The notes beneath the pieces are model-generated. The model was not told where the DNA came from, made no database searches, and saw nothing but the letters and a program-made list of their open reading frames with translations. From Campylobacterales bacterium (GTDB taxonomy: Bacteria > Campylobacterota > Campylobacteria > Campylobacterales > Sulfurovaceae): a stretch of 64,000 nt of DNA. The stretch lies in assembly GCA_014763895.1 (NCBI GenBank), contig JACXUM010000010.1:1-64000 (forward strand). Direction: 5' to 3'. Position numbers and translations under genes: made by a program. Positions 1 to 64,000 of the stretch are shown piece by piece (the first letter of the stretch is position 1; each line of letters starts with the position of its first letter).

Positions 1-1
1 T

Positions 2-376
2 GCAACAAAAACCAGAACGGTCAATGTGATCGAATGTCCAAGCGTGAATCCTATTACCGGACAATGTGAAGCCGAGATCGGTGATGATACGCAAGCCCCT
101 CTTGTTACCTTAAACGGTGATGCAACGGTCCATGTTGAAGGAAACAGTACTTATGAAGATGCCGGCGCAACTGCGACGGATAATGTAGATGGCGCATTAA
201 CACCGGCAATGTCAGAAAATAATGTCAATACAGCAGTAGCTGATACTTACAGTGTGGTTTGGTCTGCAACAGATAATGCAGGCAACACAGGTTCAGCAAC
301 AAGAACGGTTGTCGTTGATCAAGAGCAGAGCGGATGTCAAGTGGTTAACCCAATTACGGGTCAATGTGAAGATTAA
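2..376 (+). CDS. C-terminal part of an Ig-like repeat surface protein (5' end outside window)
   Basis: The frame is open to the left edge, so only the last 124 residues are visible. They contain one complete immunoglobulin-like domain of the DUF5011/HYR kind (the run YEDAGATATDNVDG is typical) and the last strand of a preceding one (TKTRTV). Each domain is followed by the same short linker, C-x2-VNPITGQCE; the second copy is the very end of the protein. Such domains are found in secreted or surface-anchored bacterial proteins, where they act as stalks or adhesion modules; that role is inferred. The next gene starts 22 bases downstream. No membrane or sorting segment follows the last linker, so any export signal must lie upstream of the window. 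Confidence 0.75.
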   Translation, partial: ATKTRTVNVIECPSVNPITGQCEAEIGDDTQAPLVTLNGDATVHVEGNSTYEDAGATATDNVDGALTPAMSENNVNTAVADTYSVVWSATDNAGNTGSATRTVVVDQEQSGCQVVNPITGQCED

Positions 377-398
377 TTAAATGAAGGAAGGATTAAAA

Positions 399-1082
399 AT
401 GTTTTTTAAATCAAAATTTTTAACAAAGTCGGTAGTGACCGCATCGGTATTGAGTGGTTCTCTTTTTGCTACGGATTATACAAATACAAGTTTTTACGTT
501 GCCTATGATAATAATGACAAGACTCAATATGCCTTGGTAATGCCGGCCATTAATAAGGTTTATACACATCAGGCCGGTCATATTCAGGCAGCTGATCTTA
601 CACGTGTTGATGATCAGTTCAGCGGTTTACCGACATACAATAACGGAGAACTCTGTTTCCCGACACTTAAAGCAGGCGCTACAGGAGAGAGTGGCGCATC
701 TATCATGGCGGGTCAATGTTATGATGTAGATTTCTACTACACACAAAAAAAGACAATAGCAGAGGGTACAGCATTCATGCTTTACTATGATGTATCCGAT
801 AAAGTTTATGAAGGTCTTGCAGGCCAACCTACAACTTTCTTGGTAGTTAAAGATGGTTCAACCATTCATAACGAAAACAGTATCACAGAAGATGATTATA
901 CAAACTTCAGTTTCAATCATGCGACAGCGGCTGTTACGCTTCAAGAGTCTTCACTGCCACAGGAGGCATTGCCATCTTCTATCACAGGCGAGATGACATT
1001 GACAAAAGACAAGATATGGTTGATCGACGGGTTGGTAGTGGTAGAGAGCGGTGCTTTTGACAATTATCGGACATGCGGGTAA
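399..1082 (+). pseudogene. N-terminal fragment of a parallel beta-helix surface protein, frame lost at about 1050
   Basis: Start chosen at 399, where AAGGAAGG lies seven bases upstream; an in-frame ATG at 381 lacks such a site. Residues 1-24 form a signal peptide (MFFKSKFLTKS, hydrophobic core, SLFA). The rest resembles the N-terminal half of Campylobacterota surface proteins whose C-terminal half is a right-handed beta-helix; the phrase DKIWLIDGLVVVESG normally leads into the first helix coils. Here the frame instead runs into CFDNYRTCG-type nonsense and stops at 1082, while the expected continuation (LTIIGHAGNAQV) appears in the next frame from about 1056. A deletion with frame loss near 1050-1056 explains this best. 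A sequencing or assembly error is possible. Function unknown. Confidence 0.65.
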
Positions 1083-2406
1083 CGCTCAAGTGAAGCCATA
1101 CGAGGTCAACGCAGACTTTACAGCAGATGATACCAATATGGAAGATAGTTCAGGGATCCTTAGACATGTGAAGATTCTAAATTCGGGTATCACGATGGAG
1201 GTCGATAAAGAGATCAACGGACTTTCAATGGTAGGTGTCGGTTCAGGAACAGTTGTAGAGAATGTGACAGTTGAGAGTTCAGATGACGACGGTATCGAGA
1301 TCTGGGGCGGTACGGTGAATCTTTCACATATCAGTATTACAGGATGTACGGATGACCATTTCGATATCGATGACGGTTATGCGGGAACAGTAAGAGACCT
1401 TAACATTACCCAAATTTCAGGTAACGCTGCGATCGAGATGTCAGGGACGACACATGCGACGTTTGACGGGTTCAATATCGTACAGAACGCATCTGCCAAA
1501 GAGGGCGGGATCTACTTTAAACAAGACGGTATCGGCGGACATTTCATGAACGGTACAGTGACAGACAACCAAGATGATGTATACGGTGCGATCTACTCTT
1601 TGAGTGCTGATAAGACTTCAGATACAGTAGATGCTGCCAACACTTCATTTGAGAACGTTGTGCTTGAAGGTACTTCTACCGGTGCAAGATTCACGGGTAC
1701 TTCTGCCATGGCTGAAGATCAGATGGTTCAATCAATTATGCAATTAAGATCGGAAGTAGAGAAGCTCTATACCCAGATCGATGAAAATAAAGATGCATAC
1801 AAGTCACAAATGAAGTCAAATTCGTTGCAGATTTCAGACAATGAAGCACAGATAAATCGCCAAGAAACTTCTTTAAAACTTACAAATCAAAATATCGAAA
1901 AAGTACAGAAAAAGATTGAGACGATGGGGGGCTCAACCTTGGATATTAAGCCGATGGTTTTTAATGCCCTGGATGCACTCGAAAATGTCATCAAAGCAGG
2001 CATACCGTTTAAAATAGATGAAAGAGTATCGGCTCTCCATCAAATCAAAAGTGATCTTAAAAGCGGCAATATAACCCAAGAAAAGGCATTAGCACTTACA
2101 TGGGCAAGCTATGATGATACATTACGCCTGACCAAAGAGATAGGTCAATTCAAACAAGAGATTATACTTGATGGAAAATCTACTATGGCGACGATTGCAA
2201 AAATCGGTTCTGTAATGATGTTCTTTGCAACTCCCGATGATAAAGTAGGTTATATCAAACAAAACGGCAAGCAGTATAGCTACATTGTTGTCAAAGATGA
2301 CACGGAACGTACACAGATTGTCGATTTTTTTGATTCTTTGCAAAAACAGATCCGTACCGGATATTTTACACTGCCAAATGCACTATTACTTAGGGGAGCT
2401 AACTGA
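1051..2406 (+). CDS. Chimeric ORF: beta-helix surface protein C-terminal part joined to a DUF3450 (TonB-associated) protein
   Basis: Residues 5-218 are the beta-helix portion that continues the interrupted gene upstream (SDDDGIEIWGG, CTDDHFDIDDGYAG). From residue 220 (Met at 1708) the sequence changes to a DUF3450 protein: coiled coil DQMVQSIMQLRSEVEKLY, then ALTWASYDDTLRLTKEIG and a globular tail. DUF3450 proteins are usually separate periplasmic proteins with their own signal peptide, encoded just before ttpC-exbB-exbD-tonB, which is the case here. The DUF3450 part has no signal peptide and no ribosome site before Met 1708, so the fusion looks like a second deletion junction near 1700-1715. 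The GTG at 1051 is only the first codon of the open frame, not a supported start. The stop overlaps the next start (TGATG). Confidence 0.7.
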   Translation: MLLTIIGHAGNAQVKPYEVNADFTADDTNMEDSSGILRHVKILNSGITMEVDKEINGLSMVGVGSGTVVENVTVESSDDDGIEIWGGTVNLSHISITGCTDDHFDIDDGYAGTVRDLNITQISGNAAIEMSGTTHATFDGFNIVQNASAKEGGIYFKQDGIGGHFMNGTVTDNQDDVYGAIYSLSADKTSDTVDAANTSFENVVLEGTSTGARFTGTSAMAEDQMVQSIMQLRSEVEKLYTQIDENKDAYKSQMKSNSLQISDNEAQINRQETSLKLTNQNIEKVQKKIETMGGSTLDIKPMVFNALDALENVIKAGIPFKIDERVSALHQIKSDLKSGNITQEKALALTWASYDDTLRLTKEIGQFKQEIILDGKSTMATIAKIGSVMMFFATPDDKVGYIKQNGKQYSYIVVKDDTERTQIVDFFDSLQKQIRTGYFTLPNALLLRGAN

Positions 2407-3740
2407 TGAAAGCATCATCTATGACCAAATTATTTTATATGATAGCAACATTGCTGATGGCATCGACTGCCGTACATTCAGATGAACTTGAAAGAGCATA
2501 CCAAAAAGAGTATGCCTATTTGAAAGCACAAAAGGCAGAGTTGGAAAAGAGGCTGATATCCGACAAGGCACAGCAAGAAATTGACCTGAATGCATCAAGG
2601 GGAAAGATAGAAGAACTCCAAAAGAAGCTGTTGGCAGTATCTGAGGCGGCAAAAATTAGTGGCGAAAAGCTTGAAAAACTTAATAAAGAATTAGCTGAAA
2701 AAGAAGAAAACGGCGGGCTAACCGGCAATATTGTAAATCAGGCACGTTTGACCCTTGAGCCTTATGGCATCATGCTCGCCGAGGGTAATCAAACGACAGA
2801 TCTGCAAAAGATTCAGCAAGCGTTTGCTGCTTCGCAGAAGCTTTATGGTGAGCTTTCTTCATTAAGAAATGAAAAGGGCGAGTTTTACCTGCCTGATGGC
2901 AAAAAAGTTAAAGGCGATATCGTAAAGGTCGGGAATATTGCTGCCTATGGTATCGCAAAAGAGGCTGCGGGCGCACTGGCACCGGCAGGAGAGGGTGCTT
3001 ACAAGTTATGGAATGCGGTAGGATCGTCTGATGATGCAAAAGCAATGTTTGCCAAGGAGAAGAGTGATACCATTGATATCTTTGTGTATGAAAACCTTGA
3101 TAAAGAAGTGGATTATGTAAAAGAAAAAACCATAGAAGATACACTGGAAGACGGGGGGATTATAGGGTACATCACTTTTGGGCTTGGTATTTTCGGGTTG
3201 GTGCTTTTGGGATTGAGGACGATCAATCTCATCCAAGCGAGCTCCAATGTCAATGAAATTGCAACAATTGTGGTTGAAAAGGTTCAAAGCGGGAAAAAAC
3301 ATGAAGCGCTTGAGGCAATTAAAAAGTATGAAGGTTCAACCGCAAGGGTGATCAAATCGGCGCTGAGAAATATCGATAAAGACAGGGAACATATCGAAGA
3401 TGTCATTATGGAAAATATCCTTAATGAAAGCAGTCAAATTGACAAATTTGGAAGTTTTGTGTTAGTCATTGCAGCCGTTGCGCCGTTGTTGGGCCTGCTT
3501 GGTACGGTAACCGGTATGATCGAAACATTTGACATTATTACGGAGTTTGGTACGGGTGATCCAAAACTTCTTTCGGGAGGAATTTCTGCGGCGTTGGTTA
3601 CGACCATGCAGGGCTTGATCGTAGCGATCCCGCTGTTGCTGCTTGGAAACCTTCTGTCAGGATGGGCACAGAATATCAAAGATTCGATGGAGCAAAATGC
3701 CTTGCATATCGTAAATCTTTATGAGAAGTATAGGGATTAA
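2406..3740 (+). CDS. TtpC-like MotA/TolQ/ExbB-family protein of the TonB system
   Basis: 444 residues. Signal-like hydrophobic segment at 8-24, then a long periplasmic coiled coil (about 25-105) and a linker. Transmembrane segments follow at about 250-270, 350-375 and 395-415. The C-terminal third carries the proton-channel core of the MotA/TolQ/ExbB family (VAPLLGLLGTVTGMIETF and LVTTMQGLIVAIPLLLLGN). This is the layout of TtpC, the extra inner-membrane component of the Vibrio-type TonB2 system, which works with ExbB, ExbD and TonB to energise outer-membrane receptors. Its start overlaps the preceding stop and exbB begins one base after its own stop, so translation is probably coupled. Length and domain order match the family. 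Confidence 0.85.
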   Translation: MKASSMTKLFYMIATLLMASTAVHSDELERAYQKEYAYLKAQKAELEKRLISDKAQQEIDLNASRGKIEELQKKLLAVSEAAKISGEKLEKLNKELAEKEENGGLTGNIVNQARLTLEPYGIMLAEGNQTTDLQKIQQAFAASQKLYGELSSLRNEKGEFYLPDGKKVKGDIVKVGNIAAYGIAKEAAGALAPAGEGAYKLWNAVGSSDDAKAMFAKEKSDTIDIFVYENLDKEVDYVKEKTIEDTLEDGGIIGYITFGLGIFGLVLLGLRTINLIQASSNVNEIATIVVEKVQSGKKHEALEAIKKYEGSTARVIKSALRNIDKDREHIEDVIMENILNESSQIDKFGSFVLVIAAVAPLLGLLGTVTGMIETFDIITEFGTGDPKLLSGGISAALVTTMQGLIVAIPLLLLGNLLSGWAQNIKDSMEQNALHIVNLYEKYRD

Positions 3741-3741
3741 T

Positions 3742-4356
3742 ATGCTCTCTCCACTTGAATTTGTCGGTAGATTTGTTGAGCTTATGAATGCAGGGGGGTC
3801 AGTAATGTGGGTACTTTTTGTACTAAATCTGCTCCTTTGGTATGGGCTTGGATATCGATATTTGTTGCTGCAGAGAGGAACAAAAGGAAGTGTCCGCCGT
3901 TTGATAGGCAAGCATTTATCCAGAGGCGAAGAACAGTCTATGCGAGGTGTACTCGATTATGCGGTTGCCGATGCATTAGGGGCAGCTAAAGAGGCGAAGG
4001 CTATCGGTGCAAATGTGCGAAAACATATAGAGGGTGTTTTGCTTCCCTACTATTCGGAAGTAAATACCTATAGAATTTTAACCAAAACGATAGTCATTCT
4101 TGCGCCATTGGTCGGACTTCTTGGAACGGTTGTCGGGATGATAGAGACGTTTGATGCACTTCAAAATAGTTCGATGTTCTCTCAGGGTACAAGTATATCC
4201 GGAGGTATTTCAAAAGCGCTCTTTACTACAGAACTGGGGCTGGTTGTAGCCGTACCAGGACTTATCATCGGGCGCGTATTTGATCGTAAAGCAGAGCGTT
4301 TTGAACTTGAATTTGAACAAATCACAGATATTATAGCTACGAAGGATGCGCAATGA
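3742..4356 (+). CDS. exbB: ExbB-like proton channel protein
   Basis: 204 residues from the ATG at 3742, which has AGGG six bases upstream; a longer frame from 3721 would overlap ttpC and is less likely. Three membrane segments: residues 23-43, about 118-140 and about 160-182. The MotA/TolQ/ExbB signature is clear (LAPLVGLLGTVVGMIETFDAL, ISGGISKALFTTELGLVVAVPG). Together with ExbD it forms the proton-driven motor that moves TonB. It is shorter than E. coli ExbB and lacks the long N-terminal tail, as in the ExbB2 branch. Its last codons overlap the start of exbD by four bases (ATGA). Confidence 0.88.
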   Translation: MLSPLEFVGRFVELMNAGGSVMWVLFVLNLLLWYGLGYRYLLLQRGTKGSVRRLIGKHLSRGEEQSMRGVLDYAVADALGAAKEAKAIGANVRKHIEGVLLPYYSEVNTYRILTKTIVILAPLVGLLGTVVGMIETFDALQNSSMFSQGTSISGGISKALFTTELGLVVAVPGLIIGRVFDRKAERFELEFEQITDIIATKDAQ

Positions 4357-4757
4357 GAATAAGACCGAAAAAACAAGAAGTGGACAATGTTGACGTATCC
4401 CCTCTGATTGATATGGTATTTATCCTATTGATCTTTTTTATGGTTACAACTACATTTGTAAAAGACATGAAACTCGACATCAACCGTCCCTCTGCAGCAA
4501 GTGCGAGCAAGGCTGACACAAAAGTAATACGTGTTTACATTGACAATGCGAGCCAGGTATATATAGACAATCAACCGGTACAGTTATGGGCGATCCAGAG
4601 TAAAATCAGGGATTTACTCCGTACATCAGCGGATAAATCCGTGTTGGTGATCACTGATGAGACCATTCCTGTTGAAACGCTTATTAATGTTGTAGACGAA
4701 TGTCGTATGTCAGGTGCAAAAGATGTAGCAGTTTCTACTTCTAAAGAGATGGGATAA
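4353..4757 (+). CDS. exbD: ExbD-like biopolymer transport protein
   Basis: 134 residues, ATGA overlap with exbB. One membrane segment near residues 18-38. It carries the family aspartate in the membrane-proximal motif VDVSPLIDMVFILLIFF (the Asp of LIDMVF carries protons in the family), followed by a periplasmic domain with the usual VLVITDETIPVETLINVVDECR segment. It partners with ExbB and TtpC in energising TonB. Length and motif are normal for the family. Confidence 0.9.
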   Translation: MRIRPKKQEVDNVDVSPLIDMVFILLIFFMVTTTFVKDMKLDINRPSAASASKADTKVIRVYIDNASQVYIDNQPVQLWAIQSKIRDLLRTSADKSVLVITDETIPVETLINVVDECRMSGAKDVAVSTSKEMG

Positions 4758-4764
4758 CCCTATC

Positions 4765-5403
4765 ATGAATCGTGAACAGTTTGTAAAGCAGAGGGCAAAA
4801 AGCTATGCACTCTTGACAATGTTGGCCGGATTGGCGCTCATGATGGTGCTGGTTGTTTCTTTTAATGCAAAAGTTGAGAAAAAAGAGAAAAAAGTAAAAG
4901 AACCTATGCGTTATGTAAAGGTCGCAAAGCAGGCTCAAAAAGTAGAGAAGCCAAAACCAAAACCAAAACCGCAGCCAAAAGCACAGCCAAAAGCACCGCT
5001 GCCGGATCTTGGCGCAATGCTGGGAGGCATTGAAATGAATATTCCGGAATTTGCCTCCTCGGATATCATGGGTGATGGTAAGAATATTTTAGGTGATGCG
5101 GCGTCAGATGCAGCCATGAGTGAAGGAACTGTAGATACAAAGCCGAGGGTTGTATCCAGGGGTCCGTTGGATTATCCGGCTGATGCGGCAAAAAAACGTA
5201 TCAAGGGATATGTGATCGTAAATCTTCTGATCGGGAAGGATGGAAGTGTAGAGATAGCAAAAGTGATCGCTTCAAGTCCCGCAGGCGTATTTGACCAGGC
5301 CGCGCTGAGAGGGGTCAGAAGCTGGCGTTTTGCTCCGGCTAAATATAAAGGCAATCCGGTCAAAGTATGGGCGAAACAGAAAGTTCGCTTCGATTTCAAT
5401 TAA
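4765..5403 (+). CDS. tonB: TonB-family energy transducer
   Basis: 212 residues. Membrane anchor at about 12-32 (ALLTMLAGLALMMVLVVSF), a charged stretch, a Pro-Lys spacer (about 54-76, KPKPKPKPQPK repeats) and a C-terminal TonB domain (about 130-212) with the pattern YP..A....I.G.V.V and SW(R)F.PA. It spans the periplasm and contacts the TonB box of outer-membrane receptors. Seven bases separate it from exbD and nine from the TPR gene downstream, so it belongs to the same operon. The periplasmic spacer is short, as in TonB2-type proteins that work with TtpC. Confidence 0.88.
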   Translation: MNREQFVKQRAKSYALLTMLAGLALMMVLVVSFNAKVEKKEKKVKEPMRYVKVAKQAQKVEKPKPKPKPQPKAQPKAPLPDLGAMLGGIEMNIPEFASSDIMGDGKNILGDAASDAAMSEGTVDTKPRVVSRGPLDYPADAAKKRIKGYVIVNLLIGKDGSVEIAKVIASSPAGVFDQAALRGVRSWRFAPAKYKGNPVKVWAKQKVRFDFN

Positions 5404-5412
5404 GGTGAAAAG

Positions 5413-6696
5413 ATGTTAAAAAAACTATCAATGTTATCGCTTGTTCCCTTTTTAATCTATTCACTTGAGGCGAAAGAACCCGCAGAACAAACGATCAACC
5501 ATATGGAAATAGCAACCATTATGTACTATGACGGCAAATATGATAAAGCACTTGAAGAGCTTCAGGAGGCTAAAGATTCTCATATGGATATAGAGTGGGA
5601 CAAGTATTATTCAATGAGAGGTTTGATCTTCCTTAAGGAGGAGAAATATCAAGAATCCATTCATGAGTTTCTAGAAACGATTAGGGCTCTTCAAAAGAAA
5701 GTATATACTCCTCCGGTTGAAGACAAACCTAAAAAAGAGGTTCTCTTTTCAGTCTTTTCAAATGAAAAAAAAGTAGATGAGCCAAGTATTAAAAAGCCTG
5801 TTTTTGATCCAGAAAAACTAAGAAAAGACCAAATTGAAGAGATCTATATTTACTTGTCCCAAGCCTATTATAAAGCCGGTCAATATATCAATGCCGTGCA
5901 AGCGCTTGATGACGCGGGGGATAAAGGGCGTGAAAATGCTTCACTCTTTACGCTTAGGGCAGAATGTTACTGGAAAGCGGATCAAAAAGGGCCGGCGATA
6001 GAAGCTTTGAACCGCGGTACGCTGCTTTTCCCAAATGACATCACTTTGTTGAAACAAAAGTTTTATTATTTTGCAGAGTTAAAGCTGTATCAGGCAGCAA
6101 TCGAGGCAGCAAAAGCATATATAAAAAAAGTTCCTGCAAAAGCTGAGGAATACATTATTTTGGCACAAATGCTTATGAGTGGCGGAGAGTTCAACGAGGC
6201 GATTAAAATCCTGGAAGAAGCAAAGCTGAAATTCCCGTCATCAGCGAAAGTGTATATCCTATTGGGACACTATTACAATCAAAATGATATGCCATATACG
6301 ACTGCAGATTTATTTGAAAAAGGATCCTATTACGATTCAAAATATACAAAAGAAGCTGCTGAAATGTACAGAAGGAACGGTTTGCTTGCACATGCTCTTT
6401 ATCTGAATTCAAAAATGACGGATAAGATCGAGAAAACGAAACAAAAAGTAGCCATCTACGTAAGCAGGGGTGAGTTTGAGATGATTATTGGCCTTAGGGA
6501 TGCATTGGATCGTTACGGATTGCTCAATGATGACAATATGCGTTATGCATTGGCTTATTCTTATTATATGGTTAAAGATTATGATAGTGCAGAAGCACAT
6601 TTAAAGAAGATCCAAGATGATGAACTTTTCTCCAAAGCAACGGTGATACGTAAAAATATAGAGAAATGTAAAAGTAATAGCCTGGAGTGTATCTAG
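5413..6696 (+). CDS. Periplasmic TPR-repeat protein of the TonB operon
   Basis: 427 residues. Signal peptide at 1-20 (MLKKLSMLSLVPFLIYSLEAK). The rest is made of tetratricopeptide-like helix pairs, for example AIEALNRGTLLFPND, AIKILEEAKLKFPSS and AEAHLKKIQDD. TPR proteins of this kind are commonly encoded next to TtpC/DUF3450 TonB systems; in Vibrio a TPR protein (TtpC/TtpB-associated) has been linked to TonB2 function. It probably acts as a periplasmic scaffold. Start has GGTGAAA before ATG 5413. Its stop is directly followed by the receptor start. Confidence 0.78.
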   Translation: MLKKLSMLSLVPFLIYSLEAKEPAEQTINHMEIATIMYYDGKYDKALEELQEAKDSHMDIEWDKYYSMRGLIFLKEEKYQESIHEFLETIRALQKKVYTPPVEDKPKKEVLFSVFSNEKKVDEPSIKKPVFDPEKLRKDQIEEIYIYLSQAYYKAGQYINAVQALDDAGDKGRENASLFTLRAECYWKADQKGPAIEALNRGTLLFPNDITLLKQKFYYFAELKLYQAAIEAAKAYIKKVPAKAEEYIILAQMLMSGGEFNEAIKILEEAKLKFPSSAKVYILLGHYYNQNDMPYTTADLFEKGSYYDSKYTKEAAEMYRRNGLLAHALYLNSKMTDKIEKTKQKVAIYVSRGEFEMIIGLRDALDRYGLLNDDNMRYALAYSYYMVKDYDSAEAHLKKIQDDELFSKATVIRKNIEKCKSNSLECI

Positions 6697-9600
6697 ATGA
6701 AAAAGTTAAGATGTTTTTTGCTTGCAATGATGTTGCCAATCATTATTTTTGCCAGTGAATCGAAAGAGGGTACGCTTTCAGTATTGCTGTTTAACGACGG
6801 TAAACCGCTCATTTCCAACGAAGTGAAGATCGATGGCAAAAATGTTTATGAAACAGATGCTGACGGTGCAGTAAAGGTAACGCTTCCGCAGGGAAAGCAT
6901 CAGCTGGAAATTTTTGGCAAAAATCCCTCAGGTGAAAATTTGGGATATTTTAAAAAACCGGTTTTGATCAAAGAAAACAGGAATACAGAAGTGATCGCGA
7001 CTCTTTCCAAAAGAAATGGCGACAGTATTGATATCGATACGCCTGTAGCTGTTTCCGCCATTAAAGACAGGGAAGAGGAAAAAGCGACAGGTACCGGAAT
7101 ATTAAGCGGCAGGGTAATGTCTTCAGAGGGCAATATGCCCATCGGTGGGGCAAGGGTATTTGTGCGAGGTACGGATGTCGATATCAGGACCGATGAAAAT
7201 GGATATTTTACCGCAACCGTACCATCCGGAAAATCATTAAGTATCTCAGTTGTGCACTCGGCATACAGTGCGGCAACGATAGGGGGAGTAGTAGTCAAAA
7301 AAGACGGCAAAACATCAAAAACGGTTAAGTTGACCCCGGCCAGTATGGAACTTGAAGAGTTTGTTGTGCTCGCTCCAAAAGTCGAAGGAAGTATTGCCGA
7401 TGTGATGCAAGAGGAGAAAAAAAGCAGTGCAGTCACCAATATACTCGGTTCAGAAGAGATGTCCAAAAAAGGCGATAGCGATGCTGCAGGTGCGCTCAAA
7501 AGGGTGACGGGTGTCACATTGGTCGGAGGAAAAAGCATTTATGTCCGAGGACTTGGAGATAGATATTCAAATGTCGAGATGAACTCGATGCCGCTGCCTT
7601 CTCCTGACCCGACCAAAAGGGCAGTACCTTTGGATATCTTTCCTTCCGGGGTTATCGGTTCAATGAAAGTCCAAAAGAGCGGTACGGCAGACATACCGGC
7701 AAGTTTTGGCGGGGGGTATGTAGATATCAGGACAAAAGACAATGCAAACGATGATTATGTCAAAGTCACCTTGGGGTTAAAAGGTAACAGCAATACGGGA
7801 AAAAATGTAGTAGACTATCAAGGAAGCAGCACGGATTGGACCGGTTTTGATGACGGGTATAGGGACATTGATCAAAGCATATTGGATCAAACGCATGTTG
7901 TTGTCGGCGAAAGCCCTACTTCTTTTTCGACAAGATATTATTTGAAAGAAGAACTCTCCGAGTTTATACAGAACTATGTAGGCGACAGAAAATATAACAT
8001 TGAATATAATCCGCTTCCTCTTGGCGGTAATGTCGGGGTAGAACTCTCTAAACATTATGATATCGATGATGAGAATAAGATTACTGTTTTTGGGAACTAT
8101 GAATATTCCCAAGAACATCAGTATCGCGAAGAAACGATTGCAAAATATGAATATGATCAAGAAAATGACACCATGTATGACAACCCAAGCAGTACAGGGT
8201 TTGCATTAAGATCTCTCTCAGACTATTCGCAGGCAGGTATATTTAATATCGGGTATAGTTTTGCAGATGTTTTCAATGTCAAATATACCAAACTTTATAC
8301 ACATAACGGACTAAAGGGGACAAAGTTATCCGTAGGAGAATTTGGTTCAAATCCCAATGAAATCTTTAGTTATCATGATTTGGAATGGGAAGAGAGGACC
8401 TTGCTGGCAGACCAGATCAATGGGGATCTTAAGTATGAGATTTTTGATACAAAAAGTGAGTTTGGTTTTGGATATGAAAAGGCAACTGCAGAATTGAGCC
8501 AACCCAATAACTTTAGATACATCTATGTTGATGATGACGGCTTGGAGAGCGGAGCACCGGGGTATCTGCAGAAGACATCAAACCAGTTTGCCAAAAGGCT
8601 GGCTTCAAATGATGATGTAGATGCTTTCTATCTTAAAAATAAACTTTTTATAGACATTTTTAGCGAAGAGGATTACCTTGATATCGGTTATGCTGGAAGT
8701 ATCAAAAAGAGAAAATCACAGTTTGACTCATATGCTATCAAAATCAATGGAGATGAAACAGAGTTCACTGATCCGATTGATACTATCTATGATGAGTATA
8801 TTCGCCCGGATATTTGGTATGATGATCGACGCTTTACATTGGAAAATAATACGCAGGCCAAAAATTATTTTGACGCAAATGTCGATGAGTCAGACTGGTA
8901 TCAAAGTATTTTTTTAAAACCAATTGAGTATTTGGAGGTTTTATTGGGATTGCGAGAAGTCAATGTTGAGCAAACAACAACTTCTTATTATTTATATTCA
9001 CGCAGGGAACATCCCGGTGAAGAGTATGACCCAAGCAAAAATAATACCTATCAGAAATATGATCGTGTTCTTGAGCTGGAAAATGAATTGTTTCCAAGTG
9101 CATCTTTAAAATACACATTTGATGAGAATAATACGATAGATGTGGCATACGCAAAAACGTATATTCTGCCGGATCTGCGTGAAGCATCAAGCGGTACTTA
9201 TTCGCATCCTTACGAAATTGCTGACGTAAAAGGGAACCCGGATTTGAATCATACGATGATAGAGAGCTACGATATTAAATACAGTCATTATTTCTCGTCA
9301 ACAGAAAATATCAAAGTCGGGTTGTTTTATAAAAAGCTTGATCAGCCGATTGAAGATACCATGGTGCCTTCCTCGTCATTGCCGATATACTCATTTATGA
9401 ACTCCCAAAGCGCTACGATGTATGGAGTTGAGCTTGATGGGAGGAAAAGACTTGATTTCATCAGTGAATGGATGAATGATTTTTACCTGTCAGGAAACTT
9501 TACCTATTCAGATTCTGATGTAACCATAGGGCAGGCACAAGAAGAGTTCTTAACATCAAACCATAGACAGCTGCAAGGTCTCTCCCAGATGGTTGTCAAC

Positions 9601-9909
9601 CTTGGTCTATCCTATGAAACAAGTGAAAGAAGTCTAACACTGGCATACAACAAAATGGGTGAAAGAATTCGAAAATTGGGAATGAAGGAAGATGGAGGAG
9701 AAGTAGTATACCCTGACTATATGGAGAATCCTGCTGCCATTTTTGACATTGTATGGATTGAAAATTTTGACAATGGCTTTAATCTTAAGATGAAGTTCGG
9801 CAATTTGCTTGATGGCGAAACCGTTTGGTATCAGCAGGATGAAGAACATGCAACAAATAGATATAAGACAGGTAGAACATTCAGTTTCAGTGCCTCGTAT
9901 AAATTTTAA
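6697..9909 (+). CDS. Large TonB-dependent outer-membrane receptor with carboxypeptidase-regulatory-like N-domain
   Basis: 1070 residues. Signal peptide 1-20 (ending FASES). Residues about 22-105 form a small beta domain, about 132-215 a CarboxypepD_reg-like domain (SGRVMSSEGNMPIGGARVFV), and about 240-350 the plug (AAGALKRVTGVTLVGG, IYVRGLGDRYSNVEMN, GGGYVDIRTKD). The remainder is the beta-barrel and the last residue is Phe, as usual for outer-membrane proteins. It takes up an unknown ligand with energy from the TonB system encoded just upstream. The ligand cannot be told from sequence. The ATG follows the previous stop with no gap. RLGDRY-type plugs are widespread in Campylobacterota and Bacteroidota receptors. 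Confidence 0.85.
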   Translation: MKKLRCFLLAMMLPIIIFASESKEGTLSVLLFNDGKPLISNEVKIDGKNVYETDADGAVKVTLPQGKHQLEIFGKNPSGENLGYFKKPVLIKENRNTEVIATLSKRNGDSIDIDTPVAVSAIKDREEEKATGTGILSGRVMSSEGNMPIGGARVFVRGTDVDIRTDENGYFTATVPSGKSLSISVVHSAYSAATIGGVVVKKDGKTSKTVKLTPASMELEEFVVLAPKVEGSIADVMQEEKKSSAVTNILGSEEMSKKGDSDAAGALKRVTGVTLVGGKSIYVRGLGDRYSNVEMNSMPLPSPDPTKRAVPLDIFPSGVIGSMKVQKSGTADIPASFGGGYVDIRTKDNANDDYVKVTLGLKGNSNTGKNVVDYQGSSTDWTGFDDGYRDIDQSILDQTHVVVGESPTSFSTRYYLKEELSEFIQNYVGDRKYNIEYNPLPLGGNVGVELSKHYDIDDENKITVFGNYEYSQEHQYREETIAKYEYDQENDTMYDNPSSTGFALRSLSDYSQAGIFNIGYSFADVFNVKYTKLYTHNGLKGTKLSVGEFGSNPNEIFSYHDLEWEERTLLADQINGDLKYEIFDTKSEFGFGYEKATAELSQPNNFRYIYVDDDGLESGAPGYLQKTSNQFAKRLASNDDVDAFYLKNKLFIDIFSEEDYLDIGYAGSIKKRKSQFDSYAIKINGDETEFTDPIDTIYDEYIRPDIWYDDRRFTLENNTQAKNYFDANVDESDWYQSIFLKPIEYLEVLLGLREVNVEQTTTSYYLYSRREHPGEEYDPSKNNTYQKYDRVLELENELFPSASLKYTFDENNTIDVAYAKTYILPDLREASSGTYSHPYEIADVKGNPDLNHTMIESYDIKYSHYFSSTENIKVGLFYKKLDQPIEDTMVPSSSLPIYSFMNSQSATMYGVELDGRKRLDFISEWMNDFYLSGNFTYSDSDVTIGQAQEEFLTSNHRQLQGLSQMVVNLGLSYETSERSLTLAYNKMGERIRKLGMKEDGGEVVYPDYMENPAAIFDIVWIENFDNGFNLKMKFGNLLDGETVWYQQDEEHATNRYKTGRTFSFSASYKF

Positions 9910-9917
9910 AATGTGCC

Positions 9918-9942
9918 ACACTCCATCATTTTTATGGGGTGT
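9918..9942 (+). terminator. Hairpin after the TonB operon
   Basis: Inverted repeat ACACTCCAT / ATGGGGTGT (one G-U pair) with a T-rich loop, nine bases after the receptor stop. The tail after the stem is not a strong T run, so the efficiency is uncertain. Confidence 0.45.
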
Positions 9943-10083
9943 ATATGTCTGATATAGAATCAGTGTATGTGCTGTTTAATGGTTTACTGTAATCACATCA
10001 TTTTTGTCACTGCCGATCACAGCAATTGCTTGGTACCCATTGCAATATGTTTACTTTCGAGCGTTGAGGTATCTTAAGATGGC

Positions 10084-10493
10084 TCATGCGCTATTGGCCC
10101 GCATTTTATCTGGTACACCAGCATTTTCATTATGCATTCCTCCCATTGCCTTAAATGCTCTGTTTAGGTAGCATCGCACTTGATATACAGCTTCCTCCTG
10201 ACACCTCGACTTTAAAATTGCATTATGTGCTTCAACATGCACGCTCAGTGCAGCATTTCTAAATATATCAAACCCATCGTCTTTTTTGACCTGAACTTCT
10301 TCACGCAGGCCGTTTTTATCAGTGAAATCCTTTTTGGCGATGAGCTTTCCTCTCTTATAGCTCTATATCCTCTGAGTGTTCTCTACGATACTCGCTAAGA
10401 TTAAACCGCTGCACTATAATTGCTTGCCGATACCATATCGTATGTGCATCTTTGAGCATATCTATCTGGCTTATCGGAGTTGAAATGCTTCAT
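10084..10493 (-). pseudogene. Decayed gene of unknown function
   Basis: Read on the minus strand from an ATG at 10493, the DNA has coding character broken by at least two frame changes: a first segment (MKHFNSDKPDRYAQ) ends in a stop after NYSAAV, the next frame gives RFNLSEYRREHSEDIEL then stops, and the third frame gives YKRGKLIAKKDF, VHVEAHNAILKSR and YLNRAFKAMGGMHNEN before a stop at 10084. Joined, they form one plausible protein of about 135 residues. I do not recognise the family. Transposase origin was considered, but no terminal repeats or catalytic motif could be seen. The identity is open; the decay is directly visible. Confidence 0.55.
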
Positions 10494-10880
10494 TATGGAT
10501 TATCTTCAAGAGCTATAAAAAGTCAATTTCTATCGGCTTTTCAAACCAAAAAAATCCTTCAAAATCCTCAAAAAAACGAACCGGTTTGAAGGGAATTGAA
10601 ACACTTTTCGTTAGATATTTAGGAGGGTTTTATCAGTAATTTTGATGCATAATAGGGTAATTTAGTGGTCGCAGGTCAAGTCAAAATAATGGAAAAAGAG
10701 TGATTTTTTGTACTTTTTGATGAAAATAACTTTAAAAATATTTAATATTTTTAGTTAAAAAATAAGAAAAATTGATTAAAATTAAGTGTGTCGAGGGAGA
10801 AGAGTAGGAAATTTTTCTAAAAAATATCCTTAAAAATTTAAAATATCTATAGACTATAATATGTTAAAAACATTATAATA
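10494..10880. other. A/T-rich non-coding stretch upstream of the phosphate island
   Basis: No open frame with a ribosome site, no tRNA and no clear repeat array is visible. It contains poly-A and poly-T tracts and a lone 20-base segment at 10583-10602 that resembles a CRISPR repeat end but is not repeated. The rightmost part leads into the Pho-type promoter of the porin gene. Confidence 0.6.
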
Positions 10881-10888
10881 TGTGAAAT

Positions 10889-10920
10889 GTTACCAATTTG
10901 TTACCATTTTAGTCTATGAC
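10889..10920 (+). promoter_or_regulatory. Pho box and -10 of the phosphate porin
   Basis: Two exact GTTACCA repeats at 10889-10895 and 10900-10906 (11-bp period), then 8 bp, then a -10-like TATGAC at 10915-10920. The porin ATG lies at 10951. The layout matches PhoB boxes of other bacteria (7-bp direct repeats with 4-bp gaps that replace the -35). Confidence 0.8.
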
Positions 10921-10950
10921 TCGAAAATAAAACATAAAGGGATGGAAACA

Positions 10951-12300
10951 ATGAAAAAAGTTGTACTTTCAGCTGCTGCCGTAATCGGTATGGCAGGCGT
11001 AGCCAATGCAAGTTCTAGTTCTGAACTTGCTGAATTAAAGGCGCAAATGGCTGCAATGGCCAAAAAGATCGAGATGTTGGAATCAAAACAGGCAAAATCT
11101 GACCAAAAAGTAGAAAAGATTACTGTTGCAAAAGAAAGTGAGAAAAATGATATTACTATTGTAAATCCAGATTCTCCAGAATTTTTGTTGGGTAAAGAAA
11201 CAGACATCAATATGAAGTTTAAAGCACAAGATGACCCAGATATGTGGTTGAAAGCCGGTATAAGGTTGCAAGGAACATTTGATAATAGGCAGACAGATTA
11301 TGTAGATCCGACAAAGGCCGATCAAACATTACAAGATGCATTTATGAGAAGGGTTAGATTTGAGATCGCAGCAGGTTTCACAAAAAACACTTCGTTTGTT
11401 ATGGACGTAAGAAACGATAAAGCAAATTATGAGGATAAAGGGGAAGAAGGGTTTAACGTTGGTGATGCATATGTTAAAATCGACAAACCTTTTGATGATT
11501 CGTTAGTCAACTTCAAACTATATCGTGCCAAGATCGATGTTTCTCGTACAGAGACCGTCAAATCAGCACATACGATATGTTATGACAGGCCTTATGTTGC
11601 CGATGAAGCTGCACAGTTCATTTCTGAAAACCGCCGTGCAGCAAATGCACAAATGTACGGAGATTGGAATAAAAAAGTACACTATCAGTTGGCATTTGGA
11701 GATGCAACGGCATCAGATCATTCCAAAGATGCTATTGGTACATCTTTAAATGGTTCAATTAAAGATGCAAATTTCTTCTATGGCGGGAAATTGATCCTCT
11801 CACCATTTGACGGCTGGGAAGAGACAGACCGTACGGAAACGTATTTTGGAGAAGGCAAACACTTTGCGCTTGGGGTCGGTTATTGGAAGGCACCTAATAT
11901 TGAATATTCCACAGGCGATTCAACAGACCATACATTGATCAACTATGAGCTTTCTGCGCATTATAAAAATGCATTTGTTCAAGCAGAATATTTTGATTTT
12001 GACGGTGTTGTAAGAAAGTGGGCTTCTGATGAGACTGGAACATCTTCTGGATGGTATGCAACAGGTGAGTATGTTATTCCTGAACTCTCTTATATCGCAC
12101 CGTTTGTAAGATATGAGAAGTGGGATAGATGGGAAGATGCATCAGGATATGACTTGACATCTAAAGTTGCCGGAATCAACTGGTATCTACGCGGAAATAC
12201 GACAAAAGTAGGTTTGGTATACCAAAAAGATTCTTATGGCGAAGAAATCGGCAATAAAGATGTAACATCAACCAGAGTAACAACACAGTGGTTTTTCTAA
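10951..12300 (+). CDS. Phosphate-selective porin (OprO/OprP family)
   Basis: 449 residues from ATG 10951; an upstream in-frame GTG at 10882 would place the start inside the promoter. Signal peptide 1-21 (VLSAAAVIGMAGVANAS), then a coiled coil (about 23-50, LAELKAQMAAMAKKIEMLESK) that probably mediates trimer contacts, then a 16-strand-type barrel ending in Phe (TTQWFF). Barrel segments such as LKAGIRLQGTFDNRQ and AFMRRVRFEIAAGF match the phosphate-selective porin O/P family. It lets phosphate cross the outer membrane when phosphate is scarce. The Pho box upstream supports this. A hairpin terminator follows. Confidence 0.85.
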   Translation: MKKVVLSAAAVIGMAGVANASSSSELAELKAQMAAMAKKIEMLESKQAKSDQKVEKITVAKESEKNDITIVNPDSPEFLLGKETDINMKFKAQDDPDMWLKAGIRLQGTFDNRQTDYVDPTKADQTLQDAFMRRVRFEIAAGFTKNTSFVMDVRNDKANYEDKGEEGFNVGDAYVKIDKPFDDSLVNFKLYRAKIDVSRTETVKSAHTICYDRPYVADEAAQFISENRRAANAQMYGDWNKKVHYQLAFGDATASDHSKDAIGTSLNGSIKDANFFYGGKLILSPFDGWEETDRTETYFGEGKHFALGVGYWKAPNIEYSTGDSTDHTLINYELSAHYKNAFVQAEYFDFDGVVRKWASDETGTSSGWYATGEYVIPELSYIAPFVRYEKWDRWEDASGYDLTSKVAGINWYLRGNTTKVGLVYQKDSYGEEIGNKDVTSTRVTTQWFF

Positions 12301-12377
12301 TTTAGACGTTGATGATGATTGTATAGATCAATTGGTAAGCTTGATTGACAATCTAGATCATATCGTGTAACTTCATA

Positions 12378-12402
12378 GGGGCAGATCGTACGATCTGTCC
12401 CC
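12378..12402 (+). terminator. Terminator hairpin after the phosphate porin
   Basis: GGGGCAGATCG paired with CGATCTG-T-CCCC: eleven pairs with one bulged T and a two-base loop, 78 bases after the porin stop. The tail is TCTCTCATGCTTT, so only moderately T-rich. Confidence 0.6.
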
Positions 12403-12471
12403 GTCTCTCATGCTTTATACAAAATAGATGGTATACTCTTATTTAGATAATTTTTCAAAGAAGGAAATAAA

Positions 12472-14010
12472 ATGGGTCAACTGATGAAAGTCGCTTTAGG
12501 GGCGGGTTTTGCCATTCTTGTGGCTTTTTATGTCAATAGTACAATGGGTGGTATGACCCATGGCGGATTCTTGGTAATGGCATCGGTATTCGGGGCCTAT
12601 ATGGCGATGAATATCGGAGCAAATGATGTGGCTAACAACGTTGGTCCTGCGGTGGGAGCCGGTGCTTTGACGATCGGAGGGGCGATCCTGATCGCATCGA
12701 TTTTTGAAGCAGCCGGAGCTTTGATAGCCGGAGGGGATGTTGTAGGAACGATCAAGGATGGGATCATTGACCCTGGTGCATTTGGTGATGACTCAAGACT
12801 TTTTGTCTATGCGATGAGTGCGGCACTTTTGGCAGCAGCGCTTTGGCTGAACCTTGCTACCTGGCTCAAAGCCCCTGTTTCAACGACTCATTCGATCATC
12901 GGTGGGGTTGTTGGTGCGGGTATCGCTGCAGGTGGACTGTCGATCGTATCTTGGAGTACCATGGGACAGATCGTGGCGTCATGGGTAATCTCACCGGTTC
13001 TTGGCGGGATCATTGCAGCCGGATTCCTTTATATCATCAAGTCAAAGATACTTTACCAGGAAGACAAGCTTTCCGCTGCTAAAAAGGTGATCCCAATCTT
13101 GGTCTCTTTGATGGTCATGGCTTTTATTACTTATTTGACACTGAAAGGGTTGAAACAGGTATGGAAAAGTGTTGTAGAGACACTGAGTTTCCTCCCGCAA
13201 AGCGACAAACCGAGCTTTATGGTTGCGATCATCTTTGGATCGATTGCAGCAGCGGTTACGTATCTAGTTGTGAAACCTAGGATTGTCAATAAAGTCGCTA
13301 TGATGAGAGATGCAAGAAGTGATATTAACCTTCTTTTTACGATCCCTCTTATCTTTGCAGCAGCATTGCTTAGTTTTGCGCATGGTGCAAATGACGTGGC
13401 AAACGCCGTTGGCCCGCTTGCGGCGATCAACGATGCGATGACCCATATGGTGGTTTCTTTAAAAGCGGCTATCCCGTTATGGGTCATGGTTGTTGGAGGG
13501 GTAGGTATCTCTGTAGGTTTGGCATTGTTTGGCCCAAGACTCATCAGAACAGTGGGAAGCGAGATCACTGAACTTGACCAGATGCGGGCCTTTTCGATCA
13601 TGATGGCTGCGGCGATCACGGTTGTATTGGCTTCTCAGCTTGGATTACCGGTTTCTTCAACACATATTGCTGTTGGGGCCGTATTTGGTGTAGGGTTCTT
13701 GAGAGAATGGCTTGACAGTCAGAATATGAAAGAGAAACAAAAAGTACTTTTTGTGGAGGTTGAAAAACACCATACGCTGAAAGAGAAGTTGGCCAGTTTG
13801 ACGCCTGATGATTATAAAGACCGTGCCGAACTGCTCGAAGAGATTAAAGCTCACAAGAAAAAAGTCAAAAAGATTAAAAATGACTTGCGTGACAATTATG
13901 TCAAACGCGGAATGGTCAAGAAGGTCATTGCTGCATGGGTGATCACGGTCCCTGCAGCTGCTATCGTATCGGCGTTGATTTTCTTTATCTTAAAAGGTAT
14001 CGGAGTGTAA
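12472..14010 (+). CDS. pit: Inorganic phosphate transporter, PiT family
   Basis: 512 residues, many membrane segments. Two copies of the PiT signature are visible: GANDVANNVGPAVGAG near residue 44 and HGANDVANAVGPLAA near residue 305, as expected from the inverted duplicated architecture. A charged cytoplasmic loop (about 420-480, EKQKVLFVEVEKHHTLKEK) precedes the last membrane segment. PiT proteins import metal-phosphate with protons or sodium at low affinity. GAAGGAAATAAA precedes the ATG. No GTTACCA box lies upstream, so this gene seems to be expressed independently of the Pho promoters around it (a TATACT at about 12432 is a possible -10). Confidence 0.9.
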   Translation: MGQLMKVALGAGFAILVAFYVNSTMGGMTHGGFLVMASVFGAYMAMNIGANDVANNVGPAVGAGALTIGGAILIASIFEAAGALIAGGDVVGTIKDGIIDPGAFGDDSRLFVYAMSAALLAAALWLNLATWLKAPVSTTHSIIGGVVGAGIAAGGLSIVSWSTMGQIVASWVISPVLGGIIAAGFLYIIKSKILYQEDKLSAAKKVIPILVSLMVMAFITYLTLKGLKQVWKSVVETLSFLPQSDKPSFMVAIIFGSIAAAVTYLVVKPRIVNKVAMMRDARSDINLLFTIPLIFAAALLSFAHGANDVANAVGPLAAINDAMTHMVVSLKAAIPLWVMVVGGVGISVGLALFGPRLIRTVGSEITELDQMRAFSIMMAAAITVVLASQLGLPVSSTHIAVGAVFGVGFLREWLDSQNMKEKQKVLFVEVEKHHTLKEKLASLTPDDYKDRAELLEEIKAHKKKVKKIKNDLRDNYVKRGMVKKVIAAWVITVPAAAIVSALIFFILKGIGV

Positions 14011-14018
14011 ACCATTCT

Positions 14019-14050
14019 GTTATCAAAATGTAACCAAAATATAATAATAT
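14019..14050 (+). promoter_or_regulatory. Pho box and -10 directly at the phoB-like start codon
   Basis: GTTATCA 14019-14025 and GTAACCA 14030-14036, 11-bp period, then 8 bp and TAATAT 14045-14050. A perfect TATAAT also exists at 14040-14045. Either -10 puts transcription start within about six bases of ATG 14058, so the mRNA should be leaderless or nearly so. The position suggests autoregulation. Confidence 0.78.
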
Positions 14051-14057
14051 TCGAAGC

Positions 14058-14741
14058 ATGGAAAAAAGTCAAATCGAAATCGTAGTGATAGAGGATGAAG
14101 AGGATATTTTGGAGTTGTTGGAGTATCATCTCGCCAAAGAAGGGTATCAGGTAACAGGTTTCCTTTCTAGTGAGAATGTGGAACAGTTTTTGGAGGAAGA
14201 GACTCCTGATTTGATGATAGTGGATCGTAACCTTCCGGGAATGGAAGGAAGTGAATTTGTCTCTCATCTTCGAAAAAAAGGTTTTGAAATCCCGGTCATT
14301 TTCCTGACTGCCAAAGATGAAGAAAGTGAACTTGAAGAAGGCTTTAGACGGGGTGGTGATGACTATATGACCAAGCCTTTCAGCAACAAAGAACTATTGC
14401 TGAGGGTCGAAGCTCTGCTAAGACGAAGTGGAGTACGTTCTGATACGATGCTGCGCTATAAAGACCTTGCGCTTGATATGCAAAAACATCAGCTGTATGT
14501 TGATGGGAAATCGATTGATTTGACCAATCTGGAATTTAAACTGCTTCAGACTTTTGTTAAAAATCCAAAACAGCCCCTGGATAGAGATTATTTAAGAGAT
14601 GAAGTATGGGGTAGCGAAAACGAAAAATTTCATGATAAAACGATCAATGTAGCAATCAACCGTCTCAAAAAAAAGATCGACCCGTCCGGTCAAAAAAACT
14701 ATTTTGCTCCTGTATGGGGAATCGGATACAAGTTGATGTAA
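14058..14741 (+). CDS. PhoB-like OmpR-family response regulator
   Basis: 227 residues. Receiver domain 1-118 with acidic pocket (IEDEED), phospho-acceptor Asp in LMIVDRNLPGMEG, Thr in FLTAKD and Lys in MTKPFSN. Winged-helix DNA-binding domain about 128-225 (LTNLEFKLLQTF, DKTINVAINRLKKKID, GIGYKL). Its location inside the phosphate island and the Pho box at its own promoter suggest it is the regulator that reads the repeated boxes here; this is inferred. No ribosome site precedes the ATG. No histidine kinase is encoded next to it, so its partner must lie elsewhere. Confidence 0.85.
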   Translation: MEKSQIEIVVIEDEEDILELLEYHLAKEGYQVTGFLSSENVEQFLEEETPDLMIVDRNLPGMEGSEFVSHLRKKGFEIPVIFLTAKDEESELEEGFRRGGDDYMTKPFSNKELLLRVEALLRRSGVRSDTMLRYKDLALDMQKHQLYVDGKSIDLTNLEFKLLQTFVKNPKQPLDRDYLRDEVWGSENEKFHDKTINVAINRLKKKIDPSGQKNYFAPVWGIGYKLM

Positions 14742-14781
14742 ATTTTTTTGTTCAACTTTTTCTTTTCTCACCCTAATATTT

Positions 14782-14813
14782 GTTACCAAAATGTTATCAA
14801 TTTATTTTATACT
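14782..14813 (+). promoter_or_regulatory. Pho box and -10 of pstS
   Basis: GTTACCA 14782-14788 and GTTATCA 14793-14799 (11-bp period), 8-bp gap, TATACT 14808-14813. pstS starts at 14862. Confidence 0.82.
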
Positions 14814-14861
14814 TCGCGAAATCCCAAAGGGACAACCTACTTTTTTTAAGGAAAAAAACAG

Positions 14862-15863
14862 ATGACATTCAAAAAAGCATTTACAGCCGCTTTGGGAGCA
14901 TCGCTGGCACTTACAGCAGTACATGCGGATGATATCAAAGGTAGAGGAGCATCATTCCCTGCACCGGTTTATCAAGCGTGGACAACCGAGTATTACAATG
15001 TAACAAAAAACCAGGTTAACTATACGCCGACAGGGTCTGGCGACGGTATTGCTTCTGTATCAAAAAGAATGGTGGATTTTGGTGGTTCTGACAGTCCGCT
15101 CAAATCAGAAATTCTTAAAAAAGCAAAACTTTACATGTTCCCAAGTGCGATCGGTTCAATCATATTGGCTTATAATATCGACGGTGTAAAAGACGGTGAG
15201 TTGAAACTCAGCCGTGCTGCGATTGCAGCGATCTTCTCGGGAAAAGCGTCATTCTGGGATGATGAGGTTATCGCAAAAGAGAACCAGGGTCTTAAATTGC
15301 CGCATGAGCCTATCACTGTTGCAGTAAGAGCGGATGAATCAGGTACAACCTACAACTTTACTTATTTCCTTAACAAAATCGACCCATCTTTTAGCGTAAG
15401 CAAGCAGCCAACATGGAAGGCGACTAAATTGGTGGCCGGTAAATCAAATTCCGGTGTTTCGGCCAACATCCAGCAGATCAAAAACTCTATCGGATATGTT
15501 GAGTATTCATATAAAATCCAACTTGGATTACCAGCGGCTCAAGTAGAGAATAAAGAGGGTAAATTTATCACTCCTACAGTGGAATCGTTCCAGGATGCAG
15601 CAAAATACGCAACTTGGACTCCTGAAAATGATTTTTATGCAGTGATCGGCGACCCAGCCGGTGCGACTTCTTACCCGATCGTTGCGGCAACATTTATACT
15701 GCTTCCTCAAGAGAAGACCGAAATGGATAAAAAAGTAACTGCATTCTTTGACTGGGCGTTCACAAATGGTGACAAGGCAGCGGCAGATCTTGGATATGTA
15801 CCGCTTCCAAGCTCTACAAAAGACCAGATCAGAACATACTGGGAAAACAAAAAAATCAAATAG
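14862..15863 (+). CDS. pstS: Phosphate ABC transporter, periplasmic binding protein
   Basis: 333 residues. Signal peptide 1-22 (ending AVHADD). PstS family features: IKGRGASFPAPVYQAW at the mature N terminus, the phosphate-binding GSGDGI and FGGSDSPL motifs, and ADESGTTYNFT. It captures phosphate in the periplasm for PstCAB. It has its own Pho promoter, and a hairpin plus a second Pho promoter separate it from pstC, so it can be made in excess over the membrane parts. Length is usual for the family. Confidence 0.92.
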   Translation: MTFKKAFTAALGASLALTAVHADDIKGRGASFPAPVYQAWTTEYYNVTKNQVNYTPTGSGDGIASVSKRMVDFGGSDSPLKSEILKKAKLYMFPSAIGSIILAYNIDGVKDGELKLSRAAIAAIFSGKASFWDDEVIAKENQGLKLPHEPITVAVRADESGTTYNFTYFLNKIDPSFSVSKQPTWKATKLVAGKSNSGVSANIQQIKNSIGYVEYSYKIQLGLPAAQVENKEGKFITPTVESFQDAAKYATWTPENDFYAVIGDPAGATSYPIVAATFILLPQEKTEMDKKVTAFFDWAFTNGDKAAADLGYVPLPSSTKDQIRTYWENKKIK

Positions 15864-15877
15864 ATTCTTCTCCTTTA

Positions 15878-15899
15878 CAATGGTGCCTTGGCACCATTG
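15878..15899 (+). terminator. Hairpin between pstS and pstC
   Basis: Nine-to-ten-bp perfect stem CAATGGTGCC / GGCACCATTG with a two-to-four-base loop, followed by TCTTATTTTAT, 14 bases after the pstS stop. It can act as a terminator or mRNA-stabilising end. Confidence 0.7.
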
Positions 15900-15910
15900 T
15901 CTTATTTTAT

Positions 15911-15953
15911 GTTATCATTTTGTTACCAGATTGTAATCATCGTACCATACAAT
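15911..15953 (+). promoter_or_regulatory. Three-repeat Pho box and -10 of pstCAB
   Basis: GTTATCA 15911, GTTACCA 15922 and GTAATCA 15933, each 11 bp apart, then 8 bp and TACAAT 15948-15953. pstC starts at 15984. Confidence 0.82.
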
Positions 15954-15983
15954 TCTTTTCAATTCTATAGGCAAGGTTAAATC

Positions 15984-16835
15984 ATGAACGCAAAGCTTTT
16001 TAGGCAGTTCTCTTTTTTCTCCGCAACACTCACTTTTTTTCTTTTAGTCGGCATTTTCGCAGTTCTTTTTGATTATGCCAACGAATCGATTCGTGAGTTT
16101 GGGTTTAAATTTTTGACGATCGATACATGGGAAACCGGTGAAGACGGGTATGGAGGTGTATTTGGAGGATGGGTTCCGATCATCGGAACACTGATGAGTA
16201 CCTTGATCGCGATGGCGATCGCAACGCCTTTAGCTATGGGAATCGCCATCTTTTTGACCGAAATCGCACATGGATACCTTATTAAGCCCGTTTCGATCGC
16301 TATTGAGCTTTTGGCTGCTATCCCGAGTATTATTTACGGGATGTGGGGGCTCTTTTATTTTGCACCGATCGTCCAGGAGCTCTTTGGCGGTAACGGGGTC
16401 GGGCTTTTGACGGCAGGAATCGTTCTGGCGATCATGATCATTCCGTTTATGGCGGCCATCACCAGAGATGCCATGAATACCACACCGGGAGCACTCAAAG
16501 AATCGGCTTATGCTATGGGCGCTACGACTTTTGATGTGATCAAAGATGTAGTCATGCCTTATTCGAAAGCCGGTATCATCGGTTCGATCATTTTGGCATT
16601 GGGCCGAGCCCTTGGTGAAACAATGGCGGTAGCGTTCCTGATCGGTTCAGTGATGAGCGTTGCCCATCGTGTGACAGATCCGACCATATCTATTCCGGTC
16701 TTGTTGGCGAATAACTTTTCAGAAGCGCAGGATCTGCAGCTTTCAAGTATGTACTATTTGGCATTGCTCCTCTTTGTGGTCAGTTTTGCGGTGATTGCAC
16801 TGGCGAAGTTTTACTTCCTTAGAAGGAGTGTATAA
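15984..16835 (+). CDS. pstC: Phosphate ABC transporter permease PstC
   Basis: 283 residues with six membrane segments. The binding-protein-dependent transport signature is present (ESAYAMGATTFDVIKDVVMP, then LGRALGETMAVAFLIGS). PstC pairs with PstA to form the channel of the high-affinity phosphate transporter. AAGG lies before the ATG. The last base is shared with the pstA start (TAATG), which indicates coupled translation. Confidence 0.92.
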   Translation: MNAKLFRQFSFFSATLTFFLLVGIFAVLFDYANESIREFGFKFLTIDTWETGEDGYGGVFGGWVPIIGTLMSTLIAMAIATPLAMGIAIFLTEIAHGYLIKPVSIAIELLAAIPSIIYGMWGLFYFAPIVQELFGGNGVGLLTAGIVLAIMIIPFMAAITRDAMNTTPGALKESAYAMGATTFDVIKDVVMPYSKAGIIGSIILALGRALGETMAVAFLIGSVMSVAHRVTDPTISIPVLLANNFSEAQDLQLSSMYYLALLLFVVSFAVIALAKFYFLRRSV

Positions 16836-17641
16836 TGAATCGCTTAGTATTGAATAAGATCATTTTATTGCTCTCAACCGTCTCGGCAATGATCGGGATA
16901 GGATTTCTTTTTTGGATACTTATCACACTGGGGTATAAGGGGATATCAAGCATTCATATTACCACTTTTACCCATGATATGGTGAACGGCGGTATCAGAA
17001 ATTTGCTGGTGGGACAGTTTACAATGGGACTTGTGGCAACTCTTATTGCGGTTCCTCTGGGTATGATGGCTGGGATATATCTAAGGGAATATAGTTACGG
17101 TAGTAAACTGGCAGCCGTGCTTCGAAATCTTAGTGACGTGATGATGAGTGCCCCCTCTATCGTGGTTGGGGTTTTTGTCTATGCTTTTATGGTGGCCCCT
17201 TTTGGTACTTATAACGGATGGGCAGGAAGTGTAGCATTGGCGATCATGATGATCCCGATTATTGTAAGTACGACAGACAATATGCTCTCCTTGGTCCCGC
17301 AGGAACTTAGAGAAGCGGGTATTGCGCTTGGAGGAAGCAAACACAAGATCATTTTGCAAATTATACTCAAAGCGGCAAAAGTGGGTATCACTACAGGGAT
17401 ACTGCTCTCATTCGCGCGTATCATCGGTGAAACGGCACCGCTGCTTTTTACCTCATCAAATAACCAGTTCTTTACGATGAACATGAACGAACAGTTCCCG
17501 TCTTTAACGGTCAGTATCTATAATCTGGCAACCTATCCGGATGAGGCAAGCAGAGAATTGGCATGGGCGGCATCCTTTGTCTTGACGGTGATCGTGTTGT
17601 TGATCAATCTTATCGGACGTTATGCAACCAGAAGTAAATAA
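16835..17641 (+). CDS. pstA: Phosphate ABC transporter permease PstA
   Basis: 268 residues with six membrane segments and the EAA-type loop ([23 protein letters not shown]), followed by [14 protein letters not shown], typical of PstA. AGAAGGAG lies just upstream in the end of pstC. It forms the channel with PstC. The gene is followed by pstB after eight bases. Confidence 0.92.
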
Positions 17642-17649
17642 GGAAAAAA

Positions 17650-18441
17650 ATGGAACAAATGAATTTGGCAATTGAGGTAAAAGATTTTTCTTTTACCTAT
17701 CCAGGTGCAACAGCACCTTCACTAAAAAAGGTAAACCTTTCGATCGCACGCAATAAGATCACGGCACTGATAGGTCCAAGCGGTTGCGGCAAATCAACGC
17801 TGCTTCGCAGTATGAACCGTATCCATGACGTATATCCGGGGAATAAGTACGAAGGTGAAATCAATCTGTATGATAATGCGGGAGCTGTACAAAACATTTT
17901 GGAACTTCAAAAAGAGAATGAGCTGATTGAATTGCGCCAAAGTGTAGGGATGATCTTTCAAAAGCCGACACCTTTCCCTATGAGCATTTTTGATAATGTT
18001 GCGTATGGTCTGAAGCTATCAGGTATCAAAAATAAAACCGAATTGAAAGATCGTGTAGAAGTAGCGCTGAAAGGTGCAGCAATCTGGGAAGAGACAAAAG
18101 ACCGTCTCAATCAAAGTGCGATGGGAATGAGCGGCGGGCAGCAGCAAAGACTCTGTATCGCAAGGGCAGTGGCACTCAAACCCGAAGTACTTCTTTTTGA
18201 TGAACCGACATCGGCACTAGATCCCATCTCAACCGGGGCAATTGAAGAGTTGATCGCAGAGCTTAAATCGGAAGTTTCTGTTGCGATCGTGACACACAAT
18301 ATGCAGCAGGCAAGCCGTTTGAGCGACTACACGGCATTTATGTACCTTGGAGAGTTGATCGAATTTGATGTAACAGAAAACATTTTCCTTAACCCATCGA
18401 ACAAATTGACCGAAGATTATGTAACGGGAAGATTTGGATAA
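17650..18441 (+). CDS. pstB: Phosphate ABC transporter ATPase PstB
   Basis: 263 residues. Walker [10 protein letters not shown] (about 39-47), Q-loop [12 protein letters not shown], signature MSGGQQQRL, Walker [14 protein letters not shown] and switch His in VTHNMQQA. The sequence [18 protein letters not shown] is diagnostic for PstB. It powers PstCA. AAGGAAAAAA precedes the ATG. Confidence 0.94.
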
Positions 18442-18505
18442 TTTGGATGAGCAAGCATCATTTTAGATTGATAGAGAGAAAAGATAAAAGAAAAAGGAGC
18501 GAAAG

Positions 18506-19168
18506 ATGTTAAACGCAGAATTTAGAATCGGTGAAATAAGAGAAATGACAGCAGGCGTTTTGAATGATATGATCATTTCCCAAAAAATTGCCCTACAGGC
18601 ACTGGAAGCATGTGATGAAAAAAGTTTTGAACAGGCTCTCATCCCGCTAAAATCGATCGATGAAAGAGTGGAAGAGATAGATAGCCTGATTCTATCGGCA
18701 TTTGTACGTTTCTCTCCGGAAGCCAAAGACCTTCGTGAACTCGTCGCTTTTTTGAAGATCACTTCTGCACTGCAACGTATCGCGACGAACGAAAAAAACT
18801 ATATGAAGAATATGAAGATCTGCAACCCAAAATCAGACGATGGGATTAAACTTATTATTAAAGAGTCTCTTGCCATCAATCGCTGTACAATCCAGGCAAT
18901 GACCTTCACAATAGAGATGATTCAAGAAGTAAATGACAAAGACAGACTGAAAGACCTTGATAGCAAGATCGATGTGGAATTCAGCAAAACAGACGATATC
19001 TATTCGATGATCGAAAAGAATGTATTGCAGAATATGCATGGAGATCATGAGGTGGATGATGAACAAATCAATATTCTCAAGTATATCAGAAAGAATCTCA
19101 AGATCATTGACAGGCTTCAGGATATTGCATCAAAACTGATCTTCGCAAGGATTGGCGGGAAACTTTGA
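18506..19168 (+). CDS. phoU: PhoU-family regulator
   Basis: 220 residues, all-helical, with two PhoU-type three-helix repeats (about 10-95 and 110-205) and acidic metal-binding motifs such as DERVEEID and DSKIDVEFSKTDD. PhoU restrains Pst and phosphate signalling in other bacteria. AAGGAGCGAAAG precedes the ATG. The 3' end overlaps the oppositely oriented patatin-like gene by 39 bases. Confidence 0.86.
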   Translation: MLNAEFRIGEIREMTAGVLNDMIISQKIALQALEACDEKSFEQALIPLKSIDERVEEIDSLILSAFVRFSPEAKDLRELVAFLKITSALQRIATNEKNYMKNMKICNPKSDDGIKLIIKESLAINRCTIQAMTFTIEMIQEVNDKDRLKDLDSKIDVEFSKTDDIYSMIEKNVLQNMHGDHEVDDEQINILKYIRKNLKIIDRLQDIASKLIFARIGGKL

Positions 19169-19897
19169 TAGCCTTTGAAGGGCAGCTTCATATCCAAGCT
19201 CAAACAGTGAATCGAAGTGTTTGAAACTAAGCAGGTTATAGCTTGAAATCGCCGGATGGCTGATACGGAGATCACAGGCTTGCAAATGAGCCTGTAGGGA
19301 AGCCCGCCAAGTTAGGAAAAGTGTCCGTCTGAGCAATCTTGCCATTCCTGAAATTTTCTCCTGATGAAGGGGATGCAGATCCACACCGATGATGGGATGC
19401 CCATATTCCAGCAGCGGAGAGACGGGAAGATTATCCATCACTCCTCCGTCAACAAGTTGATATCCCTCATACGAGATTGGTTCAAAAAGCGGAACTACGG
19501 CACTTGAAGCAGTACACAACATGATCGCAGGTCCCTGATCGAAGCGCACAATCTTGCCCCCACTAAGATCGACGGTTGTGATATGGAGTTTTATAGAAGT
19601 TTGTCCTATATCTGAAATCGGGATCAGCTTTTTAAGGATGTCACGCTGTTGGTTAACATGAAAGAGGCCGTTTGTAAACCCTTTGAATGCAAAAATCTTT
19701 TTGAATGCCTTGGAATTGAAGATGTCAAGCTGTTCTTTTGGAGATACACCGGCAGCATAGCTGGTACCAATGACCGCTCCTATACTGCTTGCCGAAATGG
19801 CTTGAATGGCAAATTCTTTTTCATCCAGAGCTTGCAGTACTCCTAGATGGAAAGCACCTCTTGCCGCACCGCCGGATAATGCCAAACTAACTTTCAC
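19130..19897 (-). CDS. Patatin-like phospholipase
   Basis: 255 residues from the GTG at 19897 (VKVSLALSGGAARGAFHLG fits family N termini; a GTG at 19927 would add ten residues). The oxyanion loop SGGAARG, a serine elbow ISASSIGAVIG in which the first Gly of G-x-S-x-G is Ala, and the catalytic DGG (VDGGVMDNLP) are all present. Such enzymes hydrolyse acyl chains from lipids in the cytoplasm or at the inner membrane. The start lies inside the end of the plcP-like gene, so both are one transcription unit, and the context suggests phospholipid turnover. The 3' end overlaps phoU antisense. Confidence 0.8.
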   Translation of the reverse strand: MKVSLALSGGAARGAFHLGVLQALDEKEFAIQAISASSIGAVIGTSYAAGVSPKEQLDIFNSKAFKKIFAFKGFTNGLFHVNQQRDILKKLIPISDIGQTSIKLHITTVDLSGGKIVRFDQGPAIMLCTASSAVVPLFEPISYEGYQLVDGGVMDNLPVSPLLEYGHPIIGVDLHPLHQEKISGMARLLRRTLFLTWRASLQAHLQACDLRISHPAISSYNLLSFKHFDSLFELGYEAALQRLSKFPANPCEDQF

Positions 19898-20630
19898 GCT
19901 CCAACCAATCGATGATTTTCCATTCACCTTCCATTGTCTCGACCAACGCGGTGCATGACTCCACCCAATCGCCTGAATTCTTATAAGCGATTTCGCCGAT
20001 CATTTTCATTTCTGCTTTATGGATATGTCCGCAGATCACACCATTATACCCTTTATGTTCTGCATGTTTGGCAAGTATTGTTTCAAAATCTGTGATAAAA
20101 CTGACCGATTTTTTGACGTTGTCTTTGACATATTTGGAAAGAGACCAATATCTCTGGATGCCGCATTTTTGACGAATAAAGTTCAAGATCTGGTTGAGAT
20201 GAAGTAAAAGATCATATCCCATATCTCCCAGCAGGGCAAGCCATTTTTTGGTCATGGTTACCGAATCGAAGAAATCTCCGTGCGTGATATAGTGTCTTTG
20301 TCCGTCAAGTGCAATGTAGTCTGCTTCATTGAGAATGGTCAGCCTGTCTCCGAGCACGATAGGAAGAAAATCCCGAAGAAATTCGTCATGATTCCCGGTG
20401 ATATAGTAGACTTGGGTACCTTTTCTGGCTTTTCTGAGGATCTTTTGAATGACATCGGAGTGCGGTTGTGCCCAGCGGATCTTGCGTTTCATTGCCCAAC
20501 CATCGATGATGTCCCCGACAAGATAGAGGTTCTCAGACTCATGTTCTTTTAGAAAGTCCAAAAATCTTTCTGCCTGACAAAACCGTGTCCCTAGGTGAAT
20601 ATCGGAGACAAAAATAGATCGATAGGTCAT
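19887..20630 (-). CDS. PlcP-like phospholipase C / LpxH-family metallophosphoesterase
   Basis: 247 residues from the ATG at 20630; a TTG farther up at 20678 would add residues not seen in relatives. Metallophosphoesterase motifs in order: SDIHLGT, GDIIDGW, GNHDEFLRD, HGDFFD, CGHIHKAE. The segments SDVIQKILRKARKGTQV and NSGDWVESCTALVE match the PlcP branch of COG2908, known in Sinorhizobium and marine bacteria to cut phospholipids to diacylglycerol during phosphate shortage; automatic pipelines usually call this branch UDP-2,3-diacylglucosamine diphosphatase. It is divergent from the olsF-type operon across a Pho box, which favours the PlcP reading. True LpxH function is the alternative. Confidence 0.72.
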   Translation of the reverse strand: MTYRSIFVSDIHLGTRFCQAERFLDFLKEHESENLYLVGDIIDGWAMKRKIRWAQPHSDVIQKILRKARKGTQVYYITGNHDEFLRDFLPIVLGDRLTILNEADYIALDGQRHYITHGDFFDSVTMTKKWLALLGDMGYDLLLHLNQILNFIRQKCGIQRYWSLSKYVKDNVKKSVSFITDFETILAKHAEHKGYNGVICGHIHKAEMKMIGEIAYKNSGDWVESCTALVETMEGEWKIIDWLERES

Positions 20631-20692
20631 TGTGTGCTTTTCTCTGACATCTTTTGCATGGTGATATCGTATAGTCAAACGATTACAGAACG

Positions 20693-20735
20693 GTTACCGG
20701 GATGTTACGAAAATGTAACCAGGCTTTTTTACAAT
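20693..20735 (+). promoter_or_regulatory. Three-repeat Pho box and -10 of the ornithine-lipid operon
   Basis: GTTACCG 20693, GTTACGA 20704 and GTAACCA 20715 at 11-bp period, then 8 bp and TACAAT 20730-20735. ATG at 20763 follows a CAGGAG site. The box also sits 62 bases upstream of the divergent plcP-like start, so it may act in both directions. Confidence 0.82.
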
Positions 20736-20762
20736 AGCAAAACTTATCGACAGGAGTTGTTT

Positions 20763-20972
20763 ATGCAAATTGTGTATGAGATATCGGATCAATCTATAGA
20801 AGAACTTTCAAAAAAGATCGCAAAATCTTTTTCTATGACCAAAGACGAAGCTTTGGAAATGATCTATGAAGAGTGGGAATTGGTGGAATCGCTTTTTGCA
20901 GATTTTGGCAAGATCCATTTGGTGCATCAACACCTGATCAATGAGATGAATGAAGTGTATAGGATAGCCTAA
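20763..20972 (+). CDS. 69-residue helical protein encoded before the ornithine-lipid synthase
   Basis: Starts at ATG 20763 with CAGGAG eight bases upstream; a longer frame from 20595 crosses the promoter and is not used. The product is acidic and predicted helical (SIEELSKKIAKSFSMTKDEA, EWELVESLFADFGKI), with no Cys, signal peptide or membrane segment. I do not recognise a family. Its stop shares a base with the start of the olsF-like gene (TAATG), so the two are translated together from the same Pho promoter. A helper or acyl-carrier-interacting role is only a guess. Confidence 0.72.
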   Translation: MQIVYEISDQSIEELSKKIAKSFSMTKDEALEMIYEEWELVESLFADFGKIHLVHQHLINEMNEVYRIA

Positions 20973-22684
20973 TGCAGTTAAGCATCGAAAATTATATGGA
21001 GCACCATTATCCCCAGATTATACATCTTCCCCAGGTCATGAAAAATCTGCTTTTTGCGGGACTGAAAAAATTGTTCCATGAAGATCAGATCAACCTTTTT
21101 TTACGGGAAAATACACAAAAGGATGCATTTAGCTTTATCGAAGCGATCATCGACTATTTTGATATTTCCATTGGGCTCAGAAAAGAGGAGTTACGCCATA
21201 TACCGGCATATGGACGGGTAGTGATCATTGCCAATCATCCTTTGGGGGCATTGGATGCCATGGCCCTGATGCATCTGCTCAAAGATATCAGAAGTGATAT
21301 CAAGATCGTAGCCAATGATTTTCTCTCTTCGCTTGACAATATTTCTTCGGTACTCATCGGGGTAGACAATATCACCGGCGGCATGAACAAAGAGACGATC
21401 AAGCAGGTCTACCATGCACTTGAAGCTGAACAAGCCGTGATCATTTTCCCCTCGGGAGAGGTGAGCCGTGCCAGACCTAACGGGATCAAGGATACGCCTT
21501 GGAAAAACGGATTTTTGAAAATGGCAACCAAGATGAAAGCGCCGATCCTGCCGATCCATATTAAAGCAAAAAACTCCAACAATTTTTATCTCCTCTCTAT
21601 GATCAACCGTTCGCTGGCCACTGCAACACTTCCCCATGAGATGTTCAAGGCCCAGGGTAAAAAGATAGAATTTGTCATCGGTAAACCAATTCCCTATGAA
21701 GCTTATCATTTACCGTCTCTTGATACAGGGAATGTGGTAAAGCTTCTTAGAAAGCATCTCTATCGCATCGCTAAACATAAAAAACCGCTGTTTAAAACCT
21801 ATAATGAAATAGCGGTTCCAGAATCTAGAAGCGAACTCAAAGCCGAACTTAAAAAGGGCAAGGTTCTGGGAGAGACATTTGATGGGAAAAAGATTATTGT
21901 TTATGAATCAGCCATAGAGAACTGTGTACTAAAAGAGATCGGCAGGCTCAGAGAGATCAGTTTCCGTCATGTGGGAGAGGGGAGCGGTAAAAAACGCGAT
22001 CTTGACGGGTATGATTACTATTATAAGCATTTGATTATCTGGGATGATGAAAATTTGGAGATCGCCGGAGCATACCGTTTAGGCGAATCAAGACAGATTG
22101 TAGAAGAATACGAGCTTAAAGGCCTCTATACGACAACACTCTTTGAATTTGATAAAGAGTTCCTGCCTTATATTGAAAGAGGATTGGAGCTTGGAAGAAG
22201 TTTTGTTCAGCCAAAATATTGGAACAGCAGAGCACTAGATTATCTATGGCAGGGGATTGGTGCCTATGTAAAACAAAACCCGCAGATACGCTATCTCTTT
22301 GGAGCGGTCAGCCTTAGTGATGCATTTAACGACAAGGCCAAAGCATTAATGATCTATTTTTATCAGCACTACTTTCATCCCGAATTACCGTTAGTGAACC
22401 ATAAAGTCTCTTATCGGATGCCCAAAGAGCTTCAAGCCTATTGTGAAGATCTTTTTATGGGAAATAACTACAGGGAAGATCAGTTAAGGCTTAAAGAAGA
22501 GCTTGGCCTTATGGGATATGCCATTCCTACCCTTTATAAACAGTATTCGGAAGTATGTGAAGAGGGGGGAGTGAAGTTCTTGGATTTTGGCTATGACAAG
22601 GATTTTAACAACTGTATCGATGGGATGATCGTTGTAGATCTGCAGTATCTTAAACCAACCAAAGCAAAGCGCTATTTCAAATAA
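20972..22684 (+). CDS. olsF: Bifunctional ornithine-lipid synthase (OlsF type)
   Basis: 570 residues in two parts. Residues about 60-270 are a PlsC-like O-acyltransferase with NHPLGALDA (about 88-96), FPSGEVSRARPNG and PILPIHIKA. Residues about 290-480 are a GNAT-type N-acyltransferase of the OlsB kind, with REISFRHVGEGSG, DLDGYDYYYKHLI and IAGAYRLGES. OlsF proteins, described in Serratia and Flavobacterium relatives, make ornithine lipids by N- then O-acylation of ornithine. These phosphorus-free lipids replace phospholipids when phosphate is short, which agrees with the Pho box upstream. The order of the two domains matches OlsF. Substrate could be another amino acid. Confidence 0.8.
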   Translation: MQLSIENYMEHHYPQIIHLPQVMKNLLFAGLKKLFHEDQINLFLRENTQKDAFSFIEAIIDYFDISIGLRKEELRHIPAYGRVVIIANHPLGALDAMALMHLLKDIRSDIKIVANDFLSSLDNISSVLIGVDNITGGMNKETIKQVYHALEAEQAVIIFPSGEVSRARPNGIKDTPWKNGFLKMATKMKAPILPIHIKAKNSNNFYLLSMINRSLATATLPHEMFKAQGKKIEFVIGKPIPYEAYHLPSLDTGNVVKLLRKHLYRIAKHKKPLFKTYNEIAVPESRSELKAELKKGKVLGETFDGKKIIVYESAIENCVLKEIGRLREISFRHVGEGSGKKRDLDGYDYYYKHLIIWDDENLEIAGAYRLGESRQIVEEYELKGLYTTTLFEFDKEFLPYIERGLELGRSFVQPKYWNSRALDYLWQGIGAYVKQNPQIRYLFGAVSLSDAFNDKAKALMIYFYQHYFHPELPLVNHKVSYRMPKELQAYCEDLFMGNNYREDQLRLKEELGLMGYAIPTLYKQYSEVCEEGGVKFLDFGYDKDFNNCIDGMIVVDLQYLKPTKAKRYFK

Positions 22685-22705
22685 AGATGTCAATCTGACA
22701 TCTTT
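22683..22705 (+). terminator. Terminator hairpin of the ornithine-lipid operon
   Basis: Perfect ten-bp stem AAAGATGTCA / TGACATCTTT with a three-base loop, overlapping the olsF stop codon and ending in TCTTTTA. Confidence 0.75.
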
Positions 22706-22742
22706 TACCCAATCTTTCTTTTCAACCCGCTACAATGGCAGG

Positions 22743-24524
22743 ATGGAACTACAACAGACACTTCAACACTATTTCGGACATAATGTGTTCAGACCTCTGC
22801 AGAAAGAGGTGATCGATGCGGTCATGCAGCACCATGATGTTTTGATGATCCTACCTACAGGCGGGGGTAAGTCTCTTTGCTATCAGTTGCCGACACTATT
22901 GATGGAGGGGGTGACGGTCGTTATCTCTCCTTTGCTTGCATTGATGCATGATCAGGTGGTTTCGCTCAGAGCAAACGGTATTTCGGCAGTTATGCTCTCT
23001 TCTATGCAGACCCAAGAAGAGGCTCAGGAGATCGAAAACGAGCTTCGCTCAAACAGGGTGAAGTTTTTGTATGTCGCCCCGGAACGGTTGAGCAATCCCT
23101 ATTTTGTGGCGTTTCTCCAATCTCTGAAGATCAATTTTTTTGTGATAGATGAAGCGCATTGCGTAAGCGAATGGGGACATGAGTTCAGAGAAGATTATCG
23201 GAGGCTCTCGTTGCTCAAGAGCCATTTCCCTTCCGTACCTATCGCGGCATTTACAGCTACGGCTACCCAAACCGTTGAAAATGATATCATCGGCCATTTG
23301 AAATTGAATGACCCCAGATGTGTCAGGGGGAGTGTATTCAGGGAGAATCTCAAGATCCATGTGCGCCACCGTATCAAAGACGGAAGAGAACAGTTGTTGG
23401 AATTTTTGAAAATGCATCAGGATGAGCTAGGGATCATTTATACCCTTTCACGCAAATCTACTGAAGCGGTAGCACATTTCCTTCAAACCAAAGGGTTCGC
23501 AGCAGGAGCCTACCATGCGGGGCTTCCAACGGAAATCAAAAATAAAGTCTATTCTGATTTTGTTGCAGACAAGATACAGATCGTTGTTGCGACGATCGCC
23601 TTTGGAATGGGGATAGATAAAAGCAATATCCGCTTTGTCGTGCATATGAGTATGCCCAAGACCCTGGAGAATTATTATCAAGAGATTGGGCGGGCAGGAA
23701 GAGATGGATTGGAAGCCGAGACATTGCTTCTTTTCTCGGCGCAGGACAGAGTGCAGCAGAAAATGTTCATTGATGATCTGCCGGAAACACCCTATAAACA
23801 GCATGCCTACGATAAACTAGAGAGCATCGTGCGGTTTTGTGACTCGGAATCATGCAGACATCAAAGCATAGCAGCATACTTTGATGACAGCATTGTTGCG
23901 TGCCAAACACATTGTGACAACTGCAGAGCGCCGCAAAGTGACAAAGTTGACATTACCGACGCGGCAAGAAAGCTGCTCTCCGCGATATGGCGAACCCAGC
24001 AGAAATTCGGCTTGCATTACATCATCGATATTCTCAGAGGCAGCAAGGAGCAAAGAATTGTCCAAAACGGGCATGACAGGCTTTCTGTGTATGGGATAGG
24101 AGATACATATACGAAGCATCAGTGGCTTACGATAGGCGATAAGCTTCTTGAGCTCGGGGCCGTGAAACTAGGGGATTTCAAAGTGTACCTGTTGAGTGAA
24201 TTGGGGGTTGAAGTGCTCAAAGGATTGCATCGCATAGAATTAAAAAAAGAGAGACTGCACATCAAGAAAGCAGAGGTTCAGAAACCCCAAACGTATCTTG
24301 ATGAAGCAAACCAGCAGATCTATGAGAAGCTAAGAGCGCTTCGTACACAGATCGCCTCTGAGAACAATCTGCCGCCTTATATGGTATTTTCAGATAAAAC
24401 GCTTAAGGAACTCACTGCCAGACAGCCTCAAAACAAAGAGGAGATGCTGGAAGTTCAAGGGATCGGAGAGGTGAAATTTGAACGGTATGGAGAGTCATTT
24501 TTATCACTGATAAATGAGGAGTAG
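22743..24524 (+). CDS. recQ: ATP-dependent DNA helicase RecQ
   Basis: 593 residues. Helicase core with Walker A LPTGGGKSLCYQLP (about 36-49), DEAH box FVIDEAHCVSEWGH, aromatic-rich FREDYRRL, motif III FTATAT, and motifs V-VI (ATIAFGMGIDKSNIRFV, YYQEIGRAGRDG). A zinc-binding RQC region follows (CDSESCRH, CQTHCDNC), then an HRDC domain near 515-590. RecQ unwinds DNA during repair and recombination. Length and domain order are standard. Confidence 0.95.
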   Translation: MELQQTLQHYFGHNVFRPLQKEVIDAVMQHHDVLMILPTGGGKSLCYQLPTLLMEGVTVVISPLLALMHDQVVSLRANGISAVMLSSMQTQEEAQEIENELRSNRVKFLYVAPERLSNPYFVAFLQSLKINFFVIDEAHCVSEWGHEFREDYRRLSLLKSHFPSVPIAAFTATATQTVENDIIGHLKLNDPRCVRGSVFRENLKIHVRHRIKDGREQLLEFLKMHQDELGIIYTLSRKSTEAVAHFLQTKGFAAGAYHAGLPTEIKNKVYSDFVADKIQIVVATIAFGMGIDKSNIRFVVHMSMPKTLENYYQEIGRAGRDGLEAETLLLFSAQDRVQQKMFIDDLPETPYKQHAYDKLESIVRFCDSESCRHQSIAAYFDDSIVACQTHCDNCRAPQSDKVDITDAARKLLSAIWRTQQKFGLHYIIDILRGSKEQRIVQNGHDRLSVYGIGDTYTKHQWLTIGDKLLELGAVKLGDFKVYLLSELGVEVLKGLHRIELKKERLHIKKAEVQKPQTYLDEANQQIYEKLRALRTQIASENNLPPYMVFSDKTLKELTARQPQNKEEMLEVQGIGEVKFERYGESFLSLINEE

Positions 24525-24623
24525 GGGTTTCTGTATAAAAGAAGAAGAAAAGGCAAAGAAGTGACAGGTTAAAATCCTTTTTTATAGTTTATTGTCATTT
24601 CAAATAATATATGGGATAGTCGA

Positions 24624-25184
24624 ATGGGTAGCAAACCTTTATGCGGTATTGATGAGGCGGGCAGAGGCCCGCTGGCGGGTTCTTTAGTAATGGCGGGTGT
24701 TGTTCTCCGTCAACCTATTGAGGGATTAATGGATTCGAAAAAACTGAGCGAAGTAAAACGTGAGGCGTTGTTTGATCTGATCCTTGAGCGCTCGCACTAT
24801 CATATCGTCTCTTTTTCATCATGTCAGGTTGATGAATGGGGGATTTCCAAATGTTTACAGAATGGTTTACAAAGCATACAGGAAGCATTGGAAGGATGTG
24901 AATATCTGTTTGACGGGAACAGTCCTTTTGGTGTTAAAAACATTCAAACGATGATCAAAGCAGATGATAAAGTACCTGAGGTAAGCGCAGCAAGCATTTT
25001 GGCAAAAGTGACACGTGACAGGGAAATGATCACATTATCGAAGATCTATCCGCACTACGGGTTTGAAAAACATAAAGGATATGGAACCAAAGCCCATGTT
25101 GAAGCTTTGATGAGTTATGGAAGATGCCCGATCCACCGTCAGACATTTAAGATCAAAGAGTTGGACCAGCCAACCCTTTTTTAG
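24624..25184 (+). CDS. rnhB: Ribonuclease HII
   Basis: 186 residues. Motifs CGIDEAGRGPLAGSLVMAGV, MDSKKLSE, and VSAASILAKVTRDREM supply the catalytic acids, and YGFEKHKGYGTKAH is typical of the family. It removes ribonucleotides from RNA-DNA hybrids. No strong ribosome site is seen before ATG 24624. Confidence 0.94.
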   Translation: MGSKPLCGIDEAGRGPLAGSLVMAGVVLRQPIEGLMDSKKLSEVKREALFDLILERSHYHIVSFSSCQVDEWGISKCLQNGLQSIQEALEGCEYLFDGNSPFGVKNIQTMIKADDKVPEVSAASILAKVTRDREMITLSKIYPHYGFEKHKGYGTKAHVEALMSYGRCPIHRQTFKIKELDQPTLF

Positions 25185-25199
25185 ATAAAGTTTGCAGGG

Positions 25200-26534
25200 T
25201 TATTGCAACGGCATACCGTTGACTTTCAGCATCCCCTGTGCAAATTCGATTTCATAGATTTTTTTGCCGTTTGCATCTTTTGGAGGGAACATCATCAGTG
25301 CCATCATGGACCGAGGTTGTTCTGCTATCAGGGCAAAAAGTTCAGTAGAGAGTTCCACTTTCGCCTTGGAAGAAATGGCGTTAATCCCTGCCATTGGATT
25401 GTTTTCCAATGTCTGTATATCCAAGCCTTTTTCAATGGTGAATTGACCATTCAAGGCAAATCCTCCCAACTGTTTACCCTCTGTTTCGATCTTCTCGACA
25501 CCTATTGTATTGATATCGAGTGCAATTCCTTTTGAAAGAAGCGCTTGTAGGGCAGCTTTGAGTTTTATTTCATCTTTAGGATCGGTTTGTGAGAGTTGTT
25601 CAATAGCATTGATATCTAGGTTTGAAATATTTATATCATAGGTCAGTGCATCGAGTTTTGATGAGGTTCCGTTGGCATCAACGGTTATCGTATCGATCGT
25701 TGATTTCCCTGAAGCGCTCAGAAGATCATTCTTCTGTGCAGAATCGGATTGGCCCACGATATGATTAAAATGAATGGCAAAATCTTTTCCATCCACTGCG
25801 ATATTTGCTATTTCGTAATGTGAGAGGGTATCATATTTGGATACTCCCGTTAACTGATAATCCCCTTGAAGATCAGTGAGTTTCATCACAAATTCATTGG
25901 CGGCTTCGATAGAAATAATTTTCAGGTTCTGAGTGGCTGTCTTAACCAACTCTCTCTCTTTATCGATAGAGCCTTTAAATGTAAAACCTTCCATGGTCAA
26001 TGTAACTGTCTTGTCGGCCTCGAATTTTTCATGAATATCTTTGACATACCCTTTAAATCCTGAAAGGAGCTTGTCAAAATCGACATGGACCAAAAAGGTT
26101 TTTTGTTCCATTAGCTTTTGAATAGTCACCAATGCTTTTTTGTCATCCTCCTCTACCGCACTTTGGATAATACTTTGAGGCAAGGTAACCGGATAAATGT
26201 CAACCGAGATTGCATCGAGAGTATTTGGCAGATAATGCACATCCACACCCATACCCATACCTTGCAGGATTTTCGCATCTTCGACATTCATCATCATGCC
26301 CTGTTTGGACATATAAGCTGCGATCTTTTGTGGATCATTGAACGTCATGACAAAATGTTCATCTGCTGCTCTGATCTCCCTTTGATCGATCGTAAATCCT
26401 TGTTGTTGAAGCGAAGTAAGCTCGGCATTAACGTTTTGTTTCATCTCTTCAGTCAGTTTTTCAGAACCCGACGTGAAGTAGTAGATCGCTCCGGCTGCGA
26501 TCAGGGTGGCGGCTCCCAGAAGTATTTTTTTCAT
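25200..26534 (-). CDS. DUF945 (YdgA-like) protein
   Basis: 444 residues with an N-terminal membrane anchor or signal (residues 5-20, LLGAATLIAAGAIYYFTSG). The body has the repeated beta-strand character of DUF945/YdgA proteins of Gram-negative bacteria, e.g. DIQTLENNPMAGINAISSKAK and LSTELFALIAEQP near the C-terminus. The family is periplasmic and of unknown function. It is transcribed convergent to rnhB and lies 12 bases after aroC on the same strand. Confidence 0.7.
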   Translation of the reverse strand: MKKILLGAATLIAAGAIYYFTSGSEKLTEEMKQNVNAELTSLQQQGFTIDQREIRAADEHFVMTFNDPQKIAAYMSKQGMMMNVEDAKILQGMGMGVDVHYLPNTLDAISVDIYPVTLPQSIIQSAVEEDDKKALVTIQKLMEQKTFLVHVDFDKLLSGFKGYVKDIHEKFEADKTVTLTMEGFTFKGSIDKERELVKTATQNLKIISIEAANEFVMKLTDLQGDYQLTGVSKYDTLSHYEIANIAVDGKDFAIHFNHIVGQSDSAQKNDLLSASGKSTIDTITVDANGTSSKLDALTYDINISNLDINAIEQLSQTDPKDEIKLKAALQALLSKGIALDINTIGVEKIETEGKQLGGFALNGQFTIEKGLDIQTLENNPMAGINAISSKAKVELSTELFALIAEQPRSMMALMMFPPKDANGKKIYEIEFAQGMLKVNGMPLQ

Positions 26535-26546
26535 ACGGTTTGTCCT

Positions 26547-27626
26547 TTAGTGTTTGAGATAAAGTGTTGTCAGATGTTCCATTTTTTTGCCCATGTTCAG
26601 CAAGGCCATATCTGCAAGTACAAGAGCCATCATGGCTTCACAGGCCACTGCCCCTCGGATCGCTACGCATGGGTCATGGCGTCCTTTGAGTTCACAGATC
26701 ACCTCTTCATTTCCTGTTGTAATGGTCTGTTGCGGTTTAAAGATCGAAGGGGTTGGTTTGAAATGGGTTTTTACCACGACGGTATCACCGTTGCTAATCC
26801 CGCCGAGTATGCCACCGGCATGATTGCTTTTAAATCCAAAAAGAGTGATCTCATCATTGTTTTGGCTTCCTTTAAGATGGGTACTTGCTATACCGTCACC
26901 GATTTCAACGGCTTTTGCAGCATTGATACCCATCATGGCTTCAGCCAGAATAGCATCAAGTTTATAGTAAAGCGGTTCCCCGAGTCCAACCGGTACGCCG
27001 GTTGCGGTGGTAAGTACCACACCGCCTACCGAGTCATGGTTGTTCTTGGCATTGAGGATCGCTGCTTCCTGTGCTGCTTCCATAGCAGGATCCAGGGCGT
27101 AGAGTTTACTGGTTTTTGCATAGTCAAAATCTTGTACATTCCCCTTGATCCCGTCTACCTCACATAGCCCGCTTTGGACCGAGATGCCAAGTGCTTGAAG
27201 CATCAGTTTGGCGATTGCTCCGCCTGCGACTCTGGCTGCTGTCTCTCTGGCTGAACTTCGTCCGCCCCCTCGGTAGTCTCTAAGACCGTACTTATGAAAG
27301 TAAGTAAAATCCGCATGTCCGGGGCGGAAAAGATCTTTGACATTTTCATAATCCTTGGATTTTTGGTTGGTATTATAGATAACCATGGCAATGGGAGTAC
27401 CTGTGCTCACGCCTTCGAAGACCCCTGAAAGGATCTCTACCTTGTCTTCTTCTTTTCTTCCGGTCTCAAGAGGACTTTTACCCGGTTTTCGACGGTCAAG
27501 TTCGGATTGGATATAGGCTTCATCGATGAAAAGCCCGGCCGGTACGCCATCCAAGATGCAGCCGATCGCTTTTCCGTGGGACTCACCAAAGGTTGTCAAA
27601 GTTAATTTTTTGCCGAAAGTGTTCAT
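26547..27626 (-). CDS. aroC: Chorismate synthase
   Basis: 359 residues. Family signatures [18 protein letters not shown] at the N-terminus, [20 protein letters not shown] in the middle and [10 protein letters not shown] / [17 protein letters not shown] near the C-terminus. It makes chorismate from EPSP using reduced flavin. Its ATG overlaps the rnc stop. The rnhA-rnc-aroC order is the same as in Helicobacter. Confidence 0.96.
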
Positions 27627-28294
27627 TTTTTTAATGTCTCCAATGCAATTTGCGCTGCTTGTTGCTGTGCATCCTTTTTACTTTTTCCTTTTGCGGTTGC
27701 GATGACAGTATCATCAAGCAGAACGGCGATTTCAAACTCTTTTTTATGGTCTGGGCCTGAAGAACTTAGAAGTTCATAACACGGGGTGATACCGTGTGTG
27801 GCCTGTGTCAATTCCTGCAAAGCCGTTTTGTAGTCTTTTGACAATGACTGAAGATCGATTTTAGGATAATTCTCTTCAAGAAGGGAAACAGCGATCTCTT
27901 TAGCTTTCTGTAATCCTGCCTCCAGATAGATCGCCCCGATGATCGCTTCAAATGCGTTGGAAAGCAGGGAGGGTTTGTTTCTTCCGTTGTTATTTTCCTC
28001 GGCAGGCGAGAGGAAGATATATTTCCCCAGATTGATGGAGTTGGCCAAAAGCGTAAATCCGCTTTCATTTACAAGCGAGGCGCGTATCTTTGAAAGAAAT
28101 CCTTCATTTGAATTGGGAAACCGGGTAAAAAGATATTCCCCTACAATGAGATCAAGTACCGCATCTCCCAAAAATTCTAGCCGCTCATTATTGTAAGGCT
28201 TTTTATAGCTTTTGTGTGTCAAAGCCTCAATAATCAATTGCTTGTTTTGAAATATATAGTTCAACCGACGTTCTAGTTGACTGTAATCGTTCAT
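27623..28294 (-). CDS. rnc: Ribonuclease III
   Basis: 223 residues from ATG 28294, preceded by AAGGA ten bases away; an upstream in-frame extension to 28357 falls inside rnhA. RNase III signature [21 protein letters not shown], second acidic helix [14 protein letters not shown], and a C-terminal double-stranded RNA-binding domain ([26 protein letters not shown]). It processes rRNA and other double-stranded RNA. Confidence 0.95.
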
Positions 28295-28295
28295 T

Positions 28296-28742
28296 TTAAA
28301 CCGTTCCTTGTTTGATTTTTTCTGCTTCCGTTCTGGCAAGCTCATCGCACCGTTCATTTTCTGGATGCCCGTTGTGCCCGCGAACCCAGGTTCCTTTGAT
28401 CGTATGAGGTGCAGATACTTTGAGATACTCTTCCCACAAGTCTACATTTTTGACTTTTGCAAAGTTCTTTTTGACCCAGCCGGATAGCCATTCATTGATC
28501 GCTTTGACAACATAGGAGCTGTCAGAGATGATATGTACGTCGCATGGTTCTTTAAGCAGTTTCAGCCCTTCGATCACTGCTTGAAGCTCCATACGGTTGT
28601 TTGTCGTATGGGCCTCTCCTCCGCTGAATTCTTTTCTGTTGCCTTTATACTCCAGGATACCACCGTATCCTCCTGGGCCTGGATTGCCTAGGCTTGAACC
28701 GTCAGAATAGAGAGTAATCTGTTTGCGGGTTTGCTTTTGCAA
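28296..28742 (-). CDS. rnhA: Ribonuclease HI
   Basis: 148 residues. Start chosen at TTG 28742, six bases after TGAGG; another TTG at 28754 is possible. Catalytic set: Asp in [15 protein letters not shown], Glu in [13 protein letters not shown], Asp in IISDSSYVV and the C-terminal [17 protein letters not shown]. It degrades RNA in RNA-DNA hybrids. The start lies inside the end of the LapB-like gene and rnc follows at once, so three genes are coupled. Confidence 0.93.
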
Positions 28743-29745
28743 TGTTTTCCTCAACTTTCACGGAATTAATCGCCATGCAATGCGGGCATCGGTTGAAGGA
28801 GACCGGAAAATCCCGTTTGCATTTCTTGCAGAGATACGAAAAGGTCAGGTCTCCTCCCTCAAAACCGCTTGTTTTAGCGATTGCCAAAAGGTCTACAGCA
28901 AAAATACCACTCTCTACACAACTTTCAGTGATATAGCCTTTTGCATAGTAAAGCGTGGATAATGCTTTATGTGACGTGATTATATCCAAATCGAGTTGAG
29001 CTTGGGGTAAGAACCAAAGGATATCAAGTATCTCTTCTAGACGATCAAGATTAAGATGTTTCCAGGCGCTTTTGGGAGAGACGGCAAAGAGGGATTCTAT
29101 GACCAAGCGGTAAAGGTCGGTTTTTGTTTCGAGAAGTTTCTCAAGATGAGACGTTTTCTCGTTAATCCCGATCTGCTTATCAGTCGCCAGGCTTAGAAAA
29201 TCAAGATAGTTTTTGAGCGTTTGGGTCTCTTCTCCAAGGATACTGAGCGGTTCGATGATCTCTTTTGCTTTTGCATACTCGTGCATCATCTCATAGACCA
29301 CTCCAAGTTCATAGAGGACGGGAATATTTCGCGGTTTTTGGCCAAGAATCTCGGTATAGATGGAACGTGCCCGTTCCAAAAACCCTGCATGCAGGTAGGT
29401 TTTTCCAAGCCTTGCCATCAATTCGAGTTTGGCAGGTTGATCCAATGAGTTTTTGACAAGGTAGAGATAGATATTGATCGCTTTGGGGTATTCTCCGCTT
29501 GTTTCAAATGCTTTTGCCAGCAGGGTAAGCGGTTTGAACATATGCGCTTCAAAAGGCATCGCTTTGGTATCCAGCGCACACTCGGCCGTATCAAACTTCT
29601 CTAAAAATTTCAAGATGTTGCCTTCCTCTTTCTGCTGTTTGTACAGTCCCCATCCGTAAGTGACCAGCGCGATAATGAGACTGACAACGAGTATAAGCAG
29701 GATACTGAACAGAGGATCATCGTAGGCAGGAAGGAACTGTTCCAC
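28702..29745 (-). CDS. LapB/YciM-like TPR protein with zinc ribbon
   Basis: 347 residues, GTG start. One N-terminal membrane segment (residues 11-32), TPR-like helices through about 300, then a rubredoxin-like zinc ribbon [18 protein letters not shown] near 308-325. This is the architecture of LapB (YciM), which in E. coli controls LpxC turnover with FtsH and so sets LPS synthesis. It is somewhat shorter than the E. coli protein (about 389). Role here inferred. It is divergent from dnaG with only about 57 bases between starts. Confidence 0.7.
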
Positions 29746-29789
29746 ATGGGCCCTTTTTTGAAGTTTGTGATAGATTATAGCAAATTAGA

Positions 29790-29805
29790 TATAATGTTGA
29801 CAATG
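29790..29805 (+). promoter_or_regulatory. -10 element abutting the dnaG start
   Basis: A perfect TATAAT at 29790-29795 places transcription start near 29802, next to ATG 29803, so the dnaG mRNA may be leaderless. No ribosome site is visible before the ATG. Confidence 0.5.
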
Positions 29806-31467
29806 ATAGACAATGCTTCAATAGAATCCTTAAAAGCCAGTATCGATATTGTTGATGTGGTAGGCAGTTACATAGAGCTTAAAAAAGCGGGCGCCAACTA
29901 CAAGGCTAACTGTCCTTTCCATGGAGAAAAGACCCCTTCTTTTGTCGTGAGCCCCTCCAAGCAGATCTACCACTGTTTTGGATGCGGGGCCGGCGGAGAC
30001 AGTATCAAGTTCGTGATGGAAATGGAAAAACTGACCTATCCAGAAGCGATCGAAAAAGTGGCTTCGATGTACAATTTTACTCTGACTTATACGCAGGGAA
30101 GCAGTGATTACAGTGATATAAAGCGGGTATTGGAAGCAGTACAAAAGTGGTATGTAAAGAATCTTGATAAAAATACCACGGCTACGAAATATCTGCTGGA
30201 TAGGGGTGTTTCACATGCCTCCATCGAGGCGTTTGGGATAGGCTATGTTCCAAGTTCAGCCGAAGTGATGCATTTTTTACAAAGCAGTATGCTCCCTTTG
30301 CCCAAAGCTGAAGAAGCCGGTATCATTGCCAAGGCTGAACAGGGCAGAATGTATGCGAGGCTGGTCGAGAGGATCACCTTTCCGATCTACTCGCCAAGCG
30401 GTATGCTGGTAGGATTTGGTGGGCGTACGATCACCAACCATCCTGCCAAGTATATTAACTCGCCCCAGACCAAACTTTTTAACAAATCCAAGCTTCTGTA
30501 TGGATACCATTTGGCCAAGGATGCCATTTATAAACATAAAAAGTTGATCGTGTGCGAAGGGTACCTTGATGTCGTGATGTTTCATCAGGCAGGCTTTAAG
30601 GTAGCAGTGGCAACTTTGGGTACCGCATTGACCGCTGAACACTTGCCGCTCCTTCGCAAGGGAGAACCAAAGATCTTTCTTGCCTATGACGGTGACAAGG
30701 CAGGAGTGGCAGCTGCGCTTAAGGCAGCACAGATGCTGAGTATTGCAGGATTTGACGGTGGAGTTGTGTTATTCCCGGATGGACAGGACCCTGCAGATAT
30801 GATCGCCAAAGGGGAGAGTGAAAGTGTCGCCAATCTGCTTCGATCGCCAAAGCCACTGATCCCGTTTGTACTTGAAAAGACCATTGAAGGGTATGATCTG
30901 TATGATCCGCGCGCCAAAGAGGCGGCATTTGGTGCGATGAAGCAGTATCTGGAGAGTCTCAGTCGAATCGTCAAAGAGGCTTATATACCGATGGCAGCCA
31001 CTCTTTTAGGTGTTGCGCCCGGTATGTTTGGTGACGGGACACAACAGCGGGTGCAGCCTAGAGAGCGTTTTGCGCAACGCAGGGATGATATCGCACAACT
31101 GGGTATTCTTAAAACATTGCTTGAAAATCCAGGGCTTATCGATGATGTGCTGAATGTTGCGGATACTTCGATGTTCGCCCCTTACGGGAAGCTTTTTGAT
31201 ATGCTTGTCAAAGGCGAAATGGATCATCCCTTATTGATGGGCCTTTTAGTGAATGAAAGTGTGCCTGTTAAAAATGAATTGGAGTTTAGAAACGACCTAT
31301 GCAATCTGATCGCCCGTCATTATGAGAATAAGCTCAAAAAGATCGTTGCGGATAACGCGATCCCTTTTACAAAAAAGAGTTTTTTGATACGTAAAATAAA
31401 AACCGATATAATACCGAGATTAAAACGGGGGGAGTTGGTAGCTTATGAAGGCGATATCTCTATTTAG
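29803..31467 (+). CDS. dnaG: DNA primase
   Basis: 554 residues from ATG 29803 (MIDNASIESLKASIDIVDVV fits DnaG N termini; the frame is open further upstream to 29746). Zinc finger C-x2-H-x17-C-x2-C (CPFHGEKTPSF, YHCFGCGAGGD), the RNA-polymerase core, and a Toprim domain with VCEGYLDVVMFHQAG and LAYDGDKAGVAAAL. It lays down RNA primers for DNA replication. The last codons overlap the next gene by 23 bases. Confidence 0.95.
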   Translation: MIDNASIESLKASIDIVDVVGSYIELKKAGANYKANCPFHGEKTPSFVVSPSKQIYHCFGCGAGGDSIKFVMEMEKLTYPEAIEKVASMYNFTLTYTQGSSDYSDIKRVLEAVQKWYVKNLDKNTTATKYLLDRGVSHASIEAFGIGYVPSSAEVMHFLQSSMLPLPKAEEAGIIAKAEQGRMYARLVERITFPIYSPSGMLVGFGGRTITNHPAKYINSPQTKLFNKSKLLYGYHLAKDAIYKHKKLIVCEGYLDVVMFHQAGFKVAVATLGTALTAEHLPLLRKGEPKIFLAYDGDKAGVAAALKAAQMLSIAGFDGGVVLFPDGQDPADMIAKGESESVANLLRSPKPLIPFVLEKTIEGYDLYDPRAKEAAFGAMKQYLESLSRIVKEAYIPMAATLLGVAPGMFGDGTQQRVQPRERFAQRRDDIAQLGILKTLLENPGLIDDVLNVADTSMFAPYGKLFDMLVKGEMDHPLLMGLLVNESVPVKNELEFRNDLCNLIARHYENKLKKIVADNAIPFTKKSFLIRKIKTDIIPRLKRGELVAYEGDISI

Positions 31468-32434
31468 CGGCGGGCTTGACAGTATGCTTGCCATCAAACT
31501 GATCACCGATCAGGGCATCGATGTGACAGCGGTGCATATCAAAACAGGATTTGGCGGGACCAAGGATGTGACCGATGTTCTAAGCCAGCGGGCCAGAATG
31601 GCGGGTGCGGACTTTAGGATCGTGGATGTGCGTGAAGAGTACATTCAAAAGGTACTTTTTACACCTAAATACGGTTACGGGAAGAATTTCAATCCCTGCA
31701 TCGACTGTCACGGGTATATGTTCCGAATTGGCAAGGCAGTGATGGAAGAACTGGGCGCTTCGTTCATCTTCTCCGGGGAAGTGATCGGACAGCGTCCGAT
31801 GAGCCAGCGTCATGATGCGATGAAACAGGTAAGTGCTTTGGCTGAGGATAAAGATGAAAAGCTGATCTTGCGCCCCTTGTGTGCCAAACTGATGGAACCG
31901 ACGACTCCTGAACTTGAAGGTTGGGTAGACCGTGAAAAACTGTTGGATATCTCCGGTAGAAGCAGGGAGCGACAGCTAGAGTTGGCCGCATCTTACGGAT
32001 GGGAAGATTATGAAAGCCCAGGTGGCGGATGTCTGCTTACGGAAGCCCATTACAGTGACCGTATCCGTGAGTTCATCAAGTATGATGAGTTCACGGTTGC
32101 CGATATCGATCTGCTCAAATTCGGTCGGCAGTTCAGGCTTCCCGATGGCGCCAAACTGGCAGTAGGAAGAGACCAGGATGATAATGCCGGATTGCAAGCG
32201 ATACAGAGTGATAAATATATCCCGGTTCGATTGCCAATAGCAGGCCCTTTTTCGCTGTTAAGTGCCCATGCAAGCCAGTCGGATAAAGCTTTGGCAGCAA
32301 AACTGGCTATCACGTATGCCAGAAGCAATCCTGCCGAAGAGTATGCTGTGACGGTAGGGGATGAGATGATCACGGTTTCTCCTTTTGCGAAAAAAGAAGA
32401 AGCGCAGCACTATTTTTTCAATGCAAAGCAATAA
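31445..32434 (+). CDS. ThiI/MnmA-like PP-loop protein with NFACT-R-like C-terminus
   Basis: 329 residues. PP-loop ATP-pyrophosphatase motif FSGGLDSMLAIKLI (7-20), Cys pair CIDCHGYMF, Cys in SPGGGCLLTE, and a C-terminal domain (about 210-325; LLKFGRQFRLPDGAKLAVGRD) like the NFACT-R_2 region found in this family. Proteins of this type are related to tRNA thiouridine synthases and are common in Campylobacterota; the exact tRNA position is not known to me. GGGGGGAG precedes the ATG, inside dnaG. Confidence 0.75.
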   Translation: MKAISLFSGGLDSMLAIKLITDQGIDVTAVHIKTGFGGTKDVTDVLSQRARMAGADFRIVDVREEYIQKVLFTPKYGYGKNFNPCIDCHGYMFRIGKAVMEELGASFIFSGEVIGQRPMSQRHDAMKQVSALAEDKDEKLILRPLCAKLMEPTTPELEGWVDREKLLDISGRSRERQLELAASYGWEDYESPGGGCLLTEAHYSDRIREFIKYDEFTVADIDLLKFGRQFRLPDGAKLAVGRDQDDNAGLQAIQSDKYIPVRLPIAGPFSLLSAHASQSDKALAAKLAITYARSNPAEEYAVTVGDEMITVSPFAKKEEAQHYFFNAKQ

Positions 32435-32452
32435 AAGACAAAGGAAGTCAAT

Positions 32453-32734
32453 ATGAAAACGGCAAGTGCAAGACATATTTTAGTATCGGATGAAGCATTC
32501 TGCAGAGAACTCAAAGAGAAGATCAACTCCGGGGAGATCAGTTTTGAAGAGGCGGCAAGAGACTATTCGACCTGTCCTTCTGGAATCAGAGGCGGAGAGC
32601 TTGGTACGTTTAAACAGGGACAGATGGTGCCTGAGTTCGACAAAGTGGTATTTAACGATGAGGTCGGTGTGGTTCATGGGCCCGTAAAAACACAGTTTGG
32701 CTATCATCTTTTGGAAATTACAAGCCGTTCATGA
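32453..32734 (+). CDS. Parvulin-type peptidyl-prolyl isomerase
   Basis: 93 residues, a single PpiC domain with no signal peptide. Family features: ARHILVSDE, EEAARDYSTCPSG, GGELGTFKQGQMVPEFDKVVF and HGPVKTQFGYHLLEI. It is a cytoplasmic folding helper like E. coli PpiC. AAAGGAAG precedes the ATG. Confidence 0.92.
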   Translation: MKTASARHILVSDEAFCRELKEKINSGEISFEEAARDYSTCPSGIRGGELGTFKQGQMVPEFDKVVFNDEVGVVHGPVKTQFGYHLLEITSRS

Positions 32735-32797
32735 AATTTTGAAAAATGTAGTGCATTTTTAACTATTTTTTGGTAAAATGCGCTTACTTTTTTCGAT

Positions 32798-32873
32798 GGG
32801 GCATTAGCTCAGCTGGGAGAGCGCTTCGCTGGCAGCGAAGAGGTCAGCGGTTCGAACCCGCTATGCTCCACCA
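32798..32873 (+). tRNA. tRNA-Ala (GGC)
   Basis: 76 nt with encoded CCA. Acceptor GGGGCAT / ATGCTCC, D arm TAGCTCAGCTGGGAGAGC, anticodon arm CTTCG-CTGGCAG-CGAAG (anticodon GGC), T arm GCGGTTCGAACCCGC. A TAAAAT -10 lies near 32774. Confidence 0.96.
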
Positions 32874-32892
32874 TCCTCCAATTTAATCTACT

Positions 32893-33564
32893 CTAATAAA
32901 ATGTTAAATATATCCCGAAAAATAGACTTTGGACGACATCTGCACCTTTTTGCATCAAGAGTTTAGCTTCTTCAAATGTTTCTGATTCGATGACGATCTT
33001 TTTTTCGGGAGCTTTGGCCTTGAATATAGCGATAGTATCATAAAAGGCTTCATTTGAAGGGTAGATGACCCTGTGATGCGGAAAGAAAAGGATCGTTTCA
33101 CTCAGCCCCAGGCGATGGGGTAGTGCCCCTCCATTGATGATCGATCGGATACAAAAGCTTTTGGCAAAAGGGAAGTTCTTCCGTGTTGTCAACAGTTCAC
33201 AGTGTGGATTGACACTGTGGATCGCTTCTTTCATCTGATGGGTATAGGTCGCAATCTTGCAGCTGTACTCAAGGATGTTCTGGACACTTCGCCATATCTG
33301 ATGTACCGTTGCGTATGGTCCGATCAGCGAGAGAATTGTTTCGCCTCTGTTCGCTTTTTGTGTTGATGGAATGAAGTGTGTGGTTTCACACCCAAGCAAC
33401 TTGGCAAGCCTTTTTGCCTCTTCCGAGCAGGAGACGATCACATCTTCTCTTGTGAAGATTTCCAGTTTTACATTTGTCTTTGGAATTTCCTGAAGTGAAG
33501 TTGTCAAATCTAGGTAGGGGACATCTTCTTTAAAGTATTCCATTAGGGTATAGTCATTAATCAT
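32893..33564 (-). CDS. modD: ModD-like phosphoribosyltransferase-family protein, C-terminally truncated
   Basis: 223 residues from ATG 33564 (a TTG two codons earlier is closer to the AAGGA site). It belongs to the quinolinate phosphoribosyltransferase fold family used by ModD: EDVPYLDLTT, TRKNFPFAKSF, NGGALPHRLGLSETILFFPHHR. Family members are about 280 residues and continue after GADVVQ with LDK and a glycine-rich end; here GADVVQ runs into SLFFGIYLTFY and stop, 20 bases from the tRNA-Ala end. It is the last gene of the molybdate cluster. Its role is unknown even in the family, and this copy may be non-functional. Confidence 0.75.
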   Translation of the reverse strand: MINDYTLMEYFKEDVPYLDLTTSLQEIPKTNVKLEIFTREDVIVSCSEEAKRLAKLLGCETTHFIPSTQKANRGETILSLIGPYATVHQIWRSVQNILEYSCKIATYTHQMKEAIHSVNPHCELLTTRKNFPFAKSFCIRSIINGGALPHRLGLSETILFFPHHRVIYPSNEAFYDTIAIFKAKAPEKKIVIESETFEEAKLLMQKGADVVQSLFFGIYLTFY

Positions 33565-33580
33565 AAACAAGTTCTATCCT

Positions 33581-34252
33581 TTATAGCAGAGATTTTTTAT
33601 TTTGTAAAAAGTGTAAAATGATAAAAAAAAGCAATGAAATCATCATCAAAATGCCGCTTAGCACCAATGCCAGATCGTACTCTCCGTCAAATACGGCATT
33701 ATAGATCGCCAAAGAGACAGTATCGGTTTTACCGATAATGTTTCCACCGAGCATTAATGTGATACCCACTTCACCCAAAGCTCTTGCCGATGAGAGCAGC
33801 AAGCCGGCGAAAAGAGAACTTTTGATGTTTGGCAGAACGATCCAAATCAGTGTTTGAAGATCACTTTTGCCTGACATGTAAGCTGCTTCTTTGATCTCTT
33901 TTGGAAAAAGCTTGATAGCTGCTTCCAATGGTTTGACCATAAGGGGAATTCCTGCAATAAATCCTGCGATCACCAACCCATAAAAACTGAAAATAAACGT
34001 GATCCCAAGGTTTGCAAAGAACTTTCCTATCCATCCGTTTTCTCCCAGGAGCAATAATAAAAAGAAGCCAACGGCTATAGGAGGAAACACAAGAGGAAGT
34101 GTAACCAAGGTATCTAAAATCCAGCGAAATTTTAGCTCTTTTTTTGAAAGAAGATAGGATAGGGGAATGCCCAAGATCAAAAACAGTACACTGCTGCAGC
34201 CAACCGTTTTCAGGCTAAGAAGCAGTGGAGTTGCGATCTGTTCAAAGTGCAT
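33581..34252 (-). CDS. Molybdate/tungstate-type ABC permease (second copy)
   Basis: 223 residues, about five to six membrane segments, ModB/CysT-like. The permease loop EAAYMSGKSDLQTLIWIVLP is followed by SARALGEVGITLMLGGNI, the latter typical of ModB. It forms a pair with the binding protein upstream, but no second ATPase is present, so it probably shares ModC. It might serve a related oxyanion such as tungstate. Confidence 0.82.
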   Translation of the reverse strand: MHFEQIATPLLLSLKTVGCSSVLFLILGIPLSYLLSKKELKFRWILDTLVTLPLVFPPIAVGFFLLLLLGENGWIGKFFANLGITFIFSFYGLVIAGFIAGIPLMVKPLEAAIKLFPKEIKEAAYMSGKSDLQTLIWIVLPNIKSSLFAGLLLSSARALGEVGITLMLGGNIIGKTDTVSLAIYNAVFDGEYDLALVLSGILMMISLLFFIILHFLQNKKSLL

Positions 34253-34257
34253 ATAGG

Positions 34258-34959
34258 TTATAGTCCGTATTTTGTAAAGAGTTCTTGTGCCGTTTGTGAT
34301 GAAAGAAACGTCAGGAAGTCTTCACATGCATGACTTTGGCACTTTGATAGTTTAGCCGCGGTGATCTCAATAGGCGAATAGCTTTTTTCATCGATCAAGA
34401 TATATCCGCCGAGTTTATCTTTATTGGCCAGTGCAGCAGTCAGATTGATGATTCCTGCTTGAACTTCACCGGTAGTTAGATAGGCAACAACTTGGGGAAC
34501 GGTGGAAACAATGTATAGTTTATTTTCGATCTCGCTATAGAGATTCGTATTGCGTAAGAACTCTTCTCCCGCCGTTCCATAAATAGCCTTTTTGGGTTGG
34601 GGCATAGCGATTTTGGAAATATCCTCTTTTTTGAGATCACTAATACCGAACAATGACGTTTTTTTTGCATAGGCTAGTACGACTTTGCCTTTTCCTATGG
34701 ATTGGTAAGTAATGATAGAAAGAGGACTCTTTTCTAAAAATGCTTTATCTCCTATGATGATCTCTATGGCACCATTTTGGGCTTGATGTATGATCTGTTG
34801 CATATTGCCAAAAAGAGATTCTGTTTGATATCCTTTTTTTTCAAATGCTTTGATTACTTCCATAACCGGTTTTTTATAACCGGCAACAGAAGCAATTTTG
34901 ACCGTCTCAGCCTGAGCAAATAGTGTCAAACCTGTTAAAAGCAAAAGTTTTTTTATCAT
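34258..34959 (-). CDS. Second periplasmic binding protein, ModA-like, diverged
   Basis: 233 residues with a signal peptide (1-17, LLLTGLTLFAQA). The fold resembles ModA (VKIASVAGYKKPVMEVIKAF; MPQPKKAIYGTAGEEFL; TGEVQAGIINL) but it is clearly different from the first ModA in the cluster, including a Cys pair near the C-terminus (KCQSHACED) that could form a disulfide. It is encoded between modC and a second permease. The ligand may be molybdate, tungstate or another oxyanion. Confidence 0.75.
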   Translation of the reverse strand: MIKKLLLLTGLTLFAQAETVKIASVAGYKKPVMEVIKAFEKKGYQTESLFGNMQQIIHQAQNGAIEIIIGDKAFLEKSPLSIITYQSIGKGKVVLAYAKKTSLFGISDLKKEDISKIAMPQPKKAIYGTAGEEFLRNTNLYSEIENKLYIVSTVPQVVAYLTTGEVQAGIINLTAALANKDKLGGYILIDEKSYSPIEITAAKLSKCQSHACEDFLTFLSSQTAQELFTKYGL

Positions 34960-35001
34960 GGGTACCTTCCGTTGTTTTTTATATGACGATTTTTGATCGT
35001 T

Positions 35002-35859
35002 TTAATGGCTTTCTTTTAAAATCGGAGCAAACGCTTTGGTGCTGAGCGTGACTTTCTGGCCTATGGTTAGATTGGCAGCTTCTTCCTGACTTAGTACGAC
35101 TTCTACAAGCTGTTGGCCTATGGAGACGATAGCGATCATGATGACATCGACTTTGATAATGTCAAGCAGTTCTCCTTCAAAGGAAAATTTTTGGCTTCCG
35201 CTTGTTTTTAGCAGTACATTTTTTGGCGTCCCATCCTGTATAATTCTGCCTTGATCGAGCACTACAACACGGTTGGCAAGCCTATAGATCTCACTTGGAT
35301 CGTGGCTGACCATGATCGTGGTCGTACCAAACTCTTTGTGGAGAGAGAGGATTTCTTGCTGTAGCTTCGTACGCATCTGTGGATCAAGAGCAGAAAGCGG
35401 CTCATCCATCAGCAGTATCTTGGGACGGTTCATCATTGCCCGGCAGAGACTGACTCTCTGTTTCTGTCCTCCACTGAGTGTAAAGGGGAAACGATTTTTT
35501 AGTTCGCTCAGGCCCGTAATTTCAAGCAAATGATCTGCAAGGGCTTTGTCTTTCTGTACAAAGAGGAGGTTCTCCAAAATGGTCATATTGGGAAACAGGG
35601 CATAGTCCTGAAATACAAATCCGATCTTACGTTTTTGGGGAGGCAGAGATTTTTTAGCATCCATCCATACTTCATTTTCGACGCGTAGGATACCCTTAGC
35701 CTCTTCAAGACCCGCAATAATACGAAGCAGGGTTGTTTTCCCGCTTCCGCTTTGGCCTGCCAGTGCTATGAAATCGCCCTCCTGGATATTTAGATCGACC
35801 ATGAGCTCCATCTCCCCGATACTGCCATGAAGTGTTTTGCAAATATCGATATGTATCAT
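35002..35859 (-). CDS. modC: Molybdate ABC transporter ATPase ModC
   Basis: 285 residues. Walker A GQSGSGKTT (about 34-42), Q-loop FVFQDYALFPN, signature LSGGQKQRVSL, Walker B ILLMDEPLSALDP, switch VSHDPSEI. A C-terminal Mop-like/TOBE part spans about 225-285. It powers ModB and probably also the second permease. ATGA overlap with modB upstream. Confidence 0.9.
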   Translation of the reverse strand: MIHIDICKTLHGSIGEMELMVDLNIQEGDFIALAGQSGSGKTTLLRIIAGLEEAKGILRVENEVWMDAKKSLPPQKRKIGFVFQDYALFPNMTILENLLFVQKDKALADHLLEITGLSELKNRFPFTLSGGQKQRVSLCRAMMNRPKILLMDEPLSALDPQMRTKLQQEILSLHKEFGTTTIMVSHDPSEIYRLANRVVVLDQGRIIQDGTPKNVLLKTSGSQKFSFEGELLDIIKVDVIMIAIVSIGQQLVEVVLSQEEAANLTIGQKVTLSTKAFAPILKESH

Positions 35860-36554
35860 GAAATACCGCCTAGTTTCTTGCTTTGTTTACGGTTGAAGAT
35901 ATAAACACCCAGCAGGACCATGAAGCTGATGATGACCATGATGGCACTGTAAATATGTGCAGTGGTATAATCCATGATCTCCACCATTTCATAGATCGCT
36001 ACCGAAGCGACCTTGGTCTCCTCGGGGATACTTCCTCCCACCATCAGTACGACTCCGAACTCTCCTACGGTATGAGCAAAGGTAACGATAATGGCTGTCA
36101 TAAGGGCCGGTTTAATGTTGGGAAGTGCCACTTTTATCATAGTCATCCATTTGCTTTTACCGCTGATGTAGGCTGCTTCAAGCATATTATTGTTCAGGCT
36201 TTCAAATCCACTCTGTAATGGCTGTACCATGAAAGGAAGGCTGTAAAAACAGCTGGCGATCACCAACCCCGTGAAATTGAAGACCAGTTTGATCCCGAAG
36301 GTCTCTTCAAAAAAAGAACCGATAGGCGAATTGTAAGAAAGCGCCCAGAGGATATAGAACCCTAGTACCGAAGGTGGCAATACAATCGGCAACGCGGTGA
36401 ACGCTTCTAAAAACGGTTTGAGCTTTGATCTGGTCTGTGATAGATACCACGCAAGCGGCAAAGCGATTGCAAACAAGATCAAAGTGGTGATGCCTGCCAG
36501 TTTAAAGGAAAGAAAGAAAGGACCGAATTCGATAGTGGAAAAGAGTTGGTTCAT
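35856..36554 (-). CDS. modB: Molybdate ABC transporter permease ModB
   Basis: 232 residues, five to six membrane segments. EAAYISGKSKWMTMIKVALPNIKPAL and AHTVGEFGVVLMVGGSIPEETKVASVAIY are classic ModB motifs. Its start overlaps the Mop-protein stop and its end overlaps modC. It forms the channel for molybdate. Confidence 0.92.
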   Translation of the reverse strand: MNQLFSTIEFGPFFLSFKLAGITTLILFAIALPLAWYLSQTRSKLKPFLEAFTALPIVLPPSVLGFYILWALSYNSPIGSFFEETFGIKLVFNFTGLVIASCFYSLPFMVQPLQSGFESLNNNMLEAAYISGKSKWMTMIKVALPNIKPALMTAIIVTFAHTVGEFGVVLMVGGSIPEETKVASVAIYEMVEIMDYTTAHIYSAIMVIISFMVLLGVYIFNRKQSKKLGGIS

Positions 36555-36949
36555 GGGAGCACCTCTACGATAGAGAGTTCGGTAGCCTTGATCAAAGCGA
36601 TAACCTTTCCTCCTATTTCAAGAGCCAATCTTTTAGACGAAGAAACCGTAATGAGAGACTCGACGCGATTGCCTGAGATGTCCAAAGTGATACGTGAAAG
36701 CAACTCTCCATTCTCTATAGCAATGATTCTTGCCGAAAGCTGATTGGAGTAACTGAGCATCCCTGAAAAATCCTTGCCGATAGCAACATGGGACGGGTTG
36801 ACACTGAGTATGCAGCGTGACCCTATATTGACATTTTCGTCCAGATCCAGGCTGACCATCGAAAGTTTTTGACCGTTCAGATCAAAGCTGATAATGCAAA
36901 GACCTTGTATACAGTTAACCTGATCGATCCTAGCTGTGAGTCTACTCAT
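36551..36949 (-). CDS. Mop/TOBE-domain protein within the mod operon
   Basis: 132 residues, two Mop-like beta domains (about 1-65 and 70-132; LSARIIAIENGELLSRITLDI in the second). Mop domains bind molybdate and either store it or act in regulation. It overlaps modA upstream by eight bases and modB downstream by four, so it is made in step with the transporter. Confidence 0.8.
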   Translation of the reverse strand: MSRLTARIDQVNCIQGLCIISFDLNGQKLSMVSLDLDENVNIGSRCILSVNPSHVAIGKDFSGMLSYSNQLSARIIAIENGELLSRITLDISGNRVESLITVSSSKRLALEIGGKVIALIKATELSIVEVLP

Positions 36950-37691
36950 GCACCAAATATCCGTAAGCTTTGAAGATTGCTTTGGCTTCTTTACTCATGA
37001 TAAAGTCATAGAAAGCTTTTGCTTCAGAATTGTTTTCACCGTGTTTAAGCATCACGACCCCTTGATCGATTGGAGTATAAAGCGAAGGATCTACGTCAAC
37101 ATAGGCTTTACCTTCTTCATACTTTATCATATCTTTGCTTTTCATGGAAGATTTTGCCACGAAACCGATTTCAGCAGCCGTGATGGTATATTGTACCGCC
37201 TGAGTGATGCTTTCACCGTAAACGAATTTGCCTTCTACCTTTTCAAGCAGTCCTGTTTTGGTGAGGGCTTCGATAGCCGCTTTCCCGTACGGTGCACTTT
37301 TTGGATTGGCGATAGCGATTTTGTTAATGCCGGCATCCGTCACGACACTGATCCCTTTGGAAAGATCGAATCCTTTGATACTAAACAAGGCAAGTGCACC
37401 CTGGGCATAGACCTGTGGTTCATTCATGGCGATCTTTTTCTCATAGAGCGAGTGGGGGAATGTCATATCCGCGCTCATGAATACATCAAAGGGTGCGCCG
37501 TTAGCGATCTGGGCGGTGAGCTTTCCGCTGCTTCCAAGCAGTACGGTAACCTTGGTATCCGGATGGGTCTTGGCAAATTCCTGCTGCAAAGCTTCCATGG
37601 CCGCAGTGACGTTGGCCGCAACGGCGATTTTGATCTCTCCCGCATAAAGGTTTGCTGCGAGGAAGAGTAGTGATAAAAGCAGTTTTTTCAT
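36942..37691 (-). CDS. modA: Molybdate-binding periplasmic protein ModA
   Basis: 249 residues with signal peptide 1-18 (LLLSLLFLAANLYAGE). ModA features: IKIAVAANVTAAMEALQQEFAK, LLGSSGKLTAQIANGAPFDVFMSAD and IANPKSAPYGKAAIEAL. It delivers molybdate to ModB. The ATG is preceded by AAAAGGAC on the minus strand. Confidence 0.93.
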   Translation of the reverse strand: MKKLLLSLLFLAANLYAGEIKIAVAANVTAAMEALQQEFAKTHPDTKVTVLLGSSGKLTAQIANGAPFDVFMSADMTFPHSLYEKKIAMNEPQVYAQGALALFSIKGFDLSKGISVVTDAGINKIAIANPKSAPYGKAAIEALTKTGLLEKVEGKFVYGESITQAVQYTITAAEIGFVAKSSMKSKDMIKYEEGKAYVDVDPSLYTPIDQGVVMLKHGENNSEAKAFYDFIMSKEAKAIFKAYGYLVHE

Positions 37692-37708
37692 CGGTTTGTC
37701 CTTTTAGT

Positions 37709-38131
37709 TTAGTTTTTGGCGATCATGATATCGGTTGATTTGATAATAGCAACGGCTTTTTGCCCTGGGATAAGGCCAAGTTCTTTTGCCGATTCATTGG
37801 TGATGATAGAAATGATGTGTTCCCCCCCTTCCAGCAGTAAGGTTACTTCGGTATTGACCGCACCTTTGGTTACCTTTTCAATCATTCCCTCGAGTTGGTT
37901 GCGCGCACTGATCCCGTCAATGTGTCCTGTTGCGATCATGACATGGGATGCTTTAAAAAATGCCATGACGTCATCTCCTTTGAGAAGATTCATGGATTCG
38001 GCACTTGTATGTGTTATGACTGAAGTGAGTTTTGCTCCTTTGGATGTCATAAGCGAAATTCTGACGTTGACGATACCTGTATCGATCGCTGAGATGGTTG
38101 CTGTCAGTTGGTTTCTTGCACTGATTTTCAC
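37709..38131 (-). CDS. Molbindin-like protein with two Mop domains
   Basis: 140 residues, GTG start with AAAGGAG before it. Two Mop domains, each beginning SARNQL (KISARNQLTATISAID and GISARNQLEGMIEKVT). Such small proteins bind molybdate in the cytoplasm and are thought to buffer it. It lies between the porin and modA in the same orientation. Confidence 0.87.
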   Translation of the reverse strand: MKISARNQLTATISAIDTGIVNVRISLMTSKGAKLTSVITHTSAESMNLLKGDDVMAFFKASHVMIATGHIDGISARNQLEGMIEKVTKGAVNTEVTLLLEGGEHIISIITNESAKELGLIPGQKAVAIIKSTDIMIAKN

Positions 38132-38151
38132 AAAATACTCCTTTGTTTAGA

Positions 38152-39633
38152 TTAAAACAGATAGTTGACTTCGAATCTTAGATCCGTATAAGACGGATCG
38201 GCCTTGATGCCTCCGCCTGTGGTGACGGTATCGTCATCCCCGTTGACAAATCCCATACGGATCTTGGCATAAAGATTCGGTATGGATTTGTAGCTCTTGA
38301 TCAGGTCGATCGTAAAGGCGTTGCTGTCTGCCTGAACACCGGGTTTGGCATCATCGAAGTTCTGGATGGCATACCCAACCTTGGTTTGAAGTCCTTCGAC
38401 CAGTCCGGCCTTGCCCAGATCATATCCGCCGTATACCGCAGCGGTTTTAGTGTTAGCATTCCAGTTGTACTGTCCCATCATCCGGGTGTATCCGGCTGTC
38501 GGGAACCCTCTCCAAGGAGCGATCAGGTCGCCCTCGTCAAATACTTTCGTATAGCCTATCCCTGCCATCCAGATACCTTGTGCAAGTTCGACCTTTGCAC
38601 CGAAAAGTCCTCCATCCAAATTGCTAGGGTCATTATATCCTACAGTGTTAACTGCAAGGTTGGCACCACCGATGGTACCTGCACCATCATCCATCTGGTG
38701 CATATAGCGTAGACCTGGGGTCAGGGTCATGCCCCCAGGAAGGCTGAAGGCATAGGCTGCGTCAATCGTAGCCGAAGAGATAAGATCGGGAACGGCAGTA
38801 TAGTTGAGCATCACTGTGAGGTCTTTGATCGAGGTATTGGTCGCTTCAAGGATTACCAGACGGTCATTGATCCCCGCTGCACGCAATTTGGAAAGGGTCA
38901 GCCCTTTGTGCATGGCCCCGTCATCGTTCTCATCCCAGCTTCCGTGAGGATCGCTTAGAGTATCTTCCCCATAGGCAAGCAGATGGGAAAAGGTCTCATG
39001 GTCTCTGAGCTTCTCTTTGGTCAGGAATGCAGCCTTGAACTGAGTATTCGGTAAGAAAGAAGACTCAAGTGCGGCACCTTCAAAGGTGTTGGGGATCATC
39101 TTGGTGTCATTGCTTGCAGTTAAAAAGCTTTCGACTATCTGTCGGCCTGCTTTGAAAGAAAGAGCTTCGTTTCTGTACTCAAGATAGGCCTGCGCAAGAG
39201 AGAGCATTTCAAACCCGTCGCCATTAGCTACCTTATAGCGTGAGAAAACATCCTTGCCCGCTTTGGCAAATCCTACATCTTCTGCATCCATATGCCACGG
39301 GTTGTAAGAGCTGTAAAGTCCCGCCGTAAACCCAAAGCCGCTCAAGTAGGCGCTTTTATAGAGCATGCTCATCCCGATCGCGCTCGCCCAGTTATCCTGG
39401 TTTTTAGCGGTTTGGGTTCCCCAGATATGTTTGAAACTATTGAAACGGAGACGCCCGTAGAACTCTCCCTTTTCAAACATTTCTGCAAAATTTTCTGCAG
39501 AGCCCGGAGTGACATTGAACACTTCGGTACTGTTTGCCTTCAATGTACGCTTTGGCGCAGCACTATCCCCCGCATTGGCCTGTGACACAAGAAGCATCGC
39601 TGATGCGATCAGACCGGTTCTTAAAAACTTCAT
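38152..39633 (-). CDS. Outer-membrane porin heading the molybdate operon
   Basis: 493 residues. Signal peptide 1-21 (ASAMLLVSQANAGD). The barrel resembles the OprD/Opr-type porins of Campylobacterota (FYGRLRFNSFKHIWGT, LAQAYLEYRNEALSFKAGRQIVES, ending RFEVNYLF with C-terminal Phe). Its gene is first behind a promoter covered by a ModE-type palindrome, with the Mop protein 20 bases downstream. A role in letting molybdate through the outer membrane is inferred from position only. Confidence 0.78.
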   Translation of the reverse strand: MKFLRTGLIASAMLLVSQANAGDSAAPKRTLKANSTEVFNVTPGSAENFAEMFEKGEFYGRLRFNSFKHIWGTQTAKNQDNWASAIGMSMLYKSAYLSGFGFTAGLYSSYNPWHMDAEDVGFAKAGKDVFSRYKVANGDGFEMLSLAQAYLEYRNEALSFKAGRQIVESFLTASNDTKMIPNTFEGAALESSFLPNTQFKAAFLTKEKLRDHETFSHLLAYGEDTLSDPHGSWDENDDGAMHKGLTLSKLRAAGINDRLVILEATNTSIKDLTVMLNYTAVPDLISSATIDAAYAFSLPGGMTLTPGLRYMHQMDDGAGTIGGANLAVNTVGYNDPSNLDGGLFGAKVELAQGIWMAGIGYTKVFDEGDLIAPWRGFPTAGYTRMMGQYNWNANTKTAAVYGGYDLGKAGLVEGLQTKVGYAIQNFDDAKPGVQADSNAFTIDLIKSYKSIPNLYAKIRMGFVNGDDDTVTTGGGIKADPSYTDLRFEVNYLF

Positions 39634-39642
39634 CGTATTCCT

Positions 39643-39662
39643 TTATATACTTTTATATATAA
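39643..39662 (-). promoter_or_regulatory. Possible second ModE-like palindrome in the porin leader
   Basis: TTATATA, six bases, TATATAA, located 10-30 bases before the porin start codon on the minus strand and flanked by ACG on one side. Weaker than the upstream site and A/T-rich, so chance is possible. Confidence 0.35.
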
Positions 39663-39704
39663 CGCATTATGTAATGAATAATCTATTCCTCATTTGAGAA
39701 GGGA

Positions 39705-39736
39705 ATTATATCGTTATATAACTTAAAATATAACGA
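39705..39736 (-). promoter_or_regulatory. ModE-type operator overlapping the porin-mod promoter
   Basis: Perfect palindrome TCGTTATAT (39711-39719), eight bases, ATATAACGA (39728-39736), like the E. coli ModE site (CGTTATAT-type arms). On the minus strand TATAAT at 39710-39705 abuts the palindrome, so bound ModE would cover the -35 region and block transcription when molybdate is abundant. Confidence 0.82.
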
Positions 39737-39779
39737 AAAAATACATTATGAAACAATTTTGTCACGGTAATGAAACAAC

Positions 39780-40568
39780 TTATACTGCGAGCAGTGCACT
39801 GGAGGTATCGAACAATGCCCAAATGTTTTGGCCCACTGTTAGTTTTTTGTCAAAGAGCTCTTTTGTCGGAACGGAGACAACCAGTTTGTGTGTTTTCCCG
39901 ACCGCTACGGTTACTTCGCTTCGGAGGGCTTCTTCGTTGACCTCAAGAATGGTCCCTTCGAGAATATTTTGGGTTTCAACTTTATCGGGTTTGGTAGAGT
40001 ATAGAGATACCCAACTGGCTTTCAGCAGGATATAGATGGCATTTCCTTTTTGGATATTCATCTCTCTGAGGCTTTGTAAAGTGATGGTAACGACAACATC
40101 AATACCCGGTTCAACGGATAGTATGACATTGGCCTGACTGTCATCGAGCCGTATCTCATTTACCGTACCAAGAATCTGGTTTCTGGCGCTGGTACGCAAG
40201 GTCAATTTGGAAATAAAAGCAGAGAGTTTTTTCGGGTCGTCGGTATAGTGTTCAAGGGCTTCAAAAAAGATATTTTGTGCCTGTTCAATTTCCTTATAAA
40301 GAGTAATGTATTCCAGACCTTTTGGAGTAAGTTTTGTTCCGCCACCGCCTTTACCGCCGGTAGAACGTGTTACAAGGGGCTCTTCGGATAGTGTATTGAT
40401 CGCATCGATGGTATCCCAAGCAGCTTTATAACTCATTTTCATGGTTTTTGCCGCACCAGAGATAGAGCCTGTATGATGGATCTGTTCAAGGAGTTCAATA
40501 CGGCCTTTTCCCAAAAAGTTCTGTTTTGCTTTGCTGATCCAAAGTCTGCCGTCGATGTGGTTATGCAT
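39780..40568 (-). CDS. modE: Molybdate-dependent regulator ModE
   Basis: 262 residues. Winged-helix domain at 20-110 (HHTGSISGAAKTMKMSYKAAWDTIDAIN, GGKGGGGTKLTPKGLEYI is diagnostic of ModE) and two Mop domains in the C-terminal half (TSARNQILGTVNEIRLDD; EGTILEVNEEALRSEVTVAV). ModE binds molybdate and represses uptake genes. Strong ribosome site GGAGGGAC before ATG. It lies just upstream of the operator it is expected to bind. Confidence 0.93.
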   Translation of the reverse strand: MHNHIDGRLWISKAKQNFLGKGRIELLEQIHHTGSISGAAKTMKMSYKAAWDTIDAINTLSEEPLVTRSTGGKGGGGTKLTPKGLEYITLYKEIEQAQNIFFEALEHYTDDPKKLSAFISKLTLRTSARNQILGTVNEIRLDDSQANVILSVEPGIDVVVTITLQSLREMNIQKGNAIYILLKASWVSLYSTKPDKVETQNILEGTILEVNEEALRSEVTVAVGKTHKLVVSVPTKELFDKKLTVGQNIWALFDTSSALLAV

Positions 40569-40705
40569 TGAAGTCCCTCCTACAATTTAATGCTAAGCGT
40601 ATGCAATATAATAAGATAGGATTTGAAATGAATTAAAATGAAAATAATCTATCTTTGTGATTTTGTAAAAGTATATCGAAAAAAAGGGGATTTTTACTGA
40701 GGTTG

Positions 40706-40780
40706 TTGGTGACCCCAAGGAGACTCGAACTCCTGTAACCAGGATGAAAACCTGGGATCCTTACCGCTAGACGATGGGGC
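40706..40780 (-). tRNA. tRNA-Glu (TTC), copy 1
   Basis: 75 nt on the minus strand with encoded CCA. Acceptor GGCCCCA / TGGGGTC (one G-U), anticodon loop TTTTCAT between CCAGG and CCTGG (anticodon TTC), T arm with GGAGTTCGAGTCTCC. Confidence 0.95.
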
Positions 40781-40812
40781 CAACAAAACTTATAAGAAAA
40801 AACAAGCTAAAA

Positions 40813-40887
40813 TGGTGACCCCAAGGAGACTCGAACTCCTGTAACCAGGATGAAAACCTGGGATCCTTACCGCTAGACGATGGGGCC
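40813..40887 (-). tRNA. tRNA-Glu (TTC), copy 2
   Basis: 75 nt, identical to the neighbouring copy, 32 bases away and in the same orientation. Tandem duplication, probably co-transcribed. Confidence 0.95.
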
Positions 40888-40975
40888 ATTCATAACTTGT
40901 GGACGGAATTATATAAGTTAAATGCTTAAAAAAAAATTAAATTAATAGAAAAACAAGAAAGGAATAGGAATAAGA

Positions 40976-41461
40976 ATGAAGTATTTTTTAGTTTTTTTAT
41001 CGGTGGCTGTATGGCTTTTGAGTGCCTGTGCACCAAAGCAGTATCAAGTCCAGCAGCCTGCGATGATCGTATTTAAGACCCCTACATTGCGGTATGCGGA
41101 CCTTGGCTTTATCTATGAAAGTGACACAGAGGTAAAAGTGGAGATATACAGTAATGCCCAGCCGTTGATGGCGTTACAGATTTCGGGTACAAATATTTGC
41201 ATGAGTAGCTTGGCATGTATGTCCAAAGCGCAATTCAACCAAAAAATACTTTCCCAATATTATCCGGCTGAACTGCTTGAACAGATTTTTAAAGGCCGGC
41301 CGATATTTGAAGGAGTACAAATGGAAAAAAACCGTAACGGCTTTACACAGAAGATCACTGCTGATGGCAAATATGGGATCGAATACAGTGTTTTCAATAA
41401 AGAAATACTTTTCCGTGATACAATCAACGATATACTTATCAAAGTCAAAAAACAAGGATAA
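40976..41461 (+). CDS. Lipoprotein of unknown function
   Basis: 161 residues. Lipoprotein signal with lipobox LLSAC (Cys 18). The mature part begins [27 protein letters not shown] and has a Cys pair ([11 protein letters not shown]). Similar small lipoproteins occur upstream of nfo in Campylobacterota, but I know of no function. It is probably in the outer or inner membrane. Five bases separate it from nfo. Confidence 0.78.
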
Positions 41462-41466
41462 TCATA

Positions 41467-42354
41467 ATGAAATTTGTCGGGGCACATGTCAGTGCAAGCG
41501 GCGGAGTGGAAAATGCGCCTTTAAATGCGATGGCTATTGGAGCAAAGGCCTTTGCACTCTTTACAAAGAACCAAAGACAATGGATTGCTAAACCTTTAGA
41601 GGCAAGCAGTATTGATGCATTTCATAAAAATATGGAGCTTTCAGGGATATTGCCAAAACATGTATTGCCGCATGACAGTTATCTGATCAACCTGGGGCAC
41701 CCGGAAGTTGACAAGCTGGAAAAATCGCGGGAAGCCTTCATTGATGAGATAGAGCGTTGTCGTGTTCTAGGACTTGACAAACTCAACTTTCATCCCGGAT
41801 CCCATTTAGCAAAAATTGCGAAAAAAGAGCCTCATTATGATGATCTGCTAATGGAAGCAGAACTGCAGTGTCTGGATGTGATCGCAGAATCAATGAACAG
41901 AGCCATTGAAGCGACCAAAGACTCTAGCGTCAAACTGGTCATCGAAAATACCGCAGGACAGGGAAGTAACCTGGGATATAGATTTGAACAGCTTGGCTAT
42001 CTCATCGAAAGAATAGAGGATAAGAGCAGGGTGGGGATCTGTCTGGATACCTGCCATATGTTTACTTCAGGATATGACATCCGCACAAAAGAAGCCTATG
42101 AAGAGACGATGGATGCATTTGGTCGAATCGTAGGGTTTAAGTATCTTGGCGGTATGCATATCAATGATTCCAAGCCCAAACTCGGCTCAAAAGTGGACCG
42201 CCATGATTCTTTGGGTAAAGGGGAGATCGGCTGGGATGCTTTTGGGTTCATTATGAACGATCCGAGGATGGATGATATCCCCTTGATACTTGAGACGATC
42301 GATGAATCGATATGGGCAGAGGAGATCAAGGCGCTATATGCGTTGGTAAAGTAG
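41467..42354 (+). CDS. nfo: Endonuclease IV
   Basis: 295 residues. AP-endonuclease family 2 TIM barrel with zinc ligands in [55 protein letters not shown] and ILETID. It cuts DNA at abasic sites. AAGGATAATCAT precedes the ATG. Confidence 0.95.
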
Positions 42355-42450
42355 CATAGGACGTTGTTCCTATGGATTTGTTTGAGTATCCTGTAGTGGG
42401 TATTCAAATAAGTTCATGGAGAGCATGGACATTCATCGAGGAGGAAGAAG

Positions 42451-43704
42451 ATGAAAAAAATCATGGCTGGGATGATAATGGGGTCATTGCTCTTTTTTGC
42501 AGGATGCGGTGATCTCCATCAGCCGGTGAACGAGCAGGTTGACGGTGGAGAGGTTGTTGTCGATCTTGACGGCAACACGATCAAGCAGTCGTTACTGGCT
42601 GCAAGTTTCCCGGGGGTTGACGAAAATACAACGGTTTGTGGCTATAAGGCGTTTAAGATCCCATATATTACTACCGATGAAGAGGGCAATGAAGTAGCAG
42701 TATCGGGGTTGATGGCCATTCCGACAGGGATATGTGAAGCATTCAATACAATCGGGTTTTCAGTTGTCAGTGATGATCACGGGACGATCTTTAAAAATGC
42801 GGAAGCACCCGTGGTCGATGCAGAGACAAACAATGCCCCTTCAGGTGCGGCGATCATCATGACTTCATTGTCGGCTTTTGTGACGTTGGAGCCGGATTAT
42901 ATCGGTTTTGGGGATTCGAATGACCACTACCATCCTTTTGTACTGAAAAAATCGCTGGCTAATGCAACGGTTGATTTTATTGTGGCGGCACGTGAATTTG
43001 CGTTGAAAAACAATATCCGCCTAAACGGTCAGCTTTACTTGACCGGTTACAGCGAAGGGGGATTTGCAGCCATGGCAACCTTGCAGAAGATTGAAATGGA
43101 ACATTTGGATATAAACGTAACGCTTGCAGCACCGATGGCGGGCCCTTATGATATGAATACCAGTGCTTTTGGCGTTTTGAGCCAACCAACCTTGGTTGTT
43201 CCATCGTTCGTTGCAGATATCGGGTATGCGTATGCAAAAGCCTCTCATCAGCCCCTTGATTCGGTGTTCAATGAACCGTATGGTTCCAAGCTCGATAGTT
43301 TGTTTGACGGTTCACTGGATCGTACCGAGATCGATCCGCAGTTGACAACAAAGACAACAGGGGATGATGGGCTCTTTAGGCAAGATTTTCATGATAACTT
43401 CTTTATAGATCCGAATCAATGGTTCAGGCAGGCCGTTGTTGAAAACAGTGTACATGCCTGGGCTCCTCAAACGCGGGTACGGTTGATCCATTGCAGAGGA
43501 GACGAGGTGATCCCTTATACTATGTCACTGTGGACACGGGGAACCATGAAAACAATCAAACCAACCGCAGATGTGGAAGTGGTACCTGTAGAAGATTTTC
43601 TGGGAATACCTTATGATGTAGGGCATGCCGATTGCGGTCCGATCGCTTACGGCGTAGCTGCACAGATCTTTGCAGCTGAAAGAAATGCAACTATTGGATA
43701 TTAG
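42451..43704 (+). CDS. Lipase-like alpha/beta-hydrolase lipoprotein
   Basis: 417 residues. Lipobox FAGC (Cys 19). Alpha/beta-hydrolase fold of the secretory-lipase kind: nucleophile elbow GYSEGGFAAMA (about 195-205) and later acid and His candidates in RLIHCRGDEVIPY and VGHADCGPIAYG. Probably acts on esters at the cell surface. Strong ribosome site GAGGAGGAAGAAG. The FadL-like gene follows after nine bases, so released fatty acids are a plausible product. Confidence 0.72.
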   Translation: MKKIMAGMIMGSLLFFAGCGDLHQPVNEQVDGGEVVVDLDGNTIKQSLLAASFPGVDENTTVCGYKAFKIPYITTDEEGNEVAVSGLMAIPTGICEAFNTIGFSVVSDDHGTIFKNAEAPVVDAETNNAPSGAAIIMTSLSAFVTLEPDYIGFGDSNDHYHPFVLKKSLANATVDFIVAAREFALKNNIRLNGQLYLTGYSEGGFAAMATLQKIEMEHLDINVTLAAPMAGPYDMNTSAFGVLSQPTLVVPSFVADIGYAYAKASHQPLDSVFNEPYGSKLDSLFDGSLDRTEIDPQLTTKTTGDDGLFRQDFHDNFFIDPNQWFRQAVVENSVHAWAPQTRVRLIHCRGDEVIPYTMSLWTRGTMKTIKPTADVEVVPVEDFLGIPYDVGHADCGPIAYGVAAQIFAAERNATIGY

Positions 43705-43713
43705 GAGAAAAAG

Positions 43714-44934
43714 ATGAAAAAAATCATTACACTGAGTATGATGGCTTCTGTCTGTCTGATGGCAGGGGGCTATAAGATCCCCGAACAATCACTCAATTCG
43801 ATGGCTTTGGGAGCGGCGTATGTTGCACATACGACTGAAGCTGATACGGCATATTTCAACCCTGCCAACATGAGTTTTCTGGAAGAATCGCAATATGTGG
43901 AAGGAGGTGTGACATTGGCACATCTACCTTCCAATGTCTACAGTCTTGTCGATCCGTATTCAGGCGAATCCAAAACAGAGAATATCCTGATTCCTGATTT
44001 CCATTATGTATCTGCACCGATGGGTGATGTGCGATGGGGGGTCAGCCTGATTGCACCAGCAGGTCTAACCAAACGATGGGATACCTCTTATCAAAAGCTG
44101 TATGCCGAAGAATTTACGCTTAAAAATCTGGAGCTTAATCCTTCACTTGCATACCGTGTAAATGATCAGTTTAGCGTGGCAGCCGGAGTTCGTATGGTTT
44201 ACAGTGAAGGGATCGTTAACAGTGACGGAAATGATGCCGGGATTCCTGTTAAAAGGGAGATGAAGGGGGATACGGTAGAGTTTGGCTACAATCTTGCAAT
44301 GACCTATAAACCGACTTCGGATATCAATCTTGCAGTGACCTATCGATCAAAGATAGATCTTAATGAAGAGGGACAGGCCAATCTTTACTTTGGAGGTGTC
44401 GGTCAGCAGTATGATGCGGAGGTTTCCGTACCGTTGCCGGCTGCTTTGAATATCGCAGTGAGCAAAACCTGGCAGGATAGGTTTACGTTGGAATTTGATT
44501 ATGAAAAAACCTACTGGTCAAGTTATCAAAACCTGGATTTCAATTATGATCGGCCTATCCAGGCACCGCTACAGCCGATCTTTGACTTCCCTTTGGCAAG
44601 AGACTGGAAAGATACCGATACGTTCAGGATCGGTGCAACGGCGAAGATGGACAATCGGCTAACGGCTATGTTCGGCTTCGCGATCGATGAGACGCCAGTA
44701 CCTGATGAAACGATAGGTTTTGAACTGCCTGACAGTGATGCCAAGATCTTCTCCATGGGATTTAGATATCAGCAGACCAAACAACTCTCATGGGGAGCGG
44801 CAATGTTATATGACAGTAAAGAAAGCCGGACTTTAACTCCAGGAGTTGCCGAAAATGATGTATTGGCGAATGGAGGTACGTTTGATGAAGGCGGGGCATT
44901 CCTGACAACGATAGGTATAGCATACGAGTTCTAA
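43714..44934 (+). CDS. FadL-family outer-membrane transporter
   Basis: 406 residues. Signal peptide 1-19 (MMASVCLMAGGYKIPEQS); the YKIPEQSLNSMALGAAYVAHTTEADTAYFNPANMSF segment is the FadL/OMPP1 hatch signature. The barrel ends in Phe (IGIAYEF). The family moves fatty acids or other hydrophobic compounds across the outer membrane. It is placed between the lipase-like gene and an acyl-CoA ligase, which supports fatty-acid import. Confidence 0.88.
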   Translation: MKKIITLSMMASVCLMAGGYKIPEQSLNSMALGAAYVAHTTEADTAYFNPANMSFLEESQYVEGGVTLAHLPSNVYSLVDPYSGESKTENILIPDFHYVSAPMGDVRWGVSLIAPAGLTKRWDTSYQKLYAEEFTLKNLELNPSLAYRVNDQFSVAAGVRMVYSEGIVNSDGNDAGIPVKREMKGDTVEFGYNLAMTYKPTSDINLAVTYRSKIDLNEEGQANLYFGGVGQQYDAEVSVPLPAALNIAVSKTWQDRFTLEFDYEKTYWSSYQNLDFNYDRPIQAPLQPIFDFPLARDWKDTDTFRIGATAKMDNRLTAMFGFAIDETPVPDETIGFELPDSDAKIFSMGFRYQQTKQLSWGAAMLYDSKESRTLTPGVAENDVLANGGTFDEGGAFLTTIGIAYEF

Positions 44935-44935
44935 G

Positions 44936-46492
44936 ATGGCCTATCCGTTTACAAATTTTTATGAAATGATCACTTCTTGGGCAAAAGAGAGTGGAAAAAA
45001 AACAGCGCTTTTTGTCGATGATGAGAAGATACGCTATCGTGACATTCTTGAAAGAGCAGATCGTTTGGCAGATTTTTTGGAGCAAAAAGGGATAGGTAAA
45101 GGAGACAGGGTAGCTTTGTTTCTTCGTAATAGCCCCGAGTTTGTCTACAGTATCTTTGCTGCTTCCAAGCTGGGCGCCATAGTCGTACCGATCAATACCT
45201 TTTTAAAAGAGGAAGAACTCTCTTATATTTTGGAAGATTCGGGGGCAAAATATCTGATAGCCTCAGGCATCTATGAAAAAACGGTAAAAGCAAGCAGGGC
45301 CTATGCGCTTTGTAACGGTGTTCTATGGGAAGGAGAGTTTGCTGCTGTTGATGAGGTAAATGACCGATTTGGCGATGCACTTTCTTCGGTATCTGTTGCC
45401 CCTCATATCCAAACAGGATTGGATGATACCGCAGTGATCATCTATACATCCGGAACGACCGGAAAACCAAAGGGTGCGATGCTCAGCCACAGGAACATTT
45501 TTTCCAATGCGGTTTCTGGTTCGATGACGATCAATGTGACCTCAAAAGACCGTGCGATCGTCTTTTTGCCGATGTTCCACTCCTTTACTTTTTCTATAGG
45601 GGTGATACTCCCTCTTCATGGAGGTGCGAGTATCGTTATCATCAAATCGATACAGCCGTTTTCAAATATCTTTAAACAGGTATTACTTAAACGCGTTAGT
45701 ATCTTTTTTGGTGTACCTGATGTCTATAATGCACTCTCAAAAGCAAAACTTCCATGGTATTTTATGTGGTTTAATAATATCCGAGCCTTTATCTCCGGTG
45801 CAGCAGCACTTCAGCCTAAAACCTTGGAAGCGATGGCAAAAAAATTTAAAAGGGCTACGCTGCTTGAAGGGTACGGACTCAGTGAAGCTGCACCGGCTGT
45901 GAGCATGAATACGTTTGAAAAACAAAAAGCAGGGTCTGTTGGAACAGCCCTTAGCGGCTATGAGATCAAGATCGTGGATGAAAATCTTGTCGAAGTTCCA
46001 ACTGGCGTTATAGGTGATATCATTATAAAAGGTGACAATGTCATGCAGGGATACCTTGGACGTCCCGAATCCACTGCAGAGACAATTATCAACGGATGGC
46101 TGTTGACCGGAGATATGGGATATCTCGACGAAGAGGGATTTTTGTTTATTGTAGATAGAAAAAAAGATTTGATTATTTCCAAAGGGATCAATATCTATCC
46201 CCGTGAGATCGAAGAGATGATAGACAGTTTCGAGGGAATCGGTTCTTCAGCTGTCATAGGGATAGAAGATGAGAAGAATGGAGAGATCCCTGTAGCCTAT
46301 CTTGAACTTGAAGAGGGTGTGACACAGATCGATGAGGTCGGATTAAAGGCTTATCTGCGTAAACAACTCGCAAATTACAAGATACCTAAACAAATTCATA
46401 TCATAGAATCTTTGCCTAAAAATGCAACCGGAAAAGTACTCAAGCGTCTGCTTAAAGACCGTTTGAGGGATGAAGCATTGGCGGCTGAATGA
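44936..46492 (+). CDS. Long-chain acyl-CoA ligase (AMP-binding)
   Basis: 518 residues. AMP-binding motif IIYTSGTTGKPKGAMLSHRN (about 168-187), ATP motif LLEGYGLSEAAP, GWLLTGDMGYLDEEGFL, and the C-terminal catalytic Lys in LPKNATGKVLKRLL. FadD-like enzymes activate fatty acids with CoA. It starts one base after the FadL stop region and overlaps the region before nagA. The exact chain-length preference is unknown. No beta-oxidation gene is visible in this window, so activated fatty acids may feed lipid synthesis. Confidence 0.87.
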   Translation: MAYPFTNFYEMITSWAKESGKKTALFVDDEKIRYRDILERADRLADFLEQKGIGKGDRVALFLRNSPEFVYSIFAASKLGAIVVPINTFLKEEELSYILEDSGAKYLIASGIYEKTVKASRAYALCNGVLWEGEFAAVDEVNDRFGDALSSVSVAPHIQTGLDDTAVIIYTSGTTGKPKGAMLSHRNIFSNAVSGSMTINVTSKDRAIVFLPMFHSFTFSIGVILPLHGGASIVIIKSIQPFSNIFKQVLLKRVSIFFGVPDVYNALSKAKLPWYFMWFNNIRAFISGAAALQPKTLEAMAKKFKRATLLEGYGLSEAAPAVSMNTFEKQKAGSVGTALSGYEIKIVDENLVEVPTGVIGDIIIKGDNVMQGYLGRPESTAETIINGWLLTGDMGYLDEEGFLFIVDRKKDLIISKGINIYPREIEEMIDSFEGIGSSAVIGIEDEKNGEIPVAYLELEEGVTQIDEVGLKAYLRKQLANYKIPKQIHIIESLPKNATGKVLKRLLKDRLRDEALAAE

Positions 46493-46500
46493 GACTGAAA

Positions 46501-47625
46501 ATGAGAGCGATCATTAATGCAAACATGGTAGCAGACAAAGAGATTTTGGAAGGCAAAGTACTGCTGTTTGATGAAAAGATCATTGATATTGTGGATCGGT
46601 GCCCAAATGATGCAGAGGTTATTGATGCCAATGGGGCTTATGTAAGTGCAGGGTTTATCGATCTGCATATTCACGGCAGCGGGGGAGCAGATGTCATGGA
46701 TGCAACGCCTAAGGCGCTTGAGATGATCTCTTCGGCTCTTGTACAAACAGGTACAACCGCTTTTTTGGCTACAACAATGACAATGTCAACACAAAACATT
46801 CTTCAAGCGTTGGAAAATGTAAAAACTTCCAAAAAGTCACTTGCTGGTGCTACTGTTTTAGGGGTACATATGGAAGGACCTTTTATCAATGTCCAAAAAC
46901 ACGGTGCCCAGGATAGGGCTTATGTGCAGACACCGACACTAGAATGGATCGAAGCCTATATAGATGAGATCAAAATGATTACGCTTGCACCGGAAGTTGA
47001 AGAAGCCCAGACCTTTATCAAAACGATGCAAAAGAAGTATCCCCATGTCATTTTGAGTATCGGGCATAGTGATGCTGACTATGAAATATGTAAACAAAGC
47101 TTTGAATGGGGGATCTCACATGCAACACATCTATTTAATGCAATGAATCCCTATCATCATAGAAAGCCGGGAATTGTGGGGGCAGTATTCGATAGTCCTG
47201 TGACCTGCGATATCATCGCTGATCTGGTGCATACGCACCCCTCTACCTTGGATTTGACCTACCGTATCAAAAAAGACCAATTGATTTTAATAACCGATTC
47301 GATGAGGGCTGGATGTATGAAAAATGGTATCTATGATCTAGGAGGACAAAAGGTTGAAGTAAGGGAAGGAAAAGCATCATTGGAAGATGGTACGCTTGCT
47401 GGAAGTGTGTTAAAACTCAATGATGCACTCAAAAATATGATTTTGCACACTTCCATGACATTGCCAGAAGCTGTTTATAGTGTAACCGGTTTGCCTGCAC
47501 AGAAACTGGGGATCAAAAAAGGTGCTCTCAAAAGCGGGTATGATGCGGATATAGTGATCTTTGATGAAGATTTCAGTATCATATCAACAATCATCAATGG
47601 AGAGATCAGGTATCAAAGGAACTAA
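46501..47625 (+). CDS. nagA: N-acetylglucosamine-6-phosphate deacetylase
   Basis: 374 residues from ATG 46501; an ATG at 46489 overlapping the previous stop is an alternative. Metal-binding motifs DLHIHGSGG, EGPFINVQKHGAQD, IGHSDADYE, HATHLFNAMNPYHHRKPG and catalytic Asp in LITDSMRAG. It removes acetate from GlcNAc-6-P. The gene is followed directly by an EIIA gene and faces the matching EIICB, so its substrate probably comes from the phosphotransferase system. Confidence 0.92.
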   Translation: MRAIINANMVADKEILEGKVLLFDEKIIDIVDRCPNDAEVIDANGAYVSAGFIDLHIHGSGGADVMDATPKALEMISSALVQTGTTAFLATTMTMSTQNILQALENVKTSKKSLAGATVLGVHMEGPFINVQKHGAQDRAYVQTPTLEWIEAYIDEIKMITLAPEVEEAQTFIKTMQKKYPHVILSIGHSDADYEICKQSFEWGISHATHLFNAMNPYHHRKPGIVGAVFDSPVTCDIIADLVHTHPSTLDLTYRIKKDQLILITDSMRAGCMKNGIYDLGGQKVEVREGKASLEDGTLAGSVLKLNDALKNMILHTSMTLPEAVYSVTGLPAQKLGIKKGALKSGYDADIVIFDEDFSIISTIINGEIRYQRN

Positions 47626-48096
47626 ATGTTTGGATTTTTTAAACGGAAAATACGTGAAATTAAATCACCGGTGGATGGTGAAGTCATAGCGATAGAGAGT
47701 ATCAACGATGATGTGTTCTCTCAAAAAATGGTAGGGGATGGAGTAGCCGTCATACCGATGTCGGATATCTTTTCAGCCCCTATCGACGGTGTCATATCTA
47801 AAATATTTCCAACCAACCATGCCTATACTGTGACATCTGACAAAGATATGACTGTGATGGTCCATATTGGGTTGGATACGGTTGCGTTGGAAGGAAAAGG
47901 ATTTGAACGTCTTGCAAACGAAGGTGACCGTGTTTCAAGTGGTGATCCGGTCATAAAGGTGGATCTGGCTTATTTGCGGGAGCATGCCAAAGATATTGTT
48001 ACCCCTATTGTCATCTCTTCAGACAGTGATGTTAAACAGATCGAGAAAAAAAACAAGATCGTCAAAAGCGGGGATCTTATTATGGAGGTTTCCTGA
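47626..48096 (+). CDS. Glucose-type PTS enzyme IIA
   Basis: 156 residues, single EIIA-Glc domain: IKSPVDGEVIAIESINDD, VAVIPMSDIFSAPIDGVI, active-site His80 in MVHIGLDTVALEGKGF with partner His65 (TNHAYTV). It receives phosphate from HPr and passes it to EIIB. The ATG follows the nagA stop immediately. In many bacteria this domain is fused to EIICB; here it is separate. Confidence 0.93.
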   Translation: MFGFFKRKIREIKSPVDGEVIAIESINDDVFSQKMVGDGVAVIPMSDIFSAPIDGVISKIFPTNHAYTVTSDKDMTVMVHIGLDTVALEGKGFERLANEGDRVSSGDPVIKVDLAYLREHAKDIVTPIVISSDSDVKQIEKKNKIVKSGDLIMEVS

Positions 48097-48194
48097 TGGA
48101 ATCACAGGTTGACAGCTATTATCACTACATTGTCTATATTGTTATTTTGGTTGCTTTGTTTATAGTCCTCAAAGCACCCAAAAAGAAGGATTAG
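48096..48194 (+). CDS. 32-residue single-pass membrane peptide coupled to EIIA
   Basis: ATG 48096 overlaps the EIIA stop (TGATG). The product begins MESQVDSYYHY, has a hydrophobic segment of about 16 residues (IVYIVILVALFIVL) and ends in a basic tail KAPKKKD, so the topology is probably N-out, C-in. GGAGG lies about ten bases upstream. Its last four bases overlap the convergent EIICB stop. No family recognised; a small partner of the EIIC channel is a reasonable guess. Confidence 0.6.
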   Translation: MESQVDSYYHYIVYIVILVALFIVLKAPKKKD

Positions 48195-49567
48195 CTTCCA
48201 ATAATTTCTTTGATCTTTTGGGCGATTTTTTCCGCTTCTGCTCCAAGTACGATCTGGATAGAGTGTTTATCCGGTCGTATGACGCCTTTTGCTCCCAGTT
48301 TTGTAAAGACTGTGTCATCAAGATGTTGATTCTCTTTGACGCTCATTCTCAGCCTGGTAATACAAGCATCGGTATGGACGATATTGTCAGCCCCACCCAG
48401 CGCCTTGATAAAGGCATTGGTTCGATCGTCGCCCTTGACTGTGTCCGGCTCGATTGTTTCTGCGAAAAGATCAAGTTTAAGATACCTGATCAGATAATAA
48501 CTAAGAGTGAAGTAGGCCACTCCGAAAACAAGGCCCAATGGAAGCAACAGCAGCGGGTTTGTCGCCAATTTGTAGTTGATCAGATAATCGATCAAGCCTG
48601 CCGAAAATCCAAATCCCGCATGGATATCGAGCATCTGGGCGACTGCCAGCGCCAATCCTGTCAACAGTGCATGGATGACAAAGAGCAGAGGCGCTTCAAA
48701 TAAAAAGAGAAATTCGATCGGTTCGGTGATCCCGGTTAGAAATGAGGTGAATGCGACCCCTGCCAGAATGGCACCGGCTTTTTTACGGTTGCTTTTAGCT
48801 GTATTGAAATAGAGAGCCAATGCCATTGCGGGGAGACCGAACATCATGACAATGTAAAACCCGGACATATAAACCCCGGCACTTTGATCACCTGCAAAAA
48901 AACGATGAAGGTCACCATGTGCAACGATCGCTTGACCGGCTTTGATATACTCATAATCACCAAGCTGGAACCAAAAAACAGAATTGAGGATATGGTGCAA
49001 CCCGATTGGGATAAGAAGCCGGTTAAGTGTACCGTAAATGAAGGTACCCCATTCTTGCAAGCCAATGATGGCGTTGGAAAAGGCATCGATCCCGCTTTGG
49101 GCATAATGCCAGAAATACCCTGCAAGTGTTCCAATCAGGATGGCACTCAGCGCAGTGATGATCGGGACAAAACGTTTTCCCCCAAAAAAACCAAGGTATT
49201 CAGGCAGTTTGATATCCCAAAAACGGTTATAGAGCAATCCTGCTGTCACACCGATGATGATCCCGATGAAAACACCCATGTTGACATTGCTGTCAATTGC
49301 AGTGTAAACTGCCTTGGCAATGAGTACCCCCAATGCTCCTGAAAGTGCTGCGGCACCGTCCTGATTTTTGGAAAGGCCGTAAGCGATCCCGATACCAAAG
49401 AGTAGATCAAGGTTGGCAAAGACGGCATCCCCTGCACTTTTGAGGATCATTGCTGTAGGACCGTCAAAAATGTCTCCAAAGCCAAAACGCAAGAACAAGG
49501 CGGCAACAGGCAACACCGCGATAGGTGTCATCAAGGCCTTTCCTATTCGCTGAAGTAGACTAAACAT
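48191..49567 (-). CDS. nagE: PTS enzyme IICB, GlcNAc/glucose type
   Basis: 458 residues. EIIC membrane domain (about 1-365, e.g. AVLPVAALFLRFGFGDIF, PIGLHHILNSVFWFQLGDYE, GITEPIEFLFLFEAPLLF) and a C-terminal EIIB domain with phospho-Cys in HTDACITRLRMSV (near 405). GIGLHHI-type motifs and the adjacent nagA favour N-acetylglucosamine, though glucose cannot be excluded. Start overlaps the HPr-EI stop by eight bases. Confidence 0.86.
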   Translation of the reverse strand: MFSLLQRIGKALMTPIAVLPVAALFLRFGFGDIFDGPTAMILKSAGDAVFANLDLLFGIGIAYGLSKNQDGAAALSGALGVLIAKAVYTAIDSNVNMGVFIGIIIGVTAGLLYNRFWDIKLPEYLGFFGGKRFVPIITALSAILIGTLAGYFWHYAQSGIDAFSNAIIGLQEWGTFIYGTLNRLLIPIGLHHILNSVFWFQLGDYEYIKAGQAIVAHGDLHRFFAGDQSAGVYMSGFYIVMMFGLPAMALALYFNTAKSNRKKAGAILAGVAFTSFLTGITEPIEFLFLFEAPLLFVIHALLTGLALAVAQMLDIHAGFGFSAGLIDYLINYKLATNPLLLLPLGLVFGVAYFTLSYYLIRYLKLDLFAETIEPDTVKGDDRTNAFIKALGGADNIVHTDACITRLRMSVKENQHLDDTVFTKLGAKGVIRPDKHSIQIVLGAEAEKIAQKIKEIIGS

Positions 49568-51410
49568 GTCGGATCTCCTCTTTGATCAGGCTGATATGTT
49601 TAGCCGAAACACTTAGCGTATCGATACCTAATGCAAGCAATTTAGGCAATGCCTCTTTGTCAGATGCAAGCTCTCCGCAGATGCTGACCGGTTTGGTTGC
49701 TTCGGTTGTGATTTTTGAGAGTGCCTCATAAAGAGCCGTAGGATCTTCATCCGATTTTAGGGTAGGATGTGTACGTTCGATGGCGAAGAGGTATTGGCTA
49801 AGATCATTGGTTCCGATCGAATAGAAATCGACTACATCATTAAAGCGGTCCAGCATGAAAAGGACTGAAGGGACTTCTATCATGATACCAAATTGAATAT
49901 TTGAAATGTCAAGCGAATATTTTTTTGCAACGTTTTGGGCGAAATCTTTGGCTTCGGTGAACTCTTGCACATAGGCTACCATCGGGAACATGATCTTGAC
50001 AGGCTTGTTTTTGGCAGCTATGAAAATAGCATGCAGTTGCTCTTCGAGGATCTGTGGATGGGTTTGGAAAAGCCTCACCCCGCGTATCCCCAAAAAAGGA
50101 TTGGTTTCATGCGGAAGCTGAATATACGGCAGAGCTTTATCCCCGCCCACATCTAAAGTACGTACGGTGACAAGGTCAAACAGGTCAAATATTTCCCTAT
50201 AGGTATCGATTTGAGTCTGTAAAGCCGGTCTGTCGGTTGTAAACAAAAATTCTGTACGTAAAAGCCCGATACCCTCAGCCCCTTCTTCTTTGGCCTCTTT
50301 GGCACTTGCGGTATCGGAGACGTTTGCAAGCAGGTGGATCGGTTTGCCTTGTGGCGTAAAAGCTTTTTCGAACCGTTTGTTTCTTGCTTCTTTTTTGTAT
50401 TTTTCATTCTGTTGAGAACGCTCTTTGGCGTGTTGAATATCCTGTTGGTTTGGTGTGTGGATGAGAACACCCGCAAAGGTATCAAGTATCATGTTTTTGC
50501 CCGGTAATGTTTTTTCCTCTTCCTGAGAAAATTTCACAATAAGTGAAGGAATGCCTGAGGCACGAAGCAGGATTGCTGTATGGGAACGCAGGGTTGTTTC
50601 CTGAAGAATAACACCTTTTACCGGACTTTTAGAAAGTATTTCTACTTGTCCCGGCAGTAGATCGTCTGCAAGCAAAATGAAAGGGGTATCGGGAAGTATG
50701 ATCTTCTCTTCCCTGCCCATATGTTTTTTAACCCGTTCAAGAAGATCATGATAATCACTGATTTTTGCTTCCAGGGTACCACCTTTTAGCGATAGAATGA
50801 TATTGTTTACGGCTGACTCTAAGCTCTCAAAGTTATGGTGTTTAGGAGCCAATGCCGCTAAAAGTTCTTTTTGGGCAAAAAAGATCTCCCCGTCAATACG
50901 GGTTTGATAGGTTTTATAGAGAGAATTCAACTCGTTAATACTCTCTTTGATCGCCTGGTGAAAGTCCAGAGCAGAAATTGCCTCTACATTTTTTGTCTGG
51001 TAAGTATAAAGCGGTGCGATGGCGATACCTTCACAAATGATCTCACCCTCCAAGCTATTGCCCCTATAGGTGTTTTTTTCTTTCTTGACCGTATGTACGA
51101 CTAGGTCGTTTTTCATCAAAGTTGAAAATGCTGTGCTTAACGCCTCAAGTGCCTCTTGTGATTTTCTTCCTTGTGTGATCAGGGTAAAACAGTCCTGGGT
51201 ATTGAGTGACAGCGAAAGTACGGCATTGATACTTTTGGCATCAACGGTGCGGTGATTGAAAGAGAGCATGATACGGCAGGAGAACTGTTTTGCAGTATTG
51301 ACAAAAGCGGCAACAGGCCTAAGGTGAAAACCGTTCGGAGAGGTTACGCAAAGCTGCTTTTGTCTGGAACGGTAAAAAAAAGAAGGATCAAAAAATTTCA
51401 AAGGGTTCAC
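49560..51410 (-). CDS. Fused HPr - PTS enzyme I
   Basis: 616 residues, GTG start (weakly supported). Residues 18-105 are an HPr domain with phospho-His29 in SPNGFHLRPVAAFV; Ser46-type region VDAKSINAVLSLSL follows. Residues about 115-616 are enzyme I with phospho-His277 in TTLRSHTAILLRASGIPSLI, the PEP-binding GIGLLRTEFLF, DVGGDKALPY, and the C-terminal IGTNDLSQY and SICGELASD. It starts the phosphotransferase chain that ends at EIICB. Together with EIIA and EIICB, all general and sugar-specific parts lie in four kilobases. Confidence 0.9.
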   Translation of the reverse strand: MNPLKFFDPSFFYRSRQKQLCVTSPNGFHLRPVAAFVNTAKQFSCRIMLSFNHRTVDAKSINAVLSLSLNTQDCFTLITQGRKSQEALEALSTAFSTLMKNDLVVHTVKKEKNTYRGNSLEGEIICEGIAIAPLYTYQTKNVEAISALDFHQAIKESINELNSLYKTYQTRIDGEIFFAQKELLAALAPKHHNFESLESAVNNIILSLKGGTLEAKISDYHDLLERVKKHMGREEKIILPDTPFILLADDLLPGQVEILSKSPVKGVILQETTLRSHTAILLRASGIPSLIVKFSQEEEKTLPGKNMILDTFAGVLIHTPNQQDIQHAKERSQQNEKYKKEARNKRFEKAFTPQGKPIHLLANVSDTASAKEAKEEGAEGIGLLRTEFLFTTDRPALQTQIDTYREIFDLFDLVTVRTLDVGGDKALPYIQLPHETNPFLGIRGVRLFQTHPQILEEQLHAIFIAAKNKPVKIMFPMVAYVQEFTEAKDFAQNVAKKYSLDISNIQFGIMIEVPSVLFMLDRFNDVVDFYSIGTNDLSQYLFAIERTHPTLKSDEDPTALYEALSKITTEATKPVSICGELASDKEALPKLLALGIDTLSVSAKHISLIKEEIRHV

Positions 51411-51462
51411 CTGTATCTATCATCTTGGATGTTTGTTATCTGTATCGACTTTATTCAAAACA

Positions 51463-51488
51463 TTTGATTGGTTGGTTTTGCAATCAAA
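51463..51488 (-). promoter_or_regulatory. Inverted repeat upstream of HPr-EI
   Basis: Perfect eight-bp arms TTTGATTG / CAATCAAA with a ten-base spacer, 53 bases before the GTG. It may be a repressor operator or a leader hairpin; no regulator gene is nearby. Confidence 0.45.
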
Positions 51489-51557
51489 GCATTTTTTAAA
51501 TCCTCTCTTTTGCCTTTCATCGTATTTGTTGTTCAAGCAATTGTAGAGGGATAGTAT

Positions 51558-51618
51558 CTATACTTTTTGTCGGGCCAAAAATTTCTTAGTCAAAGTATAG
51601 CAAATCTTTGTTATACTC
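51558..51618. promoter_or_regulatory. Promoter region with nine-bp inverted repeat and -10 boxes
   Basis: CTATACTTT at 51558-51566 and AAAGTATAG at 51592-51600 are exact inverted copies, each containing a TATACT that could serve as a -10 on opposite strands (minus strand for HPr-EI). A further TATACT at 51613-51618 fits the AAA ATPase gene on the plus strand. Confidence 0.5.
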
Positions 51619-51639
51619 AAAGAAAAAGTAGGAATTTTA

Positions 51640-53373
51640 TTGAAATATCTGATTGATTTTATCGAAACAAAAGATGTGACCAAGGCATTGATATACGAGC
51701 ATCTTAAATGTACCAAAGAAGAAGCCGAACTGATCCGTTACGTATGCAAACGCTATGTGAAAGGGATGGAAGAGATTTCTGTTTTGGAAATGCTCCAGGA
51801 GATCTTTTCGGAAAAAGACTATGCTTATCTTAAAAAACTGGCGTTGGTGAAAAATCTTTTGGATCTTGGATGGATCGTGCAGATCAGTTTTGGCCAGGTC
51901 AAAGCGCATGAGACGGCTCAACTGGAGCTTTTAAGCGTTTCGGTCTCACCTAGTATCTCACTTTTGCGTTTGTTGGAAGAGGGTTCTCTGGAGATTTTCC
52001 TCCCTGAGGTTAAACCTTATACCGATCATCTCGAGTATCTTCAGGACCAGTTTGATATGGTGACCCTGCTGCACAAGATTGCAACATTCAAACAGGGGTT
52101 TGCAGACAACTCTCTAAGTATCGGACGCTTGAAGAACAAGTTGACATTGTTGAGTGCACGTATCGAAGAGCGTGTCAAAATGACACAGACCCCGATCGTT
52201 GTAGAAGAGTTTTTTAAAGAAAAAGGTCTCGATGAAAAGGAAAAACGTATTTTTCTTGCCTTGCTCAAAGAAGAGTACAGTGGGGGCGAAGGACACTTCA
52301 GGGACATGAACACGCTGATCGAACTGATCAGTTTTGATGAGTATGAGAAGATCAAGAACCGGGCATTGCTTGAGGATGGATCCAAGCTGATCACCGAAGA
52401 GATTATTGATTATGAAGAGATTCTCAATATGTTCGGCGGTGTCAGCCGCTCTTTCTATCTTCAAGAAGAGGTCATGCAGCGGATCATTCATCCTACCAAG
52501 AACAAGAAGGTCAATAAACTTAAACTTGATGCTTTGGTTCAGGAACAGGAGATCTTTGAATATCTCAAACCGACTACGACCTTGGATGATGTCGTTCTTC
52601 ATCCTAAAACCAGAGAAACGCTGAATACACTTATCAAACAAGTTGACAAAGAGGTTTTCAAAAAGCTTAAAGAGTGGGGAATTAAGGATAAGCGTAAAGG
52701 GATTGATGCGCGTATCATCTTTTACGGAGCGGCTGGAACGGGTAAGACCATGACGGCAATGAGTTTGGCCAAGACATTGAAAAAACCGATTCTCTCTTTT
52801 GATTGTTCAAAGATACTTTCGATGTATGTGGGAGAGAGCGAAAAAAACGTACGAAGGATATTTGATGACTTTAAGGAGCTAAGCCTCAAGGCAAAGGTAG
52901 AACCGATTTTGCTGCTCAATGAGGCAGACCAGTTCCTTGGCGCAAGAAGTGAAGGAGCCGGTAGCAGTGCAGATAAGATGCATAACCAAATGCAAAATAT
53001 CTTTCTTGAACAGATCGAACGGTTTGATGGGATATTGATCGCAACGACAAACCTGCTGGGCAATATCGATAAAGCCTTTTCAAGACGGTTTAACTATAAA
53101 ATCGAATTTAAAAAACCGGGAAAACGGGAACGGATAAGGCTATGGCAGTTCATGCTGCCTGAAAATGCCGATTACGAAGAGGGGTTTGATGTGAATTCCC
53201 TGGCAGTCTATGATCTAACGGGAGGCCAGATCAACCTGATTTTGAAGAATACGGCTTATAAAGTTGCAGTCAGGGATGAGAGTGTCTTTACGCTGCAGGA
53301 TTTCCTTGAAGAGATACAAAAAGAAACCGGTTCAAGTTTTGACAGTGAGAAGAGTATGGGATTCAAAATCTGA
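51640..53373 (+). CDS. AAA-family ATPase
   Basis: 577 residues, TTG start with GTAGGA eight bases upstream. The N-terminal half (1-310) is helical and unrecognised. The AAA module spans about 330-560: Walker A YGAAGTGKTMTA, Walker-B-like LLLNEADQF in which the usual Asp is Asn, sensor 1 IATTNL and Arg finger candidates in FSRRFNYKIEF. Proteins of this NEAD type are common in Campylobacterota and probably remodel proteins; the target is unknown. No partner gene is adjacent. Confidence 0.8.
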   Translation: MKYLIDFIETKDVTKALIYEHLKCTKEEAELIRYVCKRYVKGMEEISVLEMLQEIFSEKDYAYLKKLALVKNLLDLGWIVQISFGQVKAHETAQLELLSVSVSPSISLLRLLEEGSLEIFLPEVKPYTDHLEYLQDQFDMVTLLHKIATFKQGFADNSLSIGRLKNKLTLLSARIEERVKMTQTPIVVEEFFKEKGLDEKEKRIFLALLKEEYSGGEGHFRDMNTLIELISFDEYEKIKNRALLEDGSKLITEEIIDYEEILNMFGGVSRSFYLQEEVMQRIIHPTKNKKVNKLKLDALVQEQEIFEYLKPTTTLDDVVLHPKTRETLNTLIKQVDKEVFKKLKEWGIKDKRKGIDARIIFYGAAGTGKTMTAMSLAKTLKKPILSFDCSKILSMYVGESEKNVRRIFDDFKELSLKAKVEPILLLNEADQFLGARSEGAGSSADKMHNQMQNIFLEQIERFDGILIATTNLLGNIDKAFSRRFNYKIEFKKPGKRERIRLWQFMLPENADYEEGFDVNSLAVYDLTGGQINLILKNTAYKVAVRDESVFTLQDFLEEIQKETGSSFDSEKSMGFKI

Positions 53374-53507
53374 ACGATTGAAGAGGCTGCTCAGTTTTTT
53401 TGATAAAGTACATTTTTTTTGATCTTAAATTAGAAATTTATCAATAAAATTAATATAAAATTGTTGAATTAGCATCAAAATTTAAAATAATTTGATATGA
53501 TTTGGGC

Positions 53508-53513
53508 TATAAT
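53508..53513 (+). promoter_or_regulatory. -10 box of the sulfite dehydrogenase genes
   Basis: GGGCTATAAT with a perfect TATAAT, preceded by A/T-rich DNA and no clear -35. Start of transcription would be near 53520, and AAAAGGAAG precedes ATG 53547. Confidence 0.6.
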
Positions 53514-53546
53514 CCCACATTATTACTAAAAAGGAAGAAACAGCAC

Positions 53547-54743
53547 ATGCAAAGAAGAGATTTTTTAAAAGCTTCGGTTGTGGCATCTGCGGCGATCATG
53601 GGTACTTCTGCTACTGCAGACGTTACCAGGCAGCCTGTTGACAATCGTAAGATCTCAGATATCCCGTTCCCTGAGAAACAGCCGTTGATCACTTATTCGG
53701 ATAGGCCACCTTTGTTAGAATCTCCAAGAAATGTATTCACCAATTCTATTACGCCAAATGACCAGTTTTTTGTTAGATGGCATATGCCGGATATTCCGAC
53801 AAAGATCGATCCGGATACCTATACGATCAAGATTGACGGTTTGGTTGAAAGAGAGTTGACGATCACGCTGAATCAGCTTAAAACTGAGTTTGAACAGGTT
53901 GAGGTAACCGCGGTATTGCAATGCGGTGGAAACAGCCGTTCAGCATTCGTTCCTGTTGCCGGAGGAATCCAGTGGGGAAGCGGCGCAATGGGATGTGCCA
54001 AATGGAAAGGCGTAAGGTTAAGCGATCTGCTTAACAAGGCCGGTTTGAAAAAAGAGGCACATTGGCTCGGATTTAATGGGTTGGACAATGCGGTTTACTA
54101 TAAAACACCGAACTTTGTGCGTGAATTGGAGCTGGAAGAACTGGATGACCATGTGATCGTAGCCTATGAGATGAACGGTGAAGATCTGCCGTATCTAAAC
54201 GGTTATCCCTTGCGTCTTGTTATCCCCGGGTACTATTCGGACAGCTGGGTGAAGATGCTGAGCCATATTACCGTAACCGATAAATATAAATCGCTTTTCT
54301 TCATGGATGTTGCCTATCGTGTACCGGACAATGAATGTGAATGTGAAACACCTGATAAGAAGTTTGAAAAGACCAAACCGATCACAAAAATGAATGTTAA
54401 GTCGGTTATCGGATATCCGATCAACGGAGCAACGCTTTACCATAACTCACAAGTAGTGGTTCGCGGTGTGGCATTTGATGACGGTCATGGCATCAGAGAC
54501 GTTATGATTTCAACCGATGAGGGTAAGACATGGAATCGGGCATTGCTTGAGAATAATGTAGACAGATATGCTTTCAGAAGTTTTAGATACGGATTCAAAC
54601 CGTCCCAGCACGGTAAGTTGACCATTATGGCCAAAGCCATCAACTGGTTAGGCGAAGAGCAGCCTTTGGCTAAAGATATCGGCTGGAATCATGGCGGGTA
54701 CAGATATAACGGTATCGATACGGTTACAGTAGAAGTGATATAA
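53547..54743 (+). CDS. sorA: Sulfite dehydrogenase, molybdopterin subunit (SorA type)
   Basis: 398 residues from ATG 53547; an upstream frame start at 53502 would precede the promoter. Twin-arginine signal MQRRDFLKASVVASAAIMG, so it is folded before export. Sulfite-oxidase fold with the Moco-ligating Cys in VTAVLQCGGNSRSAFVP, then WGSGAMGCAKWKGVRLSDLL and GYPLRLVIPGYYSDSWVKML. A C-terminal Ig-like dimer domain follows (about 285-398). It oxidises sulfite (or a related compound) in the periplasm and hands electrons to the cytochrome encoded next. It is a molybdenum enzyme, which fits the mod cluster in this window. Confidence 0.88.
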   Translation: MQRRDFLKASVVASAAIMGTSATADVTRQPVDNRKISDIPFPEKQPLITYSDRPPLLESPRNVFTNSITPNDQFFVRWHMPDIPTKIDPDTYTIKIDGLVERELTITLNQLKTEFEQVEVTAVLQCGGNSRSAFVPVAGGIQWGSGAMGCAKWKGVRLSDLLNKAGLKKEAHWLGFNGLDNAVYYKTPNFVRELELEELDDHVIVAYEMNGEDLPYLNGYPLRLVIPGYYSDSWVKMLSHITVTDKYKSLFFMDVAYRVPDNECECETPDKKFEKTKPITKMNVKSVIGYPINGATLYHNSQVVVRGVAFDDGHGIRDVMISTDEGKTWNRALLENNVDRYAFRSFRYGFKPSQHGKLTIMAKAINWLGEEQPLAKDIGWNHGGYRYNGIDTVTVEVI

Positions 54744-54752
54744 GGAAATAAG

Positions 54753-55061
54753 ATGAAAAAAATACTATTAATTGCCCTCTCGAGTATGACTATGCTGAGC
54801 GCACAAGTACAAGAGAATGTAGAAGTTCCTTATATCCCTTATGAGATCAAAATGGGAAAAGGTTTTGACACGGTTCAAGCAAACTGCTTGATGTGTCATT
54901 CGTTTGGATACATTATCAACCAAGGACCACAGTCAAGAGATTTCTGGGCTAAAAAAGTTGATAAAATGATCGTGCACTTCAAAGCGCCTATCACCAAAGA
55001 AGATGCCAAGACCGTCACCAACTATCTCTTTGAACAGTACGGAAACGGAAAAGAAAAATAA
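54753..55061 (+). CDS. sorB: Monohaem cytochrome c subunit (SorB type)
   Basis: 102 residues with a signal peptide (1-17, LLIALSSMTMLSA). One haem-binding motif CLMCH near residue 48; His is axial ligand, and a Met further on may be the second. It starts nine bases after sorA with AAGGAAATAAG, so it is the electron acceptor of the SorA protein. Confidence 0.85.
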   Translation: MKKILLIALSSMTMLSAQVQENVEVPYIPYEIKMGKGFDTVQANCLMCHSFGYIINQGPQSRDFWAKKVDKMIVHFKAPITKEDAKTVTNYLFEQYGNGKEK

Positions 55062-55071
55062 TCAATAGTTT

Positions 55072-55491
55072 TTAAAAGGCTTTATGTTCTTTTGCAACAG
55101 GAAGCCCGGAGCGTATCCATTCTGTGATACCTCCGCCAAGATTGAGCGGAACAAATCCCTGTTTTTCTAGAATCCTCGATGCTGCAATGCTTCGATTGCC
55201 GCTATGGCAATAGACAATTACTTTCTTGTTTTTATCCCTGTTTAATTTGGTAAGATTCTCAGATAATACGCTTAACGGAATCAGTTTTGCTCCGCTGATA
55301 TGGCCTTGAGTAAACTCCTGCTGTGTTCGGACATCAAGTAACGTTACGTTGTGATCATCTTGAAGCATTTGATAAGCCTGTTTGGGCGTGATGGTTTCAA
55401 AGTTTGCCAGTATCCATCCTTTGGTATAGGCAAAATAACCAAAAAGTACTGCTATCGCTACCCAATAAAGCCGATTAGTGTAGTGTTTCAT
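55072..55491 (-). CDS. Membrane-anchored rhodanese-like protein
   Basis: 139 residues. One N-terminal membrane segment (residues 8-25), then a rhodanese domain with active-site loop VIVYCHSGNRSIAAS (Cys about 95) and LDVRTQQEFTQGHI. The domain would face the periplasm. It may transfer sulfane sulfur, consistent with the neighbouring sulfite dehydrogenase, to which it is convergent. Confidence 0.85.
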   Translation of the reverse strand: MKHYTNRLYWVAIAVLFGYFAYTKGWILANFETITPKQAYQMLQDDHNVTLLDVRTQQEFTQGHISGAKLIPLSVLSENLTKLNRDKNKKVIVYCHSGNRSIAASRILEKQGFVPLNLGGGITEWIRSGLPVAKEHKAF

Positions 55492-55661
55492 AAATTTTCC
55501 TTTTACAAGGTATTCAAAAAGTTTGATGATATTCTAGCCATTATTTATAAACGAAAAGTATTTTTTCTCTGTTTCACATAGTTACATTCCTCAAAACTAA
55601 TCTTTTAAAGCTTTCAAAGCACAAAAACACTTTAATACTCTTTTGGATAATATAAAGCTAA

Positions 55662-55760
55662 TATTCTGGGAATACTCTCGTTACAACTCAGCCTTATGTC
55701 AGGTGCGAAAGAGCGGGAATAATCCGAGATAAGGCAAGGTTTTTTACCTGCTTTTATCTC
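55662..55760 (+). promoter_or_regulatory. Structured leader before nuoA with alternative helices
   Basis: Possible pairings: TATTC / GAATA near 55664-55676; GCCTTAT 55691-55697 with ATAAGGC 55729-55735; CGG / CCG inside that loop; GC-AGGT with ACCTGC (55733-55751) followed by TTTT; and GAGATAA 55726-55732 with TTATCTC 55754-55760. The ATAAGGC and GAGATAA strands overlap, so these helices exclude one another, as in attenuators or riboswitches. A possible -10 (GATAATAT) lies near 55646. Confidence 0.45.
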
Positions 55761-55790
55761 CAAGAAGAATGACAAAAAAAGGGATTAAGA

Positions 55791-56180
55791 ATGACTCATG
55801 TAATGACAGAACATCCGTATTTTGGGATATTTGTTCTATTTGCGTTGACCGCAGTTGCATTTCCTGCAACGCTTTTTTTAGCACGGTTTGTCAGTAGAAA
55901 GCTTGCAAGACTGGATACTGAAAAATTGAAACTTACGATCTATGAATGTGGACCTGAGGTAACGAAACAGCCCAATACGATCTCTGCGCAGTTTTATTTG
56001 ATAGCGCTTTTGTTTATCTTGTTCGATGTTGAGATCATCTTTATGTTCCCATGGGCAATCGACTTTAAATTGCTTGGTTGGTTTGGTTTTGCAGAGATGA
56101 TACTGTTTATTGTATTGCTTGCGATTGGTTTTGTATATGCATGGAAGAAAGGAGCACTTGAATGGCACAGCATCAAGTAA
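55791..56180 (+). CDS. nuoA: Complex I subunit NuoA
   Basis: 129 residues, three membrane segments. Family motif [15 protein letters not shown] (the usual YECG) and [22 protein letters not shown]. It is a proton-channel-side small subunit of NADH-quinone oxidoreductase. AAGGG lies eight bases before the ATG. Its end overlaps nuoB by 19 bases. Confidence 0.95.
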
Positions 56181-56680
56181 ATTATGCCAGCTCTGCTGGA
56201 TTGCCGATAGCATTGACTTCGGTAGACAAACTCGTAAACTGGGGAAGATCGAACTCTCTTTGGCCTTTGACATACGGTCTGGCATGTTGTGCGATCGAAA
56301 TGATGGCATCGGGTGCGAGCCGTTATGACTTCGACCGTATGGGAACGATCTTTAGAGCTTCACCTAGACAGGCGGATGTAATGATCCTTGCAGGAACGCT
56401 TTCCAAAAAACATGCTGAATTTGCAAGAAGATTGTATGATCAGATGACTGAACCAAAATGGGTTATCTCGATGGGTTCATGTGCCAACACGGGGGGTATG
56501 TTCAATACCTATGCTACAGTACAGGGGGTTGACCGTATCGTTCCTGTTGATATCTATCTGCCAGGATGTGCCCCTAGACCTGAAACGCTTCAATATGCAT
56601 TGATGATGCTTCAAAAGAAGATCCGTAAGGAATCTGCGAATATGAAAAAGAATGAAAAACAAAACTTGAGGTTAGTGTAA
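56162..56680 (+). CDS. nuoB: Complex I subunit NuoB (N2 cluster)
   Basis: 172 residues. The four Cys for cluster N2 are seen in [19 protein letters not shown] and [10 protein letters not shown]. It passes electrons to quinone. AAGGAGC is seven bases before ATG. It ends one base into nuoC. Confidence 0.96.
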
Positions 56681-57462
56681 TGAGAAAATATACGCCAAAA
56701 GACAATGTGCAGGCAAAAGCTTACTATACGGATAGATTTTGGGCAGCCCCGCGTGTTCCAAGGGAAGCAGTGGAAGAGGGTGGTCACTTTGAAAAAGTGG
56801 TTTCGGCTCTTGGAGAGTCTGTAAAAGAATCTTATATCGAAGTGGGACAGCTGGTTTTACATATCGCCTCTACCGACAATTTCGCAGTGATCAAAACACT
56901 CAAAGAGGTCTGCGGATACACCCAATGTTCTGAGCAGAGCGCAGTGGATTATCTGGCCCGAGATGGAGAATTCGAACTTTTCTATCAGCTTTTGAACGTT
57001 CATGAAGCAAAAAGAGTACGCGTTGTATGCCGCATCAAAAAGAATGAAGCGATCGAAAGTATCGTTCCTTTGTTCAACTCTGCGAACTTCGCAGAAAGAG
57101 AGATGTTCGATATGTTCGGTATCCAGGTCAATAACCATCCATTCCTCAAAAGGATCTTGATGCCGGATGACTGGGAAGGACATCCATTGCTCAAAACTTA
57201 TCCGTTGCACGGTGATGAATTTGCATCCTGGTATGAAGTTGATAAGATCTTCGGGAAAGAGTACCGTGATGTTATCGGTCCTGAGAACAGAGACCCAGCA
57301 CATATTGACAGATATGATACAAAGCGTTTTGCAAGAGTGGGATATGAAGTGCCGTTTGGTACAGATATCTCAGAGGGTGAAACAGAGCAGTCAATCGAGT
57401 ATAGTGAAACATTTATGGTTAATTACAACAAGTCATCCAAACAATTGGATAAGAGAAAGTAG
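56680..57462 (+). CDS. nuoC: Complex I subunit NuoC
   Basis: 260 residues. The 30-kDa subunit motif FAEREMFDMFGIQVNNHPFLKRILMPDDWEGHPLLKTYPL lies at about 135-173 (quoted here as its landmark residues ERE, DMFGI, HP, RIL, DDWEGHPL). It belongs to the peripheral arm. A 40-residue N-terminal stretch before the family core is longer than in E. coli, where NuoC is fused to NuoD. Confidence 0.94.
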   Translation: MRKYTPKDNVQAKAYYTDRFWAAPRVPREAVEEGGHFEKVVSALGESVKESYIEVGQLVLHIASTDNFAVIKTLKEVCGYTQCSEQSAVDYLARDGEFELFYQLLNVHEAKRVRVVCRIKKNEAIESIVPLFNSANFAEREMFDMFGIQVNNHPFLKRILMPDDWEGHPLLKTYPLHGDEFASWYEVDKIFGKEYRDVIGPENRDPAHIDRYDTKRFARVGYEVPFGTDISEGETEQSIEYSETFMVNYNKSSKQLDKRK

Positions 57463-57471
57463 GGAGGGAAG

Positions 57472-58698
57472 ATGCAACAGCCAAATAAATTAACCCCATT
57501 CTTTGAAAACCTCAATTTTGAGCGTGAAAACAATACAATGGTGATCAACTTCGGTCCTCAGCACCCTTCCGCACACGGACAGTTGAGATTGGTCCTTGAG
57601 CTTGACGGAGAGCTTGTAACGAAAGCATATCCGGATATCGGTTATCTTCACCGTGGTATCGAAAAAATGGCAGAGAATATGACCTATAATGAATTCTTGC
57701 CGACAACGGACAGGCTTGACTATATCGCATCTACAGCCAATAACTATGCGTATGCATTGGCGGTAGAGAAGCTTCTTGGCATTGAAGCACCAAGACGTGC
57801 GCAGGTGATCAGAACGATGCTGCTTGAGCTTAACCGTATCATCTCTCACCTCTTCTTCCTGGCAACCCATGCACTGGATGTCGGGGCAATGTCAGTATTC
57901 TTGTATGCATTCCGTGAACGTGAATTTGCAATGGATTTGATGGAAGATTATTGTGGTGCCCGTTTGACTCATTCTGCAGTGCGTATCGGCGGAGTGCCGT
58001 TAGATCTTCCTGAAGGTTGGGTAGAGAAATTAGCGGCTTACATCGCAAAATTGCCAGAAGAGATCCAAACTTATGAAGATCTTTTGACAGAAAACCGTAT
58101 CTGGAAGATGCGTTTGGAAGATGTCGGTGTGATCTCTGCAGAAGATGCACTCAACTGGGGATGTACAGGTCCTATGTTGAGAGGTTCAGGCGTGAAATAC
58201 GATATCAGAAAAGAAGAGCCGTATGAGCTTTATGCGGAGCTTGATTTTGATATTCCTGTCAGTGACAGATGTGATTCTTACGGACGTTATAGACTCTATA
58301 TGGAAGAGATGAAAGAATCGATCAAGATACTCAAACAGTTGATCCCGATGTATGCTCAAACAGAGCCTCAGTTGATGGCGCATGCACCGCAATACATTTC
58401 TGCCCCAAAAGAAGAGATTATGACACAAAACTATGCTTTGATGCAGCATTTTGTATTGGTAACACAGGGTATGAGACCGCCAAAAGGTGAAGTGTATGTG
58501 CCGACAGAATCTCCAAAAGGAGAGCTTGGATTCTATATCAAATCAGAAGGTGAGCCGTATGCTTACAGACTCAAGTGTAGAGCACCGAGTTTCTTCCATA
58601 CCGGTTTATTGCAAGAGATCTTGGTCGGAACTTATATTGCCGACGTTGTAACGATTATTGGTTCGACCAATATCGTATTCGGTGAAGTTGATCGTTAA
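57472..58698 (+). CDS. nuoD: Complex I subunit NuoD
   Basis: 408 residues. 49-kDa subunit with [33 protein letters not shown] and the C-terminal quinone-site region ending [18 protein letters not shown]. Together with NuoB it forms the quinone-binding site. AGGGAGGGAAG precedes the ATG. Confidence 0.96.
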
Positions 58699-58709
58699 GG
58701 AGTAAAGAA

Positions 58710-59027
58710 ATGAAAAGATATGATTTAAGACATCTTCACGATGATTTTTACGACAGAATGGTCGAACTGATCGACAGGGGATTGAAAGTCGGGGAAGTGG
58801 GTATCTTCCTTTTTGAAGTAGGGGATTTCTCTTCTATTCAGAAAAGTGCCGATGTGATCAAAGCAACAGGGCATGATCTAATGAACTCGCTGAAATTCAA
58901 TGAGGTTGATTGGACGATCGTTGTCAAAAAAGTTGCTCCCCAGATCCAAAAAGAGCGCCAAGAAAAACTCAAAGCTGTAGCAGTTGAAGCAACAGAAGAG
59001 CAAAATGAAGAAGAGAAGGCCCAATAA
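58710..59027 (+). CDS. Small NuoE-position protein of Campylobacterota complex I
   Basis: 105 residues, no cysteines, so it cannot hold the 2Fe-2S cluster of true NuoE. Core motif DRGLKVGEVGIFLFEVGDFSSIQKSADVI and an acidic tail (ATEEQNEEEKAQ). In Campylobacter and Helicobacter, similarly placed proteins replace NuoE and the complex does not use NADH. The function is presumably structural or for docking of the electron-input protein. ATG overlap of one base with the next gene. Confidence 0.82.
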   Translation: MKRYDLRHLHDDFYDRMVELIDRGLKVGEVGIFLFEVGDFSSIQKSADVIKATGHDLMNSLKFNEVDWTIVVKKVAPQIQKERQEKLKAVAVEATEEQNEEEKAQ

Positions 59028-61036
59028 TGTCAAAGCTTGTATTCTCTACTTGGAGGGGTGAATTTATCGATAACCGCGGTAAATCCCCGGATGAGTTGAG
59101 TGAATCTGCTTTTAAGCTTCCTGAGACCTACCATGGAGAGAAAGATTCAAAAGCATTTATCGGATGGGATGGCGTAGCCATTTTTGACGAGGATATCGAT
59201 GCGATTGAATTGGCATCCCAGTATGCGGCACAATATCAGCAGTATTCAGAGGCATGCGGACGATGTGCTCCTGGAAGATGGGGTGGAAGGATCTTGTATG
59301 ATTTGCTTGACAAGATAGCCAGAGGCGAAGGTTCGCATGACGATATCGCTCACCTCAAAGAGATCAGTCAGACGATGATGGCTACATCAAAATGTGAGAT
59401 CGGGAAAACAGTACCAAAACCGATCCTTGATTTGATGGAGCATTATAAAGTGCAGTTTGACGAGGCGATCAATGGGCAAAAACCTTCCAAACATTACGGG
59501 AAAGATATCACCTACATCGCAAAAGTAACAGCACCGTGTACAGACATGTGTCCTGCCCACGTCGATATTCCTGCCTATATCGAAGGTGTCAGGGATATGA
59601 TTTTTACCGATTCTTTGGCTGCGACAAGACAAACCATGCCGTTGGCGCATACCTGTGGCCGTGTATGTCCGCATCCATGTGAAGATGCTTGTCGAAGAGC
59701 GAACCTGGATGAGCCGATCTCCATTATGGAGCTTAAACGTCTGGGAGCTGATTATGAGACTGATCATGGATTGCCATGGCAGCACCCGCAAGAGCCTAAA
59801 GCGCTTAGAAATGACGGTAAGAAAGTAGCCATCGTTGGGGCTGGTCCTGCGGGGCTTACGGCAGCCTATTATCTTGCACTTGAGGGAATCAAAGTCGATA
59901 TATTTGAAGAACTTCCGGTCCTTGGGGGTGAGGTGGCAGTAGGTGTGCCTCAGTATCGTATGCCGATTGAGAAATATAACAAAGATATTGAACTGGTTAC
60001 ATCAATGGAAGGGGTAGATGTCTATACCAACCACCGTGTCAATGCCGAGCGTCTTAAAGAGCTGGATGCCGAGTATGATGCAACACTGCTTGCATTTGGA
60101 ACGCGTCTTTCCAAGAAGATCTATGCCAATAACGAAAATCAGAAGATGGGCGGATATTGGGGTGCGATCGCGATGCTTGATAAGGTCAACCTTTGGAGCA
60201 AATACGGTATCGGAAGCCCCGTGAGCAATGAACTCAAAGACAAAGTTGTTGTGTGTGTAGGGGGTGGATTTACCTCTATGGATGTGGTAAGATGTTCGAT
60301 CCGTGAAGGGGCTAAAAAAGTGATCATGCTCTATCGCCGTGATGAGGCAACAATCATCCGCAATACGACTTATGAAGAGTATCATGAAGCCGTAGAGGAA
60401 GGTGTTGAATTTATCTTCCACTCAGCAGTAGAAGAGATCTTTGATGATGGTGAGAAGATCACCAAGCTCAAAGTCAACCGTTTTGAACTTGTCCCGGATC
60501 CTGAAGGCGGAAGGGCACAGCTTGTCAAGGTCGAAGGTGCTGATTTTGAGATCGAATGTGATTATCTTATCCCGGCAGTATCTCAAGCAGCTGATCTACA
60601 GTTATTACCCGAAGAGTGGGCTCTTGAGCTTACTTCATGGAACACGTTATTGACAAACGGGAAAGATTATATGACTTCAAGACCGGGTCTTTTTGCTGCA
60701 GGGGACTGTGAGTATGGTCCGATGACGATAGTCAATGCGGTCGGACAGGCAAAGAGGGCAGCTTCGGTCATATCACGATATATCTATGAGGGTAAAACAA
60801 GTTTGACAGATGATGAGATCATGGAAGATCATTTGGCAAAACTGAAAGTCTACGACAAAAAAGAAAAGATCACAGGATGGATGCCTGGATTGCCGCGTGC
60901 AGTGAGCGAGAAACTTGGCGTTGATGAGAGAAAAACGAACAACAAAGAGGTCAACCTTGGATTTACCGGGGAAGAGGCGATCGCTGAAGCAGAAAGATGT
61001 ATGCGTTGTTATTATATTTCAATGGTGGCGGTGTAA
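59027..61036 (+). CDS. GltD-like flavoprotein with NuoF-type iron-sulfur region, electron-input subunit of complex I
   Basis: 669 residues. Residues about 60-140 resemble the C-terminal NuoF 4Fe-4S domain (SEACGRCAPGRWGGR, SKCEIGKTVP), but the third Cys of C-x2-C-x2-C is Gly83. Residues about 165-620 are a GltD-like part: CTDMCPAHVDIPAY and HTCGRVCPHPCEDACRRA for Fe-S clusters, FAD site VAIVGAGPAGLTAAYYLA, NAD(P) site VVVCVGGGFTSMDVV, and FAAGDCEYGPMTIVNAVGQAK. CMRC lies at the end. It takes the place of NuoF and may accept electrons from NADPH or a ferredoxin/flavodoxin; that is inferred. Confidence 0.85.
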   Translation: MSKLVFSTWRGEFIDNRGKSPDELSESAFKLPETYHGEKDSKAFIGWDGVAIFDEDIDAIELASQYAAQYQQYSEACGRCAPGRWGGRILYDLLDKIARGEGSHDDIAHLKEISQTMMATSKCEIGKTVPKPILDLMEHYKVQFDEAINGQKPSKHYGKDITYIAKVTAPCTDMCPAHVDIPAYIEGVRDMIFTDSLAATRQTMPLAHTCGRVCPHPCEDACRRANLDEPISIMELKRLGADYETDHGLPWQHPQEPKALRNDGKKVAIVGAGPAGLTAAYYLALEGIKVDIFEELPVLGGEVAVGVPQYRMPIEKYNKDIELVTSMEGVDVYTNHRVNAERLKELDAEYDATLLAFGTRLSKKIYANNENQKMGGYWGAIAMLDKVNLWSKYGIGSPVSNELKDKVVVCVGGGFTSMDVVRCSIREGAKKVIMLYRRDEATIIRNTTYEEYHEAVEEGVEFIFHSAVEEIFDDGEKITKLKVNRFELVPDPEGGRAQLVKVEGADFEIECDYLIPAVSQAADLQLLPEEWALELTSWNTLLTNGKDYMTSRPGLFAAGDCEYGPMTIVNAVGQAKRAASVISRYIYEGKTSLTDDEIMEDHLAKLKVYDKKEKITGWMPGLPRAVSEKLGVDERKTNNKEVNLGFTGEEAIAEAERCMRCYYISMVAV

Positions 61037-61037
61037 G

Positions 61038-63296
61038 ATGGCCCTACATAATTCGATTCAAAAAGGAAAAGAGATCACCATTACTATTGATGGTAAAGTA
61101 TGTAAAAGTATTTTTGGTAAAACGATCTTGGAGATAGCCAGAGAAAACGGGATCTATATCCCGACAATGTGTTACCTGACGAAGGTTCAGCCGATCGCAT
61201 CGTGCCGTATGTGTATGGTCAGGGTAGAGGGTGTGGATGGATTTATCCTTTCCTGTCAGGAAAAAGCAACGGACGGTGCTGTGATCCAAACGCAAAACAG
61301 TGAGCTCTATAAAGAACGTCAAAACATTATGAAGCTCTATAACGTCAACCACCCGTTAGAGTGTGGTGTTTGCGATAAAAGCGGCGAATGTGACCTCCAG
61401 AATAAAACGATGGAGTTTGATGTTGCAGGGCAAAACTTTACTGCAAGGGAGCAGTCTAGGCCGGTTGAGAACTGGGGACATGTTTCTTATGATCCGGCAC
61501 TCTGTATCATGTGTGAAAAGTGTGTGCGTGTTTCTACGGAGATCACCGGGGATGAGGCGTTGCAGCTGAAGTTTGGTGGATACTCTTCAACAATCATCAA
61601 TGTCAAAAAAGAGAAGAACTATACATCGCTTGGTGAAGCAGCCGCAGTTTGTCCGGTAGGTGCATTGGTAAGTACGGATTTTAAATATACTTCAAATGCA
61701 TGGGAACTTGAAAAGATCCCGAGTGCCTGTCCTCATTGCGGCGGCGGATGCCAGATGTATTATGAGGTCAAGCGCGATGAGATCTATCGAGTGACCAACA
61801 ATTATGAGTTCACAAGTATGTGTGGGGCAGGTAGATTCGGATTTGATTATGCCAATGAAGATGTAACAAAAGATGCAAATGCCTTTACAAAAGCCGTTGA
61901 AGCTTTCAAGGAGGCAAAATCGATCCGTTTTGCGAGTAGCATATCCAATGAAGAGGCTTTGATCCTCCAAAAGCTCAAAGGGAAATACGGCTATAAGCTT
62001 GTATCGCCTGAAGCAAGAGCGTATCAAAATTTTATGAACGCATATGCCTCTGTAACAGGGAAAACCCTTTATGCAGGAACGATGAAGGCACTTTCGCAGT
62101 CCAGAGGGATCATTATTGTGGGTTCACGGGTTAATAATGATGCTCCGATTGTGAAATATCATATCAACATGGCAAGTAAATGGCACAGGGCAAGGGTAGC
62201 TTATCTGCATCCAATGGAAGATAGCGAAATCCAAAATATCGTTACGCAGTATATCAAGTATGAAGCCGGAAGCGAAGAGGGTGTGATGGCACTGCTTGCT
62301 GATGCACTATTAAAAGAGAAAGAACTACCTGAATCCATCAAAGCATTTTTGGCTGATCTGGATATCGGTAATCTCAGTGCAGAAAGCAATGTGGGGGAAG
62401 AAGAGCTTGAAACACTCAAACATTCTTTGGATAAGAAATCAGGGTTCTCTTTGGTCGTGGGCGCAGACCTTTATGCGCATCCGCGTGCAGCTCAGATCGC
62501 AAAACTGGTTGCACTGTTTGAAAAATATGCAGGCTTTAATGTGATTTGCGTACCGCCTGCGGGCAATGCAATGGGTGTATCGTTGATCTGTGACTTGGAT
62601 GATGGAGGCGAAGGATACACCATCGGTTATAATGCTCCGGGTGATTTTACGTTGAGTGCATTGGGTGAGGGCGATCTTGATATGCCGGCGATGAACCAGC
62701 AGGAAGGAACACTGACGACTTTTGACAAACGTGTTGTTCCCATGAATGTTGCGTTGCCATATGGCGGCTATGTGCTTAATGATATAGCCAATGCATTGGG
62801 CTTGAAGGCACAGTATACGATCAACTATACAAAAGAGTTGCCGGTATCAAAAGGATTCAAGGCTATCGAATTTGATGCATTGCCGGATTATTTTGATATC
62901 AACGGAAATGAAAATAGAGGATACCTGCTAGAGAGCGTATCAACACCGGTCAATGAAAGTCTTGAAGAAGTGGCTCAAATTGAGGAATTTGACGGTGCGG
63001 TGATCTATCAGTGCAATAGTGTCGATCAATTCTCGCCATTTACCGCAAAGTGTGATCTGCTTGATAAGGAAGCAGTGCTTTTAGGTTCACAGCAGTTTGC
63101 AATGGCAACCAAACTTCAAAATGGTGATCAGATCGTATTTGAAGTTGACGGTGTACGTTTTGAAAGGCTGTTTAAGATCGATACATCTATGAAAGGAACC
63201 ATAGCACTTAACCCGACATTTGACAGGGGATTAAGTAGTGCTTTGCTATTCTCCTATAGATTTAGCAGGTTAGAATTTGAAAGAGTAGGAAGCTAA
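61038..63296 (+). CDS. nuoG: Complex I subunit NuoG, first copy
   Basis: 752 residues from ATG 61038, one base after the previous stop; a longer open frame upstream overlaps the GltD-like gene. N-terminal 2Fe-2S domain (Cys in TMCYLTK, ASCRMCM, LSCQEK), His-Cys3 cluster HPLECGVCDKSGECD, 4Fe-4S CIMCEKC with CPVG, and N7-type CPHCGGGC with CGAG. The molybdopterin-oxidoreductase-like rest is diverged (about 280-750). It carries electrons from the input module towards NuoI and NuoB. Confidence 0.92.
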   Translation: MALHNSIQKGKEITITIDGKVCKSIFGKTILEIARENGIYIPTMCYLTKVQPIASCRMCMVRVEGVDGFILSCQEKATDGAVIQTQNSELYKERQNIMKLYNVNHPLECGVCDKSGECDLQNKTMEFDVAGQNFTAREQSRPVENWGHVSYDPALCIMCEKCVRVSTEITGDEALQLKFGGYSSTIINVKKEKNYTSLGEAAAVCPVGALVSTDFKYTSNAWELEKIPSACPHCGGGCQMYYEVKRDEIYRVTNNYEFTSMCGAGRFGFDYANEDVTKDANAFTKAVEAFKEAKSIRFASSISNEEALILQKLKGKYGYKLVSPEARAYQNFMNAYASVTGKTLYAGTMKALSQSRGIIIVGSRVNNDAPIVKYHINMASKWHRARVAYLHPMEDSEIQNIVTQYIKYEAGSEEGVMALLADALLKEKELPESIKAFLADLDIGNLSAESNVGEEELETLKHSLDKKSGFSLVVGADLYAHPRAAQIAKLVALFEKYAGFNVICVPPAGNAMGVSLICDLDDGGEGYTIGYNAPGDFTLSALGEGDLDMPAMNQQEGTLTTFDKRVVPMNVALPYGGYVLNDIANALGLKAQYTINYTKELPVSKGFKAIEFDALPDYFDINGNENRGYLLESVSTPVNESLEEVAQIEEFDGAVIYQCNSVDQFSPFTAKCDLLDKEAVLLGSQQFAMATKLQNGDQIVFEVDGVRFERLFKIDTSMKGTIALNPTFDRGLSSALLFSYRFSRLEFERVGS

Positions 63297-63297
63297 G

Positions 63298-64000
63298 ATG
63301 AGCAAAGTAAAAACAGTAGATAACTTGATTACTATAACGATTGATGGGAAAGAGTATAAGGCAAAAGAGGGCGAATATATCCTCAATGCCGCACGTGCAA
63401 ACGATGTTTTTATCCCTGCAATCTGTTATTTGACACGATGTTCGCCGACATTGGCTTGCCGTATCTGTCTTGTCGAAGCTGACGGGAAACAGGTTTATGC
63501 ATGTAACGCAAAAGTGAAAGAAGGGATGGAGGTTGTTACGCAGACCCCAAACATTCTTGAAGAGCGCCGTGCAATTATGGAAGTATATGATGTCAACCAC
63601 CCATTACAGTGCGGTGTGTGCGATAAGAGCGGTGAATGTGAATTACAGAACTATACATTGGAACTGGCTGTAGATTCCCAGAGCTATAGTATCCCGGACA
63701 CTAAAAGAGAAACAGCAAACTGGAGTTCGGTATTGCATTATGATCCGGGTCTTTGTATCGTGTGTGAGAGATGTACGACCGTATGTAAGGATATGATCGG
63801 TGATGCTGCGATTACGACTGTTAAACGAGGTGGTGCAGAGCTTGACAAGTCTTACAAAGATACAATGCCAAAAGATGCCTATGCAATGTGGAACAAGCTT
63901 CAAAAGTCTGTTATCGCACCAAGCAACGGGACAGGTGAGACAAATTGTTCTGATTGTGGTGAATGTATTGCAGTATGTCCGGTTGGGGCATTGGTAAGTA
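63298..64000 (+). CDS. Second NuoG-like iron-sulfur subunit (3' end outside window)
   Basis: The first 234 residues are visible from ATG 63298, one base after the nuoG stop. 2Fe-2S domain (AICYLTR, LACRICL, YACNAK), HPLQCGVCDKSGEC cluster, CIVCERCTTVCKDM and CSDCGECIAVCPVGA, so it has more ferredoxin-type Cys than the first copy at this point. It is a tandem paralogue of nuoG; the protein continues past the right edge. Confidence 0.88.
   Translation, partial: MSKVKTVDNLITITIDGKEYKAKEGEYILNAARANDVFIPAICYLTRCSPTLACRICLVEADGKQVYACNAKVKEGMEVVTQTPNILEERRAIMEVYDVNHPLQCGVCDKSGECELQNYTLELAVDSQSYSIPDTKRETANWSSVLHYDPGLCIVCERCTTVCKDMIGDAAITTVKRGGAELDKSYKDTMPKDAYAMWNKLQKSVIAPSNGTGETNCSDCGECIAVCPVGALVS

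Follow-up and report, generated by a model that had tools for sequence, protein, structure and literature searches.

The window, that is the whole 64-kb stretch of DNA analysed here, belongs to a Campylobacterota genome of 1.77 Mb in 47 contigs. It contains a phoB-pstSCAB-phoU cluster (14058-19168) adjoined by two divergent operons, one formed by plcP and a gene for a patatin-like lipase, the other by a small open reading frame and olsF, with a shared Pho box in the gap between them (Table 1). The nearest named relatives of the PlcP encoded here are mostly Sulfurovum MAGs, and the genome, from a free-living bacterium, is accordingly regarded as Sulfurovum-like. The patatin, plcP and olsF genes, their divergent arrangement and their location directly beside pst-phoU had been recognized in an earlier note on this sequence, and all are present as described except for the patatin start. 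This was placed at 19927, and is most likely the GTG codon at 19897 (GAGC GTG AAA GTT AG...); the resulting protein start, MKVSLALSGG, is conserved in relatives, and the overlap with plcP is 11 nt. The 69-aa open reading frame between the box and olsF had been missed.

Table 1. Features of the phosphate cluster and the divergent operons (positions in the window).
Feature	Position	Strand	Remarks
phoB-like response regulator	14058..14741	+	PF00072 + PF00486; own Pho box 14019-14045
pstS, pstC, pstA, pstB	14862..18441	+	Pho boxes 14782-14808 and 15911-15948
phoU, last gene of the pst operon	18506..19168	+	PF01895; convergent with patatin gene, 3' ends overlap
patatin-like lipase, ~255 aa	19130..19897	-	PF01734, 93.6 bits; translationally coupled to plcP
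plcP-type metallophosphoesterase, predicted phospholipase C, 247 aa	19887..20630	-	PF00149
-10-like hexamer TATACG, plcP-patatin promoter	20668..20673	-	read from sequence
shared Pho box, both directions	20671..20719	.	leave-window-out motif, 18.2/18.0/15.7 bits
-10-like hexamer TACAAT, small ORF-olsF promoter	20730..20735	+	10 nt past last half-site
Shine-Dalgarno AGGAG of small ORF	20752..20756	+	read from sequence
small ORF, 69 aa, predicted four-helix protein	20763..20972	+	stop overlaps olsF start (TAATG)
olsF, bifunctional ornithine lipid synthase, 570 aa	20972..22684	+	NF052615 and Pfam domains

By its sequence, the product of 20972-22684 is an OlsF, as the earlier note had proposed, and ornithine lipid synthesis is predicted for it. 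The score against the NCBIfam equivalog NF052615 lies well above the cut-off (783.8 vs 620 bits, residues 3-569), and both acyltransferase domains are present: the O-acyltransferase PF19576 and the GNAT-type N-acyltransferase PF13444. The gene is single-copy in the host genome. In one other genome (locus L132 of G355), pstCAB is flanked by two olsF copies.

The small protein encoded ahead of OlsF is a member of a family with lengths of roughly 56-82 residues. At a profile E<1e-20 this family has 10 loci, the window locus among them, in several families, and at each of these it immediately precedes olsF; relatives also occur in named Sulfurovum and Hydrogenimonas MAGs. Its dN/dS of about 0.2 or less indicates that the open reading frame evolves as a protein. 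The structural model has four helices (pLDDT 83); no match was found in Pfam, NCBIfam or PDB folds, and the fold search returned nothing credible. Co-translation with OlsF suggests that the small protein is a partner or regulator of this enzyme. In a Hydrogenimonas MAG, a second copy (L215:4495-4704) is not directly followed by olsF, so the protein may also act apart from olsF.

The gap between the operons contains the sequence ATTAC-N6-GTTAC-N6-GTTAC-N6-GTAAC (20682-20719), flanked by a -10-like hexamer on each side. The Pho box announced in the earlier note is confirmed; instead of three repeats it has four half-sites, starting at 20682, 20693, 20704 and 20715 with an exact 11-bp period. The exact three-repeat pattern has a single location in the 1.77-Mb genome. 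The layout on the plcP side, GTnACnnnnnTGTAATC-N7..9-TAnnnT, is also seen upstream of other plcP genes, and the same box-to-TAnnnT layout as on the olsF side precedes many other olsF genes. Upstream of plcP in many genomes, the Pho box and the -10 element often leave so little room before the start codon that the transcript may have almost no leader. Two further matches to the Pho pattern were rejected as regulon members, one beside a subtilisin-like protease (C13:1316) and one beside molybdopterin oxidoreductase genes (C30:15760). In half-site type and period the box resembles the PhosSR box of Campylobacter jejuni, a direct repeat of GTTTC/GTTAC-type half-sites with an 11-bp period; the GTTTC form is present in relatives. 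The PhosSR regulon of C. jejuni is not known to include lipid genes.

A 27-column motif was trained on the olsF upstream regions of other genomes, with the window left out. Within the window, 8 of its matches exceed 15 bits, and every one of them lies in the phosphate cluster (porin included): at 10889 before the porin-like gene, at 14019 for phoB, 14782 for pstS, 15911 and 15922 for pstC, and in the plcP/olsF gap at 20671-20719. Column-permuted motifs give 0.15 such matches on average, with a maximum of 2 in 300. Treating related genomes as independent, as all motif counts and Fisher values here do, the motif exceeds the 95% level of the controls in 39 of 61 plcP upstream regions, compared to 5% of the 239 controls (Fisher p 8e-23). 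Outside the training set the control level is also exceeded upstream of pstS (4/6), pstC (6/10) and phoU (8/13). The rate for patatin genes is low (1/46), as expected for a gene located inside an operon. A motif trained on pst/phoB/pit/phoU genes alone detects 10 of the 61 plcP upstream regions (p 0.005) and is weaker, probably because this training set is small and mixed. The direct-repeat box common to the plcP/olsF gap and the pst/phoB promoters thus supports the phosphate control postulated in the earlier note, and binding of PhoB to the region between the divergent operons is predicted; the activator would presumably be the product of the phoB-like gene (14058-14741).

At 22.6 bits, no other Pho box of the window is as strong as the one at 10889-10915, which lies at a porin-like gene (10882-12300) without any Pfam family at 1e-5. 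This gene is a candidate phosphate-starvation porin, and its true start is probably the ATG after the box. Two identical 27-base stretches (40735-40761 and 40841-40867), 106 bases apart, show a weak likeness to the box and are probably a repeat unrelated to phosphate.

Among 397 Campylobacterota genomes, OlsF over the cut-off is encoded in 118 and a close PlcP homologue in 79, the latter representing 32 genera. OlsF accompanies PlcP in 78 of these 79 genomes. The single exception (G105, locus L053) has plcP and olsF adjacent to each other, both interrupted by stops, and is a decaying module. PlcP is missing from 40 of the 118 OlsF genomes, which indicates that OlsF also functions in the absence of PlcP. 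In eight genomes, among them the host, plcP and olsF are neighbours or at most 5 kb apart; in additional members of one family (f10) they are no more than 30 kb apart. In several families, olsF adjoins pst, phoU or phoB. Cultivated carriers are Sulfurospirillum arcachonense and Sulfurospirillum diekertiae, each of which has plcP with patatin.

The window phosphoesterase carries a calcineurin-like metallophosphoesterase domain (PF00149, 42.8 bits, cut-off 21.5), and public annotation pipelines label proteins of this kind as UDP-2,3-diacylglucosamine diphosphatase. Together with a weak LpxH profile match (NF003743, 57.8 bits), this label would make it the LpxH of the cell, acting in lipid A synthesis, with the neighbouring Pho box being incidental. 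Such a reading is highly improbable. The scores remain far below both LpxH cut-offs (134 bits for NF003743; 52.5 vs 190.35 bits for TIGR01854), under which the host's own LpxH-like protein also falls (54.1 and 29.1 bits, respectively). The amino acid identity is 47% to the PlcP-type protein of the Pseudomonas aeruginosa plcP-glycosyltransferase locus and 44% to the Sinorhizobium meliloti pSymB homologue, compared to 23-24% for both E. coli LpxH and the host's own LpxH-like protein. The motifs GNHDEFLR, HGDxFD, YWSxS, CGHIH and GDWVESCTA are common to the phosphoesterase and PlcP; where it has GNHDE and HGDxFD, E. coli LpxH carries GNRDF and HGDTLC. The phylogeny against PlcP and LpxH, set in the earlier note as a possible refutation, did not refute the PlcP reading. 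In the maximum-likelihood tree the protein falls into a 25-row PlcP clade with support of 100/97, apart from both LpxH groups; this clade includes the P. aeruginosa protein, which is named PA3219/PA3218 by gene order and not by locus tag. A two-tree topology test also admitted a position of PlcP on the margin of this clade (p-AU 0.08), and the case therefore rests on branch support, identity and motifs. A protein of the PA3219 kind is required in P. aeruginosa for the formation of glycolipid from diacylglycerol in low phosphate (PMC8528852). A separate LpxH-like gene (L046 type) is located beside argC in the host genome, and its type is present in 119 of 121 Campylobacterota genomes, compared to 79 of 397 for PlcP, so that lipid A synthesis has no need of the window phosphoesterase. 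LpxJ was considered as an epsilonproteobacterial substitute for LpxH and dropped, as it is described as a late acyltransferase. The PlcP-like identity given in the earlier note is thus upheld by independent sequence evidence: the phosphoesterase is PlcP-type and not LpxH, with predicted phospholipase C activity.

In the patatin-like protein, the Ser-Asp dyad (Ser37 of SxG, Asp149 of DGG), Gly39 and the glycine-rich oxyanion loop (SGG) are invariant in 12 relatives. The model (pLDDT 86.5) finds its closest fold in the lipase domain of PlpD (E 2e-19); unlike in PlpD, no export or barrel domain was seen. By gene clustering, 45 of 60 loci have a patatin gene following plcP in the same orientation; a direct search finds it immediately after plcP in 59 of 79 genomes (22 genera). 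Nine PlcP-like loci viewed from other phyla or classes have no patatin neighbour, and five of them have a glycosyltransferase beside plcP. We infer that the lipase most likely de-acylates diacylglycerol or lysolipids. Since the solved structure most closely related to it is the phospholipase domain of PlpD, it might instead be a phospholipase A that frees fatty acids directly from PE/PG in parallel to PlcP and does not recycle diacylglycerol. The chances of this are somewhat below even, for the export and barrel domain of PlpD is absent and the tight coupling to plcP would suggest, without proving it, a common intermediate.

Some relatives carry a glycosyltransferase of the GT4 family next to plcP, a few of them directly downstream, in the slot held elsewhere by patatin. 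It was identified in 23 genomes, all of which also encode PlcP (23/23). The host is among them, with a GT4 gene on another contig (L252:3143-4288, contig C2) preceded by a two-half-site Pho-like box, GTTACCAAAGTGATAAC, that ends 21 nt before the ATG. These observations, including the adjacency to plcP in several genomes, would fit a module serving mainly to make glycolipids from PlcP-derived diacylglycerol, in the manner of PlcP-Agt, in which OlsF and PlcP are simply co-regulated and do not form two halves of a replacement. We regard this as unlikely, because such a GT4 is absent in 56 of the 79 PlcP genomes, OlsF being present in 78 of them, and because the GT4 is only 26% identical to the glycosyltransferase of the P. 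aeruginosa locus and 29% to the Agt-type enzyme of Sphingomonas. The PlcP genomes divide into 10 with GT4 only, 46 with patatin only, 13 with both and 10 with neither (p 0.024, uncorrected for relatedness); this tendency towards mutual avoidance gives a weak hint that GT4 and patatin are alternative ways of handling diacylglycerol. A betaine-lipid route was rejected, as no DUF3419 (BtaA) match was obtained in the host genome, and a diacylglycerol kinase of the DgkA type was likewise not found there.

Gene identities, the promoter motif, operon coupling and phylum-wide co-occurrence make it very probable that the module carries out a PhoB-controlled remodelling of membrane lipids, in which phospholipids would be dismantled and replaced by ornithine lipids under phosphate starvation. 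The proposed steps are the following: (i) phosphate starvation would cause the PhoB-like regulator to bind the box at 20671-20719 and switch on both divergent operons; (ii) PlcP would remove the phosphate head groups from phospholipids, yielding diacylglycerol and a recoverable phospho-alcohol; (iii) the coupled patatin would most likely de-acylate diacylglycerol or lysolipids and so prevent their build-up; (iv) the small helical protein would be produced together with OlsF, which would assemble a phosphorus-free ornithine lipid from ornithine, one 3-hydroxyacyl and one acyl chain, and this lipid would take the place of phospholipids. The GT4 encoded elsewhere in the genome probably converts part of the diacylglycerol to glycolipid. 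A more far-reaching version, which appears rather doubtful, envisages a two-step dismantling by PlcP (phosphate head) and patatin (acyl chains). The chains would be reused by OlsF with the small protein as its partner, a direction of acyl flow that we infer, so that both the carbon and the phosphate of phospholipids would be recycled into ornithine lipid synthesis and diacylglycerol would not be kept for glyco- or betaine lipids.

The PlcP-Agt and PlcP-BtaBA systems of Sinorhizobium, Phaeobacter, SAR11, Pseudomonas aeruginosa and Methylosinus, like the module described here, connect a Pho-boxed phospholipase C of the PlcP type with the synthesis of phosphorus-free lipids (PMC4796936, PMC8528852, PMC9239053). 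However, there are differences: the constant partner here is OlsF and not Agt or BtaBA, and the slot downstream of plcP, held by agt elsewhere, is usually occupied by patatin. The OlsF proteins of Serratia proteamaculans, Vibrio cholerae and Flavobacterium represent the same two-domain enzyme, and in V. cholerae ornithine lipid is induced by low phosphate (PMC12186959). In contrast to these, the olsF described here is preceded by a coupled small protein, for which no described counterpart was found, and is located within a pst-phoU-phoB cluster together with plcP.

The earlier note considered the system possibly new to this group, which holds in part. The occurrence of olsF in epsilonproteobacteria has already been reported (PMC12186959), and ornithine lipids made up 40% of the lipids in Sulfurimonas gotlandica (PMC9789136); the factors to which that Sulfurimonas study linked ornithine lipid were the strain and the growth condition rather than phosphate. 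Surveys of PlcP name Alpha- and Gammaproteobacteria, Flavobacteria and a verrucomicrobium (PMC4796936). In the open-access papers searched, no PlcP of Campylobacterota was found, the one match obtained concerning a SAR11 glycosyltransferase. The linkage of PlcP and olsF is undescribed in the open-access literature searched, and the same applies, as far as that search extends, to PlcP and OlsF as constant partners, to the operon of plcP and patatin, and to the small protein.

With regard to annotation, proteins named LpxH by pipelines can be PlcP in Campylobacterota. A lipase and a small protein are added to a pathway for which, as a rule, only PlcP and a lipid synthase are described. Phosphate-driven membrane replacement thereby becomes a testable trait of the Campylobacterota, among them chemolithotrophs of vents, sediments and groundwater.
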